Assembly: GCA_016937975.1 (NCBI GenBank) | Contig: JAFGVN010000138.1 | Coordinates: 1 to 64,000 of the forward strand | Source: Clostridia bacterium | GTDB taxonomy: Bacteria; Bacillota; Clostridia; Peptostreptococcales; Acidaminobacteraceae | Length of the DNA: 64,000 bases | Direction: 5' to 3' | In this document: piece after piece, positions 1 through 64,000 of the stretch | Numbering within the stretch: the stretch's first letter is position 1 | Layout: the number at the start of each line of letters is the position of its first letter | Program-made: the position numbers and the translations under genes | The notes under the pieces: generated by a model | Seen by the model: only the letters and a program-made list of their open reading frames with translations | Databases searched by the model: none | Told to the model about the DNA's origin: nothing

Positions 1-127
1 AGGTTTTTTTGTGATGCAAAAAATAAGCAAAATATAATAATAATGTTTCTGAATAAGCTCTTGATTATTTATAAGATTGCTTATCTATATGCATAAATTG
101 TATTTTTTTCCTAAATCAAACAAAAAT

Positions 128-360
128 AAAAAAATCCCATCCCTGTAAAGGGACGAGATTTACATCACGCGGTTCCACCCTAATTGAATATACCACTCAA
201 TTATCATAAGATATCAGCTTTATCGGGCTTACCCGTCAACTTTTCCATCTACTCAGTTGAATGCTCCAGACCAGTTTTCATACACACTTAATGATTCATT
301 TCCACCATCAGAATCTCTCTAAAATCAGTTTATGTATTACTCATTCCTTCATAGCAAATA
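128..360 (-). promoter_or_regulatory. T-box leader for a gene beyond the left edge
   Basis: Read on the minus strand, the conserved T-box stretch GGGTGGAACCGCG lies at 168-180. It is followed by a terminator whose stem pairs AATCTCGTCCC with GGGATGGGATT (11 pairs, two of them G-U, at about 131-161) and a T-run. Upstream are an AGAGA-type stem I start near 314-320 and a GGTGGAA segment of the kind found in T-box stem I. T-boxes read uncharged tRNA and control aminoacyl-tRNA synthetase or amino-acid genes. The controlled gene lies beyond position 1 and cannot be named. TTC or AAC near position 258 could be the specifier, but I cannot choose between them. Confidence 0.9.
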
Positions 361-388
361 TTATTGTATTTATCATACCACTTCTTAT

Positions 389-961
389 TTATTTGTCAAG
401 GTTATTTCTTCGACACCTTTTTATTACTGTTTCTTTAAAAACTGAATAGTCACCTGAATAAACAAAGGATTCATGATCTGATATTTTAAAAAAACTCAAC
501 CCAACAGATGCTGAGAATCTGCATCCTTTTTCTGTGACATTATCTGTAATAACATTTATAAATTTGTCTTTGAATGTGATATCCAGCCACTGGATGTAAT
601 TCAGGAGCAAAGCATCTGCAACACCATATGCTATGTAGTCTTCGTCTACAACAATGCAACTCAGAAACAAGTATTTTGATATTGGATCATCAAAGGTTTT
701 AATATCCTGTTTTGTTAAGGCCGCATCATTGAATAAACCATTTTTGATTTTATGATATAAAGCCTCATCTATGGCAATTAAATTCATAAATCCCATCAAC
801 CGTTCATCCAAATAACAAGCTCTTACGGTATTGCGATCTTTTAAATACCACTGATAAGTTTCTTCAGCCGAGGTAACAAAAGTTTTATCATAATACTTTT
901 GTTCTAAAACGCACATCTCTTCAAAATCACTTAAAGTAAAATCACTTTTAAATACCATCAT
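389..961 (-). CDS. GNAT-like acetyltransferase, substrate unknown
   Basis: 190 aa. The middle of the protein (about residues 95-125) has a hydrophobic strand, SCIVVDEDY, followed by a YGVADALL helix. This resembles motif A of GNAT acetyl-CoA-dependent N-acetyltransferases. A later segment (TEKGCRFSASVGLSFF) fits the final strand and helix of that fold. The start ATG overlaps the stop of the upstream DUF445 gene in an ATGA, so the two are translationally coupled. It is the last gene of a five-gene operon that begins with the methyltransferase at 3805. Substrate and role cannot be read from the sequence. The family assignment rests on fold-like features rather than a clear catalytic motif. Confidence 0.6.
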   Translation of the reverse strand: MMVFKSDFTLSDFEEMCVLEQKYYDKTFVTSAEETYQWYLKDRNTVRACYLDERLMGFMNLIAIDEALYHKIKNGLFNDAALTKQDIKTFDDPISKYLFLSCIVVDEDYIAYGVADALLLNYIQWLDITFKDKFINVITDNVTEKGCRFSASVGLSFFKISDHESFVYSGDYSVFKETVIKRCRRNNLDK

Positions 962-1545
962 ATAAACTGAATAATAATCCCTTGGGATAGTCCAATCAGC
1001 AGACCTAAAACACCACCTAAATATTCAATGTGTTTGAGTTCTTTCTTGGCAATTTTAAGAATCATGGTCTCAATTTCATCCAGTTGTAGTGTACCAATTT
1101 TTTCTTCCACCATTTTTGAAACACTGATACTCGTTGTTGCTTTATGAACAAGTTTTTCTGTCATTTCATCTAAAATTCCTTCACCTTGCTGATCAATGAT
1201 ATCTTCAATGTATTTTTTAATCATGCCTGAAAAAGCTGATGGCATAAAACTCGGTAATTTGCCTTCGGTCAAAGCAATTATTTTTACTTTTAGCAGTTCC
1301 AGTATTTCTGTTTTATCAGCACCTTCAATTAATTTATCCATGATTTCATCGACTGAGAGTAATTCTTGTTCTACCGTTTCACCAATTGATTTTGCGATGT
1401 CATCTCTTCTTTTAGGAATAAGACCTTGAATTTTAAACCCTAAAATTTTTACAGGTTCTAGGGGTCTAAACAACAACTTAATGGCAATAACATTTGTGGT
1501 CCAGCCAATTAATGCACCAATTAATGCTAATACTAATATTCTCAT
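958..1545 (-). CDS. DUF445 family membrane protein (YheB-like, short form)
   Basis: 195 aa. The N-terminus (residues 3-22) is a membrane segment running into TTNVIAIKLLFRP, the characteristic start of DUF445 proteins such as Bacillus YheB. The C-terminal 25 residues form a second hydrophobic segment ending GIIIQFI. The middle is a charged helical region. YheB itself is about twice as long, so this is the compact form with the N-terminal module, a helical domain and the C-terminal anchor. Function is unknown for the family; a role at the cell or spore envelope has been suggested for YheB. Four-base overlaps join it to the genes on both sides. Confidence 0.8.
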   Translation of the reverse strand: MRILVLALIGALIGWTTNVIAIKLLFRPLEPVKILGFKIQGLIPKRRDDIAKSIGETVEQELLSVDEIMDKLIEGADKTEILELLKVKIIALTEGKLPSFMPSAFSGMIKKYIEDIIDQQGEGILDEMTEKLVHKATTSISVSKMVEEKIGTLQLDEIETMILKIAKKELKHIEYLGGVLGLLIGLSQGIIIQFI

Positions 1546-2207
1546 TTTCTCACACTTTCTATTATGAATAGGGAGCCCAAATCCGTTAAAGGTTCCTTTG
1601 TGTAGTCTATTTTCAAATGTCGGTTTTCAATAAAATTTTTGATTTTTTTATAATCAGGATGTTTTGTTATATCTCCACAGAAGAAAATCGCTTCTTCCAT
1701 CCTTATACCGGCACCACCAATAAAACCATAATTCATTCCCTTAAGTTCAATGAATCCAGGCGATATCAAAAGGGCATCAAGATCATGTGCCTTCACAGCC
1801 TTATAAATGCCTTGATCAGAGGTAATAATACTTCGATCATCAATGATTAACGTGGAACACTTTGAATACCCTTGTTTTACAGGAATAATGGTATAATGCT
1901 TTTTTAAATGATGCAACAAGTCTTCATCCACATACTTGGGATGACAGATGATATAAGAACCTACTTTTGCCACATTATATTTGACATTTTCCGGGTAAGC
2001 ATCACCTATAGGCGAACAAACGATACCCTTTAAATCCACTGAAGGCTCTACAAACAATTCTCCATCATAAAAAAGATACAAATCAGGATGATTTTGTACA
2101 GAAGGATAAGCCTTTGTTCCAGAAAACAAATATAGATCATATCCTTTACTCTTAAAATAATTTTGAATGGATTGAGAAGCGTCCTGATTAATGATGACTG
2201 TCTTCAT
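1542..2207 (-). CDS. DUF6873-like protein, possible guanidino-modifying-enzyme (GME) fold
   Basis: 221 aa, soluble, no signal peptide. The segments KQGYSKCSTLIIDD (about 116-129), SITS-type DRSIITSDQGI and NYGFIGGAGIRM (about 163-174) recall a clostridial family described as DUF6873 with a pentein or guanidino-modifying-enzyme-like fold. I did not find the complete Cys/His/Glu triad of active arginine deiminase-type enzymes, so activity is uncertain. The ATG lies 20 bases inside the end of hslO, and the gene runs into DUF445 with a 4-base overlap, so translation is probably coupled across the operon. The family name is from memory of similar proteins and should be treated as moderate. Confidence 0.5.
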   Translation of the reverse strand: MKTVIINQDASQSIQNYFKSKGYDLYLFSGTKAYPSVQNHPDLYLFYDGELFVEPSVDLKGIVCSPIGDAYPENVKYNVAKVGSYIICHPKYVDEDLLHHLKKHYTIIPVKQGYSKCSTLIIDDRSIITSDQGIYKAVKAHDLDALLISPGFIELKGMNYGFIGGAGIRMEEAIFFCGDITKHPDYKKIKNFIENRHLKIDYTKEPLTDLGSLFIIESVRK

Positions 2208-3069
2208 CTAAAGCCTGAATCATATCAGCCAGATCATTTTCATCAAATCTATATTGGGTATTACAGAAATGACATTTTAAAACCGCTTCGTGATCAACCG
2301 CTAATATTTCCTTTAATTCTTCCTTACCAACAGTTAAAAGGGCTCTTGCAATGCGATCTCTTGTACAATCACATTTAAAAGCGATATCAAAGGTATTGGT
2401 AATACGAATTTCCAAATCTGGGAAATAATGCTTCAACAAAGCTTCAGGATCCATTTCTAAATGAACCTGTTCTTCAAAATCAGATAACTTCTCAACAGCC
2501 TTTTCAAAAGCTAACTTTTCCTGGGGTGTTGCATCTGGAAGTGGTTGTATCAATATCCCACCAGCTGCGAGAATCTTTTGATTTTCAGTTTTCACAACAA
2601 GTTTCATACCTGTAGGTTGCTGTTCTGAGTTTCTATAATAAAAAGCAATATCATCATCTATTTCAGCTGTCAACATGTGTGATATGCCGACATAGGGCTC
2701 TTTTAAACCGAAGTCACGAATCACGGTAATATTGCCCCCTAAGCCTATAGCTTCTCCAATCTTACCTTTTTTCATCATGGGCAATTCAGCGTCATTATTA
2801 GAAATGTACCCTTTGATCATACCATTGTAATCTGCTGTAGCCAAAATAGTTTTAATTTGATTTGTACCACCTATCTTTAAGGTTAATACATCTTGATCGT
2901 TTTTTAAAAGTTTACTTAATAAGCTCGTAGCAATTAATGTTCTGCCATATGCAATAGATGAAACTTCACTTGTATGATGTATCTCACAGGCTTCTTGTGT
3001 CATATCTTTTGCTTCAGCCAAATAAACACGAATGTTTTTTCCAACCAAAGCAGACCATATTTTACTCAT
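2188..3069 (-). CDS. hslO: Hsp33 redox-regulated chaperone
   Basis: 293 aa from the ATG at 3069, which follows GGGAGG. A longer reading frame exists upstream but lacks a better ribosome site. Hsp33 is a cytosolic holdase that binds unfolding proteins under oxidative stress when its zinc centre is oxidised. The four zinc ligands are visible as CDC (C233, C235) and CHFC (C266, C269). The N-terminal region SKIWSALVGKNIRVYLAEA and the SSIAYGRTLIATSLL helix are typical. Length matches the family. The start ATG overlaps the methyltransferase stop as ATGAGTAA, and the C-terminal end overlaps the next gene by 20 bases. Confidence 0.97.
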   Translation of the reverse strand: MSKIWSALVGKNIRVYLAEAKDMTQEACEIHHTSEVSSIAYGRTLIATSLLSKLLKNDQDVLTLKIGGTNQIKTILATADYNGMIKGYISNNDAELPMMKKGKIGEAIGLGGNITVIRDFGLKEPYVGISHMLTAEIDDDIAFYYRNSEQQPTGMKLVVKTENQKILAAGGILIQPLPDATPQEKLAFEKAVEKLSDFEEQVHLEMDPEALLKHYFPDLEIRITNTFDIAFKCDCTRDRIARALLTVGKEELKEILAVDHEAVLKCHFCNTQYRFDENDLADMIQALDEDSHH

Positions 3070-3805
3070 TTGGTTTCCTCCCAACAAACAACCAGCGTTC
3101 ACTGGTTGCATCTACTGCTTGTCTTGTGTCTGTATCTAAAATCTCCAACATTTCAAATCCAACTCTTTTTAAGAAACTTTCAATTTGCTCCAAAGGATAA
3201 GCTCTTTGAACATGTGTTTCTTCAAATTTTCTGTAAAATTGCTTTTCTCTCTGAAAAATTGTTAAATCAAATTCCAACAAATTTGTTTCTGGATCAAAGT
3301 AGTTTTCCCAAATAAATGAAATATCATCATTATTTTCAGCAATAACATTTTCTCCTAGTATGATTGAAAGCTTGTAAAATGAGCTCATATCAAAAACAAA
3401 CAATCCACCTGGCTTTAAATATTGAAATACAGTTTTAAATACGGCTTTCAAGTCATTTTCATCAGTAATATAGTTAAAGCCATCACAATAACTGATCACG
3501 CTATCGTATTGGTGAAACAGCTCAAGTTCTGTCATATCTTGTTGAATATAATGTATCTTCAAATGTTTTTCATATGCTTTTTCTTGGGCAATTTCCAGCA
3601 TTTCCTGAGACAAATCTACACCTAGAACTTTGAATCCTTTTTTAGACAAGCGCATGGACATTTCACCCGTGCCACAAGCTAAATCCAAGATATCTTTACC
3701 CTTAAAATTTTCTTTCTTATAAATTGCCATTAAATGTTCAAACCAATCATCGTATGGCGTATTGTGCATTAAAGCATCATATGCTGCTGCAAAGCCTTTG
3801 TACAT
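3062..3805 (-). CDS. Class I SAM-dependent methyltransferase
   Basis: 247 aa from ATG 3805, which is preceded by GGGGTGAAC. The longer frame to 3871 adds 22 residues with no ribosome site and runs into the phoR terminator. SAM-binding motif I is DLACGTGEM at 41-49. An acidic residue closes the next strand (VLGVDLS), and the QQDMTEL and SYCDGFNYI segments follow. This is the common small-molecule methyltransferase pattern of Firmicutes with an F-x-x-x-YD start (FAAAYDALM). Substrate is unknown. It is the first gene of the operon with hslO and may act in the same stress setting, but that is only context. Confidence 0.85.
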   Translation of the reverse strand: MYKGFAAAYDALMHNTPYDDWFEHLMAIYKKENFKGKDILDLACGTGEMSMRLSKKGFKVLGVDLSQEMLEIAQEKAYEKHLKIHYIQQDMTELELFHQYDSVISYCDGFNYITDENDLKAVFKTVFQYLKPGGLFVFDMSSFYKLSIILGENVIAENNDDISFIWENYFDPETNLLEFDLTIFQREKQFYRKFEETHVQRAYPLEQIESFLKRVGFEMLEILDTDTRQAVDATSERWLFVGRKPNE

Positions 3806-3849
3806 AAGTTCACCCCATTTCTGAAACGTAACTATTCTATCACAGAACG

Positions 3850-3879
3850 AAAAAAAAAGAAAGTTGACCACTTTCTTTT
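3850..3879 (-). terminator. Terminator after phoR
   Basis: On the minus strand AAAAGAAAGT pairs with ACTTTCTTTT around a five-base loop and is followed by a long T-run (3850-3858). It separates phoR from the methyltransferase-hslO operon. Confidence 0.85.
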
Positions 3880-3888
3880 AATGTAATT

Positions 3889-5607
3889 CTAAAAATACTT
3901 GGGTAATGTCACCGTGAAAATTGTTCCCTTATCCACTTCACTTTCCACTTGAATAGTTCCTTTCATCGACAAAACAATGTGTTTAACAATGGCTAAACCC
4001 AAGCCTGTACCTCCTACTTTTTTCGATCTTGCCTTATCCACGCGATAAAATCTTTCAAACAGTCGATCTAAATGTTCTTCCGAAATACCAATTCCATCAT
4101 CTTTTACAATGATTTCAAAATTAATAGGTTTTTCTTTAACTTCTATCCAAACGTGGCCACCTTCAGGGGTATATTTGATACCGTTATCAATTAAATTTAT
4201 CAGCATCTGTTTCAACCAAACTTTATTGCCTTTTACCATAGATAACTTTTCAGGTAAATCATAAATGACTTCAATGCTTTTTTTAGAGCCAATATGCTCC
4301 ATTAAATCCTTGATATCTTTCACAATATCATTTAGATCCACATCGCTAAATGGTGTTGTTATATTACTTTTTTCAATATCAGATAAAATTAAAATATCAT
4401 CAATGAGTTGTCTAAGACGTTTTGCTTCAATGTCAATGATGTCAATAAACTTATCACGTATAACCTTTTCATCCGCTGCGCCTTCTTTTAAGGTTTCTAT
4501 AAATCCTTGTATAGATGTCAACGGTGTTTTTAACTCATGGGAAACATTGGCAACAAAATCTTTACGCATGTTTTCAAGTTGTCTCATTTGTGTAATATCA
4601 ACGAAACTCAACAATAATCCCATATTGTTTTGCGTGTGTTCACGGTCCCTTATTACATTTGAAAATACTTTCAAAACACGTTGAGGTTGTTCTAAAGTCA
4701 GCTCAGTTTTTACATTGCCATAGACCGTAAACTTCTCATCAAACATCTCATGTAAGGGGTGATTTTTAAAAGCTTGTATAACATTTTTATGTTTTAAATC
4801 CATTTCAGAAATTTTAAACATCTGTTGAGCAGCCTTATTGATAAACATAATATTTAAATCATTATCTACAGCGATTACACCATTGATCATGCTTTTTAAA
4901 ATTGCATAATTGGTCATATTGGATTCTTTTAATTCATCAATACGTTTATCCAATTCCAAACTCATAATGTTAAAAGATTGAGCCAACTGTCCTATTTCGT
5001 CATTAGAAGAAATATAGACTTGTTCACCAAAATTTCCTCTGGCAATACTTTGTGTTGCTTCTGTCAAGTCCGCTAGAGGACCCGTAAACATATTTAAAAA
5101 TCGAATGCCTAATAAAGTTGCCAACAAAACGCCAGCAAAGGCAGCAATTAAAATATTACCTACAACTTTATCTGTATAAGAGGTTAAGGCCTTCAAAGGA
5201 ATAGAGACCCTTACCACTTTGATAAACTCAGCATCTACAGGGATAGCCACATAGTATCTTTCGTTCTTAACAGAGTCTGAATACCTTTTCGATATCCCAA
5301 CTTCACCATTTAGAGCAATGCGCACTTCAGGACGATTACTGTGATTATCCAAAGTTTGTGCATCAATCTCTGAATCAACCAAAACAACGCCATGACCATC
5401 TATTAAAGTAATTCTTGTATCAATTTGGTCTGACAAGCCTAAAATAAATTTTTCATAATCGGCATGACTATCACCCATTTCAACCAAGTGCTTTATCATC
5501 GTTGCATTTTCGATTAAATTTTCACGTATATTGTCTTCATAATTTGTTTTTAATAATCCAATCGATAGAATTCCTGAGATGACAACACCCAAGCTCACAA
5601 GGAGCAC
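3889..5607 (-). CDS. phoR: PhoR-type sensor histidine kinase
   Basis: 572 aa from a GTG. It has an N-terminal membrane segment, an extracytoplasmic sensor region (about 20-148), a second membrane segment (150-172), HAMP (about 172-225), PAS (about 230-345), and the HisKA H-box VSHELKTPLTS with His near 355. The N-box LINLIDNGIKYTPEGG, DDGIGI and GTGLGLAI complete the ATPase domain. It phosphorylates the response regulator encoded just upstream. The reading frame stays open to an ATT at 5634-5632, which gives a more natural N-terminus (IKRKFILVFV) and sits four bases after AGGTGAG, so the true start may be that ATT. The PhoP box before phoP identifies the pair as a phosphate-starvation system. 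Confidence 0.9.
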   Translation of the reverse strand: MLLVSLGVVISGILSIGLLKTNYEDNIRENLIENATMIKHLVEMGDSHADYEKFILGLSDQIDTRITLIDGHGVVLVDSEIDAQTLDNHSNRPEVRIALNGEVGISKRYSDSVKNERYYVAIPVDAEFIKVVRVSIPLKALTSYTDKVVGNILIAAFAGVLLATLLGIRFLNMFTGPLADLTEATQSIARGNFGEQVYISSNDEIGQLAQSFNIMSLELDKRIDELKESNMTNYAILKSMINGVIAVDNDLNIMFINKAAQQMFKISEMDLKHKNVIQAFKNHPLHEMFDEKFTVYGNVKTELTLEQPQRVLKVFSNVIRDREHTQNNMGLLLSFVDITQMRQLENMRKDFVANVSHELKTPLTSIQGFIETLKEGAADEKVIRDKFIDIIDIEAKRLRQLIDDILILSDIEKSNITTPFSDVDLNDIVKDIKDLMEHIGSKKSIEVIYDLPEKLSMVKGNKVWLKQMLINLIDNGIKYTPEGGHVWIEVKEKPINFEIIVKDDGIGISEEHLDRLFERFYRVDKARSKKVGGTGLGLAIVKHIVLSMKGTIQVESEVDKGTIFTVTLPKYF

Positions 5608-5642
5608 AAATACTAATATAAATTTACGTTTAATAAGCTCAC

Positions 5643-6326
5643 CTACTTAATTTTATAACCAATACCACGAATTGTTTCTATAATCAAAGCATCATCATCT
5701 TCAATTTTCTTTCTTAAATGACGAATATGCACGTCCACTGTACGGGTTTCACCAAAATAGTCATACCCCCATACACGATCCAACAGAGCATTTCTCGATA
5801 GCACCTTACCTCTATTTTCTGCTAGATATTCAAGCAGTTGATATTCTTTTAATGTAAGTTTAACGACTTCTCCAGACTTCTTTACTTCATGTTTTTCATG
5901 ATCGATTTCCAAATCTCCAATGGAAATCAAAGCAGGTGCATCTGATGTTGTTTCTTTCATATAACGTCTAAAAACGACTTTTATTCTTGTCATTAATTCG
6001 CGAACCGAAAAGGGTTTTGTAATATAATCATCCGCACCAATTTCCAAACCCAAAATTTTATCTGTTTCATGTCCCTTTGCTGTTAACATGATAATTGGAA
6101 TATCTTTTGTTCGATCTTTGTTTTTCAACTTATTACAGATATCAATACCATCAATACCAGGTAACATTAAATCCAATAAAATTAAATCTGGCAATTCATT
6201 AATTGCTTTATTCAAACCGTCATGACCATCCATTGCCACACTAACTTCATAACCATTGTTCTCAACATTAAATTTTAATAATTCAACGATATGATCGTCA
6301 TCTTCGATAATGAGTATTTTTTTCAT
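5643..6326 (-). CDS. phoP: PhoP/PhoB-type response regulator
   Basis: 227 aa, OmpR family. The receiver domain has the acidic cluster EDDD at 8-11, the phospho-acceptor D52 in LLDLMLPG and the TAKG lysine. The C-terminal winged helix (about 130-227) has RTVDVHIRHLRKKIE and ends IRGIGYKIK. The start ATG follows GGAGG by six bases. PhoR is transcribed 9 to 36 bases downstream, depending on its start. Three TTAACA hexamers with an 11-bp step lie 55-82 bases upstream and match the binding pattern of the Bacillus PhoP protein, so the regulator probably controls its own operon. This is the sequence-based reason to prefer PhoP over other OmpR regulators. Confidence 0.93.
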   Translation of the reverse strand: MKKILIIEDDDHIVELLKFNVENNGYEVSVAMDGHDGLNKAINELPDLILLDLMLPGIDGIDICNKLKNKDRTKDIPIIMLTAKGHETDKILGLEIGADDYITKPFSVRELMTRIKVVFRRYMKETTSDAPALISIGDLEIDHEKHEVKKSGEVVKLTLKEYQLLEYLAENRGKVLSRNALLDRVWGYDYFGETRTVDVHIRHLRKKIEDDDALIIETIRGIGYKIK

Positions 6327-6369
6327 AGATCCTCCATTTAGTTTTCTATGTTAAGATTACTAAACACCT

Positions 6370-6408
6370 GTAGCAATTCATGTTAACTTCATGTTAAATT
6401 TCTGTTAA
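6370..6408 (-). promoter_or_regulatory. PhoP box upstream of phoPR
   Basis: On the minus strand TTAACA occurs at 6403-6408, 6392-6397 and 6381-6386, exactly 11 bp apart with 5-bp spacers. A degenerate fourth copy (TGCTAC) lies at 6370-6375. Bacillus PhoP binds direct repeats of TT(A/C/T)ACA with this spacing on one face of the helix. A weak -10 (TAGTAAT near 6356-6362) lies between the box and the phoP start, so activation of the operon by its own product is the simplest reading. Confidence 0.85.
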
Positions 6409-6519
6409 CTCATACTTATTTTATCACATACCCAATTTTTTCGCTTGTAATTAGGCTAATCCTACAATGTTATTGTCAATCACCCTATGCACACACTGTA
6501 AAGAAAACAATAATTTTTA

Positions 6520-6547
6520 TAAAAAACACATGATTTCTCATGTGTCA
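6520..6547 (-). terminator. Terminator of the HD-GYP gene
   Basis: ACACATGA and TCATGTGT form a stem around GAAA on the minus strand, followed by TTTTTTATAAAAATT. The stem overlaps the stop codon of the HD-GYP gene. Confidence 0.85.
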
Positions 6548-7564
6548 TTGTATTTTCAAATATTCAATTTCAATATAACCATCATTGGTCAGATCAACTA
6601 ATTTTTCATCTGATTTGATGACTGGACGATAAGGATACAAAGTATCTACATTTTCAATGATACCTAATTGCCCATTATTCAAGATGACTTCCATGCCTAA
6701 GTAACATCTTTTGACTTTATTTAAAAACAACTTTGTGATGTCTGGATCTAATCCACCGCCCATACCTTCATACATTATTTCAAAAACTTGATAAGGATTC
6801 ATTCGGTCTCTATATACACGATTTGAAGTCATTGCATCAAAAACATCAGCTACAGCAACGATTCTAGCATATTCTGGAATATTAATGCCAGACAATTGAG
6901 TTGGATAACCTTTCCCATCAAAACGCTCATGATGATGCAAAACACCTTTCAAAATTTTTTCAGAATAGGCTTTTGACATATTTAAAAGAACAGAACCTAA
7001 AGTAGCATGTGTTTTCATCACTTGAAATTCTCCAGGCGTTAGCTTATCAGGTTTATTTAGAATTTCATTTGGAATATTACACTTTCCAATATCATGCAAC
7101 AATCCAACCAAAGCAATATCTTCGATAAAAGATTGGTCTTTCTCCATCCACTTGGATAATAAGATAGACAACATACAAACTTTAACAGAATGCTCATAGG
7201 TATAGAAATCTGCAGTTTCTATTTGCCAGAGCTGCATTGCCATCTTTTCATTGTTCTCTATTTGTTTCAAAATAGGATCGAGACAATCCTTAACCGCATC
7301 ATATATCTTTAAATTACCTAAGGTGACGGTGTGACATATCGCTTTAAATTTCTCGACAGATTGCCTATATTTATCGTCATTATTTTCAGGACTTTGATTT
7401 ATAGTGGTTTCCAAAACTTGAACACTTTCTAAATCAAGGCGTTGTATCATCTCAATGTGTCTTCGATTAATGATCGCACCATGTGAAATGACTAATTGAA
7501 CACCTCTATATATATTTTCATCTAAGGTCATGCCGACTTGAAGCCGATCAATATTAATTCGCAT
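6545..7564 (-). CDS. HD-GYP domain protein, probable c-di-GMP phosphodiesterase
   Basis: 339 aa from the ATG at 7564 behind GGGAGATGAA. A longer frame to 7624 has no ribosome site. An N-terminal region of about 110 residues resembles the domain that often precedes HD-GYP (MRINIDRLQVGMTLDENIY). The catalytic domain follows: a metal-binding His in YEHSVKV, the LLHDIGK motif, then HHHERFDGKGYP, the GYP signature. ADVFDAMTSNRVYR completes the family pattern. HD-GYP enzymes hydrolyse c-di-GMP to pGpG or GMP in the cytosol. The same window carries a GGDEF protein and a c-di-GMP riboswitch. The gene is monocistronic, with its own terminator overlapping the stop codon. Confidence 0.92.
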   Translation of the reverse strand: MRINIDRLQVGMTLDENIYRGVQLVISHGAIINRRHIEMIQRLDLESVQVLETTINQSPENNDDKYRQSVEKFKAICHTVTLGNLKIYDAVKDCLDPILKQIENNEKMAMQLWQIETADFYTYEHSVKVCMLSILLSKWMEKDQSFIEDIALVGLLHDIGKCNIPNEILNKPDKLTPGEFQVMKTHATLGSVLLNMSKAYSEKILKGVLHHHERFDGKGYPTQLSGINIPEYARIVAVADVFDAMTSNRVYRDRMNPYQVFEIMYEGMGGGLDPDITKLFLNKVKRCYLGMEVILNNGQLGIIENVDTLYPYRPVIKSDEKLVDLTNDGYIEIEYLKIQ

Positions 7565-7751
7565 TTCATCTCCCATCCATACCCATTTAATGATATCATT
7601 ATGAATTGAAAAGAACAATGCCAAACCATTGTATTTAACTCATTAATCGTCACTTTTTATAATATATTTGAAACAATTAAATTGCAATTATCTATACTTA
7701 ACAAAGAAAAAAATAGAATATTACTATAATACCAGTATTATACATTTATCT

Positions 7752-7778
7752 AAAAAAAAAAAAGCACTTTCATGCTTT
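7752..7778 (-). terminator. Terminator of the NYN-LOTUS gene
   Basis: AAAGCATGAAAGTGCTTT folds into a stem on the minus strand and runs into about eleven T residues. The stem starts inside the last codons of the gene. Confidence 0.85.
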
Positions 7779-8513
7779 ATTTTTTAAGCGTCTAATGTAA
7801 ACTGCTTTTGCTGGCGAATTATCATTCGAACGTTCATCAATTGTAAATAATCCAAGATATTTAATCAACTCTCCTAGTTTCTTGAAACCATAGTTTCTAG
7901 GATCAAATTCAGGTGATTTGTTTGCAATTGTTTGACCTACAGTACCTAAATGAGACCAACCATTTTCGTTGGCTGCATCTTCTACAGCGTTGAATAAAAT
8001 ATCCAATAACTGTTTATCCGCAAGTAGTTGTTTCTTGGTCATTCGATTTTGTTTGAAATTACTGCTATTTTCTCTTAAAATTTCAGTATAGACAAATTTG
8101 TCACATGCACCAACAAAAGCCTTTGGTGTCTTCTTTTCACCAAAACCGTAAACCATTAATCCTTCTTCTCTAATTCTAGAAGCGAGTTTTGTAAAATCAC
8201 TATCGCTTGATACAATACAGAAACCATCTAATTTTCCTGTATACAAAAGATCCATTGCATCGATAATCATCGCACTATCTGTGGCATTTTTTCCTACAGT
8301 GTAATCAAATTGCTGTATTGGTTGAATAGCATATTTTAGCAAAACTTCTTTCCAGCTTCCCAAAGAAGGGCTAGTCCAGTTACCATAGATACGCTTAACG
8401 CTAGCAATACCATATGTCGCAACTTCTTCCAATAAACCAGTAATGATTTTAGGAGAAGCATTATCAGCATCGATAAGGACTGCTAATCGTTTATGGAGAT
8501 TATTCTCTATCAT
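7770..8513 (-). CDS. NYN (PIN-like) nuclease domain protein with C-terminal OST-HTH/LOTUS
   Basis: 247 aa. The N-terminal 150 residues are a LabA/DUF88-type NYN domain. The acidic metal-site residues are visible in VLIDADNAS (D15, D17), in TDSAMIIDAMDLLY (about D78, D84) and in IVSSDSDFTKLA (about D103, D105). The C-terminal 75 residues (LLDILFNAVEDAAN to LGLFTID) fit an OST-HTH/LOTUS RNA-binding domain, including the KSPEFDPRNYGFKKLGELI element. This architecture suggests an RNA-processing or RNA-silencing endonuclease, though bacterial members are poorly characterised. The ATG follows a GGAGGGAT ribosome site. Its own terminator closes the unit. Confidence 0.88.
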   Translation of the reverse strand: MIENNLHKRLAVLIDADNASPKIITGLLEEVATYGIASVKRIYGNWTSPSLGSWKEVLLKYAIQPIQQFDYTVGKNATDSAMIIDAMDLLYTGKLDGFCIVSSDSDFTKLASRIREEGLMVYGFGEKKTPKAFVGACDKFVYTEILRENSSNFKQNRMTKKQLLADKQLLDILFNAVEDAANENGWSHLGTVGQTIANKSPEFDPRNYGFKKLGELIKYLGLFTIDERSNDNSPAKAVYIRRLKNKA

Positions 8514-8571
8514 AATCCCTCCTATCTATTTTTGTTTTCTCTATTATTTTACAAGATAATTCACTAAAATA

Positions 8572-9807
8572 CTAGTAATTTACCGACTCTTCCAATCGTT
8601 CAGCTTTACTTCGTGAAAAGAAGCTAAAACTTCCAATCAATCTAAATACAGTTGTCACACTTAAAGCAACAACAATATTGAACTGTTCTTTAAAGAAACT
8701 TCCAACTAATGGTGAAACAGCCAGGCTCAAATTCGTAAAGACTGAATACAGTCCAATGTATAATACACGCTCTTTCTCCGGTATAACTTCTAAAAGATCT
8801 GACAATAAAACAGATACTGTTCCTGAGGTGAAAAAGCCACTTACAGTAGAAGTAATCAATAAAACATATAAGTTTGGAGATAGGATATAAAATAGTGGTG
8901 TTAGAGCCATGCCAAATGTACAAATGGCAGTTACACTGTGATTTCCTTTTCGCTTAATAAGTTTAGCCCAAAACAAATACCCGAAAAACATGGATAAAGA
9001 GGAACCGATATTCATGTATCCTAACCAAGCTTCATCTGCCTTTAAAACCGATATGGTATAAATAGTAAACAAAGGCCAACCCATCTGCCATCCAAAATGA
9101 AACAAAAGAGAACTTCTTAAAAATCTTGTAAATTTTCGATTAGACATCATTTTTTTGAAATCAAATTTCAAAGGATTTTTGACTTTATGATCGCCATGAA
9201 TTTTAAACTTCTTAAAAACAAAGAGTTCAAACATACCCATAAGAAAGGCAACGACATAAAAAATCTGATACAGTTGCAATCTTTCTGTTTCACTGCCTGG
9301 CAAATTTTTCAGGGTGTAACCCGTGAAAAAAGTAATAAGTACCGTTGCAGGAACGGTATACATATTCCTTTTACCAATTGCATCCGCTCTAGCAGAAACA
9401 TCAAAAAGATCTCCAACAAAAGCCTGATAACTCGTACTATATATGGAATTGGGTACACTCATGATGACAACTAAGAGTACAAATAACAATGGTCTCAAGG
9501 CTGTAGGAACCCAAGGCAACATGGCAAACAATAATAGAAACATACGACAAACAAAAATAAGGTGTCCCGTTACTTTATGTTTATCTTCCATTCTGTTTAA
9601 GATTATTGCACCAGGTAGAACAATGAAAGCCATCATTGCACCAGGTAATGAACTCATAAGTGCAATATGTACATCACTGCCACCAAGCCTTTGAAGATAT
9701 TTAGCTTGAAAAGGTTGATACAATTGCATCATTAGGGTATTTAAAATCCCATAGATTATGAACAGTTTGTAATTTATCTTATAATTTGAGTCGTCGGTAT
9801 GAAACAT
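8572..9807 (-). CDS. MFS transporter
   Basis: 411 aa from ATG 9807, which follows TTTGGAGGG. A longer frame to 9870 is unsupported. About twelve hydrophobic segments span the protein, with two loops rich in basic residues (NRMEDKHK after segment 2 and KLIKRKGN between segments 8 and 9), the usual major-facilitator pattern. Several Met/Pro-rich helices (MMQLYQPFQ, MLPWVPTALRP) and a half-way break near residue 200 are visible. Similar proteins occur widely in Clostridia without known substrates. Export of a drug or metabolite is possible but not shown. It stands alone between the NYN gene and fabI. Confidence 0.8.
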   Translation of the reverse strand: MFHTDDSNYKINYKLFIIYGILNTLMMQLYQPFQAKYLQRLGGSDVHIALMSSLPGAMMAFIVLPGAIILNRMEDKHKVTGHLIFVCRMFLLLFAMLPWVPTALRPLLFVLLVVIMSVPNSIYSTSYQAFVGDLFDVSARADAIGKRNMYTVPATVLITFFTGYTLKNLPGSETERLQLYQIFYVVAFLMGMFELFVFKKFKIHGDHKVKNPLKFDFKKMMSNRKFTRFLRSSLLFHFGWQMGWPLFTIYTISVLKADEAWLGYMNIGSSLSMFFGYLFWAKLIKRKGNHSVTAICTFGMALTPLFYILSPNLYVLLITSTVSGFFTSGTVSVLLSDLLEVIPEKERVLYIGLYSVFTNLSLAVSPLVGSFFKEQFNIVVALSVTTVFRLIGSFSFFSRSKAERLEESVNY

Positions 9808-9890
9808 ATTACCCTCCAAAATGCAACTAATTAGGAATGCGAAATATCTCCATGAACATCTTACGCGCATCCTTGTAACCTGTCAATATA

Positions 9891-9934
9891 AAATACAAAA
9901 AAATAGAAAGATCGACAAGGACAATCGATCTTTC
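9891..9934 (-). terminator. Terminator downstream of fabI
   Basis: The 10-bp inverted repeat AGAAAGATCG / CGATCTTTCT is perfect. On the minus strand it is followed by ATTTTTTTG. It lies about 90 bases after the fabI stop, and the space between holds no supported gene. Confidence 0.85.
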
Positions 9935-10026
9935 TTGAGGATATATAATGTTATAAAAAGTATCTAGATACTTATAACCAAGTTCATCTACACATATGAT
10001 ATAACATTTGTATAGAGTATGCAAGA

Positions 10027-10800
10027 TTAATATCCTAAAATGTTGAAGCCACAATCCACATGCATTACTTCACCCGTAATACCTGTACTTAGATCACTAA
10101 GTAAAAAGACTGCTGTATTTCCAACCTCTTCAACTTTTACCATACGCTTTAGCGGCGCACGATCTTCATAACCAGCACATAATTTATCAAAATCTGATAC
10201 TCCTTTTGCTGATAAGGTTTTGATAGGACCTGCAGAGATTGCATTCACACGAATATTGTCTTCACCTAAATCATGGGCTAAGTAACGAACACTCATTTCA
10301 AGTGCTGCTTTTGCTACACCCATGACATTATAATTTTGAACAACACGCTCTCCACCTAAATATGACATTGTAACGATACCGCCTCCTTCTGTCATTAATG
10401 GTGTTGCGTATTTACTTACTGATACAAGTGAATATGCTGATACATCTTGAGCCAATGAATAACCATCTCTTGTTGTATTTACGTATTTCCCTGCTAACTC
10501 ATCTTTTTTTGCAAAAGCTACTGAATGAACGATACCATGAATAATTCCAACTTCTTCTTTAATTGTATTAAAAGCTTTTTCAACATCTTCGTCTGCAGTT
10601 ACGTCACAAGATACATTTAAAATACCAGTTACATTTTCTGATTCTGCTAATTTTTCCAAACTTCTTAATGAACGCTCACCATAATAAGAAAAAATAATAT
10701 TTGCACCTGCTTCATGTAATTGTTTGGCACAGGCCCAGGCAATACTCCATTTGTTAGTCACTCCCATGACTACAATATTCTTATTTTTTAAATTTAACAT
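10027..10800 (-). CDS. fabI: Enoyl-[acyl-carrier-protein] reductase (NADH), FabI
   Basis: 257 aa, the usual FabI length. It reduces the enoyl-ACP double bond in the last step of each fatty-acid elongation cycle in the cytosol. The N-terminal nucleotide loop VMGVTNKWSIAWA is diagnostic for FabI rather than other short-chain reductases. The catalytic residues appear as SYLGGERVVQNYNVMGVAK: two tyrosines ten residues apart and the lysine seven residues after the second. The gene stands alone rather than in a fab cluster. Its leader carries a FapR palindrome and a good sigma-A promoter, so it is probably repressed when malonyl-CoA is low. Many Clostridia use FabK instead, so FabI is informative. 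Confidence 0.97.
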   Translation of the reverse strand: MLNLKNKNIVVMGVTNKWSIAWACAKQLHEAGANIIFSYYGERSLRSLEKLAESENVTGILNVSCDVTADEDVEKAFNTIKEEVGIIHGIVHSVAFAKKDELAGKYVNTTRDGYSLAQDVSAYSLVSVSKYATPLMTEGGGIVTMSYLGGERVVQNYNVMGVAKAALEMSVRYLAHDLGEDNIRVNAISAGPIKTLSAKGVSDFDKLCAGYEDRAPLKRMVKVEEVGNTAVFLLSDLSTGITGEVMHVDCGFNILGY

Positions 10801-10814
10801 AAGTTCCCCTTTCG

Positions 10815-10833
10815 ATTAATACCTGGTACTAAT
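10815..10833 (-). promoter_or_regulatory. FapR operator in the fabI leader
   Basis: ATTAATACCTGGTACTAAT is a near-perfect palindrome (minus strand ATTAGTACCAGGTATTAAT) matching the 17-19 bp FapR consensus of TTAGTACC and GGTACTAA half-sites. It lies 15 bases before the fabI start and about 10-25 bases after the predicted transcription start. FapR is released from DNA by malonyl-CoA, so this would couple fabI to lipid precursor supply. fapR itself is not in the window. Confidence 0.88.
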
Positions 10834-10848
10834 ACATAGTATAAACAC

Positions 10849-10877
10849 ATTATAATAGAAAAAGGCTTGAGAATCAA
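10849..10877 (-). promoter_or_regulatory. Sigma-A promoter of fabI
   Basis: On the minus strand the -35 TTGATT (10872-10877) and the -10 TATAAT (10849-10854) are 17 bp apart. The -35 lies within the ltaE terminator hairpin, so termination and initiation elements are packed together. The FapR operator lies just downstream. Confidence 0.75.
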
Positions 10878-10882
10878 GCCTT
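10855..10882 (-). terminator. Terminator of ltaE
   Basis: AAGGCTTGA and TCAAGCCTT form a 9-bp stem with a three-base loop that overlaps the ltaE stop codon. TTTTTC follows on the minus strand. Confidence 0.8.
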
Positions 10883-11896
10883 CAAAATACCTTTCATTAT
10901 CGTTATTACTTTGTCAATATCTGCCTTTGAAACATCATGACTTGTTACAAATCGCCATTCACCGTCTTCTGTCCCATTAATTTTTATATCATGTTTTAAC
11001 ATAGCTTCAATAAACGACTGCTCTTCAATGAGACTCTTATCCATTTTAAAGAATACCATATTAATATCCAAACGTTCCCTGATAACTTCTATACCTTTAA
11101 AGCCTTCCAATTCATCTGCTAAATATTTGGCAAGTTCATGATCCTCTTCAAGTCTCTTTGTCATATGGGTAAGAGCTTCTATACCTGCAGCAGCTAAAAA
11201 TCCAGCCTGTCTTAAACCTCCACCCATAAGTTTTCTATTCTTCTTAGCTCTTGCTATAAAAGATTGATTTCCCGCGACGATAGAACCTACTGGAGCACAC
11301 AAACCCTTTGATAAACAGAAGGTTAAGGAATCACACTGGTCGGCAAGCTCCTTTGGTGTAACCTCAAGCGCCGTTGCTGCATTGAATAGTCTTGCACCAT
11401 CTAAATGGACGGGCACATTATTCTCATTAGCTATTTGATAGATTTTCTTCATATGTTCTAAAGGAATTACCGAACCATTTCCGTGAGCATTTTCTACACA
11501 AATCAAACCTGTCGTTGGATAGTGAATATCCTCTTCGCGTATGGCACTTTTCAATTCCTCTAGATTATATCTTCCGCCAAAGCAGTTTAAGCCTCTAATT
11601 TGCACCCCAGAAAGTTTTGCTGCAGCACCTACTTCATGATATAAAATATGAGCATCATAGCTAACAATAATCTCATCACCAGGTCTTGTATGTGTCATAA
11701 TACATAATTGATTGCCAAATGTTCCACTTGGAACAAATAAAGCCGCTTCTTTTCCTAAAATTTCACATGCAAGTCTTTCAAGGGCTTTGATCGTTGGATC
11801 ATCATCATAAACATCATCTCCGACGACTGCATTAAACATGACCTCTCTCATTTTTTCAGTCGGTTGAGTGACCGTATCACTTCTTAAATCAATCAT
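10874..11896 (-). CDS. ltaE: Low-specificity L-threonine aldolase
   Basis: 340 aa from ATG 11896. An in-frame GTG three codons earlier is closer to the AGGAGAGG site and less likely. It is a PLP fold-type I enzyme that cleaves threonine or allo-threonine to glycine and acetaldehyde. The start IDLRSDTVTQPT, the GDDVYDDDPT segment, the LDGARLFNA motif with the PLP-pairing aspartate, and the Schiff-base lysine in FCLSKGLCAPVGS are all family hallmarks. Length is typical. It is read alone and ends in a hairpin immediately before the fabI promoter. It could supply glycine for one-carbon metabolism alongside the folate-linked genes later in the window. Confidence 0.95.
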   Translation of the reverse strand: MIDLRSDTVTQPTEKMREVMFNAVVGDDVYDDDPTIKALERLACEILGKEAALFVPSGTFGNQLCIMTHTRPGDEIIVSYDAHILYHEVGAAAKLSGVQIRGLNCFGGRYNLEELKSAIREEDIHYPTTGLICVENAHGNGSVIPLEHMKKIYQIANENNVPVHLDGARLFNAATALEVTPKELADQCDSLTFCLSKGLCAPVGSIVAGNQSFIARAKKNRKLMGGGLRQAGFLAAAGIEALTHMTKRLEEDHELAKYLADELEGFKGIEVIRERLDINMVFFKMDKSLIEEQSFIEAMLKHDIKINGTEDGEWRFVTSHDVSKADIDKVITIMKGILKA

Positions 11897-12039
11897 ATTA
11901 TACACCTCTCCTTTAATTCGTTCGATTGTCTAATTAAATTATAAACAAAATCTTAAATTTATGCATCAATTTAATGACATTCTCTTATTTTAAAGATTGA
12001 ATAACTTTAATTTATGGTATTATTCAGATAGGAGGTATT

Positions 12040-13098
12040 ATGGGACATATATTTGTAAATAAAATTTTACTTGTTTTATTAATGACATTTTCCATTATAG
12101 GAAGTTTTTATATCAGCTTTAAATTGTTGATCATATGGATACCGTTCTTGATGGCATGGTGGATTTCAAACTTATTGTCACCTGTTGTTGAAAAAATAGT
12201 GAAAAAGTTTAAAATTCATATTTCGCTGGTTACCTTTTTTATTTTGATTTTATTTATTGCTATACTCCTCTTATTGATTTCTGCATTAGGATATGTTGCA
12301 ATCAACGAGGCAAAGGACTTGATGGCAAAGTTTCCGGAAATTACAGAAGCCATCCAAGACGGCTCCTTTAAAGTGACTACTCATTTAGATCAGTTTAAAG
12401 ATTTATTGCCTAAATTTCTAACGGATAATGTCAACATTGATATACCTAAACTTTTAGAAAACATTAATTTATCGATTACTACGATTCTCGCATCAATAAT
12501 TGGTATTGCAGCTTTTCTGCCTAATTTCTTAATTGGTGTTATTGTCATGTTTGTTGCAGCCTTCTTCATGACAAAGGATAAAATGAAATTAAAAGAATTG
12601 GAAATGGAAATATGGTCTAAAAAAATCTTTAAACATCCTCTTGTTCAAATTATAAAAAATGATGTTCTGATGGTTTTACTTGGATATATCAAAGCACAAC
12701 TTATTTTAATGACATTAACATTTATAGAGATTTCAATTGGACTAACCATTTTAAAAATTCCAAATGCCATATTAATTGGCTTAGGAATAGGCTTTTTAGA
12801 CGCCTTACCAGTCTTCGGAACAGGCAGTGTGTTTATTCCATGGATTATTGTTTTATTATTTTACCAAAATTATGGTTTAGCTATAGGTATCTTAGTGGTT
12901 TATTTAATAGCAACCCTTGGCAGACAATCTCTTGAACCTAAAATCATTAGTACTCAAATTGGCATTCATCCCTTGATTACCTTAACCATAATTTATACTG
13001 GTATTAAATTGTTTGGCATTTGGGGAATCATTATTGCACCACTTACAGCCATCACATTTTTAGCTATAAAAAAATCTGAGATACTAAAATTTCAGTAA
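12040..13098 (+). CDS. AI-2E family permease (YtvI-like)
   Basis: 352 aa, eight or so membrane segments in the family pattern: three near the N-terminus, a long soluble section (about 90-155), and a C-terminal block with the conserved IGLGIGFLDALPVFGTG and RQSLEPKIIS signatures. These are typical of AI-2E/YtvI proteins. YtvI homologues are linked to sporulation in Bacillus; other members move signals or ions. The ATG follows AGGAGGTATT. A strong terminator lies 25 bases downstream, so the gene is its own unit. Substrate cannot be told from sequence. Confidence 0.88.
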   Translation: MGHIFVNKILLVLLMTFSIIGSFYISFKLLIIWIPFLMAWWISNLLSPVVEKIVKKFKIHISLVTFFILILFIAILLLLISALGYVAINEAKDLMAKFPEITEAIQDGSFKVTTHLDQFKDLLPKFLTDNVNIDIPKLLENINLSITTILASIIGIAAFLPNFLIGVIVMFVAAFFMTKDKMKLKELEMEIWSKKIFKHPLVQIIKNDVLMVLLGYIKAQLILMTLTFIEISIGLTILKIPNAILIGLGIGFLDALPVFGTGSVFIPWIIVLLFYQNYGLAIGILVVYLIATLGRQSLEPKIISTQIGIHPLITLTIIYTGIKLFGIWGIIIAPLTAITFLAIKKSEILKFQ

Positions 13099-13122
13099 TT
13101 TATAGTCAAATCGATTGTTCTC

Positions 13123-13153
13123 AACCGAACTTATAGTTAAGTTCGGTTTTTAA
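13123..13153 (+). terminator. Terminator after the AI-2E gene
   Basis: AACCGAACTTA pairs with TAAGTTCGGTT around a short loop and is followed by TTTTAAT. Confidence 0.9.
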
Positions 13154-13251
13154 TATAACTATCATAGTTTTATAAACTTTCTGACAAATTAAATTAAGCT
13201 ATTTGCTTCTTGAAATTGCAACGTTTTCCTTGTTTTTTTATTGTTTTTTTA

Positions 13252-13279
13252 TTTACTTTTATTCTCTATCTGTTATAAT
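13252..13279 (+). promoter_or_regulatory. Promoter of the glutamine synthetase gene
   Basis: A -35-like TTTACT (13252-13257) and a -10 TATAAT (13274-13279) are separated by 16 bp. This leaves a leader of about 65 bases before the AAGGAGGCGG ribosome site. I saw no GlnR/TnrA palindrome nearby. Confidence 0.6.
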
Positions 13280-13349
13280 CATTTACATATTAAAAACTAT
13301 AAAACACGAACGTTATTCAACTAAACTTAAAGAATGTTAAGGAGGCGGC

Positions 13350-15233
13350 ATGTTATACGTATTAAAATCCGAAGGACGAACAATTGAAAACATAAAGAGA
13401 AGATTACTAGAAAATCCTCAGATCAAATTCGTTTCTTTGGTTGCGGTAGATTTAGGAAACAACCATACAGATGAAAGAATTCCAATGCATGTTTTTTTAG
13501 ATAATGTTGAAAAATTCTTAAAAGAAGGTGTACAGACTGATGGTTCTTCAGTTGCATTACCAATTATTGCAGAAATTAACGATGCAAAAGTTGATTTGAT
13601 TCCAGATAAAGATGTCAATTGGTTTGTAGATTATAATTATGGTTTCATTGATAAAGCTACTCAATTACCTACTGGTACTTTGCTTATTCCTGCAACATTA
13701 ATTCACAATGAAACCTATTGTGATTCGAGATCAATTTTAAAAGCTGCTACTACTCATTTTGAAACTGAAATTCTATCTTTGTTGAAAGAATATCCTGATT
13801 TTTCAAAAGAACTTGACATCACTATAGATGAAGTGGAAGAAGTAGTTTTAACGACAGCAACAGAGTTGGAATTTTGGGTAAAATCACCAGACTCTAGAGC
13901 GGAAGAAAATTTATTGTCTGTCTCTCAAGTTTTAAAAGAGCAATACTGGAAAAGAACTGTAGGAGCTGTACGTTCAGCGATGGAAGAATCTTTATTGCTT
14001 CTTGATTACTATGGTTTTGATGCAGAAATGGCACATAAAGAAGTGGGCGGTGTTCCTTCAAAGTTGGCTGGTAGCAACAAATTTTCTCATGTTATGGAGC
14101 AACTTGAAATCGACTGGAAATTCTCTACAGCAATTCAAACTGCAGATCACGAATTATTTGCAAGAGATATTATAACAGATTGTTTTAGCCGTCATGGTTT
14201 AGATGTAACGTTTAAAGCAAAGCCTATTGAAGGGGTTGCTGGCAGTGGCGAGCATCATCACATTGGCGCAGCTTTAAAACTTAAGAATGGTAAAACAGTT
14301 AACTTATTTTCTCCTCTTGAAATGGACAAGCACTTCTTAAACCGCGCTGGTTACGGTGCTATTATGGGCTTATTACGCAACTATGATGTCATCAACCCAT
14401 TTGTTACTGCAAGCAACGATGCTTTTAACCGTTTAAAACCTGGGTTTGAAGCACCTGTTTGTGTTGTTACAAGTTTAGGTCATTCACCTGAGAATCCGTC
14501 AAGAAACAGAACCGTTTTAGCAGGTTTAGTCCGAGATATGACAACGCCTTTAGCAACTCGTTTTGAGTTAAGAGCACCTAACCCACTAACAAATACTTAT
14601 TTATGTACTGCTGCTGTCTACCAAGGTATGTTGCATGGTATTAAAGCTGTTATCACTTCCGGTAAATCGTTAGAAGAAATTGAAAACAACTTTAACAAAA
14701 AAGCGGGTGAAGAAGCCTTCTACCTGGATACAGATCGCATGTATCGTAGTGAAGAAGATGTATTCGAAGATTACTCTGAAGAAGAAAGAGATTTATTGTT
14801 CGGTGCGCCACCTAAAACGGTTTGGGAGAATATTAAACGTTTGAAAACAGCTAATGGAAAATTAGAGATTTTAAAAGCTGGTAACGTCTTTACAGATCGT
14901 ATTCTCGCTTCATATATTGCTGCTATTCAATCAAACTGGACTTTCGAATTGGAAAACAGAATCTTGATTGAAAATATGGACTTAATAAGAGAAACTGTAA
15001 AAATCCACGAGCAAGATGCATTTGATTTAGATGTGGTCAACTGGGAATCAATTCAAAGCTTAAGAACTGTGCTTATGAAGGACAGCATGACTAAAAAATC
15101 ATTATTTACAAAGATCATTCATGCCATCCAAGATGAAGATTATGATTTGGTATCAGAACTCCAAGTGGAAATGCATAATGATATCAGCAAACTAAAACGT
15201 TTATATGCAAATTACAAGCGCAATTTGTTCTAA
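13350..15233 (+). CDS. glnA: Glutamine synthetase, long (~630 aa) clostridial form
   Basis: 627 aa. It makes glutamine from glutamate, ammonia and ATP. Motifs of the catalytic barrel are clear: QTDGSSV (about 71-77), the metal-binding ATELEFWV (about 169-176), GVAGSGEHHHIGAA in place of the usual GSGMHxH loop, and NPSRNRTVLAG plus RFELRAPNPLTNTYL for ATP and phosphate binding. Standard GSI is about 445-470 aa and GSIII about 700 aa. This one has a GSI-like core with about 150 extra helical C-terminal residues. The HHH loop and the extra domain suggest a distinct subfamily. The ATG follows AAGGAGGCGGC. A promoter lies 70 bases upstream. Confidence 0.88.
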   Translation: MLYVLKSEGRTIENIKRRLLENPQIKFVSLVAVDLGNNHTDERIPMHVFLDNVEKFLKEGVQTDGSSVALPIIAEINDAKVDLIPDKDVNWFVDYNYGFIDKATQLPTGTLLIPATLIHNETYCDSRSILKAATTHFETEILSLLKEYPDFSKELDITIDEVEEVVLTTATELEFWVKSPDSRAEENLLSVSQVLKEQYWKRTVGAVRSAMEESLLLLDYYGFDAEMAHKEVGGVPSKLAGSNKFSHVMEQLEIDWKFSTAIQTADHELFARDIITDCFSRHGLDVTFKAKPIEGVAGSGEHHHIGAALKLKNGKTVNLFSPLEMDKHFLNRAGYGAIMGLLRNYDVINPFVTASNDAFNRLKPGFEAPVCVVTSLGHSPENPSRNRTVLAGLVRDMTTPLATRFELRAPNPLTNTYLCTAAVYQGMLHGIKAVITSGKSLEEIENNFNKKAGEEAFYLDTDRMYRSEEDVFEDYSEEERDLLFGAPPKTVWENIKRLKTANGKLEILKAGNVFTDRILASYIAAIQSNWTFELENRILIENMDLIRETVKIHEQDAFDLDVVNWESIQSLRTVLMKDSMTKKSLFTKIIHAIQDEDYDLVSELQVEMHNDISKLKRLYANYKRNLF

Positions 15234-15288
15234 ATTGTCTAAAAAGTTTCAAAAATTGTAAGTATACAACATTGCGTTAAAAAAATTA

Positions 15289-15318
15289 TTTACAAAAAGA
15301 TAGTTTTGCGCTTATAAT
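15289..15318 (+). promoter_or_regulatory. Promoter and structured leader of the acidic small-protein gene
   Basis: TTTACA (15289-15294) and TATAAT (15313-15318) are 18 bp apart. The leader of about 95 bases contains a GGATA-TTG-TATCC hairpin (15329-15341) flanked by AGAA/TTCT. No known riboswitch was recognised in it. Confidence 0.7.
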
Positions 15319-15419
15319 CCATTTAGAAGGATATTGTATCCTATCTTCTCATAAGCAAACGACAATATAGGGAAGGTCTTTGCTATGATGAATAATAATG
15401 TTTTATGGGGAGGAATAAG

Positions 15420-15668
15420 ATGGAAGTGCTGTCTAAAAAGGAATTGAAGAAAGTGATTTTAAGTGTCGATGGTTATAATGACTATGGCTTTGATACTTTC
15501 TCAGAAAACCTTATGGACTATTGTGATGAGATTACTGATGCAGATATCGTAGACATCATCGATTACATCGAAGAAGAATATGAAATTACATCAGATGCTG
15601 ATTTAAGAGAGATCTCAGATGATCAATTATTAGACTTATGTGATTTCATTAATGATTTATTCGATTAA
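15420..15668 (+). CDS. Small highly acidic protein of unknown function
   Basis: 82 aa from ATG 15420, eight bases after GGGGAGGA. A frame five codons longer starts inside that ribosome site and is rejected. The first 20 residues carry several lysines (LSKKELKKVIL). The rest is dominated by Asp, Glu and Ile, ending DFINDLFD, with a predicted helical pattern and no membrane segment. I do not recognise the family. It has its own promoter with a roughly 95-base leader and its own terminator, just after glutamine synthetase. A protein-interaction or DNA-mimic role is possible from its charge, but nothing shows it. Confidence 0.75.
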   Translation: MEVLSKKELKKVILSVDGYNDYGFDTFSENLMDYCDEITDADIVDIIDYIEEEYEITSDADLREISDDQLLDLCDFINDLFD

Positions 15669-15740
15669 TTAAGCTTAGCTGCTTACCCGATGGCTATGGC
15701 TATCTAAACTAATTGAAAAGCGTGAAAACCGCCTAAAAAT

Positions 15741-15764
15741 AAAACCGCATTTAGCGGTTTTTTT
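15741..15764 (+). terminator. Terminator of the acidic small-protein gene
   Basis: AAACCGC and GCGGTTT form a stem around ATTTA, followed by TTTTTT. It lies about 70 bases after the stop codon. Confidence 0.9.
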
Positions 15765-15799
15765 CATTCAATTAATTTATTATAGATTCTACTTTTATT

Positions 15800-17143
15800 T
15801 CAATCGATATGCGAAATAACATTATGAACCCACTTTTCAGATTTAAATCTATGAGCATTAATCACAGCTTTTACAAGTTCTTCTGTGGATAATAACCAAA
15901 CTACATATACAACATTGAGTTTGAAGATAAGAGCACTCATCAGTGCTAATGGAACACCAACACCCCAAACACATGAAGTTTCAACAACCATGGCGAATCG
16001 TGTGTCACCACCACCTCTAAAAATTCCCACAATAAGCATTAAATTAAAAACTCTTGCAATGCCATAAACACAGTAAATATAAAATAAATATTGGGCATTA
16101 TTCATAACATCTGCGGTTACATTGAAAAAGCTTAAAATGTGAGCAGATAAAAAATACATTGAAATACTGACCAATATCGATGTTGGAACAGATATTTTTA
16201 TCACGCGCTTGGAAATTATTTTTGCATTATTTTCATCATTTGCACCAATGCTATTACCGATCATGACACCAGCAGCACTGGCAAAACCTATGAAAATCAC
16301 CTCATAAAAACGATAAGCAGACAAGGTGATTTGATAACTTGCAACGGCTTTTGGTCCAATCTGACCAATGGCCCACATATACATAATCGTACCCAAAGAC
16401 CATGATACTTCATTTAAGAGTACCGGACCGGCTTTTCTAAAGATCTGTTTCACAAATTTTAAATCATATGAGAACAAATCCTTTATAGAAGCTGCTAAAA
16501 CTGACTTTGAACCGTAAATCACAACAAGGAGCAATAAAAACTCTATGATTCTTGCTATCAATGTCGCAATTGCTGCGCCTTCCACACCTAATCTAGGTAA
16601 TCCAAAATGACCAAAAATCAATCCATAGTTTAAAATTGTATTAATACTTAATGCCAAAGCAGAAACTGCCATTGGCAATACCGTTTTACCTATGCCTCTC
16701 GAAGCCACTTGAAAGGATAAAGATATGGCTATAAATAAATAGCTGAATGCTACAATTTTTAAATAAGAAACACCCAACCCAACAACATAATCATCTTTTA
16801 AGAAGATTCTCATTAAAGCTTCTGGTTGAAGTATGGCAATCAAGCAGAAAATTCCTCCTACAAGTATGCCAAAGGACAAACTGACACCCATAGTCTTTCT
16901 GATATTTTTTTTGTCCTTTCTGCCCCAAAATTGTGCGATATAGACCGATATCCCACTATTAATACCAAATATAATCATCATCACTAAGAAGAAAAATTGA
17001 TTCGCTATGCCCACTGCAGCAATTTCATCGGAACCCATTCTTCCAATCATAATTGTATCCACCAAATTCAGTAAAGCTTGTATTAATTGCTGAATAATTA
17101 TAGGAATGGAAAGTTTAAATAGAGATTTTAAAAAAGTGTTCAT
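15800..17143 (-). CDS. MATE family efflux transporter
   Basis: 447 aa with twelve hydrophobic segments in two similar halves. The N-terminal FKLSIPIIIQQLIQALLNLVDTI motif and MIGRMGSDEIAAVGIANQ are the classic MATE start. The matching second-half repeat runs from FRKAGPVLLNEVSWSLGTIMY with GPKAVASYQI. MATE pumps export cationic drugs or metabolites in exchange for Na+ or H+ across the plasma membrane. The ATG follows GGAGGTAACGT. The gene faces the acidic small-protein gene convergently, and their ends are about 130 bases apart. The substrate is not evident. Confidence 0.93.
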   Translation of the reverse strand: MNTFLKSLFKLSIPIIIQQLIQALLNLVDTIMIGRMGSDEIAAVGIANQFFFLVMMIIFGINSGISVYIAQFWGRKDKKNIRKTMGVSLSFGILVGGIFCLIAILQPEALMRIFLKDDYVVGLGVSYLKIVAFSYLFIAISLSFQVASRGIGKTVLPMAVSALALSINTILNYGLIFGHFGLPRLGVEGAAIATLIARIIEFLLLLVVIYGSKSVLAASIKDLFSYDLKFVKQIFRKAGPVLLNEVSWSLGTIMYMWAIGQIGPKAVASYQITLSAYRFYEVIFIGFASAAGVMIGNSIGANDENNAKIISKRVIKISVPTSILVSISMYFLSAHILSFFNVTADVMNNAQYLFYIYCVYGIARVFNLMLIVGIFRGGGDTRFAMVVETSCVWGVGVPLALMSALIFKLNVVYVVWLLSTEELVKAVINAHRFKSEKWVHNVISHID

Positions 17144-17298
17144 ACGTTACCTCCATCACATATCTTAGCAGAAAAGAGAATATATTTCTATGCTCGAACA
17201 ATTTATATTTTAAAAGAAAACATGATTCATTTCATTGTGGTTTTACATAGAGCTTCAATTTATTCAGCAAGAACTTCACATGAAAGTAAAGACACTTT

Positions 17299-17336
17299 TT
17301 AAAAAAAAGACCAGCTCCCAAAAGAGAACTGGTCTA
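17299..17336 (-). terminator. Terminator of the aminotransferase-serA-DUF1015 operon
   Basis: On the minus strand AGACCAGTTCTC pairs with GAGCTGGTCT and is followed by eight T residues. A second small stem (CCTCATAT / ATATGAGG) lies just before it. Confidence 0.9.
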
Positions 17337-17364
17337 ACCTCATATAAAATATGAGGACAGTCGA

Positions 17365-18609
17365 TTAATCATTTAACTTGTGCGTTAAGATACCTGATCT
17401 TAATTTAGGCTCAAACCAAGTTGATTTAGGAGGCATAACTTCACCTGCATCTGCTATAGAAAGTAAATCATCCATAGTTGTTGGGAACATTGAGAATGCA
17501 ACAACCATATCGTTGTTTACTCTTCTTTCTAATTCCTCTAACCCTCTGATACCACCAACAAAATCAATTCTAGTGTTTGTTCTTGGGTTATCAATGCCTA
17601 AAATTGGATCTAACAAGTTATTTTGAAGAATAGATACGTCTAAACGGCCAACTGGATCACTTTCATCACAGATACCATCGTGCGCTTTTAACTCGTACCA
17701 TTTTCCATCAATATACATACCAAAATGTTTTTTGGTCATTGGCTTGTAAATTTCATTCACTTCAGTAATTGTAAATTTCTCTTCAACCAATTTAAAGAAC
17801 TCTTCTTGAGAATGTCCGTTTAAGTCTTTCACAACACGGTTGTAATCCATGATGAATAAGTCTTCATCTGGGAAAATTACTGACATGAAGAAGTTGAATT
17901 CTTCATCACCAGTGAAGTTAGGATTTGCTTCTCTTCTCTTTTTACCAACAGCAACTGAAGATGCTGATCTATGGTGACCATCTGCAATGTATAAGTAATC
18001 AATACCTGCAAATAATTGAGTTAATCTTTCAACGATTTCATCAGCATCAATTACCCAAACAATGTGTGTAATATCATCGTCAGAAACAAAGTTATAAACT
18101 GGCATATGGAATTTAATCCAGTCATTAACGATTGTGTTGATTTCATCATTTTTTCTGTAAGTCAAGAAAATAGGCGCTGTATTGGCATCACAGTAATCAA
18201 AATTGTTGATTCTGTCTTGCTCTTTTTCAGGTCTTGTAAATTCATGCTTTTTAATGATGTCATTCATGTAATCATCAATTGAAGTTGCACCAACGATACC
18301 AGTTTGAACTCTACCGTTCATTAATTGACGATAAATGTATAACATTGGCTTTTCATCTTGAACTAAGATACCTTTCTCTTGAAATTTATCTAAGTTTGTT
18401 CTAGCCATTTTATATACAGATTCATCATATTGACTTACTTCTTCAGGAACATCCATTTCCGAACGCACAACGTGCAAGAATGAAATATCATTTCCTTCAG
18501 CCATTTTTTTAGCTTCTGCTCTATTCATAACATCATAGGGTAATGATGCTACTTTTGCTACTAGATCCTCTTTAGGTCTTAAGCCTTTAAATCCTCTAAC
18601 TATTGCCAT
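17365..18609 (-). CDS. DUF1015 family protein
   Basis: 414 aa. The start AIVRGFKGLRP and the SLPYDVMNRAEA segment are typical of DUF1015 (about 410 aa), as are the central YIADGHHRSASS motif (about 205-216) and FMSVIFPDEDL. The conserved GHHR histidines suggest a metal or phosphate site, but the biochemical function is not established. In Clostridia this gene very often follows serA and a SerC-like aminotransferase, as here, so it is probably linked to serine or pyridoxal-phosphate metabolism. It is the last gene of the operon, 25 bases after the serA stop. Confidence 0.93.
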   Translation of the reverse strand: MAIVRGFKGLRPKEDLVAKVASLPYDVMNRAEAKKMAEGNDISFLHVVRSEMDVPEEVSQYDESVYKMARTNLDKFQEKGILVQDEKPMLYIYRQLMNGRVQTGIVGATSIDDYMNDIIKKHEFTRPEKEQDRINNFDYCDANTAPIFLTYRKNDEINTIVNDWIKFHMPVYNFVSDDDITHIVWVIDADEIVERLTQLFAGIDYLYIADGHHRSASSVAVGKKRREANPNFTGDEEFNFFMSVIFPDEDLFIMDYNRVVKDLNGHSQEEFFKLVEEKFTITEVNEIYKPMTKKHFGMYIDGKWYELKAHDGICDESDPVGRLDVSILQNNLLDPILGIDNPRTNTRIDFVGGIRGLEELERRVNNDMVVAFSMFPTTMDDLLSIADAGEVMPPKSTWFEPKLRSGILTHKLND

Positions 18610-18634
18610 TTTTGTCCCCCAATTTAATTCATTT

Positions 18635-19543
18635 CTAAGCTAATTCAGCTAAGATCACTTCATAAGTTTCAACACCAATACGCTCTTGAGCTTCATCTGT
18701 AGAAGCACCAATATGTGGTGTAACTGATACGTTTGGATGATGGATTAACGCTTCGTTCTTAGTTGGTTCTTCTTCGAATACATCAATACCTGCACCTGCA
18801 ACCTTACCACTGTTTAAAGCCTCTAATAAGTCTGCTTCATTCACAACGCCACCACGAGCACAGTTGATGATTCTCACGCCATCTTTCATCATGTCAAACT
18901 TCTCTTTATTTAAAGTAGCACCCATTTCCTTAATGAAAGGAATATGAAGTGAAATATAATCTGATTGTTTGATTAATTCTTCTTCAGTTACAAAAGTACA
19001 ACCTTCCATACCTAAACCAGCACCCATAAGATCAGTGTAAATCACTTTCATCCCTAATGCCAAACCACGTTTAGCTACTTCTCTTGCGATACGGCCAAAA
19101 CCGATTAAACCTAAAGTTTTACCAGCAATTTCAGTACCAACATACTTACTTTTATTCCACTGACCATTTCTCATTGTATAATTTGAAATTCCAATGAATC
19201 TTGCTAAACCAAACATATGAGCAATCGCTAATTCAGCAACCGATGCAGATGATGAATTTGGTGTATTTCTAACTTTAATACCTTTTTCTTCCGCGTATTT
19301 AACGTCAATATTATCCACGCCAACACCAGCTCTAACGATTAATTTTAAATTCGAACCTGCCACTGCATCAATTAATTCAGCTCTGATTTTTGTTGCAGAA
19401 CGAATTACGATACAATCAAAGTTTCTCAATTCAGTTTTTAATTCTTCAATACTGTATGAGTTTAAGCTAACTTCATGACCTAATGATTCTAAATGCTCAA
19501 CAGCAGCTTTATCCATACCGTCATTTGCTAATATTCTTAACAT
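18635..19543 (-). CDS. serA: D-3-phosphoglycerate dehydrogenase-like, ACT-less
   Basis: 302 aa. This is a D-2-hydroxyacid dehydrogenase; in this operon it most likely oxidises 3-phosphoglycerate in serine synthesis. The NAD-binding loop LGLIGFGRIAREVAKRG, the catalytic arginine in NCARGGVVNE, the glutamate in DVFEEEP and the histidine in VTPHIGAST are all present. The protein stops after the catalytic core and lacks the C-terminal ACT domain of the Escherichia enzyme, so feedback inhibition by serine through ACT is not expected. It sits 11 bases downstream of the aminotransferase gene that would take the next step. Confidence 0.9.
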   Translation of the reverse strand: MLRILANDGMDKAAVEHLESLGHEVSLNSYSIEELKTELRNFDCIVIRSATKIRAELIDAVAGSNLKLIVRAGVGVDNIDVKYAEEKGIKVRNTPNSSSASVAELAIAHMFGLARFIGISNYTMRNGQWNKSKYVGTEIAGKTLGLIGFGRIAREVAKRGLALGMKVIYTDLMGAGLGMEGCTFVTEEELIKQSDYISLHIPFIKEMGATLNKEKFDMMKDGVRIINCARGGVVNEADLLEALNSGKVAGAGIDVFEEEPTKNEALIHHPNVSVTPHIGASTDEAQERIGVETYEVILAELA

Positions 19544-19554
19544 AAACCCTCCAA

Positions 19555-20625
19555 TTATAATCCTAAGATATCTTCAATGTGTGCTAATACTTCTTTTACT
19601 TCTTCCATTGTTGTATCTGCCATATGAGCAATTCTGAAAGTTTTCTCTTTCAATGCGCCATAACCGTTTGAAATCGTGAAACCACGTTTACCTAATTCTT
19701 TATTTAAATCAGCAACACTAATGCCTTTTGTATTTTTAATTGTAGTTAAAGTATTTGAAGCATATTTTTCTTCAGCTAACATTTCAAAATGCTTTTTAGC
19801 CCATTCTCTTACCACTTGAGCTTGCTCTAAATGCTTGTCAAATCTCTTTTCAAATCCTTCTTCCATCATTTTATCTAATTGATAATCTAATGCAAACATA
19901 TGTGATAATGATGGTGTAGATGGATATTGGTAATCTTTCTTTTGAATTGTGTCATATAATTCAACTAGGTCAAAATATAAACCTCTGTTTTCTACTGTTC
20001 TTGCTCTTTCCAAAGCTTTTTGAGATAAAGAACATAAAGCTAATCCTGGAGGCAAACCTAAACATTTTTGAGTTGATGAAATACAAATATCAACACCCCA
20101 TGCATCCACTTCGATTTTAGCACCACCAAGTGAGCTTACTGTATCTAAACAGAATACTACGTCTGGGTATTTTTTTACTACTTCAGCGATTTCAGCTACT
20201 GGGTTCATGATACCAGTTGAAGTTTCGTTGTGAGTAATTGTGATTAAGTCATATTCACCTGTGCTTAAAGCCTCTTCTACCATTTCTGGAGTAGTTGGTT
20301 GACCCCATACCGAATCAAAACGATCTGCAGGAATGCCATTAGCAGTACACATTGTATACCATCTCTCACCAAATGCACCAACAGCGAACACAGCTGCTTT
20401 TTTCTTTGTACAAGATTTTACTGCAGCTTCCATTAAACCACTACCTGAAGAAGTAGATAAAATGATTTCTTCTTTAGTGTACATTAATTTTCTCAATTTA
20501 TCAGAGATATTTCTTTGTAAAACTGATGCTTCTTTCGTTCTGTGACCGATCATTGGCGTCGCCATTTTTTCTAAAACATCTTTTGAAACATTAACCGGAC
20601 CTGGAATAAACAAACTCTTGTGCAT
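19555..20625 (-). CDS. Class V aminotransferase (serine-pyruvate/phosphoserine type)
   Basis: 356 aa from ATG 20625, eight bases after GGAGG. A five-codon longer frame begins inside the ribosome site. The PLP-binding lysine is in SSTQKCLGLPPGLAL and the pyridine-pairing aspartate in VVFCLDTVSSLGG. The start LFIPGPVNVS and GHRTKEASVL are typical of the alanine-glyoxylate/serine-pyruvate family rather than classical SerC. Next to serA it probably makes phosphoserine or serine, as proposed for similar clostridial operons; a glyoxylate aminotransferase role cannot be excluded. It is the first gene of the operon, with a 432-base AT-rich space upstream. Confidence 0.85.
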   Translation of the reverse strand: MHKSLFIPGPVNVSKDVLEKMATPMIGHRTKEASVLQRNISDKLRKLMYTKEEIILSTSSGSGLMEAAVKSCTKKKAAVFAVGAFGERWYTMCTANGIPADRFDSVWGQPTTPEMVEEALSTGEYDLITITHNETSTGIMNPVAEIAEVVKKYPDVVFCLDTVSSLGGAKIEVDAWGVDICISSTQKCLGLPPGLALCSLSQKALERARTVENRGLYFDLVELYDTIQKKDYQYPSTPSLSHMFALDYQLDKMMEEGFEKRFDKHLEQAQVVREWAKKHFEMLAEEKYASNTLTTIKNTKGISVADLNKELGKRGFTISNGYGALKEKTFRIAHMADTTMEEVKEVLAHIEDILGL

Positions 20626-20640
20626 TTTTTTGACCTCCAT

Positions 20641-21057
20641 AATTTATAATTTTCTTCCCATAGGGACTTTAAATTCATAGGCTTTTTTCAGACGACATTA
20701 TCATAACATAAATCAATTAAATTAAATAGTATTTAATTATAATTAATTATATTCAATATGATTTAATATTTAAATATGAATAATATGTAAAATTTGTTTG
20801 TGTCTTTTCACATTTCCATCAAAATAAAACCCTATGACTTTCCATGTACATTTTATCAATACTATCAAGTAATTTCAATACTTTTAGGGATTTAATAAAA
20901 TTACTTTTCTTTTGTACTTCTACTACAGACATAAAGAATACTGATCTTTAGGAAAACCTTTTTCTTCTATTCTATCAATTAATTTAAATTTGAAGTGTCA
21001 TTAATTTGTAAAATAAAATCCTCCATCCTTAAGATATGATTAGTATAGGAGGCATTT
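20641..21057. other. AT-rich divergent intergenic region
   Basis: About 415 bases without a gene between the divergent aminotransferase operon and the serine hydrolase gene. The stretch 20715-20790 is almost pure A/T with short inverted ATTTAAT and ATTAAAT motifs. A possible -10 (TATGAT, minus) lies near 20700. No T-box, riboswitch or small ORF with a ribosome site was seen. It probably carries both promoters. Confidence 0.6.
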
Positions 21058-22041
21058 ATGAATAAAACCGTTGAAATATTAAACCAAATGAGTTTTCAAG
21101 GTGTCGTTATGATTAAAAAAAATAACAAGGTCATCTGTCAACTCAACAAGGGAGAACGCAATCGTTCCGAACTACTGAGCAATCTTATGGATACAAAATT
21201 CGGCATTGCATCAGGGACTAAATTTTTTACAGCCCTTGGCATTATGCGACTCATTGATGACGGTCATTTGAGTTTAGATTCAAAACTCTTTGATGTTATT
21301 GAGAAACCCTTTGACGCATATGCGGATACTGTCACAATAGAAAATCTCTTAAGACATCGAAGCGGATTACCAGATTATTATGATGAAGACTACATTACTG
21401 ATTTTGATAACTTTAAAGTTGAAGTTCCATGGCATGAGCTAAAAAAACCTTCTGATTATATGAAGATTATGCCCCATCGTGCTATGAAATATCCCGTAGA
21501 TACAACCTTACATTATAATAATAGTGGATATGTATTTCTTGCCATGGTCATTGAAAAAATCACTGGTGATTATCATGGATATCTTCATGAAATGTTTTCT
21601 AAGCTTCAGCTTAAAAATACTGGTTTTTTCTATTTGGATCAATTGCCATTTAATACAGCCAATGGATACATTGAATGGGAAAACGGATACAAAACCAACA
21701 TCTATACTTTGCCTATTATTGGCGGTGGCGATGGTGGCTTATTTACAAACGCAGAAGACATGCTCCAAGTTTGGGAAGCTTTCCTGAATGGGGATATTGT
21801 TTCAAAAGACCTCGTTGAAAAAGCCCTTACACCCATAGATTCCAATCCTTATGGATTCGGATTATGGTTGACAGAATATGACGGAACTCTTCAACCTTCT
21901 ATTTCAGGTATGGACGCTGGGGTTTCATTTGTCTCTGTATACAGACGTGATCTAGACTTGAATTATGTGATACTCAGCAATAATGATTCAGATGCTTTCA
22001 AATTAGCTCAAATCATAAAAGAAAATGCAGAGGCAATATAA
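21058..22041 (+). CDS. Serine hydrolase, class C beta-lactamase-related
   Basis: 327 aa, no signal peptide, so cytosolic. The active-site Ser-x-x-Lys is SGTK in GIASGTKFFTALG (about 51-54), and the Tyr-x-Asn is YNN in LHYNNSGYVFLAM. LLRHRSGLPDYYD is the conserved loop of the beta-lactamase/AmpH/esterase EstB group. Members include DD-peptidases, esterases and D-amino-acid amidases; without a secretion signal, beta-lactam resistance is unlikely. The ATG follows AGGAGGCATTT. Single gene. Confidence 0.9.
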   Translation: MNKTVEILNQMSFQGVVMIKKNNKVICQLNKGERNRSELLSNLMDTKFGIASGTKFFTALGIMRLIDDGHLSLDSKLFDVIEKPFDAYADTVTIENLLRHRSGLPDYYDEDYITDFDNFKVEVPWHELKKPSDYMKIMPHRAMKYPVDTTLHYNNSGYVFLAMVIEKITGDYHGYLHEMFSKLQLKNTGFFYLDQLPFNTANGYIEWENGYKTNIYTLPIIGGGDGGLFTNAEDMLQVWEAFLNGDIVSKDLVEKALTPIDSNPYGFGLWLTEYDGTLQPSISGMDAGVSFVSVYRRDLDLNYVILSNNDSDAFKLAQIIKENAEAI

Positions 22042-22099
22042 TTTAAAGTTCAGTATATGGTATTTCTACTTTATAAGAAATAAGTTTGTCTAACTGAAC

Positions 22100-22131
22100 A
22101 AATCACAGTGTCTATACAGTCACTGTGATTT
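22100..22131. terminator. Stem-loop between convergent genes
   Basis: AAATCACAGTG and CACTGTGATTT form a perfect 11-bp stem with a 10-base loop between the serine hydrolase and nitrilase stop codons. Neither strand has a clear T-run after it, so it may be a weak bidirectional terminator or an RNA-end protector. Confidence 0.6.
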
Positions 22132-22172
22132 GCTTACTAGAATTGCTTATGCGTTTCAATGTGATTCAAAAG

Positions 22173-22967
22173 CTATCTTTGCTTTCTATGCTGGAGTAAC
22201 GGGAGTTCCTTTCTAATTTTAGAAATGTACTCTGTATCAACTTCTCCATAAATAATTGTTTCTTCTATGCCTCCTTCAGAAAGCACTTCCCCCCACGGCG
22301 ATACGATCATAGAATGACCATAAGCTTTATAAGATAAACTCTCGGATCTTGCGGGAGATGCCATAATATAATACACTTGATTATCCACGGCTCTTCCTCG
22401 AGCTGTAAGCGCCCAGTGTATAGGTCCCGTCGTTGTATTAAATGCTGCTGGCACAACAATAACTTGGGCCCCCTGATCAACTAGAGCCCTAGCTAGCTCT
22501 GGAAATCGTATATCATAGCAAATGGATAGACCAATTTTAAGGTTTTCATATTCAAAAACAACAATGTCATTTCCAGCCTTTACATAGTCTGATTCCTTAA
22601 AAGTTATCTGTCCTATTATATCCACATCAAAAAGATACATTTTCCTATATTTAGCCACAAAGCCCATTGGACCATAAACATATGTCGTGTTATAAATAGC
22701 GACTCCTTCTAATTCAGGTATAGAACCACCAATTATCAAACACTGTTTTTCCTTAGCCAACCTTTCCAGTAGATTACAGGTTTCACCAGGAAATTCTTCT
22801 GCATACTTGATGAAAGTTTTACCATTATAAGGGCAATTAAACATTTCCGGTAATACAATAATATCTGCTCTTTCAGAAGCAGATATTATCAATTCACTTA
22901 TATGTGATAAATTATTTGTTTTGTCTCTTGTAATATCATTTTGAATGACAGCGACTTTATATCTCAT
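22173..22967 (-). CDS. Carbon-nitrogen hydrolase (nitrilase superfamily, omega-amidase-like)
   Basis: 264 aa. The catalytic triad is visible: Glu in VLPEMFNCPY (about 41), Lys in YRKMYLFDVD (about 109) and Cys in LSICYDIRFPELARAL (about 148). The DIRFPELA motif and the KMYLFDVDIIG segment match the NIT2/omega-amidase branch, which removes the amide from alpha-ketoglutaramate or repairs deaminated dipeptides. The gene lies just downstream of degV, eight bases apart, in the same direction. The exact substrate is inferred only. Confidence 0.9.
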   Translation of the reverse strand: MRYKVAVIQNDITRDKTNNLSHISELIISASERADIIVLPEMFNCPYNGKTFIKYAEEFPGETCNLLERLAKEKQCLIIGGSIPELEGVAIYNTTYVYGPMGFVAKYRKMYLFDVDIIGQITFKESDYVKAGNDIVVFEYENLKIGLSICYDIRFPELARALVDQGAQVIVVPAAFNTTTGPIHWALTARGRAVDNQVYYIMASPARSESLSYKAYGHSMIVSPWGEVLSEGGIEETIIYGEVDTEYISKIRKELPLLQHRKQR

Positions 22968-22975
22968 AAGAACTC

Positions 22976-23806
22976 CTAGAAAGCTAAAATAATTCCTTGA
23001 TCATCACAATACAAACTTGTTAAACCATGGGTTGGTACAATAATGATTTCTTTGAATTGGCAGATTTCTTGAAGTCTTGCCTTTATCGATTTTGCTCTTT
23101 CAAGATTATTTACATGACTAATGGCTAACACTTTATCTTGAGCTTGTCCGCTTAAGTCTTTTACAATTTGGGCTAGTCTCTCAAAGGCTTTATTAGAACC
23201 TCTAACCTTTTCAAAGACTTCAATGTTACCATCAACAGCCGTCATAATTGGTCTTATTTTTAAAGCCATTGCCAATTTACCTTTCCAACTAGGAATACGT
23301 CCATTTTTGATTAAGTTGTCTAGGGATTCAGAAATGAAGAAAGTTTTCATATTTTGAATATAATGTTCAACTTCTTCAACAACCTTTTCGAAACTAAAAT
23401 TTTTATCTGCCAGTTCCTTCACCTTAAGACCAATTAAAGTTTGGCCAACTGATGCAGATTTTGAATCGAAAACATGTATTTTCTTTTGAATTTCTTCTAA
23501 GATTAACTCTTTTGCTAACATCGCACTGTTGTAAGTACCACTTAATTTTGACGAAATTGTAATAGCAAAAACAGATTCTTCACCTTCAAAAGACTTTTGA
23601 AAATCATTCGGCGACGGACATGCTGTACGTGGTAATTTAGTTGATTTTTTCATTTTATCAATAAATTCAATAACATTTAAAGTTTCATCGTCAACAAGTT
23701 CCTCTTGATCAATGTACAGTTTAAAAGGGACCTTTTCAATATCCATTGATTCTTCTAAAGTATTATTCAAATCCAAACTACTGTCTGAAACGATTTTATA
23801 GTTCAT
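22976..23806 (-). CDS. DegV family fatty-acid-binding protein
   Basis: 276 aa from ATG 23806 behind GGAGGCAATA. A TTG four codons earlier overlaps that site. DegV hallmarks are YKIVSDSSLDL at the start, the TACPSPNDF segment, the fatty-acid head-group region AITISSKLSGTYNSA, VFDSKSASVG and the RP-containing ALKIRPIM. Proteins of this family (FakB) bind a fatty acid for phosphorylation by FakA. No fakA is in the window, so coupling to FakA elsewhere is inferred. The gene is followed by the nitrilase gene. Confidence 0.92.
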   Translation of the reverse strand: MNYKIVSDSSLDLNNTLEESMDIEKVPFKLYIDQEELVDDETLNVIEFIDKMKKSTKLPRTACPSPNDFQKSFEGEESVFAITISSKLSGTYNSAMLAKELILEEIQKKIHVFDSKSASVGQTLIGLKVKELADKNFSFEKVVEEVEHYIQNMKTFFISESLDNLIKNGRIPSWKGKLAMALKIRPIMTAVDGNIEVFEKVRGSNKAFERLAQIVKDLSGQAQDKVLAISHVNNLERAKSIKARLQEICQFKEIIIVPTHGLTSLYCDDQGIILAF

Positions 23807-23921
23807 TATTGCCTCCAAATCATCGTTCTATTTTACTAGTAATATCATAACACAAATTTTTTTTTTTGTATAAAAATTCCACTGGAAATATTTTAACTTA
23901 TTGAAAAGATAAAGCAATAAC

Positions 23922-23954
23922 CAAAAAAGGGTTCATGCTAAGCATAAACCCTTT
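23922..23954 (-). terminator. Terminator of pgi-glk
   Basis: AAGGGTTTATGC pairs with GCATGAACCCTT on the minus strand, followed by TTTTTT. Confidence 0.9.
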
Positions 23955-23958
23955 AATC

Positions 23959-24888
23959 TTATTTATAATGATCCATTGCTACAAGTGCTGCACCGATAAT
24001 ACCTGCATCATTTCCCAAAGAGGAAATAACAATTTCTGCAGAATCATAATCCGCTAAGAACAATTGTTTTTCAATGGCTTTATTCAAGTTAGAAAGCAAA
24101 TAATCTCCTGCACCTGAAACACCACCACCTAATGCGATTTTATTTGGATCAATCAAGTTGATAATATTGACTATACCTGTTGCTAAGTACTGAATGAATC
24201 TAGCAAAAGTCTCAGAGGCAATCACATCTTCTTCTTTTGATAAATCAATTACATCTTTTGCAGTAATGGTCTCATAGCTTCTTAATTTAGATGGTAATTC
24301 AGTTGTCTCAATTAAGTGTTCAGCGTATTTGATGATTGCAGTAGCTGAAGCAAAGGTTTCAAAACAACCATTTTTTCCACAGTTACAATCATAGAAGTTC
24401 GGTCCGATAACCATATGACCTAATTCTGAACCTAGACCAAATCCACCTCTAAACTCCTGACTGTTTAAAATGATACCACCGCCAACGCCAGTACCTAAAG
24501 TCAGCATAACTGCATTCTCTACACCGGCCATTGAACCAATTTTATATTCTGCATAAGCAGCAACATTTGCATCATTGTCAATTGCAATTGGGATATTTAA
24601 GTTTTTAAGACCTGCCATTAAAGGTACATGCTCCCAGTTCAGATTCTTACATGTTAGTACAATGGACATGTCTTTATTTACCAATCCTGGTACGCCAATC
24701 CCTATTGCTGTAACTTTTTCGTCAGAATAATCAATGAGTTCATCTAACAAAATATAAATATCTTTAATGACCTCTTCAGAAGGCCTTTGCGCACCTGTTG
24801 GAATGCTTTTTTTATAAAGCAATTCCCCAGTTTCAGTTACCAGACCTGCAGCAATATTAGTTCCACCTAAATCTAATCCTATTAACAT
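23959..24888 (-). CDS. glk: ROK family glucokinase
   Basis: 309 aa. It phosphorylates glucose with ATP to glucose-6-phosphate. The N-terminal phosphate loop IGLDLGGTNIAAGLV, the second ATP motif TLGTGVGGGIILN and the zinc-binding ROK signature (GHMVIGPNFYDCNCGKNGCFE, Cys cluster at about 166-173) are all present; the catalytic aspartate is in AIDNDANVAA. There is no N-terminal DNA-binding domain, so this is a kinase and not a ROK repressor. It lies eight bases after pgi, in a two-gene glycolytic unit with a cre-like site over the promoter. Confidence 0.93.
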   Translation of the reverse strand: MLIGLDLGGTNIAAGLVTETGELLYKKSIPTGAQRPSEEVIKDIYILLDELIDYSDEKVTAIGIGVPGLVNKDMSIVLTCKNLNWEHVPLMAGLKNLNIPIAIDNDANVAAYAEYKIGSMAGVENAVMLTLGTGVGGGIILNSQEFRGGFGLGSELGHMVIGPNFYDCNCGKNGCFETFASATAIIKYAEHLIETTELPSKLRSYETITAKDVIDLSKEEDVIASETFARFIQYLATGIVNIINLIDPNKIALGGGVSGAGDYLLSNLNKAIEKQLFLADYDSAEIVISSLGNDAGIIGAALVAMDHYK

Positions 24889-24896
24889 ATTAGCTC

Positions 24897-26231
24897 CTAT
24901 TTCTTCAATAATTCAGCTCGTAATTCCTCGAATCCTGGCTTTCCTAATAATGCAAACATATTTTTCTTATAGTCTTCAACACCTGGTTGATTAAATGGAT
25001 TCACACCCGTCAAGTAACAACTCATTGCACAAGCTTTCATGAAGAAATACAATAATTTACCATAGTTAAACGGTGTTAAGGATTCTAAGTTCAATACAAC
25101 GTTTGGTACACCACCATCCACGTGAGCCAACAAAGTTCCTTTACTTGCATTTTTATTAACAAAATCCATGGTTTGACCTGCTAAGTAATTTAAATTATCT
25201 AAGTTTTGCTCATCTGTTTCAATTGACATATCTACTTCTACTGCTTCAACGTTTAAGATCGTTTCGAACATAATTCTTTGACCATCTTGTACGTATTGAC
25301 CCATTGAGTGTAAGTCTGTAGAATAATCTACTGATGCAGGGAATAAACCTTTTCCGTCTTTTCCTTCAGATTCACCCATTAACTGTTTCCACCACTCAGC
25401 TGTAAAGTGAAGTTGTGGTTCATAGTTTACAAATAATTCAATATCTTTATCATGATTCAATTGATAGTTTCTAATAACAGCATATTTATAACATTCGTTC
25501 TCAAGTAACTCTGTGGTTTGATATGTATCATAGCCTGATTTTGCACCAGCCATTAAAGCATCTACGTCAATGCCTGCAACAGCTATTGGTAACAAACCTA
25601 CAGAAGTCAATACAGAAAAACGACCGCCAATATCGTCAGGAATACCAAAAGTTTCATACCCTTCTTGATCTGCTAATTGTCTTAATGCCCCTCTGTTATA
25701 ATCTGTTGTTGCGACGATTCTTTCTCTTGCACCTTCTTTACCATATTTATCTTCCATATATTTTCTAATAAATCTGAAAGCTAATGCAGGTTCAGTTGTT
25801 GTACCTGATTTCGAAATAACGTTTACGGTTAAATCTTTACCTTCTATCGCTTCAAAGAAATGTTTCATGTAAACAGGGCTAATATTTTGACCTAGAAACA
25901 TCACTTTTGGTGTTTTTCTTTTTTCATCACTTAACTCATTGTAAAAAGAATGGCTTAACGCTTCAATAACAGCTCTAGCACCTAAATACGAGCCACCAAT
26001 ACCAACAACAACAAGAATGTCAGAATTCTCTTGAATTTTCTTTGCACAAGTTTTCATACGATTGTATTCATCTTGATCAAAAGCCACTGGATACTCTAGC
26101 CAACCTAAAAAATCGTTTCCTACACCTGATTTTTCATGAATCACTTTGTGAAGTACATTGACTTGATCTTGATATTTCAAAAGATCATCTTGTGTTAAAT
26201 TTGCCTTAGAATAATCTACTTTAATACTCAT
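24897..26231 (-). CDS. pgi: Glucose-6-phosphate isomerase
   Basis: 444 aa from ATG 26231 after GGAGGTAAAC. A frame four codons longer starts in the ribosome site. It interconverts glucose-6-phosphate and fructose-6-phosphate. Sugar-phosphate motifs are [32 protein letters not shown] and [14 protein letters not shown]. The length fits the short bacterial form found in Firmicutes. The promoter has a cre-like palindrome across the -35, so repression in the presence of a preferred sugar through CcpA is a reasonable inference. The order pgi then glk puts the first two enzymes of glycolysis in one transcript. Confidence 0.96.
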
Positions 26232-26305
26232 GTTTACCTCCATATGTTAATGTTTTTTATGCTCTCAATAATTTCTATACCCACTCATGGTGCACATTAC
26301 CAATT

Positions 26306-26336
26306 ATTATACCTTATTTTCGGAACCGTTTCCATT
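26306..26336 (-). promoter_or_regulatory. pgi promoter overlapped by a cre-like operator
   Basis: Minus strand: -10 TATAAT (26306-26311), a 17-bp spacer and a -35-like TGGAAA (26329-26334). The -35 lies inside ATGGAAACGGTTCCGA (26320-26335), whose core GGAAACGGTTCC is a palindrome with the central CG of LacI-family operators and differs from the CcpA cre consensus at one position. Binding here would block RNA polymerase. Confidence 0.65.
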
Positions 26337-26351
26337 GTCATATCCTACAAT

Positions 26352-26396
26352 ATTAAAAGAATCCATTACATCCCTAAATGAATGCTATGGATTCTT
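26352..26396 (-). terminator. Terminator of the glycosylase gene
   Basis: AAGAATCCAT and ATGGATTCTT (10 bp, minus strand) enclose a loop of about 20 bases that covers the stop codon; TTTTAATATT follows. The large loop makes this a weaker terminator. Confidence 0.6.
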
Positions 26397-27069
26397 CTTG
26401 TGACTGATAATAATAGCAGTATTTGCCCAATGGACAACTGATACACCTTGGTTTTTTCATACAATGTTTTTTGCCATGCTTCACCAACAAAGCATGAAAT
26501 TCATTGAAAATCTGAACATCTACTTCCAGATTATCTTGAATGTAAGCTTGCGCTTTCAAATAGTTATAATGCAAAGGAATATTTAAACGCTCAAATATCC
26601 TCCTTGTATAAGCATCTATTATAAAGTAAGGTTTTTCTAAAGCATAAACCATCATACAATCTGCAGTTTCATAACCTATCCCTTTAAGTTCTAGGAGTTC
26701 ACTTCTAATGATTCTTTCATCTTTTGTTCTTGCGATTAAAATATCATCATTGTACTTTTGAAACCATGACATAAGATTTTTTAAGGTCCTTGCCTTTTGC
26801 ATATAAAACCCACTGGTTCTTATACACCGTATCAATTCTTCATGCTCAACATTTCTTATATAGGATGGGCTAAAACTTTCTAAAGCTTCTAAACTCTTCT
26901 CAACATTGGTCCATGCTGTATTTTGAACCAAAACAGCACCGACCATCATCTCCTCAACAGAATCTGCTGGCCACCAATTTTGAGGTCCATAAGCTTCATA
27001 GAGAAGTTCATAGATCTTATGAATCGAGATATTCTCTTCTTTTATACCTAACAATGATTTGACCCCCAT
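26374..27069 (-). CDS. Endonuclease III-like HhH-GPD DNA glycosylase with Fe-S cluster
   Basis: 231 aa. The fold is clear: a helix-hairpin-helix LLELKGIGYETADCMM, the catalytic aspartate in FIIDAYTRRIFERL, and a C-terminal iron-sulfur motif of four cysteines (HCMKKPRCISCPLGKYC). At the position of the lyase lysine of classical endonuclease III (GVGRKTA) there is glutamate (GIGYETA), so a monofunctional glycosylase is more likely than a bifunctional lyase. The reading frame overlaps the preceding reductase gene by 53 bases. ATG 27069 has only a weak ribosome site, and a TTG six codons in (MGVKSL, leucine 6) after GGGGG is an alternative. Confidence 0.88.
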   Translation of the reverse strand: MGVKSLLGIKEENISIHKIYELLYEAYGPQNWWPADSVEEMMVGAVLVQNTAWTNVEKSLEALESFSPSYIRNVEHEELIRCIRTSGFYMQKARTLKNLMSWFQKYNDDILIARTKDERIIRSELLELKGIGYETADCMMVYALEKPYFIIDAYTRRIFERLNIPLHYNYLKAQAYIQDNLEVDVQIFNEFHALLVKHGKKHCMKKPRCISCPLGKYCYYYQSQEESIAFI

Positions 27070-27553
27070 CTACTACCAAATCTTCAAGCTGCAATAAAAC
27101 TGGCTCGTGTTCCTTTAAAAATAATTTCCGTCCACTGCCTAAGAAAATTGGAATTAAGCCAATGATATATTCATCGATCAAGTTCCTTTCAATTAAGGGA
27201 AAAGCCACTTGACCGCCACCGAAAATATAAATATCCTTACCTTCAGTCCTTTTTTCTTTTTCTAACCAATACTCAATACTTTCATTTACATAAACTACAT
27301 TATTGTGATTTTCTTTTGGACTGCTAGTGAAAACAACAACTTTATGTTTATCAAACATTTCGATTCCACAGTCTTCAAAGGCTTTTCTTCCCATAACAAT
27401 GGTATCAACGGTATCAAGAAAACCTTCAAAATCAAAGGTTTTCTCTGTATCACATCTACTTAACCCATCACCTTTGATCCATCCATATTGACCCTCGTCA
27501 TCTGCAATATAACCATCTATAGACAATGCCAAACTTAAAATTACTTTCTTCAT
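27017..27553 (-). CDS. Dihydrofolate reductase-like / RibD C-terminal domain protein (YyaP type)
   Basis: 178 aa. The motifs LSLALSIDGYIADDEGQYGW at the start, TIVMGRKAFED in the middle and IYIFGGGQVAFPLIERNLIDEY near residue 120 define the RibD C-terminal/DHFR-like fold, which binds NADPH. Proteins of this YyaP/YwjB class are common in Firmicutes and have no agreed substrate. The C-terminal end overlaps the start of the glycosylase gene by 53 bases, an unusually long overlap that makes translational coupling likely. The start follows AGGAGGTGTTTT. Confidence 0.9.
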   Translation of the reverse strand: MKKVILSLALSIDGYIADDEGQYGWIKGDGLSRCDTEKTFDFEGFLDTVDTIVMGRKAFEDCGIEMFDKHKVVVFTSSPKENHNNVVYVNESIEYWLEKEKRTEGKDIYIFGGGQVAFPLIERNLIDEYIIGLIPIFLGSGRKLFLKEHEPVLLQLEDLVVDGGQIIVRYKRREYLDS

Positions 27554-27584
27554 AAAACACCTCCTATAATCTCATTTTATCACG

Positions 27585-27618
27585 AAAAAAGAAAACACTT
27601 CGATAAAATCGAAGTGTA
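27585..27618 (-). terminator. Terminator of the hut operon
   Basis: ACACTTCGAT and ATCGAAGTGT form a 10-bp stem on the minus strand, followed by TTTTCTTTTTT. It ends the hutU-ftcD-hutI-fchA transcript. Confidence 0.9.
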
Positions 27619-27623
27619 AAAAC

Positions 27624-28241
27624 TTATAAGACTACTTTTGATAAAATCTCTTTTTCTTTTTCAATCGCCAAGGCTTCTAATTCATTCACTTCTTTTGTCA
27701 TGTTCGCTACAAAAGCTTCATCATCAATTGAACCTAAATTGATTTTAACGTTCATTAATGCTGATAATACAGCAGTTCTAGCCATCATAGCAGATACTGC
27801 ACCATCTGTAACAGCATTTGCATTCCCCTTTTCAACCACTATAGTCGAATACTCCATAATCGAATAAGCAATTCTTGCTGTTTCAAGAGGAATTGATGCA
27901 GCATATTTTGTACCTTCTTGAATTGCTTCAGTACGAGCAGTTTTTTCTTCATCCGTTTCTTTCGGTAATTTAAAAGCTTTCATAACTTCATCGAAAGATG
28001 TTGCATCCTTGTCAATTAAATCAATGAGTTGTTGTCTTTTTTCTTCCAATGCAGGAACAATTGATTTCATTTCTTCTTCTACTTCAACGTATTTCTTTTT
28101 ACCAATCGTTAAATTAGCTACCATTTCTGCTAATGCTGCAGATAATGCACCAGCTAATGCTGCAATACTGCCACCACCTGGTACAGGTTCATTTGATGCA
28201 GTTGTTGCAACAAAATCTGTAATATTCTTATTAATTAACAT
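27624..28241 (-). CDS. fchA: Formimidoyltetrahydrofolate cyclodeaminase
   Basis: 205 aa. It converts 5-formimino-tetrahydrofolate to 5,10-methenyl-tetrahydrofolate and ammonia. The N-terminal EPVPGGGSIAALAGALSAAL segment is the family signature, and the length matches stand-alone cyclodeaminases. In animals this activity is fused to the transferase; here it is a separate gene at the end of the operon, nine bases after hutI. Together with FtcD it moves the histidine formimino carbon into the folate pool. Confidence 0.95.
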   Translation of the reverse strand: MLINKNITDFVATTASNEPVPGGGSIAALAGALSAALAEMVANLTIGKKKYVEVEEEMKSIVPALEEKRQQLIDLIDKDATSFDEVMKAFKLPKETDEEKTARTEAIQEGTKYAASIPLETARIAYSIMEYSTIVVEKGNANAVTDGAVSAMMARTAVLSALMNVKINLGSIDDEAFVANMTKEVNELEALAIEKEKEILSKVVL

Positions 28242-28249
28242 TTTTCCTC

Positions 28250-29500
28250 CTATTTAACAAAAGCAACTTCACCATTTTTAATGACAACCTCAACAGTGCT
28301 TACACCAATATGATAAGGTAAAAACTTGTACGATGGGAATTCATGAATAACAATATCTGCTTTTTTACCCACATCTAAAGAGCCAATAGTATCAGCTCTG
28401 TCTAATGCAGCTGCTCCATTGATGGTTAAAGCTGTAATAGTTTCTTCAGTAGTCAGTCCCATATATAAGGTTGAAAGTGCAATGGCCAACGGAATTGATT
28501 CCGTATGGCATGAACCTGGATTGAAGTCAGATGCAACAGCAACTGCACAACCTGAATCTACCATAAATCTAGCTCTTGCATATGGTTCTTTTAAACTAAA
28601 AGCTGTACATGGTAAACATGTGGCAACAACTTTTGCTTCTGCCATTTTTAGAATATCTTCATCAGAAGCGACTAATAAATGATCCGCTGATGTTGCATGT
28701 AGTTCAGCAGCTAAACCTGCACCACCAAGGGGTACGATTTCATCCGCATGTAATTTCAACTTCAAACCCATTTTTTTTGCTTCAGTTAATAATTTTCTTG
28801 ATTCTTCTACAGAGAATACTTTATCTTCACAGAAAATATCACAGAATTCTGCAAGATTTTCTTCTGCAACGATCGGTAAAACTTCTTCAATTAAATAATC
28901 AATGAACTCACCTGAACGACCCTTGTATTCCTTTGGCACTGAATGTGCACCTAAGAAAGTCTTAACGACATCCACAACATGTTGTTCATCGCAAAGTTGT
29001 AATGCTTCAAGTTGCTTTAACTCAGTCTCTTTGTATAAACCATAGCCTGATTTTCCTTCAACGGTAGTCACACCAAAACTTAAAATGCTGTCTAAGCGCT
29101 TTAATCCTAGTTCTACCAATTCTTCCAGAGATGCTTCTTCTGTACCACGAACTGAGTTGATGATACCACCACCACGTTCCATGATTTCAACATAAGACAA
29201 ACCTCTCAATCGCCAATCGTATTCATCTTCACGGTAACCACCGAATACAAAATGGGTATGAGAATCAACAAAACCAGGTAAAACAGCTTTGTTTTCTGCA
29301 TCAATAATGGCGTACTCATCTTCATTGATTTGAGAAAGAACTTCTTCCGTCGTTCCCACATGGGTTATGATACCATCTGCCATAGCAATGGCACCATTTT
29401 GTATAATACCTAAATCGTTCATAGCTTCCTTGCCACATTTAGCTTCAAAACCAGAACAAGTTACCAGTTCACTGGCATTGACGATTAAAATTTTATCCAT
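28250..29500 (-). CDS. hutI: Imidazolonepropionase
   Basis: 416 aa, amidohydrolase fold. It opens imidazolone propionate to N-formimino-glutamate, the third step of histidine degradation. Visible residues include the metal site HTH in GFVDSHTHFVFGG, the substrate loop YDWRLRGLSYVEIMERGGGI, the KLHADEIVPLGG metal histidine and ASDFNPGSC with the catalytic aspartate. Length is typical. It is third in the operon, four bases after ftcD. Confidence 0.97.
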   Translation of the reverse strand: MDKILIVNASELVTCSGFEAKCGKEAMNDLGIIQNGAIAMADGIITHVGTTEEVLSQINEDEYAIIDAENKAVLPGFVDSHTHFVFGGYREDEYDWRLRGLSYVEIMERGGGIINSVRGTEEASLEELVELGLKRLDSILSFGVTTVEGKSGYGLYKETELKQLEALQLCDEQHVVDVVKTFLGAHSVPKEYKGRSGEFIDYLIEEVLPIVAEENLAEFCDIFCEDKVFSVEESRKLLTEAKKMGLKLKLHADEIVPLGGAGLAAELHATSADHLLVASDEDILKMAEAKVVATCLPCTAFSLKEPYARARFMVDSGCAVAVASDFNPGSCHTESIPLAIALSTLYMGLTTEETITALTINGAAALDRADTIGSLDVGKKADIVIHEFPSYKFLPYHIGVSTVEVVIKNGEVAFVK

Positions 29501-29503
29501 ATT

Positions 29504-30409
29504 TTACTCCATTAAGCTTGTTTCAAGAACTTTATCCATGTCAAAGCCATAAAGTCCCAAGTAGTAAGCCGCAGTATCAATTAATGCCTCCATAGGGACC
29601 AAACCAACAATTTCAGAACCTAATACATTAACGCCATATCTTCTTGCTTCCATTTTAACAGCTTCAAACGCTCTGTAAATAGCAGTTTTTGAAAAATCGG
29701 TTAAGTTCATTGTCACTTGACAAATACCGCGTTCTTCAATTTCTACACCACCAGCTTTAATAAACTTGTAGCCACCGCTTGACTCTCTAATTGTTTTTGC
29801 AATATTATTTGCAATATCAACATTCTTAGTATCTAAGTCAATGTTATAAGCTACTAATGGTTTTCTAGCTGCTACAGCAGTAACACCAGCTGTTGGATGA
29901 ATTTCAGGCTTACCGAAATCTGGTAACCAGTTTGGATCTTTTAATTTTTCAGGCATACCTTCGAACTGACCTTTTCTTACCTTAGCAAGATTAGTTCTGT
30001 CTGCTTTTTTAGCAGCATTTTCATATAAGAAAACAGGAATGTCATACATTTCATTGATTGCTTGACCCATTGATTCTGCTAAAGCAATCGCTTCTTCCAT
30101 AGACATATTTCTGATTGGAATAAATGGAACAACATCTGTTGCACCCATTCTTGAATGTTGACCTTCGTGTTTGTTCATGTCAATTAAATCTCTCGCAACA
30201 CCAATTGACTCTAGAACAGCAGCTTTCACAGCTTCTGGTTCACCAATTACTGTAACAACCATTCTGTTGTAATCTTTATCTGGCTCATAGCTTAATAAGT
30301 TTACACCTTCTTTGCCTCTTAATGGTGCAACGATTTTTTCTACTACATCCAAATTTCTTCCTTCACTGAAGTTTGGAACACATTGAACAATTTTTCTCTT
30401 TTGAGACAT
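29504..30409 (-). CDS. ftcD: Glutamate formimidoyltransferase
   Basis: 301 aa. It transfers the formimino group from formiminoglutamate to tetrahydrofolate, giving glutamate. The start KIVQCVPNFSEGRN, the NKHEGQHSRMGATDVVPFIP active-site region and the KPLVAYNIDL segment are hallmarks of the transferase half of the animal FTCD enzyme. Because the operon has this enzyme and FchA, the organism uses the folate-dependent route and does not need formiminoglutamase (HutG) for this step. The ATG follows GGAGGTTTCC. Confidence 0.97.
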   Translation of the reverse strand: MSQKRKIVQCVPNFSEGRNLDVVEKIVAPLRGKEGVNLLSYEPDKDYNRMVVTVIGEPEAVKAAVLESIGVARDLIDMNKHEGQHSRMGATDVVPFIPIRNMSMEEAIALAESMGQAINEMYDIPVFLYENAAKKADRTNLAKVRKGQFEGMPEKLKDPNWLPDFGKPEIHPTAGVTAVAARKPLVAYNIDLDTKNVDIANNIAKTIRESSGGYKFIKAGGVEIEERGICQVTMNLTDFSKTAIYRAFEAVKMEARRYGVNVLGSEIVGLVPMEALIDTAAYYLGLYGFDMDKVLETSLME

Positions 30410-30446
30410 AGGAAACCTCCATATTAAATGAAAAATTTATATCATA

Positions 30447-30476
30447 ATATCCTGAACAAAATACTGTTCAGGATAT
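30447..30476 (-). other. Strong hairpin between hutU and ftcD
   Basis: ATATCCTGAACA and TGTTCAGGATAT pair perfectly over 12 bp with a six-base loop, in the 74-base space between hutU and ftcD. No T-run follows, so it is more likely an mRNA-stability or processing element than a terminator. Confidence 0.6.
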
Positions 30477-30483
30477 ATATACA

Positions 30484-32511
30484 CTATTTTTTATAAGTCT
30501 TTGCTACAAGTGATTTTACATAATCTGGGTCTGCAACATATGGAATGGTAATGTGGTCTTCACCTTTTTTAATATCATTATATTCCATACATGTTGTAAT
30601 AGCATTTTCATTTCTTGCCCATGAACGTCTAGCAACGCCAACCATTGTATCCCAAGGTATTGAACGAATTAAAATTTCATCCACACGACTAGAACCATCT
30701 AAAACCATACCAAAACCACCGTTGATTGATTTACCAATCCCAACACCACCACCGTTATGAAGTGCAACCATTGTCATACCCCTAGCAGCATTACCAGCAA
30801 AACATTGAGTTGCCATTTCAGCCATTACATTTGAACCATCTTTAATGTTTGATGTTTCTCTAAATGGTGAATCAGTACCACCCGTATCATGATGATCTCT
30901 GCCTAGCATAACTGGACCAATTTCACCATTTCTAACCATTTCATTGAATTTAAGAGCAATATCTCTTCTACCCAAAGCATCTTGGTATAAGATTCTAGCT
31001 TGAGTACCTACAACAAGTTTGTTTGCTTCAGCATCTCTCACCCATACATAGTTATCTCTGTCTTGCCCTCTTCTGTTAGGGTCAATAACTTCCATAGCAG
31101 CATGGTCAGTTTTTCTCAGATCCATTGGATCACCAGATAAACATACCCATCTAAATGGACCATAGCCATAATCAAATAACATTGGACCCATGATATCTTC
31201 TACATATGATGGCCAAATAAAACCATCTGTTTCATCATGCCCATTTTTACAAATTTCTTGCACCCCAGCATCATAAATAGCTTTCATGAAACTGTTACCA
31301 TAATCAAAGAAATATGACCCATTGGCAACAAGTTGTTTGATTAATTCATAATGCTTAATTAAAGATTCATCCACTAATTTTACGAATGCATTTTTATCAT
31401 TACCTAGCATTTCAGTTCTTTCTTCAAAAGTAAGTTGAACCGGACAATAACCACCTGAATATGGCGCATGACAAGATGTCTGGTCTGATAATAAATGGAT
31501 TTGAATATTGTTTTCTACAGCATATTCCAGTAAATCAACAACGTTACCATGGAATGCAATAGCACGACCTTCTTTTTTATCCATATATTCTTTAGCCATT
31601 TCAAAACATTTACCTGGATCAGCAGAATATTCATCCACCCAACCTTGTTCGTAACGTGTCATAACTCTTGAATGATCTACTTCTGCAATGATACCTACAC
31701 CATTTGCAATTTTAACTGCCTTACCTTGAGCACCTGACATACCACCAAGTCCTGAAGTGACATATAGCAATCCACCTAAATCACCATCTGCAGGCACGTT
31801 GTATTTAATTCTACCAGCATTCATAACAGTGTTAAATGTACCATGTACAATGCCTTGAGGTCCGATATACATCCAGCCACCAGCAGTCATTTGACCATAG
31901 TTTGCAACGCCAAGTGCTGCAGCCTTGTGCCAAGCTTCTTCATTATCATACATACCAATCATTAATGCATTTGTCATAATGGCTCTTGGTGCTTCTGGAT
32001 GAGACTTGAATAAGCCTAGTGGATGTCCTGACATGACTGCTAACGTTTGATCTTCCGTCATCACTTCCAAGTATTTCATGATTAAACGATATTGCATCCA
32101 GTTTTGACATACCTGTCCTGTTTCACCATAAGTAACTAATTCATACGGGTACAATGCAATAGCAAAATCCAAGTTGTTGTCGATCATAACTTGCATTGCT
32201 TTTGCAGCGACACATTGACCTTTATACTCATGAATTGGTCTTCCTTTAATATTGCCTTCCGGTCTAAAACGATATCCATAGATACGACCATGTGTATATA
32301 ATTCATCTAAAAATTCTGGTGCTAAAACTTCATGTAAAGATTCATCTACATATCGTAAAGCGTTTTTCAAAGCCAACTCAGTTTGCTCTTGAGTTAAGTT
32401 GAACTCTCTTTTTGGAGCTCTTCTGATACCTTCAACGAATTTTGGATATTCTGGTAAAGTTTTGTCCAATTTAATGTCCATTTTTTCACCAATCATGTTG
32501 TTTAATTCCAT
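30484..32511 (-). CDS. hutU: Urocanate hydratase
   Basis: 675 aa. It hydrates urocanate to imidazolone propionate using tightly bound NAD. The sequence contains YRFRPEGNIKG, the ASPGKCFE-like AEYSADPGKCFEMA region, MLGRDHHDTGGTDSPFRETS and HNGGGVGIGKSINGGFGMV, all typical of the long (about 670-aa) HutU of Firmicutes and animals. It is the first gene of the operon. The ATG lies nine bases after GGGGAA. Histidine ammonia-lyase (HutH), which would make urocanate, is not in the window. Confidence 0.97.
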   Translation of the reverse strand: MELNNMIGEKMDIKLDKTLPEYPKFVEGIRRAPKREFNLTQEQTELALKNALRYVDESLHEVLAPEFLDELYTHGRIYGYRFRPEGNIKGRPIHEYKGQCVAAKAMQVMIDNNLDFAIALYPYELVTYGETGQVCQNWMQYRLIMKYLEVMTEDQTLAVMSGHPLGLFKSHPEAPRAIMTNALMIGMYDNEEAWHKAAALGVANYGQMTAGGWMYIGPQGIVHGTFNTVMNAGRIKYNVPADGDLGGLLYVTSGLGGMSGAQGKAVKIANGVGIIAEVDHSRVMTRYEQGWVDEYSADPGKCFEMAKEYMDKKEGRAIAFHGNVVDLLEYAVENNIQIHLLSDQTSCHAPYSGGYCPVQLTFEERTEMLGNDKNAFVKLVDESLIKHYELIKQLVANGSYFFDYGNSFMKAIYDAGVQEICKNGHDETDGFIWPSYVEDIMGPMLFDYGYGPFRWVCLSGDPMDLRKTDHAAMEVIDPNRRGQDRDNYVWVRDAEANKLVVGTQARILYQDALGRRDIALKFNEMVRNGEIGPVMLGRDHHDTGGTDSPFRETSNIKDGSNVMAEMATQCFAGNAARGMTMVALHNGGGVGIGKSINGGFGMVLDGSSRVDEILIRSIPWDTMVGVARRSWARNENAITTCMEYNDIKKGEDHITIPYVADPDYVKSLVAKTYKK

Positions 32512-32579
32512 AATTATTCCCCTTTCATATTATCTAATCAAAAGTCTATCTTTCTTTCGTCATAAAAACGTCAATTAAA

Positions 32580-32594
32580 GTCAAAAACTTTGAC
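32580..32594. promoter_or_regulatory. Possible operator between hutU and mgtC-like genes
   Basis: GTCAAAAACTTTGAC is a perfect 6-bp inverted repeat with a three-base centre, about 70 bases before hutU and 130 bases before the MgtC-like gene. It has the size of a regulator site but matches no operator that I can name. Confidence 0.4.
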
Positions 32595-32722
32595 ACCATG
32601 GATTTTATATCCTTAAAATCATAAAAATAATCTAAATGACAGAAAAAGAATTCATTTTCCCAATACCTTCCTTTTTGTCATAGTATTTGTTAAACTGATA
32701 ATCAGATATGTTAGGAGGAACA

Positions 32723-33400
32723 ATGACCATAGATTTATTAGAATTGGTTTTCAAATTATTCTTATCTTGTCTTTTAGGTGGCATCATTGGCTTAGAAAGA
32801 GAAAGCATTAATAGGCCAGCAGGTTTTAGAACCCATATTTTAGTTACCGTTGGTGCAACGATTGTAATGATTACCAATATTGAGTTAATGGATATCTTCG
32901 CAAAATCTAGTATCACACCCGATCGTTTAGGTGCATCTGTTATAAGCGGAATTGGTTTTCTTGGTGCAGGTACAATCATTAGAGATGGAAGTGTCGTCAA
33001 AGGTCTTACCACAGCTGCCAGTTTGTGGGCTACTGCATGCATTGGTTTAGCTTTAGGTGCAGGTTTTTATACCATTAGTATTTTAACCACTGTTTTTGTT
33101 TTCTTTACTTTGGAATTCTTTCCTGTCATTGAAAAAAAATTATCTTTTAATTCAAGTGTTTCACATTTAAAGATTATTGTTACCAATGATCTTAATGAAA
33201 TCACTTTAATTACAGATATATTATCTGATTTAAAACTTTCTATTAGAAGTTTAAAAACAATAAAAAATTTATCTGAGCAAACGATTATTTTACGAATGCA
33301 CATCAAAGCCAATAAAAATACTTCAGTAGATAAACTCACAACCACCCTATTGTCTTTGCCTGGTGTAAAAGAAATTGTTGTTAATGGGGATGAAGCTTAA
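32723..33400 (+). CDS. MgtC/SapB family membrane protein
   Basis: 225 aa from ATG 32723 behind AGGAGGAACA. Five membrane segments occupy residues 1-140 with the signature LGGIIGLERESINRPAGFRTH and the second motif GIGFLGAGTIIRDG followed by GLTTAASLWATACIGLA. A C-terminal cytosolic ACT-like domain (about 150-225) follows. MgtC proteins in pathogens affect magnesium and ATP or phosphate homeostasis; in Firmicutes this YhiD/MgtC-type protein has no firm function. The stop codon overlaps the start of the next gene (TAATG), so the two are coupled. Confidence 0.93.
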   Translation: MTIDLLELVFKLFLSCLLGGIIGLERESINRPAGFRTHILVTVGATIVMITNIELMDIFAKSSITPDRLGASVISGIGFLGAGTIIRDGSVVKGLTTAASLWATACIGLALGAGFYTISILTTVFVFFTLEFFPVIEKKLSFNSSVSHLKIIVTNDLNEITLITDILSDLKLSIRSLKTIKNLSEQTIILRMHIKANKNTSVDKLTTTLLSLPGVKEIVVNGDEA

Positions 33401-34041
33401 TGGCAAAAAAAATTATTCTTTTATTTCTTGGGTTTTTTTTAATTGCATTTGGAACAGTTCTAATGCTTCATGCAAATTTAGGTATGAACCCTTTTGGGAC
33501 GTTTCATCAAGGTATAGCCAGTAAAACCGGGCTTACCTTTGGTGTTGTCAGTCAACTTACAGGTCTTGGTTTTATTCTTCTTGCAATGCTATTTAAAATT
33601 TACCCTGGAGTTGCAACGCTTCTCAATATGTATTTCTGTGGTTTCTTTATCGATCAAATAGAAACTTCCCAAAGAATCAATATCCCAAGTACTCTTTTCG
33701 TAAGATGGCTTTATTTAATCCTTGGCATTTTTGTTTTATCTTTAGGTATTTACACATACCTACATACTCATCTTGGCGCAGGACCCAGAGATGGATTCAT
33801 GCTTGGCTTAGTAAAAATTACAAAATCAAATGTAAAAACCATAAGAACTGCTATGGAGATTTCTGTACTTATAATAGGAACTTTATTAGGAGGACCTATA
33901 GGTGTTGGCACAATTGTTTCTGCTGTTTTATCAGGTCTTGTTTTACATTTTATTTTTGATCTTTTTCATTACAATCCATCTGAACACAGTCATTTGAGTT
34001 TTGTAGAGTTTTTTAATCATTTGAGTCATAATTTTAATTAG
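33400..34041 (+). CDS. YczE/YyaS/YitT-type membrane protein
   Basis: 213 aa with about five membrane segments. The first half has GTVLMLHANLGMNPFGTFHQG and the second half THLGAGPRDGFMLGL; both are hallmarks of the YczE family, seen in surfactin and other operons of Bacillus. Function is unknown; one Bacillus member is needed for lipopeptide production. Its start overlaps the MgtC-like stop codon. A GPIGVGTIVSAVL loop near residue 165 is also family-typical. Confidence 0.88.
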   Translation: MAKKIILLFLGFFLIAFGTVLMLHANLGMNPFGTFHQGIASKTGLTFGVVSQLTGLGFILLAMLFKIYPGVATLLNMYFCGFFIDQIETSQRINIPSTLFVRWLYLILGIFVLSLGIYTYLHTHLGAGPRDGFMLGLVKITKSNVKTIRTAMEISVLIIGTLLGGPIGVGTIVSAVLSGLVLHFIFDLFHYNPSEHSHLSFVEFFNHLSHNFN

Positions 34042-34097
34042 CAATCAAGGAATCATTGTGATAAAATAATAGATAGACTGAATATTAAGGGTGGACT

Positions 34098-34661
34098 ATG
34101 GAAAATAAAAAGATATATATCATGTTGTCATATACAGGCACAATACTAAGTCGTATTGTCAAAGTGTGTACATTAAGAGAATACTCACATGTCTCTGTTG
34201 CATTAGATTTGGAATTCGACTCACTATATAGTTTTGGCCGACTTCAACCAAGAAATCCATTTTCAGGAGGTTTTGTTAAAGAGGAAATAGATGGCGGCAC
34301 TTACAAAATATTTAAAAATACACGATGCAAAATTTTTGAATTAGAAGTAACCATGCTGCAATATCAAAATTTAAAAGATTTTATTGATCACTTTATTGAT
34401 CAATCTCATGCTTATAAGTTTAATGTTGTAGGCTTAATTGGTACAATGGTTAATAAACCCTTCAATCGTGAGAATCATTACTTCTGTTCTCAATTTGTAG
34501 GGAAGGCATTATTAAAGTCAAATATTTATGATTTTGGTAAAGATGTAGGCTTGATTAAACCTACAGAATTTGCAGAGATTCCTGGATTAAAAACTATCTA
34601 TCAAGGCAAATTATCTGGATATCCATCATTTTTAGAAGCATACAACAAAGGACGTTCATAG
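34098..34661 (+). CDS. Permuted NlpC/P60 (YiiX/YebB-like) papain-fold protein
   Basis: 187 aa, no signal peptide. The catalytic pair appears in permuted order: histidine in REYSHVSVALD (about 31) precedes the nucleophile cysteine in NHYFCSQFVGKAL (about 131). This is the arrangement of YiiX/YebB proteins, a papain-like group that may cleave amide or lipid-acyl bonds. The ATG follows GGGTGGACT. The stop codon lies inside the first copy of a 44-bp terminator repeat, so the last codons are part of the repeat. Substrate unknown. It follows YczE by 57 bases and may be in the same transcript. Confidence 0.8.
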   Translation: MENKKIYIMLSYTGTILSRIVKVCTLREYSHVSVALDLEFDSLYSFGRLQPRNPFSGGFVKEEIDGGTYKIFKNTRCKIFELEVTMLQYQNLKDFIDHFIDQSHAYKFNVVGLIGTMVNKPFNRENHYFCSQFVGKALLKSNIYDFGKDVGLIKPTEFAEIPGLKTIYQGKLSGYPSFLEAYNKGRS

Positions 34662-34763
34662 AACGTCCTTTTCATCATCAAACATACAACAAAGGACGTT
34701 CACAGAACGTCCTTTTCATCATCAAACATACAACAAAGGACGTTCACAGAACGTCCTTTTCAT
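34639..34763. repeat. Near-triplicate 44-bp tandem unit carrying a terminator hairpin
   Basis: CATACAACAAAGGACG-type units start at 34639, 34683 and 34727, an exact 44-bp step; the third copy is cut at 34763. Each contains AAAGGACGTTC and GAACGTCCTTT, a perfect 11-bp stem with a three-base loop (ATA in copy one, ACA in copies two and three). Both strands offer a short T-run, so each copy could terminate in either direction. The unit covers the last codons of the P60-like gene and, on the other strand, the end of the 55-codon ORF. Confidence 0.95.
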
Positions 34764-34911
34764 AATTAATCACAATTACTTTGTTGTTTTCTTGATTGGC
34801 TTCATCGGAATTTAAATTAAAATGATGTGCACCTAAAATAGATGTCAATACAATTGCCAGTAAACTAATTATTATTATTATACCAATCATGCTCTTCGTT
34901 TCTTTGCTCAT
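34744..34911 (-). CDS. Small single-membrane-segment protein under a c-di-GMP riboswitch
   Basis: 55 codons, too short for routine ORF calls. ATG at 34911 is preceded by GGGAGGCGCA, part of the 3' end of the riboswitch. The sequence begins MSKETKSMIGIIIIISLLAI: a basic start, one hydrophobic segment (about 9-27), then GAHHFNLN and a polar tail of 25 residues ending EKDVL. Orientation is probably cytosolic N-terminus and external tail. The final codons fall inside the third 44-bp terminator repeat, so the end may be a relic of repeat expansion. I do not recognise the family. The riboswitch position and the ribosome site make translation credible. Confidence 0.75.
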   Translation of the reverse strand: MSKETKSMIGIIIIISLLAIVLTSILGAHHFNLNSDEANQENNKVIVINYEKDVL

Positions 34912-34921
34912 TGCGCCTCCC

Positions 34922-34994
34922 GGTAGCTGGCTGTCATAGTTTCCCTTAGACCCATAGCTTTGCGTCCTAGAATTTCTTCTAGTTTGCCCTTTTT
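34922..34994 (-). promoter_or_regulatory. Cyclic di-GMP-I (GEMM-I) riboswitch
   Basis: Minus strand: AAAAAGGGCAAACTAGAA opens the aptamer, TTCTAGGACGCAAAGC closes the first hairpin with its GAAA loop, then GGGTCTAAGG and the second hairpin, ending with GCCAGCTACCGG. The core GGACGCAAAGC and the GGGCAAAC segment are diagnostic of GEMM-I. The final CTACC strand lies directly before GGGAGG and the ATG at 34911, so ligand binding could change access to the ribosome site. Confidence 0.93.
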
Positions 34995-35044
34995 CAACAT
35001 TAACACTTTAACATATGTCTACTCATTTCGAAAGGAAATTGTTC

Positions 35045-35074
35045 ATTTAGCCATATATATGATTATTTAGCCAT
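35045..35074 (-). repeat. Direct ATTTAGCCAT pair upstream of the riboswitch
   Basis: ATTTAGCCAT occurs at 35045-35054 and 35065-35074, exactly 20 bp apart (two helical turns), about 50-80 bases upstream of the riboswitch on the minus strand. It may be a regulator site for the riboswitch transcript. No regulator is recognised. Confidence 0.5.
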
Positions 35075-35087
35075 GAAATTTCAAAAT

Positions 35088-35115
35088 AAAACCCGATATG
35101 GGAAATATCGGGTTT
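35088..35115. terminator. Terminator of asnS
   Basis: AAACCCGATAT pairs with ATATCGGGTTT around GGGAA. The plus strand has GCTTTTTTT after it and the minus strand TATTTTG, so it may work both ways. It ends the asnS transcript just upstream of the riboswitch region. Confidence 0.8.
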
Positions 35116-35122
35116 GCTTTTT

Positions 35123-36514
35123 TTAAAAATCAGCTTGTTTAGTTGTTCTAGGGAAAGGAATAACATCACGAATATTTTTCATACCAGTTAAATACATGAT
35201 TGCTCTTTCAAATCCTAAGCCATAGCCTGCATGTTTTGTGCCACCATATCTTCTCATATCAAGATACCACCAGTAATCTTCTTCATTTAAGCCCATTTCA
35301 TGAATTCTCTTTACTAAAACATCATAGCGCTCTTCTCTTTGAGAACCACCAATAAGTTCACCTACACCTGGTACAAGCAAGTCCATAGCAGCTACGGTTT
35401 TGTCATCATCATTAACGCGCATATAGAAGGCTTTAATGTCTTTTGGCCAATCTGTAACAAATACAGGTTTTTTGAAGTGTTCTTCTGTTAAATAACGCTC
35501 ATGCTCTGTCTGTAAATCTGCACCCCACTCTGGTTTATATTCAAACGCAACACCAGACTTTTGTAAAATTTCAATCGCATGAGCATAAGTGACTCTACCA
35601 AATTCTGATGTTGCAACATGTTTTAATCTTTCAAGTAAACCTTGATCAATTCTTTGGTCAAAGAATTCCAACTCATCTGGGCATTGTTCCATTACATAAT
35701 TAATTAAGTATTTTAGCATTTCTTCTGCCAATTCCATATCATCTTCCAAATCAGCAAAAGCAATCTCAGGTTCTATCATCCAGAACTCTGCAGCATGACG
35801 CGCTGTATTAGAATTTTCCGCTCTAAAAGTAGGACCAAATGTATAAACATTTCTAAATGCCATACAATGAGTTTCAACAGCTAATTGACCTGAAACGGTT
35901 AAGTTGGTTTCTTTACCGAAGAAATCCTTTTTGTAATCAATTAAACCCTCTTCAGTTCTAGGAATACTGTGTAAATCCATTGTTGTAACTCTAAACATTT
36001 CACCAGCACCTTCACAGTCAGAACCAGTAATGATTGGCGTATGTGTATAAACGAAACCCTTTTCATTAAAGAATTTGTGTAAAGCAAAGGCTGCTACTGA
36101 TCTTACTCTAAAAACAGCATTAAAAGTATTTGCTCTAGGTCTCAAATGCGCTATCGTTCTTAAATACTCTAAAGTATGTCTTTTCTTTTGTAAGGGATAA
36201 TCACTATCTGAATCACCTTCCAAAACAATTGATTTTGCTTTAATTTCAAAAGGTTGCTTTGCTTCTGGTGTTAAAACAAACACACCTTCAACAACAATAC
36301 TTGAAGCTATACTGTATTTAGCAACTTCAGAAAAGTTTTCTAAATCTTCTTCAAAAACAACCTGAATATTCTTGTATGATGTACCATCATTGACTTCAAT
36401 GAAACCAAATGCCTTTGAAGCACGCAATGTACGAATCCAACCACCAACTCTTACCTCTTGGTTTGCATAAGCTTCTGGATTTTTAATTAAATCTTTAAAC
36501 AATACGAAACTCAT
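35123..36514 (-). CDS. asnS: Asparaginyl-tRNA synthetase
   Basis: 463 aa from ATG 36514 behind AAAGGAGAAATT. A longer frame to 36553 starts in the leader terminator. An N-terminal OB-fold anticodon-binding domain (residues 1-110; [10 protein letters not shown]) is followed by the class II core with motif 2 [15 protein letters not shown] and motif 3 [19 protein letters not shown] near the C-terminus. The pattern with [10 protein letters not shown] at the end marks AsnRS rather than AspRS. A T-box leader with a possible AAC (Asn) specifier lies directly upstream. Presence of AsnRS means asparagine need not be made by amidotransferase on tRNA. Confidence 0.97.
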
Positions 36515-36527
36515 AATTTCTCCTTTC

Positions 36528-36775
36528 AAAAAATAAAAATAATCTTTTAACAAGGGACGAAAAACCGCGGTACCACCCTACTTATCAAAAGATTGATCAC
36601 TCTACTGTTATCATAACGGTTAACTGCCGTCTAAGCCTACTGATTTCGGTTAGAAACTCCAAGATGTTTTTCACTTAAAACTTCTTATCAGGCTTCCACC
36701 ATCCCTGAATCGCTTAAAAGGTCTTTTAAGTTACTTTTTCTTTTCATCGTTTATTTATTCTTATCCAATTTCTCT
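36528..36775 (-). promoter_or_regulatory. T-box leader of asnS
   Basis: The T-box AGGGTGGTACCGCG is at 36566-36579 on the minus strand. The specifier loop appears as GGAGTTTCTAACCGAAATC with AAC (Asn) about eight bases before CAGTAGG. AATCTTTTGATAA pairs with TTGTTAAAAGATT, extended by GGG/CCC, and a T-run (36528-36540) follows, giving a terminator that encloses and would disrupt the T-box. This differs from the usual compact hairpin. Confidence 0.92.
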
Positions 36776-36861
36776 TCTGTATTATAACTTAATAAAAAAG
36801 TTCTGTCAAAACTTTTATTTTTTAACATTACGGGGTAAAATGATAGTCTAGGAGGAATAAT

Positions 36862-38049
36862 ATGTTAGATAAAGTTATTTTCATCTCTTTTGATTTAATC
36901 TTGTTATTAATAGGTTTTGTTATTGTTAGTGCTTTTTTCATCAACAACGATGTACTACCAGAGAAAAGAATGTTATCTTCATTGATTAGCATTGGCTTAT
37001 CATTAATTATTGGTCATACAGCCTTTGATTATGATTTAAAAGTCTTGTTTCTTTATGAGATTATGTTTTTTGCACTTTTTAATTTTTTATTTATTCAATC
37101 AAATCTAAAAATGCTCGGACATCTTGCCCTTAGCGGACTTCTTGGTATATCAGTTTTATTTTTACCCTTTGAATCATTATCCTTTTTAAATAACGATACT
37201 TTTTTTAATACAAGCCTTGTTTACACAGTAATCGCTTCCATCATATTATTCGTCGTATATCGAAAGGCCATTAAGGGAAACTATCACGCCATAGTAAAAA
37301 ATGGATTCTCTCTTATGTTTATAAATGCTTTGGTCATCTTATTAATACCCATAGAATATGCCTTACCTATTGTAGCCGTGTTATTTGGTATTATGGCATG
37401 GTTCAGCATTACCGGCATCATTGATCAAAACGCGACACAAATTATTGATCTTAACCAAAGAATTGCTAGACTTGAAAACGAATTCAACGACGAATTAAGA
37501 CGTGCTGTTAACAAACAAACTTTCCATTTGAAAGAAGTTCAAGAGCGCATGTCTCACATTAATAAAATAGACAATCTTACAAAAGCTTATAACAAAAAGG
37601 CAATATTCGATATGGTTGAAGATCTCATTGCAGATCGCCGTACACCAGAATTTGCCATGATCATGTTTGACATTGATCATTTTAAAAACTTAAATGATAC
37701 CTTAGGACACATCAAAGGTGATTTATGCTTGAGGACCCTTGCTAAAATTGCCTTTGATTCCATTAGAAATACTGATTATCTTGGACGCTTTGGCGGTGAT
37801 GAATTTTTAATTTTGCTTCCAAAAGCAAGTTTTAATACTGCGATGTCTATTGCAGAGCGCTTTAGAAAGAAAATTCAAACTGAAACTAATCCAAAATTTA
37901 CAGTTTCTGTAGGTGTTGCCCATTACCCACAAGATGGGAATACCTTAAAAGGGCTCTTAGATATTGCAGACAAGGGTCTTTACTATTCCAAAGAAAAAGG
38001 TAGAAACAGTGTATCTTATCATAATCCTAATTTAGAAAAAAAAATATAG
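36862..38049 (+). CDS. Membrane diguanylate cyclase (GGDEF)
   Basis: 395 aa. Six or so membrane segments cover residues 5-185, a coiled-coil-like linker lies at 190-230, and a GGDEF domain at about 235-390. The active-site motif is FGGDEF and an inhibitory I-site RNTD sits five residues before it, so the enzyme should be active and product-inhibited. The metal-binding aspartate is in FDIDHFKNLND. It makes c-di-GMP from two GTP. The N-terminal sensor is a 7TM-like module without a recognised ligand. The ATG follows AGGAGG by seven bases. Single gene. Confidence 0.93.
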   Translation: MLDKVIFISFDLILLLIGFVIVSAFFINNDVLPEKRMLSSLISIGLSLIIGHTAFDYDLKVLFLYEIMFFALFNFLFIQSNLKMLGHLALSGLLGISVLFLPFESLSFLNNDTFFNTSLVYTVIASIILFVVYRKAIKGNYHAIVKNGFSLMFINALVILLIPIEYALPIVAVLFGIMAWFSITGIIDQNATQIIDLNQRIARLENEFNDELRRAVNKQTFHLKEVQERMSHINKIDNLTKAYNKKAIFDMVEDLIADRRTPEFAMIMFDIDHFKNLNDTLGHIKGDLCLRTLAKIAFDSIRNTDYLGRFGGDEFLILLPKASFNTAMSIAERFRKKIQTETNPKFTVSVGVAHYPQDGNTLKGLLDIADKGLYYSKEKGRNSVSYHNPNLEKKI

Positions 38050-38066
38050 CGATCTTCGGATCGCTA
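38035..38066 (-). terminator. Terminator of the BTAD regulator gene
   Basis: TAGCGATC and GATCGCTA with a TTCG loop on the plus strand. On the minus strand the stem is followed by TATTTTTTTTC, so it ends the regulator transcript; it overlaps both convergent gene ends. Confidence 0.85.
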
Positions 38067-41000
38067 TAATAATTGCCTTTTAATCTTTAATTCATTCAAA
38101 CGTTTCATTTCATAACAGCCAGTAAAATTTCTCAGATGATGAATGCCCACCTCAACAAAATTCATACCTTCACTTTCAATAAAATCCTGTAATTTTTTAG
38201 AAAAGATATTCCCTTCCAAAAGCATGGTCTCAAGTTCCGCTTTTATTCTGCAAACCACTGCTAGCTCATAAGGATTATTCATTTTTGCGGAGTACTTGTT
38301 GGCCATTTCAAACAATTCCAGCGCTTTATCAAATTTATTATTTTTAACATGAAGCAATCCTAAGAATCCATAGGCAATTGATCTTCTCCACGGGAAATCC
38401 AGTTGTTCATATAATTTAAGCGCACTTTCGAAATAACGTTGTGCTAAAAGATAATCACCTAAATCATATGCAGAATGACCTGCATTCGTATAAAATAAAG
38501 TCAATCGTCCCAGCAAATCATTATTTTCACAGATTTCAATGGCCTTCTCATAATATTTAATTGCTTCTGAGAAATCACCTTTAAATCGATTCGAATCACC
38601 CATATAATAATATGCTGCAGCAATATTTAAAGTATATTTATCTTTATCTTTAAATTGCTTCATAATCTGAATGGATTTTAATAACAATTCCTCGCCTTCT
38701 TCAAAATTAGACTGTAATACCAAATACAAACCTTTTAGTCTTAATAGAATACCTTTCTCAAATGCAAGATTGTTTTCTTCAGCATAGGCGAAAGCTATAG
38801 TTATATTTTCATACATCATCCCTAAGTTGTGGGTATTAATACTGTAGAATATATTTTGTAGATAACCCTTTATAAGATACTCTACATTAGCCTCACCGTC
38901 TGCAATTTCTATAACTTCAGAAATAGAATTCAAACCTTTTTCATACATGCCATTATTAATGTAATGACGCCCTGTCATATGCTTAAATTTTAATTTTAAA
39001 TCTATAAGTTCATTAGACATCTTATCCTGATTCAAACGAGACAATTCTTCTTCTATCTTTTGAAATTCCTCTTCTATTTCTGCTTCTGAAAAGAATATAC
39101 TCTCATGATTAAAGACATCTCTTTCCTTGATCAACGGAAAAACTTCATGACTGGACTGCAAATACTCATATAAATTTTTTATGCGATATTCTAAAGCTTT
39201 TAAAACTTGATTGCCTTGTGTATAATGATAAACCAATCTAGAATAGTCATTTCGACTTGTATAAGGCAGCTCCTCTAAACGCTTTGCAATTCTAGAATGT
39301 AAGATTTTTCTTTTTGATAAACTCAAATCATTGTAAATATAAGTTTTAATCTTACTGTGGGTAAAATTATAAACTGCATTATTTTCTTCATCAACTTCTT
39401 CTTTTATCAAATACATATGTTCTAGTTCTTCTATAAGATCTAGAACTTCAAACTCACTTTTTTCACTGATGCTAACAATATCTTCAACCGTGAACCTCTT
39501 ATGATATACAGAAGCCAGTTGAATGACTTGAAGGCTTTCTTTAGATATGTTTAGGAGCCTATGTTTAAAAGCATCCTTCATTTTCGGAGTCAACCCATGG
39601 TGGTCTTCACCAGCTCTAATGCTTTTGATCATTTCCATTATAAAAAAAGGATTGCCTTCTGTTTCTTCATATATATGTTTTAAATTCTTCTCATCTAAAG
39701 CTTCATAATGTTTTACAAATTCAAATGTTTCTTTTTCGGTAAATCTAGGCAAAATGAAACGCTTGATAATATCTCTAGAACTAAACTCTGAAATAAACTT
39801 TTCAATGGACTCATGATGAGCATTCCTGCAAGTCATATATACTACTGGATTCTCAACATATCTTTCATTAACTAATTTTTTTAACATAATCAGACTTGGT
39901 TCATCCAGCCATTGTATATCTTCAAATACCAATAAAAGCTTCACTTCTCGAGTAACAATTTTAATCAATTCATAAATAGCATTTTCAACAGTTCTTTTTC
40001 TAAAAATATGCTCATCATTATTTCTTGTTTGTATGTCAGCACCTTGTTTTTCAAAGGAAGGGAAAGTAGAAACTATGGCTCTTTTTACAAATTCAGGAAT
40101 TTCAATATGTTCCTTATCTACAATGACACCAAGTTTCTCAATCAAATCATCCCATGCTTTTAAGTTGAACCCCTCTATTGCTTGATAACAAAACACCCTT
40201 ACAACTTCCACATCATCGAGTTGATGAATAAGGGCATTCATTAAAGCTGTTTTACCTATCCCAATTTCTCCTTGTAGTAAATAATGGGCATAAGGTTGAT
40301 TTGATAAATAGTGGTTGTAGTTTTGAAACAACTGATTTAAAAGTTGTTCTCTTCCATAAAAAAAGTCAGACTGAACTTTCTTTTCTTGTTTCTTTTGCTG
40401 AGATCGTCTTTGAATAATCTTTTCATAAAGGGCATAGGTTTCAGCATCTGGGCTTATTGCCAATTCATCATCTAAGAGTTTAACCAGTTCTTCGAAAATT
40501 GAAAGACTCTTATCATAACGTCCAGAATGGTAATATGCTTCCATTAACATCCGATAAACCTCTTCATCGAAAGGATCAATTTTCATTAGTTTTTTGCATA
40601 AACTTTCAACTTCGTTATAAGCTTTCTGTTCAAATTTATCTTCTGCAAGACGTAGAGTTTTTTGTATATATAAACCCTCATAATATTGTCTTTGAGTCAT
40701 AAGCCAGTTTTCAAAATTCTCACAACCCTTAAGATTCAAGCCTTCCAACAGACTTCCCTGATAGGCTGAAAGATTTTGCTGGGGTGCTAAAAACAGATCT
40801 ACATCCAAGCTAATCTCAATATCAGGATTTATTTCAATCATAGAACGCCGAGGTGAGATAAACACCTCGGCTCCAATATGCTTTTTAATGATATATATGG
40901 CGTTACGCAAATTTTTCTTAGCAACATTATCTTCAGAATCTGCCCAAAAGAGATTAACCAAATGATCACGTGTTGTTTTTTTGGTCAACAACAGATAATA

Positions 41001-41096
41001 AAACAAGGCATCTGCTTTCTTAAATGGAAATTTAATTTCCTCTCCTTGATAGTAAATTTCAGGAATACCGAATAATTTTGCTTTTATATTAGCCAT
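38064..41096 (-). CDS. BTAD-type transcriptional regulator with AAA ATPase and TPR repeats
   Basis: 1010 aa. It has an N-terminal winged-helix of the OmpR/SARP type (1-90), a bacterial transcriptional activation domain (about 95-235), then a P-loop ATPase: Walker A GEIGIGKTA (about 277-285) and Walker B LLLVFEDIQWLDE (about 393-405). It ends in a TPR-rich C-terminal half (about 690-980) with repeated DLGDYLLAQRYFESALKLYE-type units. It is a large STAND-like signal integrator and DNA-binding activator of the AfsR class. It is 10 bases downstream of a lipoprotein gene in the same operon, suggesting the lipoprotein and regulator belong together, though the signal is unknown. Length is above the usual SARP size. 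Confidence 0.92.
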   Translation of the reverse strand: MANIKAKLFGIPEIYYQGEEIKFPFKKADALFYYLLLTKKTTRDHLVNLFWADSEDNVAKKNLRNAIYIIKKHIGAEVFISPRRSMIEINPDIEISLDVDLFLAPQQNLSAYQGSLLEGLNLKGCENFENWLMTQRQYYEGLYIQKTLRLAEDKFEQKAYNEVESLCKKLMKIDPFDEEVYRMLMEAYYHSGRYDKSLSIFEELVKLLDDELAISPDAETYALYEKIIQRRSQQKKQEKKVQSDFFYGREQLLNQLFQNYNHYLSNQPYAHYLLQGEIGIGKTALMNALIHQLDDVEVVRVFCYQAIEGFNLKAWDDLIEKLGVIVDKEHIEIPEFVKRAIVSTFPSFEKQGADIQTRNNDEHIFRKRTVENAIYELIKIVTREVKLLLVFEDIQWLDEPSLIMLKKLVNERYVENPVVYMTCRNAHHESIEKFISEFSSRDIIKRFILPRFTEKETFEFVKHYEALDEKNLKHIYEETEGNPFFIMEMIKSIRAGEDHHGLTPKMKDAFKHRLLNISKESLQVIQLASVYHKRFTVEDIVSISEKSEFEVLDLIEELEHMYLIKEEVDEENNAVYNFTHSKIKTYIYNDLSLSKRKILHSRIAKRLEELPYTSRNDYSRLVYHYTQGNQVLKALEYRIKNLYEYLQSSHEVFPLIKERDVFNHESIFFSEAEIEEEFQKIEEELSRLNQDKMSNELIDLKLKFKHMTGRHYINNGMYEKGLNSISEVIEIADGEANVEYLIKGYLQNIFYSINTHNLGMMYENITIAFAYAEENNLAFEKGILLRLKGLYLVLQSNFEEGEELLLKSIQIMKQFKDKDKYTLNIAAAYYYMGDSNRFKGDFSEAIKYYEKAIEICENNDLLGRLTLFYTNAGHSAYDLGDYLLAQRYFESALKLYEQLDFPWRRSIAYGFLGLLHVKNNKFDKALELFEMANKYSAKMNNPYELAVVCRIKAELETMLLEGNIFSKKLQDFIESEGMNFVEVGIHHLRNFTGCYEMKRLNELKIKRQLL

Positions 41097-41106
41097 AATC
41101 TCCTAC

Positions 41107-42288
41107 TTACTTCTTAGTGTAACCGCGTACAAGCCACTGATCATTAACTTTTGATAATTCATACAACCAATTGTATTTTGCGACTGTAACTTCTCCATTT
41201 TTTGTCTTTTGGATTTCTTCATAAACACTCACAGTTGCAACTTTTCCATTTACTGTTGGGGTACCAATATCCATTTTTAAAAATTCTTCTGTCAAGCCGT
41301 CACGACTGAAGTTAATGGCATTGTTATACGCTGTACTATTTTTAACAACATAGTTGAAGAAATCTTTATTGTTATCATTCACATAATCAATCCATGCATT
41401 GTTAAAGTTTCTTATGGCAGTTCTCACCGCTTCTTTTTCATCAACTGCTGGCGTCTCATCATCTGCTGTTGTTGTGTCATTTGAGGAATTGTCTGCATCA
41501 GAATTTTGATCAGTGGAATCACTAGTAGTATCATCAATAGTATCATCAGTATCATCAGTAGCATCTGTTACATTATCGTTATCACCTGTTGACGTTTCAT
41601 CTACCTCTACTGAATCCTCAGACGTATCTTGTGAAGATGCAATATAACCCGAATTCTTACCATAAAGGGCATAACCGTACTGATAATATTCTCCATCTAT
41701 TTTCACTTTTTTCGAGAAAGCAATAACACCTAGATTTTCCATGATTTTACGACTTTCAATATAATCATTCTTCTTATTTTGATACAAAACCTGATATAGG
41801 GTACCACGCTCATCTTCAGTGACTTCTGTAATGATTGCTGTAATGGTTTGCTTTTCTCCATTACTATCTTTAATTTCTTCAGTCCATGTATTGCCTTTTT
41901 CAAGTGGTGCTTTAATAATAGTCATTTCATCATATTCAGAGTCCAACATCGCTTCAGCAGTTTTCCTTTGAATAATAGAATCATTTGTTATCTCATAATA
42001 TACTTCAATTTTGTAGTTTTTATTAGATTCTCCACCTGATACATCTTCTACTTCACCTGTTATTTTGAAAATAGCCTGATGATCATCTTTTGTGATATTA
42101 TTAAGAACCATTTCATGATAATATTCTGCTCCACCGATATATGCCCATTGAAAGCCTTCATCTGGCATTAAATTCATCAAATCTTGATTCAACAATCCAT
42201 CATTCGCAACTTCATCATTCTTTTTACAACCTGTCACAGCCACGAAAGTCAACAAGATCATTAACCATACCACTATTTTTTTAATCAT
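41107..42288 (-). CDS. Lipoprotein with Asp/Thr-rich linker and TcaA/NTF2-like C-terminal domain
   Basis: 393 aa. The signal peptide ends in a lipobox AVTGCKK (cysteine 21), so the mature protein is anchored outside the membrane. The N-terminal half (about 35-210) is a beta-rich extracellular domain. A low-complexity stretch (about 220-285) is dominated by Asp, Thr and Ser in DDT-type runs. The C-terminal 110 residues (EAVRTAIRNFNNAWIDYVND to DQWLVRGYTKK) resemble the NTF2-like domain that ends TcaA/YvbJ proteins. The role is not clear; its place ahead of the BTAD regulator suggests an envelope sensing or reporting task. The ATG follows AGGAGGAAAAT. Confidence 0.85.
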   Translation of the reverse strand: MIKKIVVWLMILLTFVAVTGCKKNDEVANDGLLNQDLMNLMPDEGFQWAYIGGAEYYHEMVLNNITKDDHQAIFKITGEVEDVSGGESNKNYKIEVYYEITNDSIIQRKTAEAMLDSEYDEMTIIKAPLEKGNTWTEEIKDSNGEKQTITAIITEVTEDERGTLYQVLYQNKKNDYIESRKIMENLGVIAFSKKVKIDGEYYQYGYALYGKNSGYIASSQDTSEDSVEVDETSTGDNDNVTDATDDTDDTIDDTTSDSTDQNSDADNSSNDTTTADDETPAVDEKEAVRTAIRNFNNAWIDYVNDNNKDFFNYVVKNSTAYNNAINFSRDGLTEEFLKMDIGTPTVNGKVATVSVYEEIQKTKNGEVTVAKYNWLYELSKVNDQWLVRGYTKK

Positions 42289-42384
42289 ATTTTCCTCCTG
42301 TACATAGTCCTATCTTAACCTTATTTCCCAAGCATCACAATATAAAAAGTCAATTTTCTCTATATAACTATATTTTTTTTGACC

Positions 42385-43854
42385 TTATTTAATTTGTGCT
42401 AATATTTGCTTTAAAAATTCAAATGTTCTTGTCACAGATGAAATACTTAATTGCTCATAAGGTGTATGTACATTGGCCATATTTGGTCCGAAGGAAATCA
42501 TGTCTAAATCACTTCCATCACCAACTTCAGTAAGTTTTTCCGCAAAAAAGCCACATTCTAAGCCAGCGTGAATTGCAGCAATTTCGCCTTCTTTACCTGT
42601 CGTATCCTTATAGATCTTCTTGAAAAGATCTTGTAGCATCGATTTAGGATTATAAGCCCACTCCGGATAATCCGCAACAGTCTCTAACTCACAGTTCATC
42701 CACTTTGCCATGATCTGAAGTCTTTCTAACATCTCGTATTTTAAAGTTCGTACAGAAGACCTTAATGCAGATTCAAAAACAATCTTATTGTCTTTTTCAT
42801 GTAAAACGCCTATATTCAAACTGCTCTCTACTAAATCTTTAATTGCAAAACTCATGGTTTGAACGCCACAAGGAATCATCACTAATCCTGAAATAATTTG
42901 AGATTTGCATTCTTCTGTATATATAAATTCTACTTTGGCAATTTCCTTAATCGCAATATCTAAATGATCGGTTTGTAAAAGTTCATTATTGTATATTTTT
43001 TTTAGACGTTCTACTTCACTTCTTAATTTTTCTTCATCACCACATACAATCACTGCATCGGCTTCACGGGGAATAGCATTTGGCTTTGATCCACCTTTAA
43101 TATGAGCTAAGTCAAATGAAACTTCTAATTCATTGAGTAGACGTCCCAACAATTTTATTGCATTACCACGACCATCTTTTATGTTTAAGCCCGAATGACC
43201 ACCTTTTAAATCTTTAATCATCAAATGATAACCCTTAGACTCAACTGGTTTTCTTTCTACAGGAAGCTTTAAGTTCGCTCTTACACCACCTGCACAACTT
43301 GCAAAGAACACACCTTCCTCTTCTGAATCAATGTTAATTAAGAGTTTTCCTGACACATTGTTTTTATCAAAACCAATAACCCCACCCATGCCTGTTTCTT
43401 CTTCAACAGTTACAATAACTTCAAGTGGTGGATGCTTAATATCATTTGAATCCAAAATGGCCATAGCAAAAGCAACGGCTATACCGTTATCAGCTCCTAA
43501 GGTTGTACCATGTGCTTTTAATAAATCTCCATCAAGATATAATTTTAAAGGATCTTTTGTAAAATCATGCTCTGTATCAGCATTCTTTTCACAAACCATA
43601 TCCATATGGCCTTGCAAAATTACAGTCGGTGCATTTTCGTAACCTGCAGTACCAGGTTTTTTAATGATAATATTGAGGACATCGTCTTGAATGGTTTCAA
43701 GACCAAGTGATTGTCCAAAATGCAGCAAATAGTTCGAAACTTCTCTTTCATTATGCGAGCCTCTAGGAATTTGACTTAATTGTTCAAAGTAACGAAATAC
43801 TTTTTCTGGTTGTAAACCTTTTGTTATGTAATTATGATTCTCGAATTTTCTCAT
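42385..43854 (-). CDS. pepD: Aminoacyl-histidine dipeptidase (peptidase M20C)
   Basis: 489 aa from ATG 43854 after GGAGGGCAAT. An eight-codon longer frame starts in the ribosome site. It hydrolyses carnosine-type and other dipeptides in the cytosol. Zinc ligands are visible: His-x-Asp in VILQGHMDMVCEK, the aspartate in GTTLGADNGIAVAFAM, Glu-Glu in VTVEEETGMGG, aspartate in NIDSEEEG and the late histidine in AIHAGLECGFF. The length matches PepD. The N-terminal EKVFRYFEQLSQIPRGS is typical. Confidence 0.96.
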   Translation of the reverse strand: MRKFENHNYITKGLQPEKVFRYFEQLSQIPRGSHNEREVSNYLLHFGQSLGLETIQDDVLNIIIKKPGTAGYENAPTVILQGHMDMVCEKNADTEHDFTKDPLKLYLDGDLLKAHGTTLGADNGIAVAFAMAILDSNDIKHPPLEVIVTVEEETGMGGVIGFDKNNVSGKLLINIDSEEEGVFFASCAGGVRANLKLPVERKPVESKGYHLMIKDLKGGHSGLNIKDGRGNAIKLLGRLLNELEVSFDLAHIKGGSKPNAIPREADAVIVCGDEEKLRSEVERLKKIYNNELLQTDHLDIAIKEIAKVEFIYTEECKSQIISGLVMIPCGVQTMSFAIKDLVESSLNIGVLHEKDNKIVFESALRSSVRTLKYEMLERLQIMAKWMNCELETVADYPEWAYNPKSMLQDLFKKIYKDTTGKEGEIAAIHAGLECGFFAEKLTEVGDGSDLDMISFGPNMANVHTPYEQLSISSVTRTFEFLKQILAQIK

Positions 43855-44007
43855 ATTGCCCTCCTTTTTCTTTTTCATCTTATTTTAACACAATTCATGT
43901 CTTTTGACCTGTAGAAAATAGATTTGTAACAAGAATGATGCATATTCATAATATTCCACTTGACAGTATATTTATTAATTGTTAGAATATTTAAAATATG
44001 AAATGCA

Positions 44008-44245
44008 ATGATAGAGACAAATCATACATCTATGAAGCATAGAGAGCCAATGGTTGGTGAAAATTGGTGTTCAGTGTTATGATGCATCCCTCTTGAGCAG
44101 TTAACTTGAATCAAGTAGAGTTAAACGGTTAGTCTCGTTATTGACTTAGGTTTGATAGAACTGAAGTGAGTGATTTGCATTGCAAATAACAAAGGTGGTA
44201 ACGCGGGTTGGACTCGTCCTTTTATAGGATGGGTCTTTTTTATTT
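44008..44245 (+). promoter_or_regulatory. T-box leader of ilvA
   Basis: AAAGGTGGTAACGCG at 44191-44205 is the T-box; the terminator is GACTCGTCC / GGATGGGTC (44211-44234) followed by TTTTTT. Stem I features (ATAGAGACAA start, GGTTGGTGAAAATTGG apical part) lie upstream at 44010-44110. The specifier codon is not assigned with confidence; ATC near 44120-44122 is a candidate, which would fit isoleucine. Confidence 0.9.
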
Positions 44246-44307
44246 TCCTTCCTTAATCACGCTCACTGAAAGCAGCTTCTATTGTTGTGAAGAGGATTGG
44301 AGGAAAA

Positions 44308-45510
44308 ATGAATCATTTAGAAAGTATTCTACAAGCGAAGGAACATCTTAATTCTGTGTTATTGCCTACACCACTGATATATAGTCCTGGTTTTAGCAAA
44401 GAATTTGAAAACGAAGTTTATTTGAAACCTGAAAATTTACAAAGAACTGGCGCTTTTAAAATTCGAGGCGCGTACTACAAAATTGCAAAACTAAAAGACA
44501 CACAAAAAATTAATGGACTAATTTGTTCCTCAGCAGGGAATCATGCGCAAGGTGTTGCATATGCAGCCCAACAACTTAATTTAAAAGCAACCATTGTAAT
44601 GCCTAAAACAACACCATTGATAAAAGTACAGGCAACTAAACAATATGGTGCGGAAGTCATATTACATGGCGATGTATACGACGACGCTTATACAGAAGCC
44701 AGACGACTGGAAAAAGAACTCGGTTATATTTTTATTCACCCCTTCGACGATTGGGATATTATTTACGGTCAAGGTACTATCGGACTCGAGATTCTAGACG
44801 AATTAGAAGATGTAGATTGTGTCTTGGTTCCTGTAGGAGGTGGAGGTCTTATTTCAGGCATTGCTACTGCTATTAAACACGTTAAACCCAGTGTTCAGGT
44901 CATAGGTGTTGAACCTAGAGGTGCAATGGCCATGAAGCAGTCTCTCAGAATGAACGAAAGAGTAACTTTAAAACAAGTAGATACCATTGCTGATGGTGTA
45001 GCCGTGAAAGAACCTGGCAAACTAACTTTTGAGTCTATCAGACAATACGTCGATGATATTGTTATCGTAGATGATTATGATTTAATGGATGCCTTTTTAA
45101 TGCTTGTAGAACATCACAAAATAGTTGCGGAAAATGCAGGTTTACTTTCCCTAGCAGGTCTTAAAAAAGTAAAATTTAAGCATAAAAAAGTAGTTTCTCT
45201 TTTAAGTGGTGGGAATATTGACGTCGTAACTATGTCTTCACTGATTAATAAAGGTCTTATTTCAAGAGGTCGAATATATTGTTTCTCTGTTGATTTGCCA
45301 GATACACCTGGGCAACTTCTAAAGATTTCACAAATTCTCAGTGATCACAAGGCTAACGTCGTCAAATTAGACCACAATCAATTTAGAACTACTAACCGTT
45401 TCCATCACGTAAATTTACAAGTTACCATTGAAACAAATGGTCATGAACATCTAAATTTGATCTTGGAAAAATTAAATGAGGGCGGATTTTTTGTTCAAGA
45501 AGTCAAATAA
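44308..45510 (+). CDS. ilvA: Threonine ammonia-lyase
   Basis: 400 aa from ATG 44308, five bases after GGAGG. A GTG seven codons earlier lies ahead of the ribosome site. It deaminates threonine to 2-oxobutanoate and starts isoleucine synthesis or threonine fermentation. The PLP-binding lysine is in RTGAFKIRGAYYKI; SSAGNHAQGVAYAA and the phosphate cup VGGGGLISGIA are classic. A C-terminal ACT-like domain (about 325-400; FSVDLPDTPGQLLKISQIL) gives the short, single-regulatory-domain form. A T-box controls its transcription. Confidence 0.95.
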   Translation: MNHLESILQAKEHLNSVLLPTPLIYSPGFSKEFENEVYLKPENLQRTGAFKIRGAYYKIAKLKDTQKINGLICSSAGNHAQGVAYAAQQLNLKATIVMPKTTPLIKVQATKQYGAEVILHGDVYDDAYTEARRLEKELGYIFIHPFDDWDIIYGQGTIGLEILDELEDVDCVLVPVGGGGLISGIATAIKHVKPSVQVIGVEPRGAMAMKQSLRMNERVTLKQVDTIADGVAVKEPGKLTFESIRQYVDDIVIVDDYDLMDAFLMLVEHHKIVAENAGLLSLAGLKKVKFKHKKVVSLLSGGNIDVVTMSSLINKGLISRGRIYCFSVDLPDTPGQLLKISQILSDHKANVVKLDHNQFRTTNRFHHVNLQVTIETNGHEHLNLILEKLNEGGFFVQEVK

Positions 45511-45535
45511 AAACCAAGTGCTTAGCACTTGGTTT
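45511..45535. terminator. Bidirectional terminator between ilvA and the cation efflux gene
   Basis: AAACCAAGTGC and GCACTTGGTTT form an 11-bp stem with a three-base loop. On the minus strand TTTTATTT follows, on the plus strand TCTTAAT. Confidence 0.9.
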
Positions 45536-45536
45536 C

Positions 45537-46403
45537 TTAATATGGATTCACATGCACCATACAGTGTTTAACATTTTCTGTTTCATTTTCGACTTTGGCA
45601 TGAACTCTCTCAGCTATTTCATGGGCCTTCCAAAGAGACAAATCACCTTTTACACCAATTTCCAAATCAACATACAGCATTGAAACATGTTGTCTTGTTA
45701 ACAAGGAATCAATGGATAATACGCCTGACACGCTTAAAACAGTATTTCTAATTTGTTCAATTGTAGCTTCATCTGCAGATTTATCCATGACTTCATCTAC
45801 AGATTTTAAGTAGATATCCACTGCTACTTTTAAAATAATGATGGCAATAACAATAGCAGCCAGTGGGTCAAAGAACTTGAAGCCTAAAATAGCACCGCCT
45901 ACCCCGATTAAAGAACCAATTGATGATAAGGCATCTGAACGATGATGCCAAGCATCAGCTTTTAAAGCCGAACTTTTTATTTGCTTTGCTGCAGCAACGG
46001 TATAATGATACATCCATTCCTTTGTAACAATTGAAAGAGATGCAGCAATTAAGTTTAACTTACTTGGTGTAACCAGTTCATCGACTCTAAACAAATTCTT
46101 TATGCCGTTATAGCCGATTAATAAAGCTGTTACAATCAAAACAGTTGCCAGAATTTTACTCATAACAGGCTCAAATTTTTCATGTCCATATTGATGATCA
46201 TCATCTGCTTTCTTTCCTGACAACTGAACACCAACATACGCGATAATTGTTGTGAAAACATCTGTCATGGAATGAATACCATCAGCCACAATTGAACTTG
46301 AGCGTCCAACGGTTCCAATGATGATCTTAACGACAGATAATAGTATATTGATTATGACAGTGATAATACTGACTCTTGTTGCAACTTTAACTCTATTTTC
46401 CAT
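45537..46403 (-). CDS. Cation diffusion facilitator family transporter
   Basis: 288 aa. Six membrane segments and a C-terminal cytosolic domain of about 85 residues (VDEVMDKSADEATIEQIR to HCMVHVNPY). The metal-binding sites are ADGIHSMTD in helix 2 and ALKADAWHHRSDALSS in helix 5, the FieF/YiiP pattern. These proteins export Zn, Fe or Mn in exchange for protons. The four transport-site ligands are present (D, D, H, D type). It lies three bases downstream of the small membrane protein gene in the same direction. Confidence 0.95.
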   Translation of the reverse strand: MENRVKVATRVSIITVIINILLSVVKIIIGTVGRSSSIVADGIHSMTDVFTTIIAYVGVQLSGKKADDDHQYGHEKFEPVMSKILATVLIVTALLIGYNGIKNLFRVDELVTPSKLNLIAASLSIVTKEWMYHYTVAAAKQIKSSALKADAWHHRSDALSSIGSLIGVGGAILGFKFFDPLAAIVIAIIILKVAVDIYLKSVDEVMDKSADEATIEQIRNTVLSVSGVLSIDSLLTRQHVSMLYVDLEIGVKGDLSLWKAHEIAERVHAKVENETENVKHCMVHVNPY

Positions 46404-46406
46404 AAT

Positions 46407-46649
46407 TTACCCTACCCAGTGATACATGGTATTCAAAAAGAGAAAAACTGATATCATTAAAGAAATCAAACCACACAAACCACCTAGAATCAGAAATCTA
46501 TCGACTTTCTTCTGTCTTCTAAATTGGTCCAATTCATAATCCCAAACAGATGGATGTTGCTTCTTGATATAGTTTTGTTCTTTTGCCAATGCAAGAATTG
46601 CTTGTTTGTTCTTTTCAAATTCATAATCTTCTTTTGAATACTTACCCAT
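46407..46649 (-). CDS. Small membrane protein of unknown function
   Basis: 80 aa from ATG 46649 behind AGGGGCAAAA. A GTG five codons earlier gives a longer frame but starts in the ribosome site. The first 50 residues are highly charged (KYSKEDYEFEKNKQAILAL, QFRRQKKVDR). The last 30 form one membrane segment, ILGGLCGLISLMISVFLFL. I do not recognise the family. It sits between yhaN (15 bases upstream) and the cation efflux gene (3 bases downstream) in one transcript. A role in the nuclease pair or in the transporter cannot be decided. Confidence 0.75.
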   Translation of the reverse strand: MGKYSKEDYEFEKNKQAILALAKEQNYIKKQHPSVWDYELDQFRRQKKVDRFLILGGLCGLISLMISVFLFLNTMYHWVG

Positions 46650-46664
46650 TTTTGCCCCTATCAC

Positions 46665-49280
46665 TTATAAATTGTACACTTTTACATTTGAAATCATTTG
46701 CAACGCATTTACTAGCCATTCATGGCAAGTAAAAATCATCACTTGACGTTTCTTGCTTATGAGATTAATTATTTCCAAGGTATTCTCTAATCGATTTTGA
46801 TCCCAATTAACTAACAATTCATCAAAACAAATCGGTAAAGCCTCTCTCTGATGATCTAAATGATCAATTAGAGATAATCGTAAAGCTAGGTAAATCTGAT
46901 TCAAAGTCCCTAAACTGAAAGTTTCATCTACTGTAACCATTCCGTTATCCATCAAAACTTGAATTTCAAACCGCTTCTTCGAATCTGTTAACTCCACGAC
47001 TTCTAAGCCAACATATTTCCCATTGGTCATTTGACTCAGATACCGACCTGCAAATTGGAATACTTCCGGTTGATTTTTAATTCTAAATCTCTCATCAGCT
47101 GTTTTTACTATATGATGCATTAACAAATATCGATCATAGTTCATTTTCTCATTTTGAATTTCTTCATCAAGACTTATTAGCTTTGCATTTAAATCTTCAA
47201 CATTGCCCTCATCGAGTAAACGCTCATAGTCTTTTATCAATTTAGCATGTTCAATCATTTTATCATTCAACGCTTTAGAAATCAACTCAAGTTCCATTTG
47301 TACTGAAGCCTTATCATAAAATGAATTATGCGCGTCATACATGGATGTAAATTTTTTCATTTCTTCTGTACTGAAATTCAATTTTTCAATTTTTTCTTCT
47401 ACATCCTTAAGACGAATCATATCCTGATGTCGGCTGATCATTTTATTAAAACCAGAATTTAAATCACCTTTTCCAATCGTCTTCAAAAATGAATCTTTTT
47501 CCAGCAACCATTTTTCTTTTTCATTTAAATTTTGCTCTAAAAGCTGAATTTCTTCATTCAGTTCATTCAATTGTTGTTCAATAATTTCAATTCTACCTTC
47601 ATGTTTCTTTTGCTCATTAAGCTTTTCCCAAAGCAGTTTAAAGGATGATAATTCTAATTCCATTTGATATGGCATCAAAAATTCAACCAGCTCTCCCTTT
47701 ATCAGATCGCTGCTCTTAAGTTTTTTTTCGTACTGTTTATTTGCGTTTACATAGGTTTCCGCTAGTTTTTTAATACTGAGAATTTGGGTCAAAAACTCCT
47801 GTCCTATGAATTCAGATACAATAGTAGCCAAGGCAATATGATTTAGTTCTTTTACAATTCGATTTCTTAAATCATCTCTTTCATCAAATAAAGCCTGTTC
47901 ATCTAAGTTACTGTTTCTTTTCCTAAACAACTGATGAATTATACCTACAAAAGCTCCACCAAAAGCTCCAATACTAATATAATTGTATAAAGCGCTCTGA
48001 TTCAAATAAAACATAACCCCAGATGCAATCATGACCATGACAAAAAATGTAATTAATGAATTGGAACCATTTTGAGACATGGTTCTCTTATTTCTTTTAA
48101 GTACTTTTATTTCTTCATATACATTCTCGATTTCTTGAATCAATGATTTTAAACTTAAGTAGTTTATATTTAAGATGGTCTCAATATGTTCCTCTTTAAA
48201 GCGTTCATCAAAAGTGTTGTTAAATTCCTTTTCGAGGATACTCCTTAGCTCAGTTAAATCTGTAATTTGATCATGAAGACTTCTCTTAATTTCATCTAAC
48301 TCCAACTGCTTCTGATGATGAACATTTAATGCTTCCTCATTAATTTTTTCGTGATGGATTAATTCATTTAGCGTACGTCTTTCAGAACTGAGATTTGATA
48401 CCTTTTCAGAAATTTGATCCATTTTTACATAGGCTTGACGAACTTCATTTTTGATTTGCTGATAATAATGTTCATTTAAATCTTCATGTTCTAGAAATGT
48501 ATCTAATTGTCCAATCAATTGCTCTTTTTCATTCATTAAATGCATCACTGGCAAATAGATTTCCAGTTGATTTAACTGATGTTGGAATTTTACTTTATTA
48601 CTTTTATAATCATTAATTTCACGTTGAAGCTTCTCAAGACTTTCATTTAACTCTTCTGCCTCATTGAGTTTTTGCTGAGCTATTTTTTTTTCTTTAAAAA
48701 CATCTCTTCTTTCTTGTTCTAAAGTCTTAATAAGAGAATTGCCTCTATCAGTAGGCCGTTTTATTTGCTTCATTGCTTCATCTAATCGATTCATAATTTT
48801 TTTTGGTGATTTAAAAGTGTTCGCACTGTACTGTTGTAACAACAAATCTTCAATATCTTCCCAAGATGCATCTTTAACAAAAGTTAATCGATTTAAATCC
48901 AGAGCATATATTTCTTCATATGTTTGTCTTGAGATATGATTTACCATAAACAAAGGTTGATTAGCCATCAGCTCTTGTTTTTGATTCACTTGAATCTTCA
49001 ACTGGGCAGCAGGAGCAAATGCTCTTGAGACAAGATAATTCTCATTTTGATAAAATACTTCTCCACTTACATTCAGCTGCTGAGTACGGCGATTGACTTC
49101 GTTATTCTTTTCAATCTTTGGGCTTTGAAAACCGAAGAGCAAATCTGTCATCATTTTAAAAACTGTAGATTTCCCTGCTTCATTTTCTCCATAAAACACG
49201 TTTATTCCTGTGCTGAAGTTCTCCCAACTTTCTTGGTCAAACTTACCATAGCCAGTGGTTGATAAACTATTTATCTTCAT
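46665..49280 (-). CDS. yhaN: YhaN-like SMC/SbcC-type AAA ATPase
   Basis: 871 aa. Walker A GENEAGKSTVFKMM (about 31-44) is the P-loop of the SbcC/Rad50 family. Two long coiled coils follow (about 175-300 and 530-690), interrupted by a hydrophobic hairpin (about 400-450) as in Bacillus YhaN. The C-terminal signature FSLGTLNQIYLALRLSLID and the Walker B PICFDELLVNWD complete the ATPase. It probably partners the YhaO-like nuclease in DNA-end processing or repair at the membrane. The yhaO frame overlaps its start by 14 bases. Confidence 0.9.
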   Translation of the reverse strand: MKINSLSTTGYGKFDQESWENFSTGINVFYGENEAGKSTVFKMMTDLLFGFQSPKIEKNNEVNRRTQQLNVSGEVFYQNENYLVSRAFAPAAQLKIQVNQKQELMANQPLFMVNHISRQTYEEIYALDLNRLTFVKDASWEDIEDLLLQQYSANTFKSPKKIMNRLDEAMKQIKRPTDRGNSLIKTLEQERRDVFKEKKIAQQKLNEAEELNESLEKLQREINDYKSNKVKFQHQLNQLEIYLPVMHLMNEKEQLIGQLDTFLEHEDLNEHYYQQIKNEVRQAYVKMDQISEKVSNLSSERRTLNELIHHEKINEEALNVHHQKQLELDEIKRSLHDQITDLTELRSILEKEFNNTFDERFKEEHIETILNINYLSLKSLIQEIENVYEEIKVLKRNKRTMSQNGSNSLITFFVMVMIASGVMFYLNQSALYNYISIGAFGGAFVGIIHQLFRKRNSNLDEQALFDERDDLRNRIVKELNHIALATIVSEFIGQEFLTQILSIKKLAETYVNANKQYEKKLKSSDLIKGELVEFLMPYQMELELSSFKLLWEKLNEQKKHEGRIEIIEQQLNELNEEIQLLEQNLNEKEKWLLEKDSFLKTIGKGDLNSGFNKMISRHQDMIRLKDVEEKIEKLNFSTEEMKKFTSMYDAHNSFYDKASVQMELELISKALNDKMIEHAKLIKDYERLLDEGNVEDLNAKLISLDEEIQNEKMNYDRYLLMHHIVKTADERFRIKNQPEVFQFAGRYLSQMTNGKYVGLEVVELTDSKKRFEIQVLMDNGMVTVDETFSLGTLNQIYLALRLSLIDHLDHQREALPICFDELLVNWDQNRLENTLEIINLISKKRQVMIFTCHEWLVNALQMISNVKVYNL

Positions 49281-50451
49281 CTATATCCTCCATGAATAAG
49301 TTGATTAGCTCGTCTTTCATTTTCTCATCTAACAAAGGGTTTGCATCCATTAGATTTTGAGTTAGAAAAGGTAGTTCTGGAAGCCCTTCATCTTTTAATG
49401 TATTGAAATACTCAAGCAACTCATTCAAAACATTTTCTTCACGAATTATTTCATTTAAATCATAAGCGAACTTCAATTCATTTTTAATAATCACTTGAAT
49501 CAAATCTAAATGTTCTGTCAAAAATTGACTTAAATCTTCTAAATGTCCCTTTGTCTTTAAAAGACCATACAATTTTGAACGCCCTGTTAAGGTTAAAGTC
49601 AAGATTTTGTCTTTTTTAGTCATGGAATGTTGCATCGATTTCAAGAGGAAATCATACAGCTGATCCAAATTTTCAAGATGGGAAATATCATAAACTAGTT
49701 TCTCATAGACTAAACTAGAAAGTACAACAAATTTACTCTCAACGTGATTCTTTGAAAGTTGTACAAGATATCCACCTTTTTCTCCAATTTCGTTTCGATT
49801 CAAACCTTGTAAGACACCTGCATAACAAATTTTTTGATCTTTATCAATAAATCCGTGGTTATGAACATGTCCCAAGGCAAAATAGCCATAACCTTTACTG
49901 TTAATGGTTTCCAATGTACTTGGTAAATATTGTCCTTCATCTCCATTAAGAAGTGGTGACTCCACTGTACAATGGACTATTCCCAAATCCATGCCAATGG
50001 GAAAATCTTTTATGAGATTTCTATTTTCAACTTCTAAGACATGACCACAACCTACAACTTTATACACTTCCCCACTTACAGTTTCTATGTGAATCATCTT
50101 TGGCGTATCGTCAAAGAATGTTATCACGTTCTCTGGATATTCTATTTTTCTTAAAGGAGAATCAAAACTGGTATAGTCATGATTTCCTGAAGCATATAAG
50201 ACTTTCACATGATGCTCCTTCAAAAAATTGAATTGCTCTAGTACAAATTTAATCTCACTCACTGACAAGTTCCAATGATCATAAAGATCACCTGCAATAA
50301 CAAGTGCATCCAATTTTTGTTCAGCTGCATAGTGGACAGCGGCTTGAAAAGTCTTCTTCACGAACCGCTTCAATTGTTTTCTCAATTGATCATCTTTAGT
50401 ATTAAAACTCTTATTTAAATGCACATCACTAATATGTAAAAAACGAAACAT
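49267..50451 (-). CDS. yhaO: YhaO-like SbcD/Mre11-type DNA exonuclease
   Basis: 394 aa. The calcineurin-like phosphoesterase motifs are all visible in order: FLHISDVHL (Asp 9, His 11), VIAGDLYDHW, ASGNHDY, LGIVHCT and ALGHVHNH. They form the two-metal site of Mre11/SbcD-type nucleases. The C-terminal 150 residues form the capping domain typical of YhaO. Overlap of 14 bases with yhaN indicates coupled expression of the two subunits. First gene of the operon that continues into the small membrane protein and cation efflux genes. Confidence 0.92.
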   Translation of the reverse strand: MFRFLHISDVHLNKSFNTKDDQLRKQLKRFVKKTFQAAVHYAAEQKLDALVIAGDLYDHWNLSVSEIKFVLEQFNFLKEHHVKVLYASGNHDYTSFDSPLRKIEYPENVITFFDDTPKMIHIETVSGEVYKVVGCGHVLEVENRNLIKDFPIGMDLGIVHCTVESPLLNGDEGQYLPSTLETINSKGYGYFALGHVHNHGFIDKDQKICYAGVLQGLNRNEIGEKGGYLVQLSKNHVESKFVVLSSLVYEKLVYDISHLENLDQLYDFLLKSMQHSMTKKDKILTLTLTGRSKLYGLLKTKGHLEDLSQFLTEHLDLIQVIIKNELKFAYDLNEIIREENVLNELLEYFNTLKDEGLPELPFLTQNLMDANPLLDEKMKDELINLFMEDIDEDK

Positions 50452-50545
50452 TTAATACCTCACATTCTTTTTCTCTATTTTACCATAAAACCGCTCAAAC
50501 ATAATGAATTACCAAAGAAAACCATTTGATTTCTTAATATTTTTT

Positions 50546-50572
50546 GTTGCAGTTGATTATATTAACTGCTAC
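50546..50572 (+). repeat. Hairpin just upstream of tnpA (possible left-end element)
   Basis: GCAGTT (50549-50554) and AACTGC (50564-50569) pair around GATTATATT, nine bases before the tnpA start. IS200/IS605 elements carry such hairpins at their ends. A second possible stem, AACGC with GCGTT (50995-51017), lies about 15 bases after the stop codon. Confidence 0.5.
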
Positions 50573-50581
50573 AATGAGAAT

Positions 50582-50983
50582 ATGGAACTCGAATACAGAA
50601 GAAAAAAAACAACCCTATCACTGATTAATTATCATTTTGTTTTTTGTCCGCGTTATCGCCGAAAAATATTTAATATTCCAAAGGTAGAAACGCGATTCAT
50701 GGAAATTGTTCATGAGGTGTGTGACGCAATGGAAGTGGAGGTCATTGCAATCAAATGTTATGAAGACCACACCCACTTGTTTTTAGGAGCAATTCCAGAG
50801 TTAAGTCCTTCTGATATTGTTGGAAGGATCAAACATCAGAGTTCTCGAATTTTGAGAAAAGAATTTACTGAGCTAAATAAAGCTGTAAGTCTATGGACAA
50901 GGGCATTTTTTGTGTCGACTTCATACGACACATCAGACGACACTATAAATCATTATTTGAGTGAGCAAAAGACAAGAGGTTAA
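50582..50983 (+). CDS. tnpA: IS200/IS605-type transposase TnpA
   Basis: 133 aa from ATG 50582. A longer frame adds residues from the region before the hairpin. The HUH nuclease pair is HTH in CYEDHTHLFLGA, and the nucleophile tyrosine is in the C-terminal helix TINHYLSEQ. The start LINYHFVFCPRYRRKIF is the classic IS200 opening, and the SLWTRAFFVSTS segment precedes the last helix. All key residues are present, so it may still be active. No TnpB partner is present. It cuts single-stranded DNA during replication. The ribosome site is weak, as is common for IS200. Confidence 0.88.
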   Translation: MELEYRRKKTTLSLINYHFVFCPRYRRKIFNIPKVETRFMEIVHEVCDAMEVEVIAIKCYEDHTHLFLGAIPELSPSDIVGRIKHQSSRILRKEFTELNKAVSLWTRAFFVSTSYDTSDDTINHYLSEQKTRG

Positions 50984-51220
50984 ATAATTGTGAACGCAAA
51001 CAACATCATTTGGCGTTATTTGTAAAAAACCGAACATTATTAGGCTAGAAATAAACTTTTTTCGTTTTTTTCTATTTTTCAACCTTATTTTATGTAGTAT
51101 AATTATCATGAAAAATACTTAGTTTTCAATAGATGTAGTAGTGATATTATGCTTACCATACAATATAAGGTATATATTATTGAGCTACATTTTTTTATAT
51201 AGATTATGTAGGAGGTTAAA

Positions 51221-53101
51221 ATGAACCAATCTTACAACCAAATGTTTGTAGAGACAGAAAGCTTAGAAGAAAATAAATATCAAAAGATTCTTCTTGGGCA
51301 TAAAAAAGATCACCCTGAAACCAAGGTGATTATTCATAAATTTATAAAAAGCGAACGATTTGACGATGCCTTTTGTGCCTTGTTGGAATCGCTTCAAAAC
51401 GTACTGGATATTTTAGAGGAAGACGGTCAATACATTCTCATATCAAAATACCTTGAAGGAGATAACATTAGCCTTCACTTGAATTTTTCCAATATTACCG
51501 ACATTGAACGATTAGACTATCTTTATGAGTATTTGCATCAATGTGTTGCATATATAGGATTTGATCATTACATTTTTAATCTGCTGATCAGTTCAAGTCA
51601 AATTGTTTTTATTGATCACAAATTACACTTAAAAGAACAGATCGTACTCGATCGAAGAATTGATGAAGATATGCCCTTTTCAATGGTTTCCAAAAACATT
51701 GGTCAAGTTATGCAGCGCTTACTCATTACCAATTACAATGAATTGAGAACCTCACGAAAATACGATGAATTATATCAATTTACAGAAACCCTCATTCGCC
51801 GCGAAAAAGACTATCAATGTTTTGATGATTTATTCAATGACTTTAAGAAAATCTATTTTACTAAAGATACTAAAAAGAAAAGAGTTTTGTTAGGCGATAA
51901 TCATCCTAATAATATGTACTTAGAGCAAACTCAGGATAAGCCTTTTGCAACAACAATAAAAGAAGCGCCTGCACCACCTGTAAAAGAACCTGCATATGTT
52001 GCTCCTAACTTGGAAGTCACTGAGGAAGAACGTGCTATTCTCACTGGTCCAGTAGAAGAACATATTGATTTATCTAAACTTAATGATAAGACTTCTACCT
52101 TAGAAGAATTAATCATTAAAGATGAAGCAGAAGCATATGAAGCACCAAAAGAGAATGAAATTGATGAACCGGAATATGGTTATGGCGTCCCTGATTATAT
52201 GAAGGAAGAGCCTGAACCAGAAACCAAAAAAGAGAAAGTCTTTAATACTAACTGGATTATCCCTGCAGTCATTGGAGTAATGGTCATCATCTTAACTATT
52301 ATTGGTATTCGAGTAGTTAAGTTCTTTAATACCGATAACACCTTATATCAAAGACCTGAAGCAAAGTTTGAAGCATTTATTGAAGACGGTGCCTTGGTTT
52401 GTAAAAATTTAAGTGTAGCCTATGATGGACAAAGCATTACTGAAAGTCTATGGGTTATTACCAAAGACGGGAAAGAAGTGTTAAATGAATCTATGGAAGC
52501 AATGTCAGGTATACGTGTAAGCAACATGTCTGAAGGTGTTTATACCATAAAGCTTACAGTTACGGATTCTGCAACACAATTCAGCGATCCGTATGTCATA
52601 GAAAAAGAGTATTTAAGTCCTGAAAGCAAATCCCTTGAGAATCAAAATTTGTCAGAGGCTCGTATTTCAAAAGATAATAAAGCAAATGATCATACGCAAG
52701 ATATCGTTGAAAAACTAGATAATTATGTGATTGAATCCACTGAAAATGTTTCAGTGGATACATCCATTTATTATTCTGGTGATAAGTCCTTGAAAATGGA
52801 TTTATCTGAAGGAGATGCCAAGTTAATTTTAACAGGTTTAGACGTTGAAGCAAAGTCCACTATTTCTTTCTGGATGATGACAAAAGACCCCTTAACCATC
52901 ACTGCAATTATAAATGGATTTAACAACGGACTGAATAATTACAACAAGCAACTGGCGACAACCAATTCTGAAGTTCTAAGCTGGAAAGCTATTTCTGTTC
53001 AACTCAACGTTGATGAAGAAACGGATTATCTCACTGTAGAATTTCCTCAAAGCGATACGATTGTTTGGTTCGATGATTTTACCATAAGAACTTTCAAGTA
53101 A
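51221..53101 (+). CDS. Membrane protein with a kinase-like cytosolic domain and external Ig-like and jelly-roll domains
   Basis: 626 aa. N-terminal cytosolic region (about 20-215) has the spacing of a degenerate protein kinase: VIIHKFIKS with lysine 40, hinge-like YILISKYLEGDNI, then FDHYIFNLLISSSQIVFID in place of the HRD and DFG loops. A charged, Pro/Glu-rich linker (about 240-340) leads to one membrane segment (345-367). Outside lie a PKD/Ig-like region (about 378-465) and a C-terminal beta-rich domain (about 495-626) like carbohydrate-binding jelly rolls (YYSGDKSLKMDL, VWFDDFTIRTF). Catalytic motifs look lost, so it is likely a pseudokinase. I do not recognise a known family. The ATG follows AGGAGG. 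Confidence 0.65.
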   Translation: MNQSYNQMFVETESLEENKYQKILLGHKKDHPETKVIIHKFIKSERFDDAFCALLESLQNVLDILEEDGQYILISKYLEGDNISLHLNFSNITDIERLDYLYEYLHQCVAYIGFDHYIFNLLISSSQIVFIDHKLHLKEQIVLDRRIDEDMPFSMVSKNIGQVMQRLLITNYNELRTSRKYDELYQFTETLIRREKDYQCFDDLFNDFKKIYFTKDTKKKRVLLGDNHPNNMYLEQTQDKPFATTIKEAPAPPVKEPAYVAPNLEVTEEERAILTGPVEEHIDLSKLNDKTSTLEELIIKDEAEAYEAPKENEIDEPEYGYGVPDYMKEEPEPETKKEKVFNTNWIIPAVIGVMVIILTIIGIRVVKFFNTDNTLYQRPEAKFEAFIEDGALVCKNLSVAYDGQSITESLWVITKDGKEVLNESMEAMSGIRVSNMSEGVYTIKLTVTDSATQFSDPYVIEKEYLSPESKSLENQNLSEARISKDNKANDHTQDIVEKLDNYVIESTENVSVDTSIYYSGDKSLKMDLSEGDAKLILTGLDVEAKSTISFWMMTKDPLTITAIINGFNNGLNNYNKQLATTNSEVLSWKAISVQLNVDEETDYLTVEFPQSDTIVWFDDFTIRTFK

Positions 53102-53120
53102 TTACATAAGATCAAAATAA

Positions 53121-53143
53121 AAACAGCCAACGCTGTTTTTTTC
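53121..53143 (+). terminator. Terminator of the kinase-like membrane protein gene
   Basis: AAACAGC and GCTGTTT form a stem around CAAC, followed by TTTTT, 20 bases after the stop codon. Confidence 0.85.
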
Positions 53144-53233
53144 AAGCCTTATAACATAGAAAAAGCCATCATAACAGTTCAAGTAACTACTACAACAGCT
53201 TACGTTTCTATTTTTTTCCCTAATAAGTATATT

Positions 53234-53317
53234 AACTGTATGGCGGAACCAACTCCTTAATCGTTAAGTAACATCCTATGTATTTCTCCTTAAACTGTAT
53301 GGTGGAACCATCTCCTT
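53234..53317 (-). repeat. Two 25-bp direct repeats in a gene-poor stretch
   Basis: The stretch 53144-53437 holds no recognised gene. AACTGTATGG-C/T-GGAACCA-A/T-CTCCTT occurs at 53234-53258 and 53293-53317 (23 of 25 identical, 59-bp step). On the minus strand each reads AAGGAG followed by (A/T)TGGTTCC and encodes Met/Leu-Val-Pro-Pro-Tyr-Ser with a stop soon after (six and eleven codons). Whether these mini-frames are real is unknown. Confidence 0.7.
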
Positions 53318-53437
53318 TCCATGCTCATCTAAATTAAAAAACACTTGGATAAAATTAATTCTCTTTTACCTCCAATCTCTACTTATTATTAACTTTTTTT
53401 TAGTATAACATCAATTGTCAGAAAATTCAATCATTTT

Positions 53438-54478
53438 TTAATTATTGTGACAAAAACTGCTAATTTTTTTTGCCATATCTTCTGCCCTTTTTCTAATATC
53501 CTTTAATTCCAACACTTTTAGAGGTTCGTTAGCAATGGCCATAATGGTAAACTGAGGTGGTAGAAAGAAACCTTTATTAATATTTAATGCGCCTATTAAT
53601 TGTTTTGCCACAGAATCCGACCCTGAATTTCCAGATACAATAACTGCATAAAAATGTTTGTTATGAAAACTCATTTGTCGATACAGTACAGTCAATCGAT
53701 TAATCACTGCAAGAAGATTGGCTGATACGGTGTCATTGTAATTGGGACAAACCCAGAAGATTACATCTGATTTCTCAATTGCCGGTAGAACTTCTTCCAC
53801 CATCACACCGCCATAGAAGCAGCTATGATGTTCACCAAAATACATGCACGTCTGAAATTTACAACCTTTACAATCGACCACTGTACCATTTTCAATGTGG
53901 ATTTCCTCAGGATTCAAACCGCTTTCAATCAATCGCTCTTTAACAAGATGCCATAAGCCTAAAGTGTTGGAAGTTTTATATGAGCTGGCATGTAAAGCTA
54001 ACATGTGTTCACAGCTCAAATGAATTTCATCCCTTAATCGTTCAATTAAATGCCTACATTGCTTGTTGCAGATATCTTCAAGCTCCAAGGACTCTATCTT
54101 CTTCCAGGTAATAAAATTTTGATAATCTGAGACGATTTCTACAACTGAATGACCAATAAAGGCCATACCATTTGCATTACAATGTAAAATCACATCTTGT
54201 GCAAAGGATTTTGTATATAATTCTGAATCACTTTTAACAATAACAGCACCTGTACAACCTTCAAAAGTGTTCCCTTTTTTTATATACTCCGAAAGCCATT
54301 GCAAGAGTTGCATATCATAACCTAAATGATTCAATTCACAAACAATGAGGACCTTTCTTTGATGCAAAGTTTCTTTACCCGTATAAATTTCAAAAGGGAT
54401 ACTTTCTAAACCATAGTTTAAGTGTGCCCTTAATCGGTCAGAAATATTAAAATGAATAACCACTATTTTATTCTGCAA
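53438..54478 (-). CDS. NAD(P)H-dependent flavin oxidoreductase, flavodoxin-like, with extra N-terminal domain
   Basis: 346 aa. Residues about 150-345 are a flavodoxin fold with FMN-phosphate loop ALHASSYKTSNTLG (S165 region) and a cysteine cluster C203, C206, C211 (CKGCKFQTC) plus C220, as in iron-sulfur flavoproteins and NADPH-dependent FMN reductases. Residues 1-145 form an additional alpha/beta region that looks like a second, degenerate flavodoxin half (VLIVCELNHLG, GCTGAVIV). Overlap of 11 bases with the dehydrogenase-like gene indicates one operon. It may supply electrons to or regenerate a nucleotide cofactor used by its neighbours, but no reaction can be assigned. Last gene of the operon. 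Confidence 0.8.
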   Translation of the reverse strand: MQNKIVVIHFNISDRLRAHLNYGLESIPFEIYTGKETLHQRKVLIVCELNHLGYDMQLLQWLSEYIKKGNTFEGCTGAVIVKSDSELYTKSFAQDVILHCNANGMAFIGHSVVEIVSDYQNFITWKKIESLELEDICNKQCRHLIERLRDEIHLSCEHMLALHASSYKTSNTLGLWHLVKERLIESGLNPEEIHIENGTVVDCKGCKFQTCMYFGEHHSCFYGGVMVEEVLPAIEKSDVIFWVCPNYNDTVSANLLAVINRLTVLYRQMSFHNKHFYAVIVSGNSGSDSVAKQLIGALNINKGFFLPPQFTIMAIANEPLKVLELKDIRKRAEDMAKKISSFCHNN

Positions 54479-55649
54479 ATTTCTTCAACTCCTCATAAGT
54501 CTTATTTAACCGCTTCATTAAAAGTTCAGGCATGTGATATTTTTCTACTGCAAATAAATGATCCCCAATTTGTTGGTTACGACACCCAAAATAGACACCA
54601 TTTATATAAGTTGTCGAATGGTGTTCCTTTCCTCTGAGACAATCTGAGATAGCCAAAGCAGCCGAAGATAACGCAGGCGCTATAAAAGGTTTATAACCGA
54701 CTGCTCTAACATCTAAATTGGCTTCAACGGTCTTTTGAGTTAAAGCTAATGATTTTTTCTCATTATAATTCGACATATCGTCAGCAATGATTAAATGTTG
54801 ACCATGGGGACCGAAGGCACGTCCCTTTTCAATATAATGATCACAATCACACATTTCGCTATAATAACACGCTCTTGCATGCATCACACCTAATCCAAAT
54901 CCTTTTATTTGCTCAGCTTTTAGATGACCTTTACCAAAATCCAACACTGCCCGACACAATAAATCAACGGGGTCTGATACAACAAGAAATAAACCCTGAT
55001 AATCCGCTTTCACAGCTTGTTCTACAAAAGACTGAATTATTTTTTTATTGGCTTCATACTGATACATTCGAACATCTTTTATTTCAGATCCCACTTCAGG
55101 AATTCTTGAAGATGCTGTAAAGATAAAAGCATCACAATCAAATAAAGCTTCTCTTGAAATACCAAATACAGCTGGCCATTGGTCAGAAGACAAACTTCTG
55201 ATTTGATTCAGTTCATAGACATAACGTTTAACCTTCATTGAATCCAAATCAAAAATACCAATTTCATCAATGATATCTCCTGCTGTCAATCTTAAACCAG
55301 AAAGCATCATGCCACCAACATCACCTAAACCTAAAACATGAACTTTATATTTGTTTTTTTTCGTCAAAAAATTTAAATCACTTTTATTTAAATTTACACC
55401 AATCAATTTATGCTTAGAGATCCATGTACCAACTTCTGTTTTTTCAGGCAGAGAAAACATTTCTTCTAAAGTAATATGATGTGCCTTTAGAAAGGATTCA
55501 TGATGAATCATATGAACCCCCTCCAAACTATCGCTACGGTAGAGGTAGTAAATGAAATCATCTTCAAAGGCTTCCAAAGCCCTATATTCATCCTTCTCTA
55601 TGGGTTCTTTCGATAAAATCTGATGTGTATTATATAGATATTTATACAT
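54468..55649 (-). CDS. Divergent lactate/malate dehydrogenase-family protein
   Basis: 393 aa from ATG 55649 behind AGGAGGCTT. An 11-codon longer frame overlaps the fusion gene. A Rossmann loop VHVLGLGDVGGMML (about 105-118) with a following acidic strand (IGIFDLDS), VVSDPVDLL (NPVD-like) and GPHGQHLII, which holds a histidine in the place of the catalytic LDH/MDH histidine, mark the family. About 95 residues precede the Rossmann start, unlike typical LDH. The NPVD asparagine is replaced by aspartate, so the substrate may differ. It sits 7 bases after the fusion gene, in the same operon. Confidence 0.8.
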   Translation of the reverse strand: MYKYLYNTHQILSKEPIEKDEYRALEAFEDDFIYYLYRSDSLEGVHMIHHESFLKAHHITLEEMFSLPEKTEVGTWISKHKLIGVNLNKSDLNFLTKKNKYKVHVLGLGDVGGMMLSGLRLTAGDIIDEIGIFDLDSMKVKRYVYELNQIRSLSSDQWPAVFGISREALFDCDAFIFTASSRIPEVGSEIKDVRMYQYEANKKIIQSFVEQAVKADYQGLFLVVSDPVDLLCRAVLDFGKGHLKAEQIKGFGLGVMHARACYYSEMCDCDHYIEKGRAFGPHGQHLIIADDMSNYNEKKSLALTQKTVEANLDVRAVGYKPFIAPALSSAALAISDCLRGKEHHSTTYINGVYFGCRNQQIGDHLFAVEKYHMPELLMKRLNKTYEELKKFAE

Positions 55650-55656
55650 AAGCCTC

Positions 55657-58600
55657 CTAAGCCTTTGGTTCTTTATAAACAAAATGTTTTAATCTTCTCA
55701 ATTGCTCCAAATCATTATATAAGTAATCCGAAGATTTTTGTGACATATCATAGCTTATTTTTTCTCCGCGATCTGGAAACCTTGGAGAAATTAAGACTTC
55801 ACCTAAATGCGCTAGAGTCAAACTATTTTCATGAAGGTACTGAAATTCTTCTTCTAAAACCTTTAAGATATCAATAGCATTCTCCAAACAAACTTCAGAT
55901 AAATTATAAATGGCCTTCATAGTACTACCTGTAATATAACTTGGAGAGGTATATGGCAATATCTGATTAATTGAAGGAATAATATTTCTCTCAGGAATAA
56001 CGCCGCGCCACAACGTATCACCACCTAAAAACGGATACATGAGACTTTCATTGAACCACACCTTTAGCCTTGGTATAAAGTAAGCACTGTCTACGGCAAT
56101 ATTTTGATTTTCCATTAAAGCTTTACCTCTACCAGACATAATCCCAACAATCACTTTCTTTATGTTAACGCCTTCTTCTCTCATTAAAGGTTCTATGGCT
56201 TGAATACGATAGCCTTTATTGAGCAAATCGTCTACTAATATGACAGGTCGATCAAAAGACTTTATTCTTTTGACTTGATTCTTAATGTCTAAATAATAGG
56301 GATAAGCTTGAATCTCATAACCTTTGACATCCGGCGTAAAGAATCTTTCAGTATGAAGAGATTTGGTCACTGTATTCGGTAAAATCCATCTTTTAAAAAC
56401 AGCACCAAAAGGAACACACATTGCATCACCTAAAGATCTCGGATGAGTCGGCACACTAGGAACACCATTATCATCAGCAATTTTTTTAATTAAATTTTCA
56501 TAGAGCATTGTTCGATCAAAAGATAATACCAGCTGACCAGGATATAATTGTGTCATGGCTTTCTGAAGTTTCTTTCGCGATCTATTAATCACATCAACAA
56601 CATTAGAATTTGATCTTAATGGTTCCTTTAACACTGTTCTTGCATCTAAATTCAACGTACATGGTGATGACATTTCAACTGCATAAACATTTACGCCGTT
56701 TAAACATTCATGAATGATTTGGAATCCATGTAATTTTAATAGCTCATGAAAACGCTCTGAAATATGCGTACCCTTTATAGGATTAATGACAGAATAACTA
56801 TAATCTTTGGCTAAACAGAATGCCAAGGTTTCTGTTAAAATCATTTGCTCTGGATCAGAAAATTCATAAGGATTTGTTATTACCATGGCATCAATGACCA
56901 AAATTCGCCCTACAGAGTGTTCTAAAACATATTCCGATACCTTTTCATGTTCAAACTCCTGATACACCTTTGAACTTCGTAACCAGTGAAATATTGCATA
57001 ACCAATAATTTGATTTTCATCTTTAATACTTCTTAAAATCATTGCTCTTGGTTCATGTCTGTTTGCGAGCAACTTCAAAGCTTCATAATCTGGTTTAAAT
57101 GTTTCATCACTGTGGGCAATCAGTTCCTTAATAACACCTTCATCTAACTTTTCTATGACTTCAACGAATACTGACTTTGTCGTAATCATTTCTTTAAATT
57201 GAGGTTCTCGCTGATACAAACCACGAGCATAGATATATTTCATAGCTAAAGGATCAATCAAATCGGAAATATCACGATTCTCATCAATGTAATTACGTAT
57301 TTGTGTAGATGAAATTTGCTCAAATTGAGGTGGCAGCACTAAACGAACCACTTCTTTATTTAACCTTCTTACATTGGTTTCGAGGCGTTCCATCTCAACA
57401 GAACTATAAATTTGCGCATCTCTTTCAAAGATGACATGAGCAAAATTATGGATACTATACTTTGATTCATCTCTCTTATAAGCAGAAGCATTTAATATCA
57501 CATCACTGCCTATTACAATATAAACATCCGATGGATAAAATGTTTTTGCCAAGACTTCCAAATCTTTTGGATTTGCAATATTCACTGAAACATCTCTAGG
57601 GAATACATATAAGTTGAACTCATCTGCAATGGACATTTTCATAATATCTCTACGAATTAAGTTTGGTTGTGTACGTTTTGACCAGGAAAACTCATCAATA
57701 GATAGATATACTTCAAAGCCTAAATCACGAATCCCTTTTGCAATTTCCTTATGACTCAACGAAAATGGATCAAAAGCACCCGGAAAGAATGCAATTTTTT
57801 TATAGGTATCCACCTGCAATTCACCTTTTTCAAAATAATGATCAGAAATAAAATTATAAATATGATTTAATCCTGCAGCATTATTCAGATAAATTAATTC
57901 TTTCGATTCGTCTGTATTCACCATTAAAGACAATATCTTTTTAATCATCATATTGAAAATTTTGGCTTTTTCTTCCATGGTTAAATACTTCGTACTAAAC
58001 AAATGCTTTCCAATAACATTAACCGCTGTTTGGTTTACTCTTGTATCATAATTTACAAATCCTTTTAGCAAAATACCCAGTAATTCTTTTAGAATCATAT
58101 CATAATCTTCACCATACTGTTCGTAAGATAAATGTTCAATTACAACACCGGTAGTCAACAAGACCAATGTACAAATTTGAGGATTTGCCCTTTCAATTTT
58201 CTCAATAAAACTATCAACAATTTCCAAAAATTCTTGACGATCCAATTGATTCATCAGAATTCCTAAATATTCACAAATATATTTTGTGTATTGATAGTTT
58301 TCCATTTCCAAAGCACGAAGCAGTTCAATTACAATATCATTAATCTGTCCTTTAGAAAGATGCTGAGACAACTCAATCAAACCTCTTCCCGCTGCATTTC
58401 TAACACTTTCATGAGACGAAACTTTCAAGAGATTACATAAATGCATCGCCAAGTAAAAGGAGTCACTGGTTCGATGTAATACAACAAATTTTAATAAAAG
58501 TTCAATTTGTAACTTTTTGCAAACCCAAGAAGTTGCTGACTTTAAATTGGACAAGTATACATCAGAACTGCCATCCACCTTTTCGATACAACTTACACGA

Positions 58601-60555
58601 TATAATTCTACCTGTTCTTCTTTTGCATGGGTTAATTGCAATAACTTATATCTAACATAGGTTTCAGCAGGTGAAATTTCATCCATGTCGTCACTTTTAT
58701 AAACCAACTTAATATTTTTTATATCTGCCGGTGTTAACTGAGGAATAATTTCACAAAAAACATCATAAGCTTGTATTCTTAGAATCGCATTTTCACTCAA
58801 AGATACTTTGTTAATATAATCAACAATCACTTCTATATCTTCTGAAATCAGACGTTGAAAGGGCAATACACGAACGACTTCCAACACATATTGAGCCAAT
58901 TCATCTTCAACACTTCTACGGCTGAACAGTTCAGTGAATTTTTTGACATAAAGATGGCATTTTTCATCTGTTACATGGCTCAATAGCGAACTGACCATAT
59001 AACCCACACTGAGACGAATCCATTCCTTATGTTTATCAATGATTCTGAGATTAGGGAATAGGGTTTTCGTCAGATAATTCTCGAAAAGCTTAAACGAATC
59101 TATTTCAGCAATAGTTTTTCTAGCACCTTTTGGCAACTCTTTTCGTTCAATTTCATCAAAATTTGCAATTAATAAACCAATTAGTTTTGCAGAGTTTTTA
59201 CGAATATCATCTGCTGGCAACATCAAACGGTCATATAAGAAATTCAAGGCTATTAATTTTTGCTTCTGTGTTAAGTACTCAGAATACTCCTCTATAATGT
59301 TCTGATAACTTCTTAAACTATCAACATTACCTAAACCTCTTGCATTTTCCAACATGGTAGTCAGAGAATTCTCATCTCTCAAGCGATTCATAATACCAAT
59401 ATTATGACTAATAGATAAAAATTTTGCATTTTCTACTAAAGTTGCACCTTGCATAATAGAAAAATGTTTTCTGTCAGCTTCATAATCCGCACCGATATGT
59501 TCAACTGAATCAGGGTCTAAATTAACACCTTTCTCTTTCATAAAATTTTCAAAATCTTTTAATCTATTGTAAACTCTTCGGTATCTTCTCTCCTTTGCTA
59601 AATCTACATTATCCAATTTACTTAAGATCACATCAAAGGCTTCATCCAAAGAATAGTAACGCATTGGGTATTTACTATTTTTATTTTCATTTGCTTTTAC
59701 TCGAAAATCACAATAAATCAAAACTAGGGATTCTAAACTTAAATTTGCCAATTCTAAATCCCAAGTTGAATGGTTAAAAGCCACATTTCTAATATAGACG
59801 ATTTGTCGGTTCGTAAACCATTCCGCAGTATAGTAATAATGATAGTAAGCTACTTTTTTACTTTCCTCAGGTTTACAGCCATACTTTCCAATATCATGAC
59901 CATATGCGGCACCAGAAACACGACCAAGATCTATAGGAAGTTCTAAATGTTTTAACTGTCTTCCAATTTTTACAGCCAGATGATGGACACCACAAATATG
60001 ATCCAAAGTACTGTATCCAATAAGATCTTGGTTCATTTTCATCATTTCATACACATATTCCACATCCAAATAACGAATAAATCTTTCATACTCATCATCT
60101 TCCAATTCCTCAATTTCATCGGTCTCTAATAAATTGAGAGCATAACGACTTACCCATGCATCATGGTCTAATTCCTTCTGCAAATTGAAAAATATGCGAA
60201 GTATTTTTAAGGCAATTAATGCAACAGCATCCTTTTGTGCACTTCTGTTTTCAAGTTCTATTTCATCGTAAGATAATTTAAGCGCGTAAGTATAGGTGTA
60301 TTGTTCCAACTCCTCCAAAGTATTAAAGATCCTAAAATTATCTGTCACAATTTTAAAACTACAGTAGAACAATTGAAGAATATCTTGTGTTTTAAAGTGT
60401 TTGTCTTCAATTAAATTCATCATTTCATTTTCAAAGGCATCATTGGCTAAACACTCTTCAACCTTGCTTATTTTATGACTTCTATCCTGTTCCAACAAAT
60501 AGTTGACGAGAATCTGATGTATTTCTTCTCTAATTTTTATCATTCTAACGTACAT
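55657..60555 (-). CDS. 1632-aa fusion: HD, helical repeats, NadD-like nucleotidyltransferase, GNAT-like, phosphoribosyltransferase-like
   Basis: 1632 aa. Domains in order: an N-terminal helical region, an HD domain (about 180-310; HICGVHHLA, GHDIGKYG, IYCDFRVKANE) and a long alpha-helical, HEAT-like region (about 330-910). A nucleotidyltransferase follows with PGAFDPFSLSH (about 925-935) and ISSTQIRNY (about 1082-1090), the NadD/PPAT signatures. A GNAT-like segment (about 1155-1290) is next, and a phosphoribosyltransferase-like domain has the PRPP motif PVILVDDLLNKGYR (about 1437-1450) with a C-terminal extension. The pieces suggest nucleotide or NAD-like cofactor chemistry coupled to HD-type hydrolysis. 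The full fusion is not one I can tie to a characterised enzyme. First gene of a three-gene operon; ATG after GAGGTATAT. Confidence 0.8.
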   Translation of the reverse strand: MYVRMIKIREEIHQILVNYLLEQDRSHKISKVEECLANDAFENEMMNLIEDKHFKTQDILQLFYCSFKIVTDNFRIFNTLEELEQYTYTYALKLSYDEIELENRSAQKDAVALIALKILRIFFNLQKELDHDAWVSRYALNLLETDEIEELEDDEYERFIRYLDVEYVYEMMKMNQDLIGYSTLDHICGVHHLAVKIGRQLKHLELPIDLGRVSGAAYGHDIGKYGCKPEESKKVAYYHYYYTAEWFTNRQIVYIRNVAFNHSTWDLELANLSLESLVLIYCDFRVKANENKNSKYPMRYYSLDEAFDVILSKLDNVDLAKERRYRRVYNRLKDFENFMKEKGVNLDPDSVEHIGADYEADRKHFSIMQGATLVENAKFLSISHNIGIMNRLRDENSLTTMLENARGLGNVDSLRSYQNIIEEYSEYLTQKQKLIALNFLYDRLMLPADDIRKNSAKLIGLLIANFDEIERKELPKGARKTIAEIDSFKLFENYLTKTLFPNLRIIDKHKEWIRLSVGYMVSSLLSHVTDEKCHLYVKKFTELFSRRSVEDELAQYVLEVVRVLPFQRLISEDIEVIVDYINKVSLSENAILRIQAYDVFCEIIPQLTPADIKNIKLVYKSDDMDEISPAETYVRYKLLQLTHAKEEQVELYRVSCIEKVDGSSDVYLSNLKSATSWVCKKLQIELLLKFVVLHRTSDSFYLAMHLCNLLKVSSHESVRNAAGRGLIELSQHLSKGQINDIVIELLRALEMENYQYTKYICEYLGILMNQLDRQEFLEIVDSFIEKIERANPQICTLVLLTTGVVIEHLSYEQYGEDYDMILKELLGILLKGFVNYDTRVNQTAVNVIGKHLFSTKYLTMEEKAKIFNMMIKKILSLMVNTDESKELIYLNNAAGLNHIYNFISDHYFEKGELQVDTYKKIAFFPGAFDPFSLSHKEIAKGIRDLGFEVYLSIDEFSWSKRTQPNLIRRDIMKMSIADEFNLYVFPRDVSVNIANPKDLEVLAKTFYPSDVYIVIGSDVILNASAYKRDESKYSIHNFAHVIFERDAQIYSSVEMERLETNVRRLNKEVVRLVLPPQFEQISSTQIRNYIDENRDISDLIDPLAMKYIYARGLYQREPQFKEMITTKSVFVEVIEKLDEGVIKELIAHSDETFKPDYEALKLLANRHEPRAMILRSIKDENQIIGYAIFHWLRSSKVYQEFEHEKVSEYVLEHSVGRILVIDAMVITNPYEFSDPEQMILTETLAFCLAKDYSYSVINPIKGTHISERFHELLKLHGFQIIHECLNGVNVYAVEMSSPCTLNLDARTVLKEPLRSNSNVVDVINRSRKKLQKAMTQLYPGQLVLSFDRTMLYENLIKKIADDNGVPSVPTHPRSLGDAMCVPFGAVFKRWILPNTVTKSLHTERFFTPDVKGYEIQAYPYYLDIKNQVKRIKSFDRPVILVDDLLNKGYRIQAIEPLMREEGVNIKKVIVGIMSGRGKALMENQNIAVDSAYFIPRLKVWFNESLMYPFLGGDTLWRGVIPERNIIPSINQILPYTSPSYITGSTMKAIYNLSEVCLENAIDILKVLEEEFQYLHENSLTLAHLGEVLISPRFPDRGEKISYDMSQKSSDYLYNDLEQLRRLKHFVYKEPKA

Positions 60556-60715
60556 ATATACCTCACATTTCCATTCATACCTTCATTATACTATTCAAAG
60601 CTATGCAACTCTACCAATTATGATAAAAACTACAAAGAATCTCCCAGTATTTTCAATATCTTATATATATATCTACCGCATTTCAACTGAATCATTCAAA
60701 GCTTCAGTATTTATT

Positions 60716-60762
60716 CTTAGAAAAGAAATACCACCCTTCTGCACTCCAGAAAGGTGGTATTC
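60716..60762 (-). terminator. Terminator after the DUF523 gene
   Basis: AATACCACC pairs with GGTGGTATT (minus strand, 60727-60761) and TTTCTTTTC follows. It separates mutS2-DUF523 from the fusion-gene operon; the 150 bases beyond it to 60556 should hold that operon's promoter (a TATAAT-like box near 60590). Confidence 0.8.
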
Positions 60763-60763
60763 T

Positions 60764-61192
60764 TCATACACTTAAATTCTCTTCATTTACAACTTTAATA
60801 CCTTTTTTCTTCAAAAATTCTGCCAATAAACCTTGACCTGGTATTAATGTTCTTGAAAAAGTACCATCATAAATCATCTGACTGCCACAAGATGGACTCT
60901 TTGCTTTCAATATTGCCAAATCAACGTGTTGATAAGCTATCAATTTTCCAACTTCATCCACACCTTTTAAAAACGCCTGTGTACAATCTATGCCATCTTC
61001 TGTTTGAATCAAAACAGGCTCCAAAGAAATGATTTCACAAGGTTTTCTCGGTGTTGAAAGACCTCCCATTTGCTCTGGACAAACAGCTATAAACTGCTTT
61101 CCCTTTAGAAAAGCTTCTACATCTAGGTAAGTTTTTGCCTGCCCATCATATCGGCATGCCAATCCTAACAAACAACTACTAACTAATATCAT
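60764..61192 (-). CDS. DUF523 family protein (YbbK-like)
   Basis: 142 aa. The start ILVSSCLLGLACRYDG, the CPEQMGGLSTPR segment and KSPSCGSQMIYDG are hallmark DUF523 motifs with conserved cysteines (about C7, C13, C38, C102). These suggest a metal or Fe-S site. Function is unknown; the family is widespread. The ATG overlaps the mutS2 stop codon as ATGA, so it is co-translated with mutS2. Confidence 0.93.
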   Translation of the reverse strand: MILVSSCLLGLACRYDGQAKTYLDVEAFLKGKQFIAVCPEQMGGLSTPRKPCEIISLEPVLIQTEDGIDCTQAFLKGVDEVGKLIAYQHVDLAILKAKSPSCGSQMIYDGTFSRTLIPGQGLLAEFLKKKGIKVVNEENLSV

Positions 61193-63561
61193 GATTTCCT
61201 CATTGTTATTACTGTAACACCTGATCCACCTTCTCCATACTCACCTTCTCTTGCATTTTGAATATGAGGATGTCTTTTAAAATATTCACTTAATTTACTT
61301 TTTAAAACACCTGTACCCTTACCATGAATAATTGTCACTTGTTCTAAACTTGACAAAGCTACGTCATCTAAGTACTTTTCTATTTGATAACTTGCATCTT
61401 CAAAATTCATACCTCTAACATCAATAGAAGTACTTAAATCCGATGTTTTGGATGAAAATCGTTTCGCAGCTTTAAAGGAATCTTTCTTCTTTGTTTCCTT
61501 GCTTCTTCTCAGTTGCTTGACATTTACTTTCATTTTCATAATGCCAACACGAACCATCACGTCACCTTTGCTATCTGGTTCGGATGCTATTTCACCTTGT
61601 TGATCCAAGGTAACAACAAAAACAGGTTCTCCAACTTTCAAATTTTTCGGTACGTCACCCTCCAAATCTGAAGGCATCTTCATGCCTTGACGCGTATCGC
61701 TTAAACCTTCATTCAACTTATGACGCATAGCCTCTATTCGCTTGTTTTGATCCTTATCACTGATTTGTTTAACAGATCTGAGTTCACGTATGATTTCATC
61801 GGCTTCCTGTTTTGCTTTTTTCAGAATAGCATTGGCTTCTTGTTTTGCTTTTGTGAGGATTTTCTCTTCTTTGCTATCAAGGGATTCCTTTTTAGACTCC
61901 ACGTGTTTCTTCAATTTTTCTGCATCGAGTCTTAGACGCATCGCTTCATCTAGTTCTGCCTCAGAAGCTTTTCTATTGTGTTCAATGCTACTGAGTATAT
62001 CCTCAAATTCAATGCTGTTGTTATCCACTAATGCTCTTGCTTGCTCAATAACATGGTCACTTAAACCCAGCTTTTTAGAGATTTCAAAAGCATTAGATTT
62101 ACCTGGCACGCCAATTAGAAGCTTATAGGTAGGACTTAAAGTTTCTACATCAAATTCTACACTTGCATTTTCTATACCTGGTTTGACAAAAGCAAAGTGC
62201 TTCAACTCACTATAATGGGTTGTTGCTAGTGTTCTAATTCTACGGGTATAAAGGGACGAAAGAATTGCCATAGCTAAAGCAGCACCTTCCGTAGGATCCG
62301 TACCAGCACCTAACTCATCAAATAGAACAAGAGAGTTCTCATCAACTTCCTTTAAAATCTCAACAATATTTGTCATATGGGAAGAGAACGTACTTAGACT
62401 CTGTTCAATACTTTGTTCATCACCTATGTCTGCATAAACAGCATCAAAGATACACATCTCCGTACCATAATCTGCTGGAATATGTAAACCTGATTGAGTC
62501 ATTAATACCAATAATCCTAGAGTTTTTAATGTGACTGTTTTCCCGCCTGTATTGGGACCAGTAATTAACAAAGTGGTAAATTCATCCCCCAACCACAAAT
62601 TAGAAGGTACAACAACTTTAGGGTCGATAAAGGGATGTCTCGCATTTCTTAATCTTAATTTCTTTTCTTCATTTATGGTTGGTGGCATACCCTTTAACTC
62701 AATGGACAAAAGGGCTTTTGCAACAACAAAATCCAAATGAGCCAATACTTTTTGATTGATTAAAACAGCCTCATGAACTTCATGAAAATCTCCAGTAATC
62801 TCAGTAAGGATTCTTTCTATTTCTGCTTTTTCCTGAAGTTTTAGTTCCTTTAAATCATTGTTCAATTCCACAATAACCATAGGTTCAATATATAAAGTGT
62901 TTCCACTTGAAGATCGATCATGTACAATACCTTTAATATGACTTTTATGTTCACTTCTTACAGGTATTACAAATCGATCATCTCGAATCGTTACCAAACT
63001 ATCTTGTAAATATTTTTGCATCACATCTGAATTTACAATTTGATTCAGTTTGCTTCGTATAGACTGATTCTTCTTGTCTATCGCCCTTCTGATATTCATG
63101 AGTCCTGGACTCGCCTGGTCAGATAGTTCATTTTCACCAATGACTGCAATATTAATTCTCTCTTCAAGGGGTAAAAGAACAGTTATTTGTTCGCTATAAG
63201 CACCAAATATCGGATATTTCAAATCCGGCGTATTGGCTTTTGTGATATGTCTTTTTACCCGTCTTGCAGTTCTTAGGGTATCTGAAACCATTAGCAATTC
63301 ACCGGGATATAAGAACCCACCGATTGCAGCTCTTTTTACGAAAACATCCATCCCTTGAAAAGGACCCATTGGAAAGTTACCATTGGATATAACCATAGAT
63401 GTCATTTCAGAGGTTTCATCCATCCATTCTTTTACTTTTGAAGGATTTGACGAAGGTTTTAACTTCAGTACTTTCTTCTTCCCCAACTCGGAACTTGCTT
63501 TATTTTTTAGTTTCTCTATTATTTTATCGTACTCTAGTACGCGTAATGCTCTTGAATTCAT
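61189..63561 (-). CDS. mutS2: MutS2 DNA-binding ATPase with C-terminal Smr domain
   Basis: 790 aa from ATG 63561, behind GGAGGTAAAG. A TTG four codons earlier overlaps the site. The MutS core and clamp domains are followed by Walker A ITGPNTGGKTVTLK (about 333-346), Walker B SLVLFDELGAGTDPTEG, a coiled coil (about 510-625) and a C-terminal Smr nuclease-like domain (about 712-790; DVRGMNFEDA, IIHGKGTGVL). MutS2 limits recombination and, in Bacillus, rescues collided ribosomes. All ATPase motifs look intact. The DUF523 gene overlaps its end. Confidence 0.97.
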   Translation of the reverse strand: MNSRALRVLEYDKIIEKLKNKASSELGKKKVLKLKPSSNPSKVKEWMDETSEMTSMVISNGNFPMGPFQGMDVFVKRAAIGGFLYPGELLMVSDTLRTARRVKRHITKANTPDLKYPIFGAYSEQITVLLPLEERINIAVIGENELSDQASPGLMNIRRAIDKKNQSIRSKLNQIVNSDVMQKYLQDSLVTIRDDRFVIPVRSEHKSHIKGIVHDRSSSGNTLYIEPMVIVELNNDLKELKLQEKAEIERILTEITGDFHEVHEAVLINQKVLAHLDFVVAKALLSIELKGMPPTINEEKKLRLRNARHPFIDPKVVVPSNLWLGDEFTTLLITGPNTGGKTVTLKTLGLLVLMTQSGLHIPADYGTEMCIFDAVYADIGDEQSIEQSLSTFSSHMTNIVEILKEVDENSLVLFDELGAGTDPTEGAALAMAILSSLYTRRIRTLATTHYSELKHFAFVKPGIENASVEFDVETLSPTYKLLIGVPGKSNAFEISKKLGLSDHVIEQARALVDNNSIEFEDILSSIEHNRKASEAELDEAMRLRLDAEKLKKHVESKKESLDSKEEKILTKAKQEANAILKKAKQEADEIIRELRSVKQISDKDQNKRIEAMRHKLNEGLSDTRQGMKMPSDLEGDVPKNLKVGEPVFVVTLDQQGEIASEPDSKGDVMVRVGIMKMKVNVKQLRRSKETKKKDSFKAAKRFSSKTSDLSTSIDVRGMNFEDASYQIEKYLDDVALSSLEQVTIIHGKGTGVLKSKLSEYFKRHPHIQNAREGEYGEGGSGVTVITMRKS

Positions 63562-63636
63562 CTTTACCTCCAAAACCGATTATACACTTATGATTATACC
63601 ATTTTTGAGGGCTTTATATTTTACAATACTATTTCA

Positions 63637-64000
63637 CTACTCAACGCCATTTAAAAAATGATATGCAGTTGTATGATCGTAATAAGATATTTGACCTTCA
63701 TGCATATAGTTCAAATAATCTTTTGTAATCCTTTGAACATCTTCTCCAGACTCAATTGTGAAATTTAAACGATAAACTGAAACAATAGGCTTCAAATTTT
63801 TTAAATGAGGCATCAAATGCATCGGTTCATGAGACAATATTTCCAATCGGTTACCTGTTCGAATCATTGGAAACATATTTTCAAAACGATCTTTTATAAC
63901 GGGATGGTCAGAACAAGGTTGCTTGCAAGTTTCACAATGAACATTTTGTTTTGTAATTGGACAATATGCCATAATCATTAAAGGTACACGACCGTACACA
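63637..64000 (-). CDS. Peptidase U32 family protein, C-terminal part (partial)
   Basis: The C-terminal 121 residues of a gene that enters from the right edge; its start lies beyond 64000. GRVPLMIMAYCPI and the cysteines in CPITKQNVHCETCKQPC are typical of U32 proteins, where they bind an Fe-S cluster. U32 proteins act in collagen breakdown or, as in UbiU/V and RlhA/TrhP, in RNA hydroxylation. The stop codon is 75 bases from the mutS2 start, with no terminator seen, so the two may be in one transcript. Confidence 0.88.
   Translation of the reverse strand, partial: VYGRVPLMIMAYCPITKQNVHCETCKQPCSDHPVIKDRFENMFPMIRTGNRLEILSHEPMHLMPHLKNLKPIVSVYRLNFTIESGEDVQRITKDYLNYMHEGQISYYDHTTAYHFLNGVE

Follow-up and report, generated by a model that had tools for sequence, protein, structure and literature searches.

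A giant HD-nucleotidyltransferase fusion protein co-inherited with two redox proteins in Clostridia: a possible nucleotide-linked cofactor or metabolite system

The combination of an NadD-type nucleotidyltransferase with an HD hydrolase on a single polypeptide has a precedent in NadD-YqeK, the protein type represented by JCVISYN3A_0380, whose HD domain is described to hydrolyze NaAD analogues that carry a wrong base (PMC9426524). The HD motif of YqeK comprises six ligands, and HD phosphohydrolases are reported to carry an arginine three residues before the first histidine (PMC8177086). The protein described here likewise joins an NadD-type nucleotidyltransferase (NT) to an HD domain with the same six ligands. 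It differs from NadD-YqeK in the roughly 570 aa between HD and NT, in replaced residues at the NadD acceptor site and in the lack of an arginine before the first HD histidine; further additions are the GNAT-fold and phosphoribosyltransferase (PRTase)-like segments and two redox genes. Among papers listed from one open-access library and judged by titles and abstract openings, no description of the fusion or of the gene trio was found.

The window, i.e. the whole stretch of 64,000 nucleotides analyzed, carries the three genes and all other features located below on its minus strand. The fusion gene (55657..60555) encodes 1632 aa which, as delimited from the open reading frame and its homologues, are arranged as N-terminal helices, HD domain, HEAT-like scaffold, NadD-like NT, GNAT fold, PRTase-like segment and C-terminal helices; its homologues are near full-length and 34-75% identical. 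It is followed by a gene for an LDH/MDH-like dehydrogenase (54468..55682; 404 aa from a TTG or 393 aa from the ATG at 55649) and one for an FMN_red-type flavoprotein (53438..54478; 346 aa from a TTG). The coordinates agree with the gene order, the 7-base gap and the 11-base overlap given in the sequence-only reading: the gap separates the fusion stop, overlapped by GGAGG, from the LDH-like gene when this starts at the ATG at 55649, and the overlap is that of the LDH-like stop with the flavoprotein TTG start. A terminator-like hairpin of 16 pairs (60726..60762) between a DUF523 gene and the fusion suggests that the fusion operon may be a transcription unit separate from the DUF523 gene, and two further ones with three G-C pairs each lie downstream of the flavoprotein gene (53119..53201). 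Such hairpins numbered four sites against 3.5 in shuffled sequence, so that for the upstream hairpin only position and stem length count, and the same caution applies to the downstream pair. We put forward, with a probability of roughly 40%, that the trio forms a cofactor or metabolite system linked to nucleotides, with the NT product used by the redox pair and a separable hydrolysis by the HD domain. The earlier idea of an uncharacterized nucleotide pathway gains support.

The same trio recurs in other genomes. Among 41 relatives all three genes occur in the same 30 and none in the same 11, a count that sets aside, from 32 fusion matches, those of NadD-size proteins in G029 and G033. In a set of 293 Clostridia 23 have the fusion, and exactly these have the LDH-like gene; a further 24 fusion genomes all have the flavoprotein. 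These are raw counts in which shared ancestry is ignored. Within its phylum the trio is spread over several families and at least two classes, and its order and strand are kept in 28 of 37 neighborhoods (counted without L021, L022, L025, L027, L039 and L051). Other than the redox pair, no gene cluster is shared by more than 13 of the 37 neighborhoods. Genes for an SbcCD-like protein (named by eye), a PP-loop protein and BrkB are recurrent in only part of the loci and were set aside as partners, as were glutamate synthase genes, which lie between the fusion and the LDH-like gene only in L065 and L066. An origin in defense or from phages was likewise dismissed: PADLOC gave no match for the fusion or the LDH-like protein and matched the flavoprotein only to DndE (0.036 over 17 residues), PHROG gave none for any of the three proteins, and the fusion is absent from phage records and was not found in viral contigs. 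Among plasmid records it matches one, an Acetoanaerobium record of 2.63 Mb.

The LDH-like protein matches Pfam Ldh_1_N with 38.4 bits and stays far under the LDH/MDH family cut-offs (46.5 versus 339 bits). Like L-lactate and malate dehydrogenases it has a Rossmann N-terminal domain with the glycine motif kept, and R205, R270 and H293, which from alignment to LDH we take to be the equivalents of Arg109, Arg171 and His195 (dogfish numbering), are invariant in 23 of 23 sequences. Since both substrate arginines are kept, the active site would suit a small 2-hydroxyacid. Unlike those enzymes, the protein has methionine (Met267) in place of Asp168, the partner of the catalytic histidine, and aspartate instead of the asparagine of the SNP motif, each in 23 of 23, and most homologues bear a variable N-terminal extension of about 100 aa that is missing in some. 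The flavoprotein exceeds the Pfam FMN_red cut-off clearly (75.8 versus 24 bits) and shares with NADPH-dependent FMN reductases and iron-sulfur flavoproteins the FMN_red domain together with a cysteine cluster. Its four cysteines (C203, C206, C211 and C220) are invariant in 23 of 23 sequences and spaced CX2CX4CX8C, whereas iron-sulfur flavoproteins have a compact four-cysteine spacing; in addition, an N-terminal part of about 150 aa lies outside the FMN_red match. A flavoprotein profile found no match among solved structures at E <= 0.001.

The NT domain (57190..57804, aa 918-1122) displays the motifs GxFDPF[ST]x[SGA]HK and ISSTxIR and matches Pfam CTP_transf_like with 24.3 bits (cut-off 21). 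The catalytic skeleton of NadD (GxFDP...[HT]xGH, ISSTxIR) is kept, with H935, S1083 and R1087 in every one of the 40 trio copies, while the first histidine of [HT]xGH is serine or threonine and the glycine is serine, glycine or alanine. NCBIfam NadD models are matched from 9e-10, every one under its cut-off; for TIGR00482 the fusion scores 38.9 bits, and the window locus 43.8 bits when the genome is searched, against a cut-off of 112.45. PHK and the tryptophan after GxD are acceptor-site features of NadD. In a joint alignment all 12 NadDs of the same order have both and none of the 15 fusion sequences has either, tyrosine standing in the latter for the tryptophan. A profile search of the genome revealed a canonical NadD encoded elsewhere, followed after 77 bases by an HD match which, from its position, is presumably YqeK. 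Of the earlier assignment as NadD/PPAT nucleotidyltransferase the fold and the skeleton are borne out, but by the features examined the domain is not a member of NadD, given the family cut-off, the acceptor-site changes and the separate canonical NadD.

The HD domain (59521..60108, aa 150-345) scores below the Pfam HD cut-off in the window protein (16.9 versus 22 bits) and is matched at E <= 0.1 in 14 of 26 fusion members. Its dinuclear-metal motif H...HD...H...H...D (H186, H220-D221, H239, H262 and D283) is intact in 54 of 55 aligned fusion homologues, the exception being L062, which lacks the domain; by context, this is 39 of 40 copies in trios, 7 of 7 next to a kinase gene and 8 of 8 others. 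Where HD phosphohydrolases have their arginine, position 183 is threonine in 30, serine in 4, isoleucine in 2 and leucine in 1 of 37 trio copies, and threonine in 7 of 7 kinase-paired copies. The six-ligand motif is also common to HD-domain oxygenases (MIOX, PhnZ, TmpB), but these use O2, and PhnZ and TmpB have a YxxE loop; such an identity is unlikely in these presumed anaerobes. A profile comparison of the fusion HD with the proteins of three genomes reached 64% at best, to HD proteins other than that adjoining NadD.

The likeness to YqeK raises a different explanation, namely that the trio repairs or proofreads dinucleotides of the NAD(P) type, a role that has been proposed for the mycoplasma NadD-YqeK. 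Damaged or mis-made dinucleotides would be bound at the NT and PRTase-like sites and destroyed by the HD site, and the redox pair would reduce or oxidize repairable forms. The pairing of HD with NadD and the action of the NadD-YqeK HD domain on wrong-base NaAD analogues (PMC9426524), the identity of the six-ligand motif with that of YqeK (PMC8177086) and the Rossmann-type glycine motif of the LDH-like protein are consistent with it. However, the genome holds a separate canonical NadD with an HD match directly behind it, the acceptor-site features are replaced throughout the aligned fusion sequences, and repair alone does not demand three co-inherited genes in so small a part of the Clostridia. 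We consider this explanation possible, if rather unlikely.

The largest part of the fusion is a HEAT-like helical repeat scaffold (57856..59388, aa ~390-900), which is predicted to be helical and matches HEAT/importin proteins in fold; Pfam HEAT is found in 8 of 26 members, and the list of VIA structure matches of the N-terminal model is filled by HEAT proteins. The structure models were built on seven sequences and have mean pLDDT values of 60.9 and 77.0, the PRTase-like part being unreliable. The adjoining GNAT-fold domain (56665..57174, aa 1128-1297) gave a best VIA-align Z of 13.9 (rmsd 2.9, 144 aligned residues), and the 50 rows listed are mostly N-acetyltransferases. It is the least conserved part of the fusion after the N-terminus. 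The acetyl-CoA loop of GNAT proteins has the motif (Q/R)xxGxG/A after strand 4; by eye, it was not recognized in the fusion alignment, where VIDxxx...NxEQxILTE stands instead. Acetyl transfer is therefore doubtful, and an acetyltransferase reading was not retained: the GNAT-like segment noted earlier holds as a fold and lacks a recognizable cofactor loop.

These two parts could also point to modification of a macromolecule, with the HEAT region binding protein or RNA, the NT nucleotidylating it, the HD domain removing the mark and the redox pair acting on the modified group. A scaffold of about 510 aa is, in our judgement, unusual for a small-molecule enzyme, and a GNAT fold without acetyl-CoA loop might be a surface for peptide or RNA binding. 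Against this stand the poor conservation of HEAT (mean identity among trio copies 0.38 versus 0.60 for HD and 0.55 for NT), the lack of any further gene cluster in more than about a third of the neighborhoods and an LDH-like site whose kept arginines suit a small 2-hydroxyacid, which leaves this explanation distinctly unlikely.

The segment following the GNAT fold (55996..56628, aa 1310-1520) resembles type I PRTases in having, behind a hydrophobic strand, a loop with DD and then G, and in weak matches to APRT/HPRT models. Pfam Pribosyltran matches weakly in 8 of 26 members (best 7e-4) and not in the window protein itself, the APRT model matches weakly in 19 of 26, and marginal PDB matches fall at the same loop. 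In comparison with the PRTases of three genomes, profile probabilities were at most 10.7% and not significant, and pLDDT is below 50 over much of the segment. In the PRPP loop of type I PRTases small or hydroxyl residues are usual where the fusion has lysine and arginine. The modified loop, lvDDxlxKGyR, is of the DDLLNKGYR type in nearly the whole family: in 37 trio copies the second aspartate is kept in 34, the lysine at 1447 in 31 and the arginine at 1450 in 36. The PRPP motif named in the sequence-only reading is thus altered, and because of this alteration PRPP use by the fusion is putative only. Of the domains listed at that time, HD, HEAT, NT and GNAT fold are supported; the PRTase is indicated by weak profile matches, and its fold is putative. 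Neither outcome named beforehand as refuting was observed: the middle of the protein contains NT and GNAT folds, and the trio is conserved as a unit.

A link between the NT and the redox genes emerges from fusion copies in other contexts. The comparison covers 54 homologues of at least 1000 aa plus the window protein: 39 have both redox genes near, 7 a kinase gene and 8 neither. Of these 8, L052 and L082 run to the end of their contigs and L060 and L061 represent second copies; in L065, L066 and L067 the redox genes lie more distant or on a different contig, and the L049 genome likewise has them on a different contig. The near-identical pairs L055/L064 and L024/L041 are both counted in full here, the latter pair also in the neighborhood count. 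Residue intactness takes all 40 trio copies, identity and position tallies 37 (without L048, L062 and L064); one homologue alignment set omits L021, L022 and L025, which are copies of other loci, and fusion proteins below 1400 aa, and loci L001-L020, which repeat the same places in shorter form, enter no count. In seven loci a second fusion copy without redox genes adjoins a gene for an APH-fold kinase, a homologue of which adjoins 0 of 39 trio loci. Every one of the 40 trio copies carries the intact NT signature (H935, S1083, R1087), against 1 of the 7 kinase-paired ones; of the 8 others 6 carry it, and the 2 in which it is broken are second copies. What the data show are a link between NT integrity and the redox partners, conserved motifs and joint inheritance of the three genes. 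The rule has exceptions: in L037 the NT is intact next to a kinase gene, and in L060, a second copy that lacks the kinase, it has decayed. In L056-L059 the mean identity to trio copies is lowered, relative to that among trio copies, in NT (0.36 versus 0.55), GNAT segment (0.16-0.23 versus 0.31), HEAT (0.29-0.31 versus 0.38) and PRTase-like part (0.39-0.44 versus 0.52), and only HD holds (0.53-0.59 versus 0.60). As decay in these copies reaches beyond the NT, it is the lost NT residues, not the drop in identity, that carry the argument. A quick tree of the fusion, calculated with the NT columns in and without L052, L061, L062 and L064, has long branches for L059, L060 and L069.

The small genome G021 divides the two activities: the trio copy, accompanied by the redox genes, has the NT signature but no HD, and the solo copy has HD and a broken NT. 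Together with the kinase-paired copies lacking redox genes, this makes the earlier description of the pathway as self-contained doubtful. That the NT makes and the HD domain degrades a second messenger or alarmone sensed by the redox proteins is very improbable, for although maker and breaker on one chain are known from SpoT (PMC8177086) and G021 has both activities on two proteins, no receptor or effector gene was recognized among the recurrent neighbors whose families were searched, and PADLOC offered no useful match.

For the nucleotide-linked system favored here, we infer what is catalyzed, how the steps follow one another and what kind of molecule is involved as follows. The NT would transfer a nucleotidyl group to an acceptor different from nicotinate mononucleotide, the usual one; the PRTase-like site might prepare or bind this acceptor, and the HEAT region would act as scaffold. 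Because the NT signature is intact in all trio copies and in only one of the kinase-paired ones, the LDH-like protein and the four-cysteine flavoprotein may take the product as substrate or cofactor. Hydrolysis of a phosphoester or diphosphate nucleotide would fall to the HD site, which would thereby turn over this product or remove incorrect ones; as G021 places NT and HD on different copies, this task appears separable from the NT step. In second copies without redox genes the NT site would usually decay and a small-molecule kinase become the neighbor. A more far-reaching version, which we regard as unlikely, is that anaerobic Bacillota possess an unknown nucleotide-linked redox cofactor or metabolite whose phosphoribosyl and nucleotidyl parts are assembled, and whose turnover is controlled, by the giant enzyme, with dehydrogenase and four-cysteine flavoprotein using or maturing the product and a second branch, NT-decayed and next to a kinase, processing a related phosphorylated compound.

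When three large genes are inherited together in several families and in at least two classes within a phylum, they usually mark a complete pathway. The naturally intact and decayed variants, along with the split in G021, make the roles of NT and HD directly testable. If our reading is true, these bacteria would make or recycle a nucleotide-linked compound that has so far not been described.

The 1632-aa fusion protein is encoded by an open reading frame on the minus strand (55657-60555), and the open reading frames for the LDH-like protein (54468-55682) and the flavoprotein (53438-54478) lie on the same strand. The ATG of the LDH-like gene is preceded by a GGAGG that overlaps the fusion stop, and the flavoprotein gene in turn overlaps the LDH-like gene by 11 bases. 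A terminator-like hairpin of 16 pairs sits between the upstream DUF523 gene and the fusion gene and two further ones follow the flavoprotein gene; as evidence for one transcription unit these hairpins are only suggestive because their frequency is close to that in shuffled sequence (four found versus 3.5 expected). The host is a clostridium near Acidaminobacter sp. JC074 (fusion identity 74%).

The three genes are inherited together. Among 41 relatives, own genome counted, 30 have all three genes and the remaining 11 have none, with G029 and G033 scored as negative since the fusion query matched NadD-size proteins only. Gene order and strand are conserved in 28 of 37 neighbourhoods. In a set of 293 Clostridia the LDH-like gene occurs in exactly the 23 genomes that possess the fusion, the flavoprotein gene is present in 24/24 further fusion genomes queried and eight of 398 genomes of the phylum, own genome included, carry the fusion; these samples overlap and the counts ignore shared ancestry, but the genomes come from several families and from more than a single class. 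The trio is also carried by a 2.63-Mb record of Acetoanaerobium noterae (L064, NZ_CP154629.1), filed as a plasmid and probably a mislabelled chromosome.

Several features of the surroundings were recorded. Just upstream of the trio (60764-63573, minus strand) a 2-thiouracil desulfurase-family (DUF523) gene and a MutS2-like gene, named by eye, overlap by four bases; the pair is also found near the trio at loci L028 and L029 and, in reversed orientation, at L050. On the other side, a plus-strand gene (51221-53101) encodes a protein of 626 aa in which one probable membrane segment was spotted by eye and whose sole family match, to PKD, is weak. In 12 of 37 neighbourhoods a homologous cluster is found past the trio on the other strand, and in eight of these 12 SbcCD-like genes (named by eye) come next. 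An IS200-like transposase gene (Y1_Tnp, 50504-50983, plus strand) separates the 626-aa gene from an SbcD-like gene, likewise named by eye. In two genomes of one family (L065, 7419-12737; L066, 8243-13446) an ammonium transporter and three glutamate-synthase-type genes, assigned by Pfam for L066 only, lie between the fusion and LDH-like genes.

The nucleotidyltransferase segment (NT, aa 918-1122) gives a CTP_transf_like match above cut-off, is matched by NadD models from 9e-10 and matches NadD structures both by profile and by fold. The proposed NadD/PPAT-type nucleotidyltransferase is retained as a fold; on the features tested, its identity as NadD is rejected. A canonical NadD, above the family cut-off, is encoded on another contig of the host genome, where an HD match begins 77 bases after it; from position alone we interpret the two as the classical nadD-yqeK pair. 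In an alignment of 15 fusion NT domains and 12 NadDs from related genomes, the catalytic skeleton proved common to both, except in some kinase-paired copies, whereas the PHK motif and a Trp are features of NadD alone, the fusions lacking the former and carrying Tyr in place of the latter. These differences suggest that the acceptor is probably not that of NadD. A second, weaker NadD-family match was seen in genome G000 (contig C75, 12208-12771; 113 bits, just above cut-off), and G002 has a comparable match (117 bits).

Pfam HD matches the HD region (aa 150-345) of 14 among 26 members when E ≤ 0.1 is allowed, and the six ligands of this region (H186, H220-D221, H239, H262, D283) are all intact in 54 of 55 aligned homologues, the sole exception being L062, from which the domain itself is missing. 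Their arrangement is the 'H...HD...H...H...D' pattern that the HD review (PMC8177086) ties to dinuclear sites in YqeK and HD oxygenases; the arginine which, in the same review, precedes the first HD histidine of phosphohydrolases was looked for in the alignment and is absent. Helical prediction and fold matches identify residues ~390-900 as a HEAT-type scaffold. Residues 1128-1297 adopt a GNAT fold (Z 13.9, rmsd 2.9 over 144 residues in structure comparison) in which no acetyl-CoA loop is recognisable. Of the claimed PRPP-binding motif, a PRTase-like loop is present, with weak matches that all agree on it, in the altered form DDxxxKGxR. The structure model is poor there, and its profile showed no significant similarity to the PRTases of three genomes; the PRTase fold is a candidate assignment.

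The redox partners were first described as a divergent LDH/MDH homologue and a flavodoxin/Fe-S-type flavoprotein. Aligned with L-lactate dehydrogenases, the LDH-like protein retains R205, R270 and H293 in 23/23 sequences, the equivalents of Arg109, Arg171 and His195 (dogfish numbering), but has Met at the Asp168 equivalent in all 23. The flavoprotein combines an FMN_red domain with four cysteines (23/23).

A survey of 54 homologues of at least 1000 aa yielded 39 with both redox genes near, seven adjacent to a gene for an APH-fold small-molecule kinase (Pfam APH in L037, L057, L075 and L081; BLAST for L056, L058 and L059) and eight with neither nearby. Every genome with one of the seven kinase-paired copies has the trio genes as well, and no kinase homologue was found beside the 39 trio loci. 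In a quick tree the kinase-paired copies occupy three places, namely L037, L075 with L081, and L056-L059 with the solo copy L060. The NT signature (H935, S1083, R1087) is whole in 40/40 trio copies, window counted, in one of the seven kinase-paired copies (L037) and in six of the eight others, the two broken ones, L060 and L061, both being second copies. Measured against trio copies, identity in L056-L059 drops from 0.55 to 0.36 in NT, from 0.31 to 0.16-0.23 in the GNAT, from 0.38 to 0.29-0.31 in the HEAT and from 0.52 to 0.39-0.44 in the PRTase-like segment, and hardly in HD (0.60 to 0.53-0.59). What counts as evidence here is the loss of NT residues, not the falling identity.

The 1.8-Mb genome G021 has two shortened members, between which HD and NT are split. 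L062 (8163-11393, 1076 aa) adjoins the redox genes and retains the NT signature, but nothing in it matches the HD part. All HD ligands are conserved in the solo copy L061 (7937-11590, 1217 aa), which lacks ISSTxIR; beyond the segment start its NT is unmatched, the match being confined to the first 59 of 205 residues. We read this as a division of labour in which NT goes with the redox genes and HD works apart.

The data show the gene set and that it is co-inherited, the conserved motifs, and an association of an intact NT with the redox genes. As to chemistry, NT would move a nucleotidyl group onto an acceptor, both redox proteins would use the product and HD may carry out hydrolysis. Among characterised systems the NadD-YqeK fusion comes closest; according to PMC9426524, its HD domain hydrolyses NaAD analogues with wrong bases. 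We think that the trio may act as maker and breaker of a nucleotide, with redox steps coupled to this activity. On the features tested, its fusion groups with neither NadD nor YqeK. No description of the fusion or the trio was found in the full-text literature searched; the recognised folds are all known, whereas their combination, the set of three genes inherited together and the branch paired with a kinase are undescribed there. The chemistry of the trio may nevertheless represent a variant form of NAD-type metabolism.
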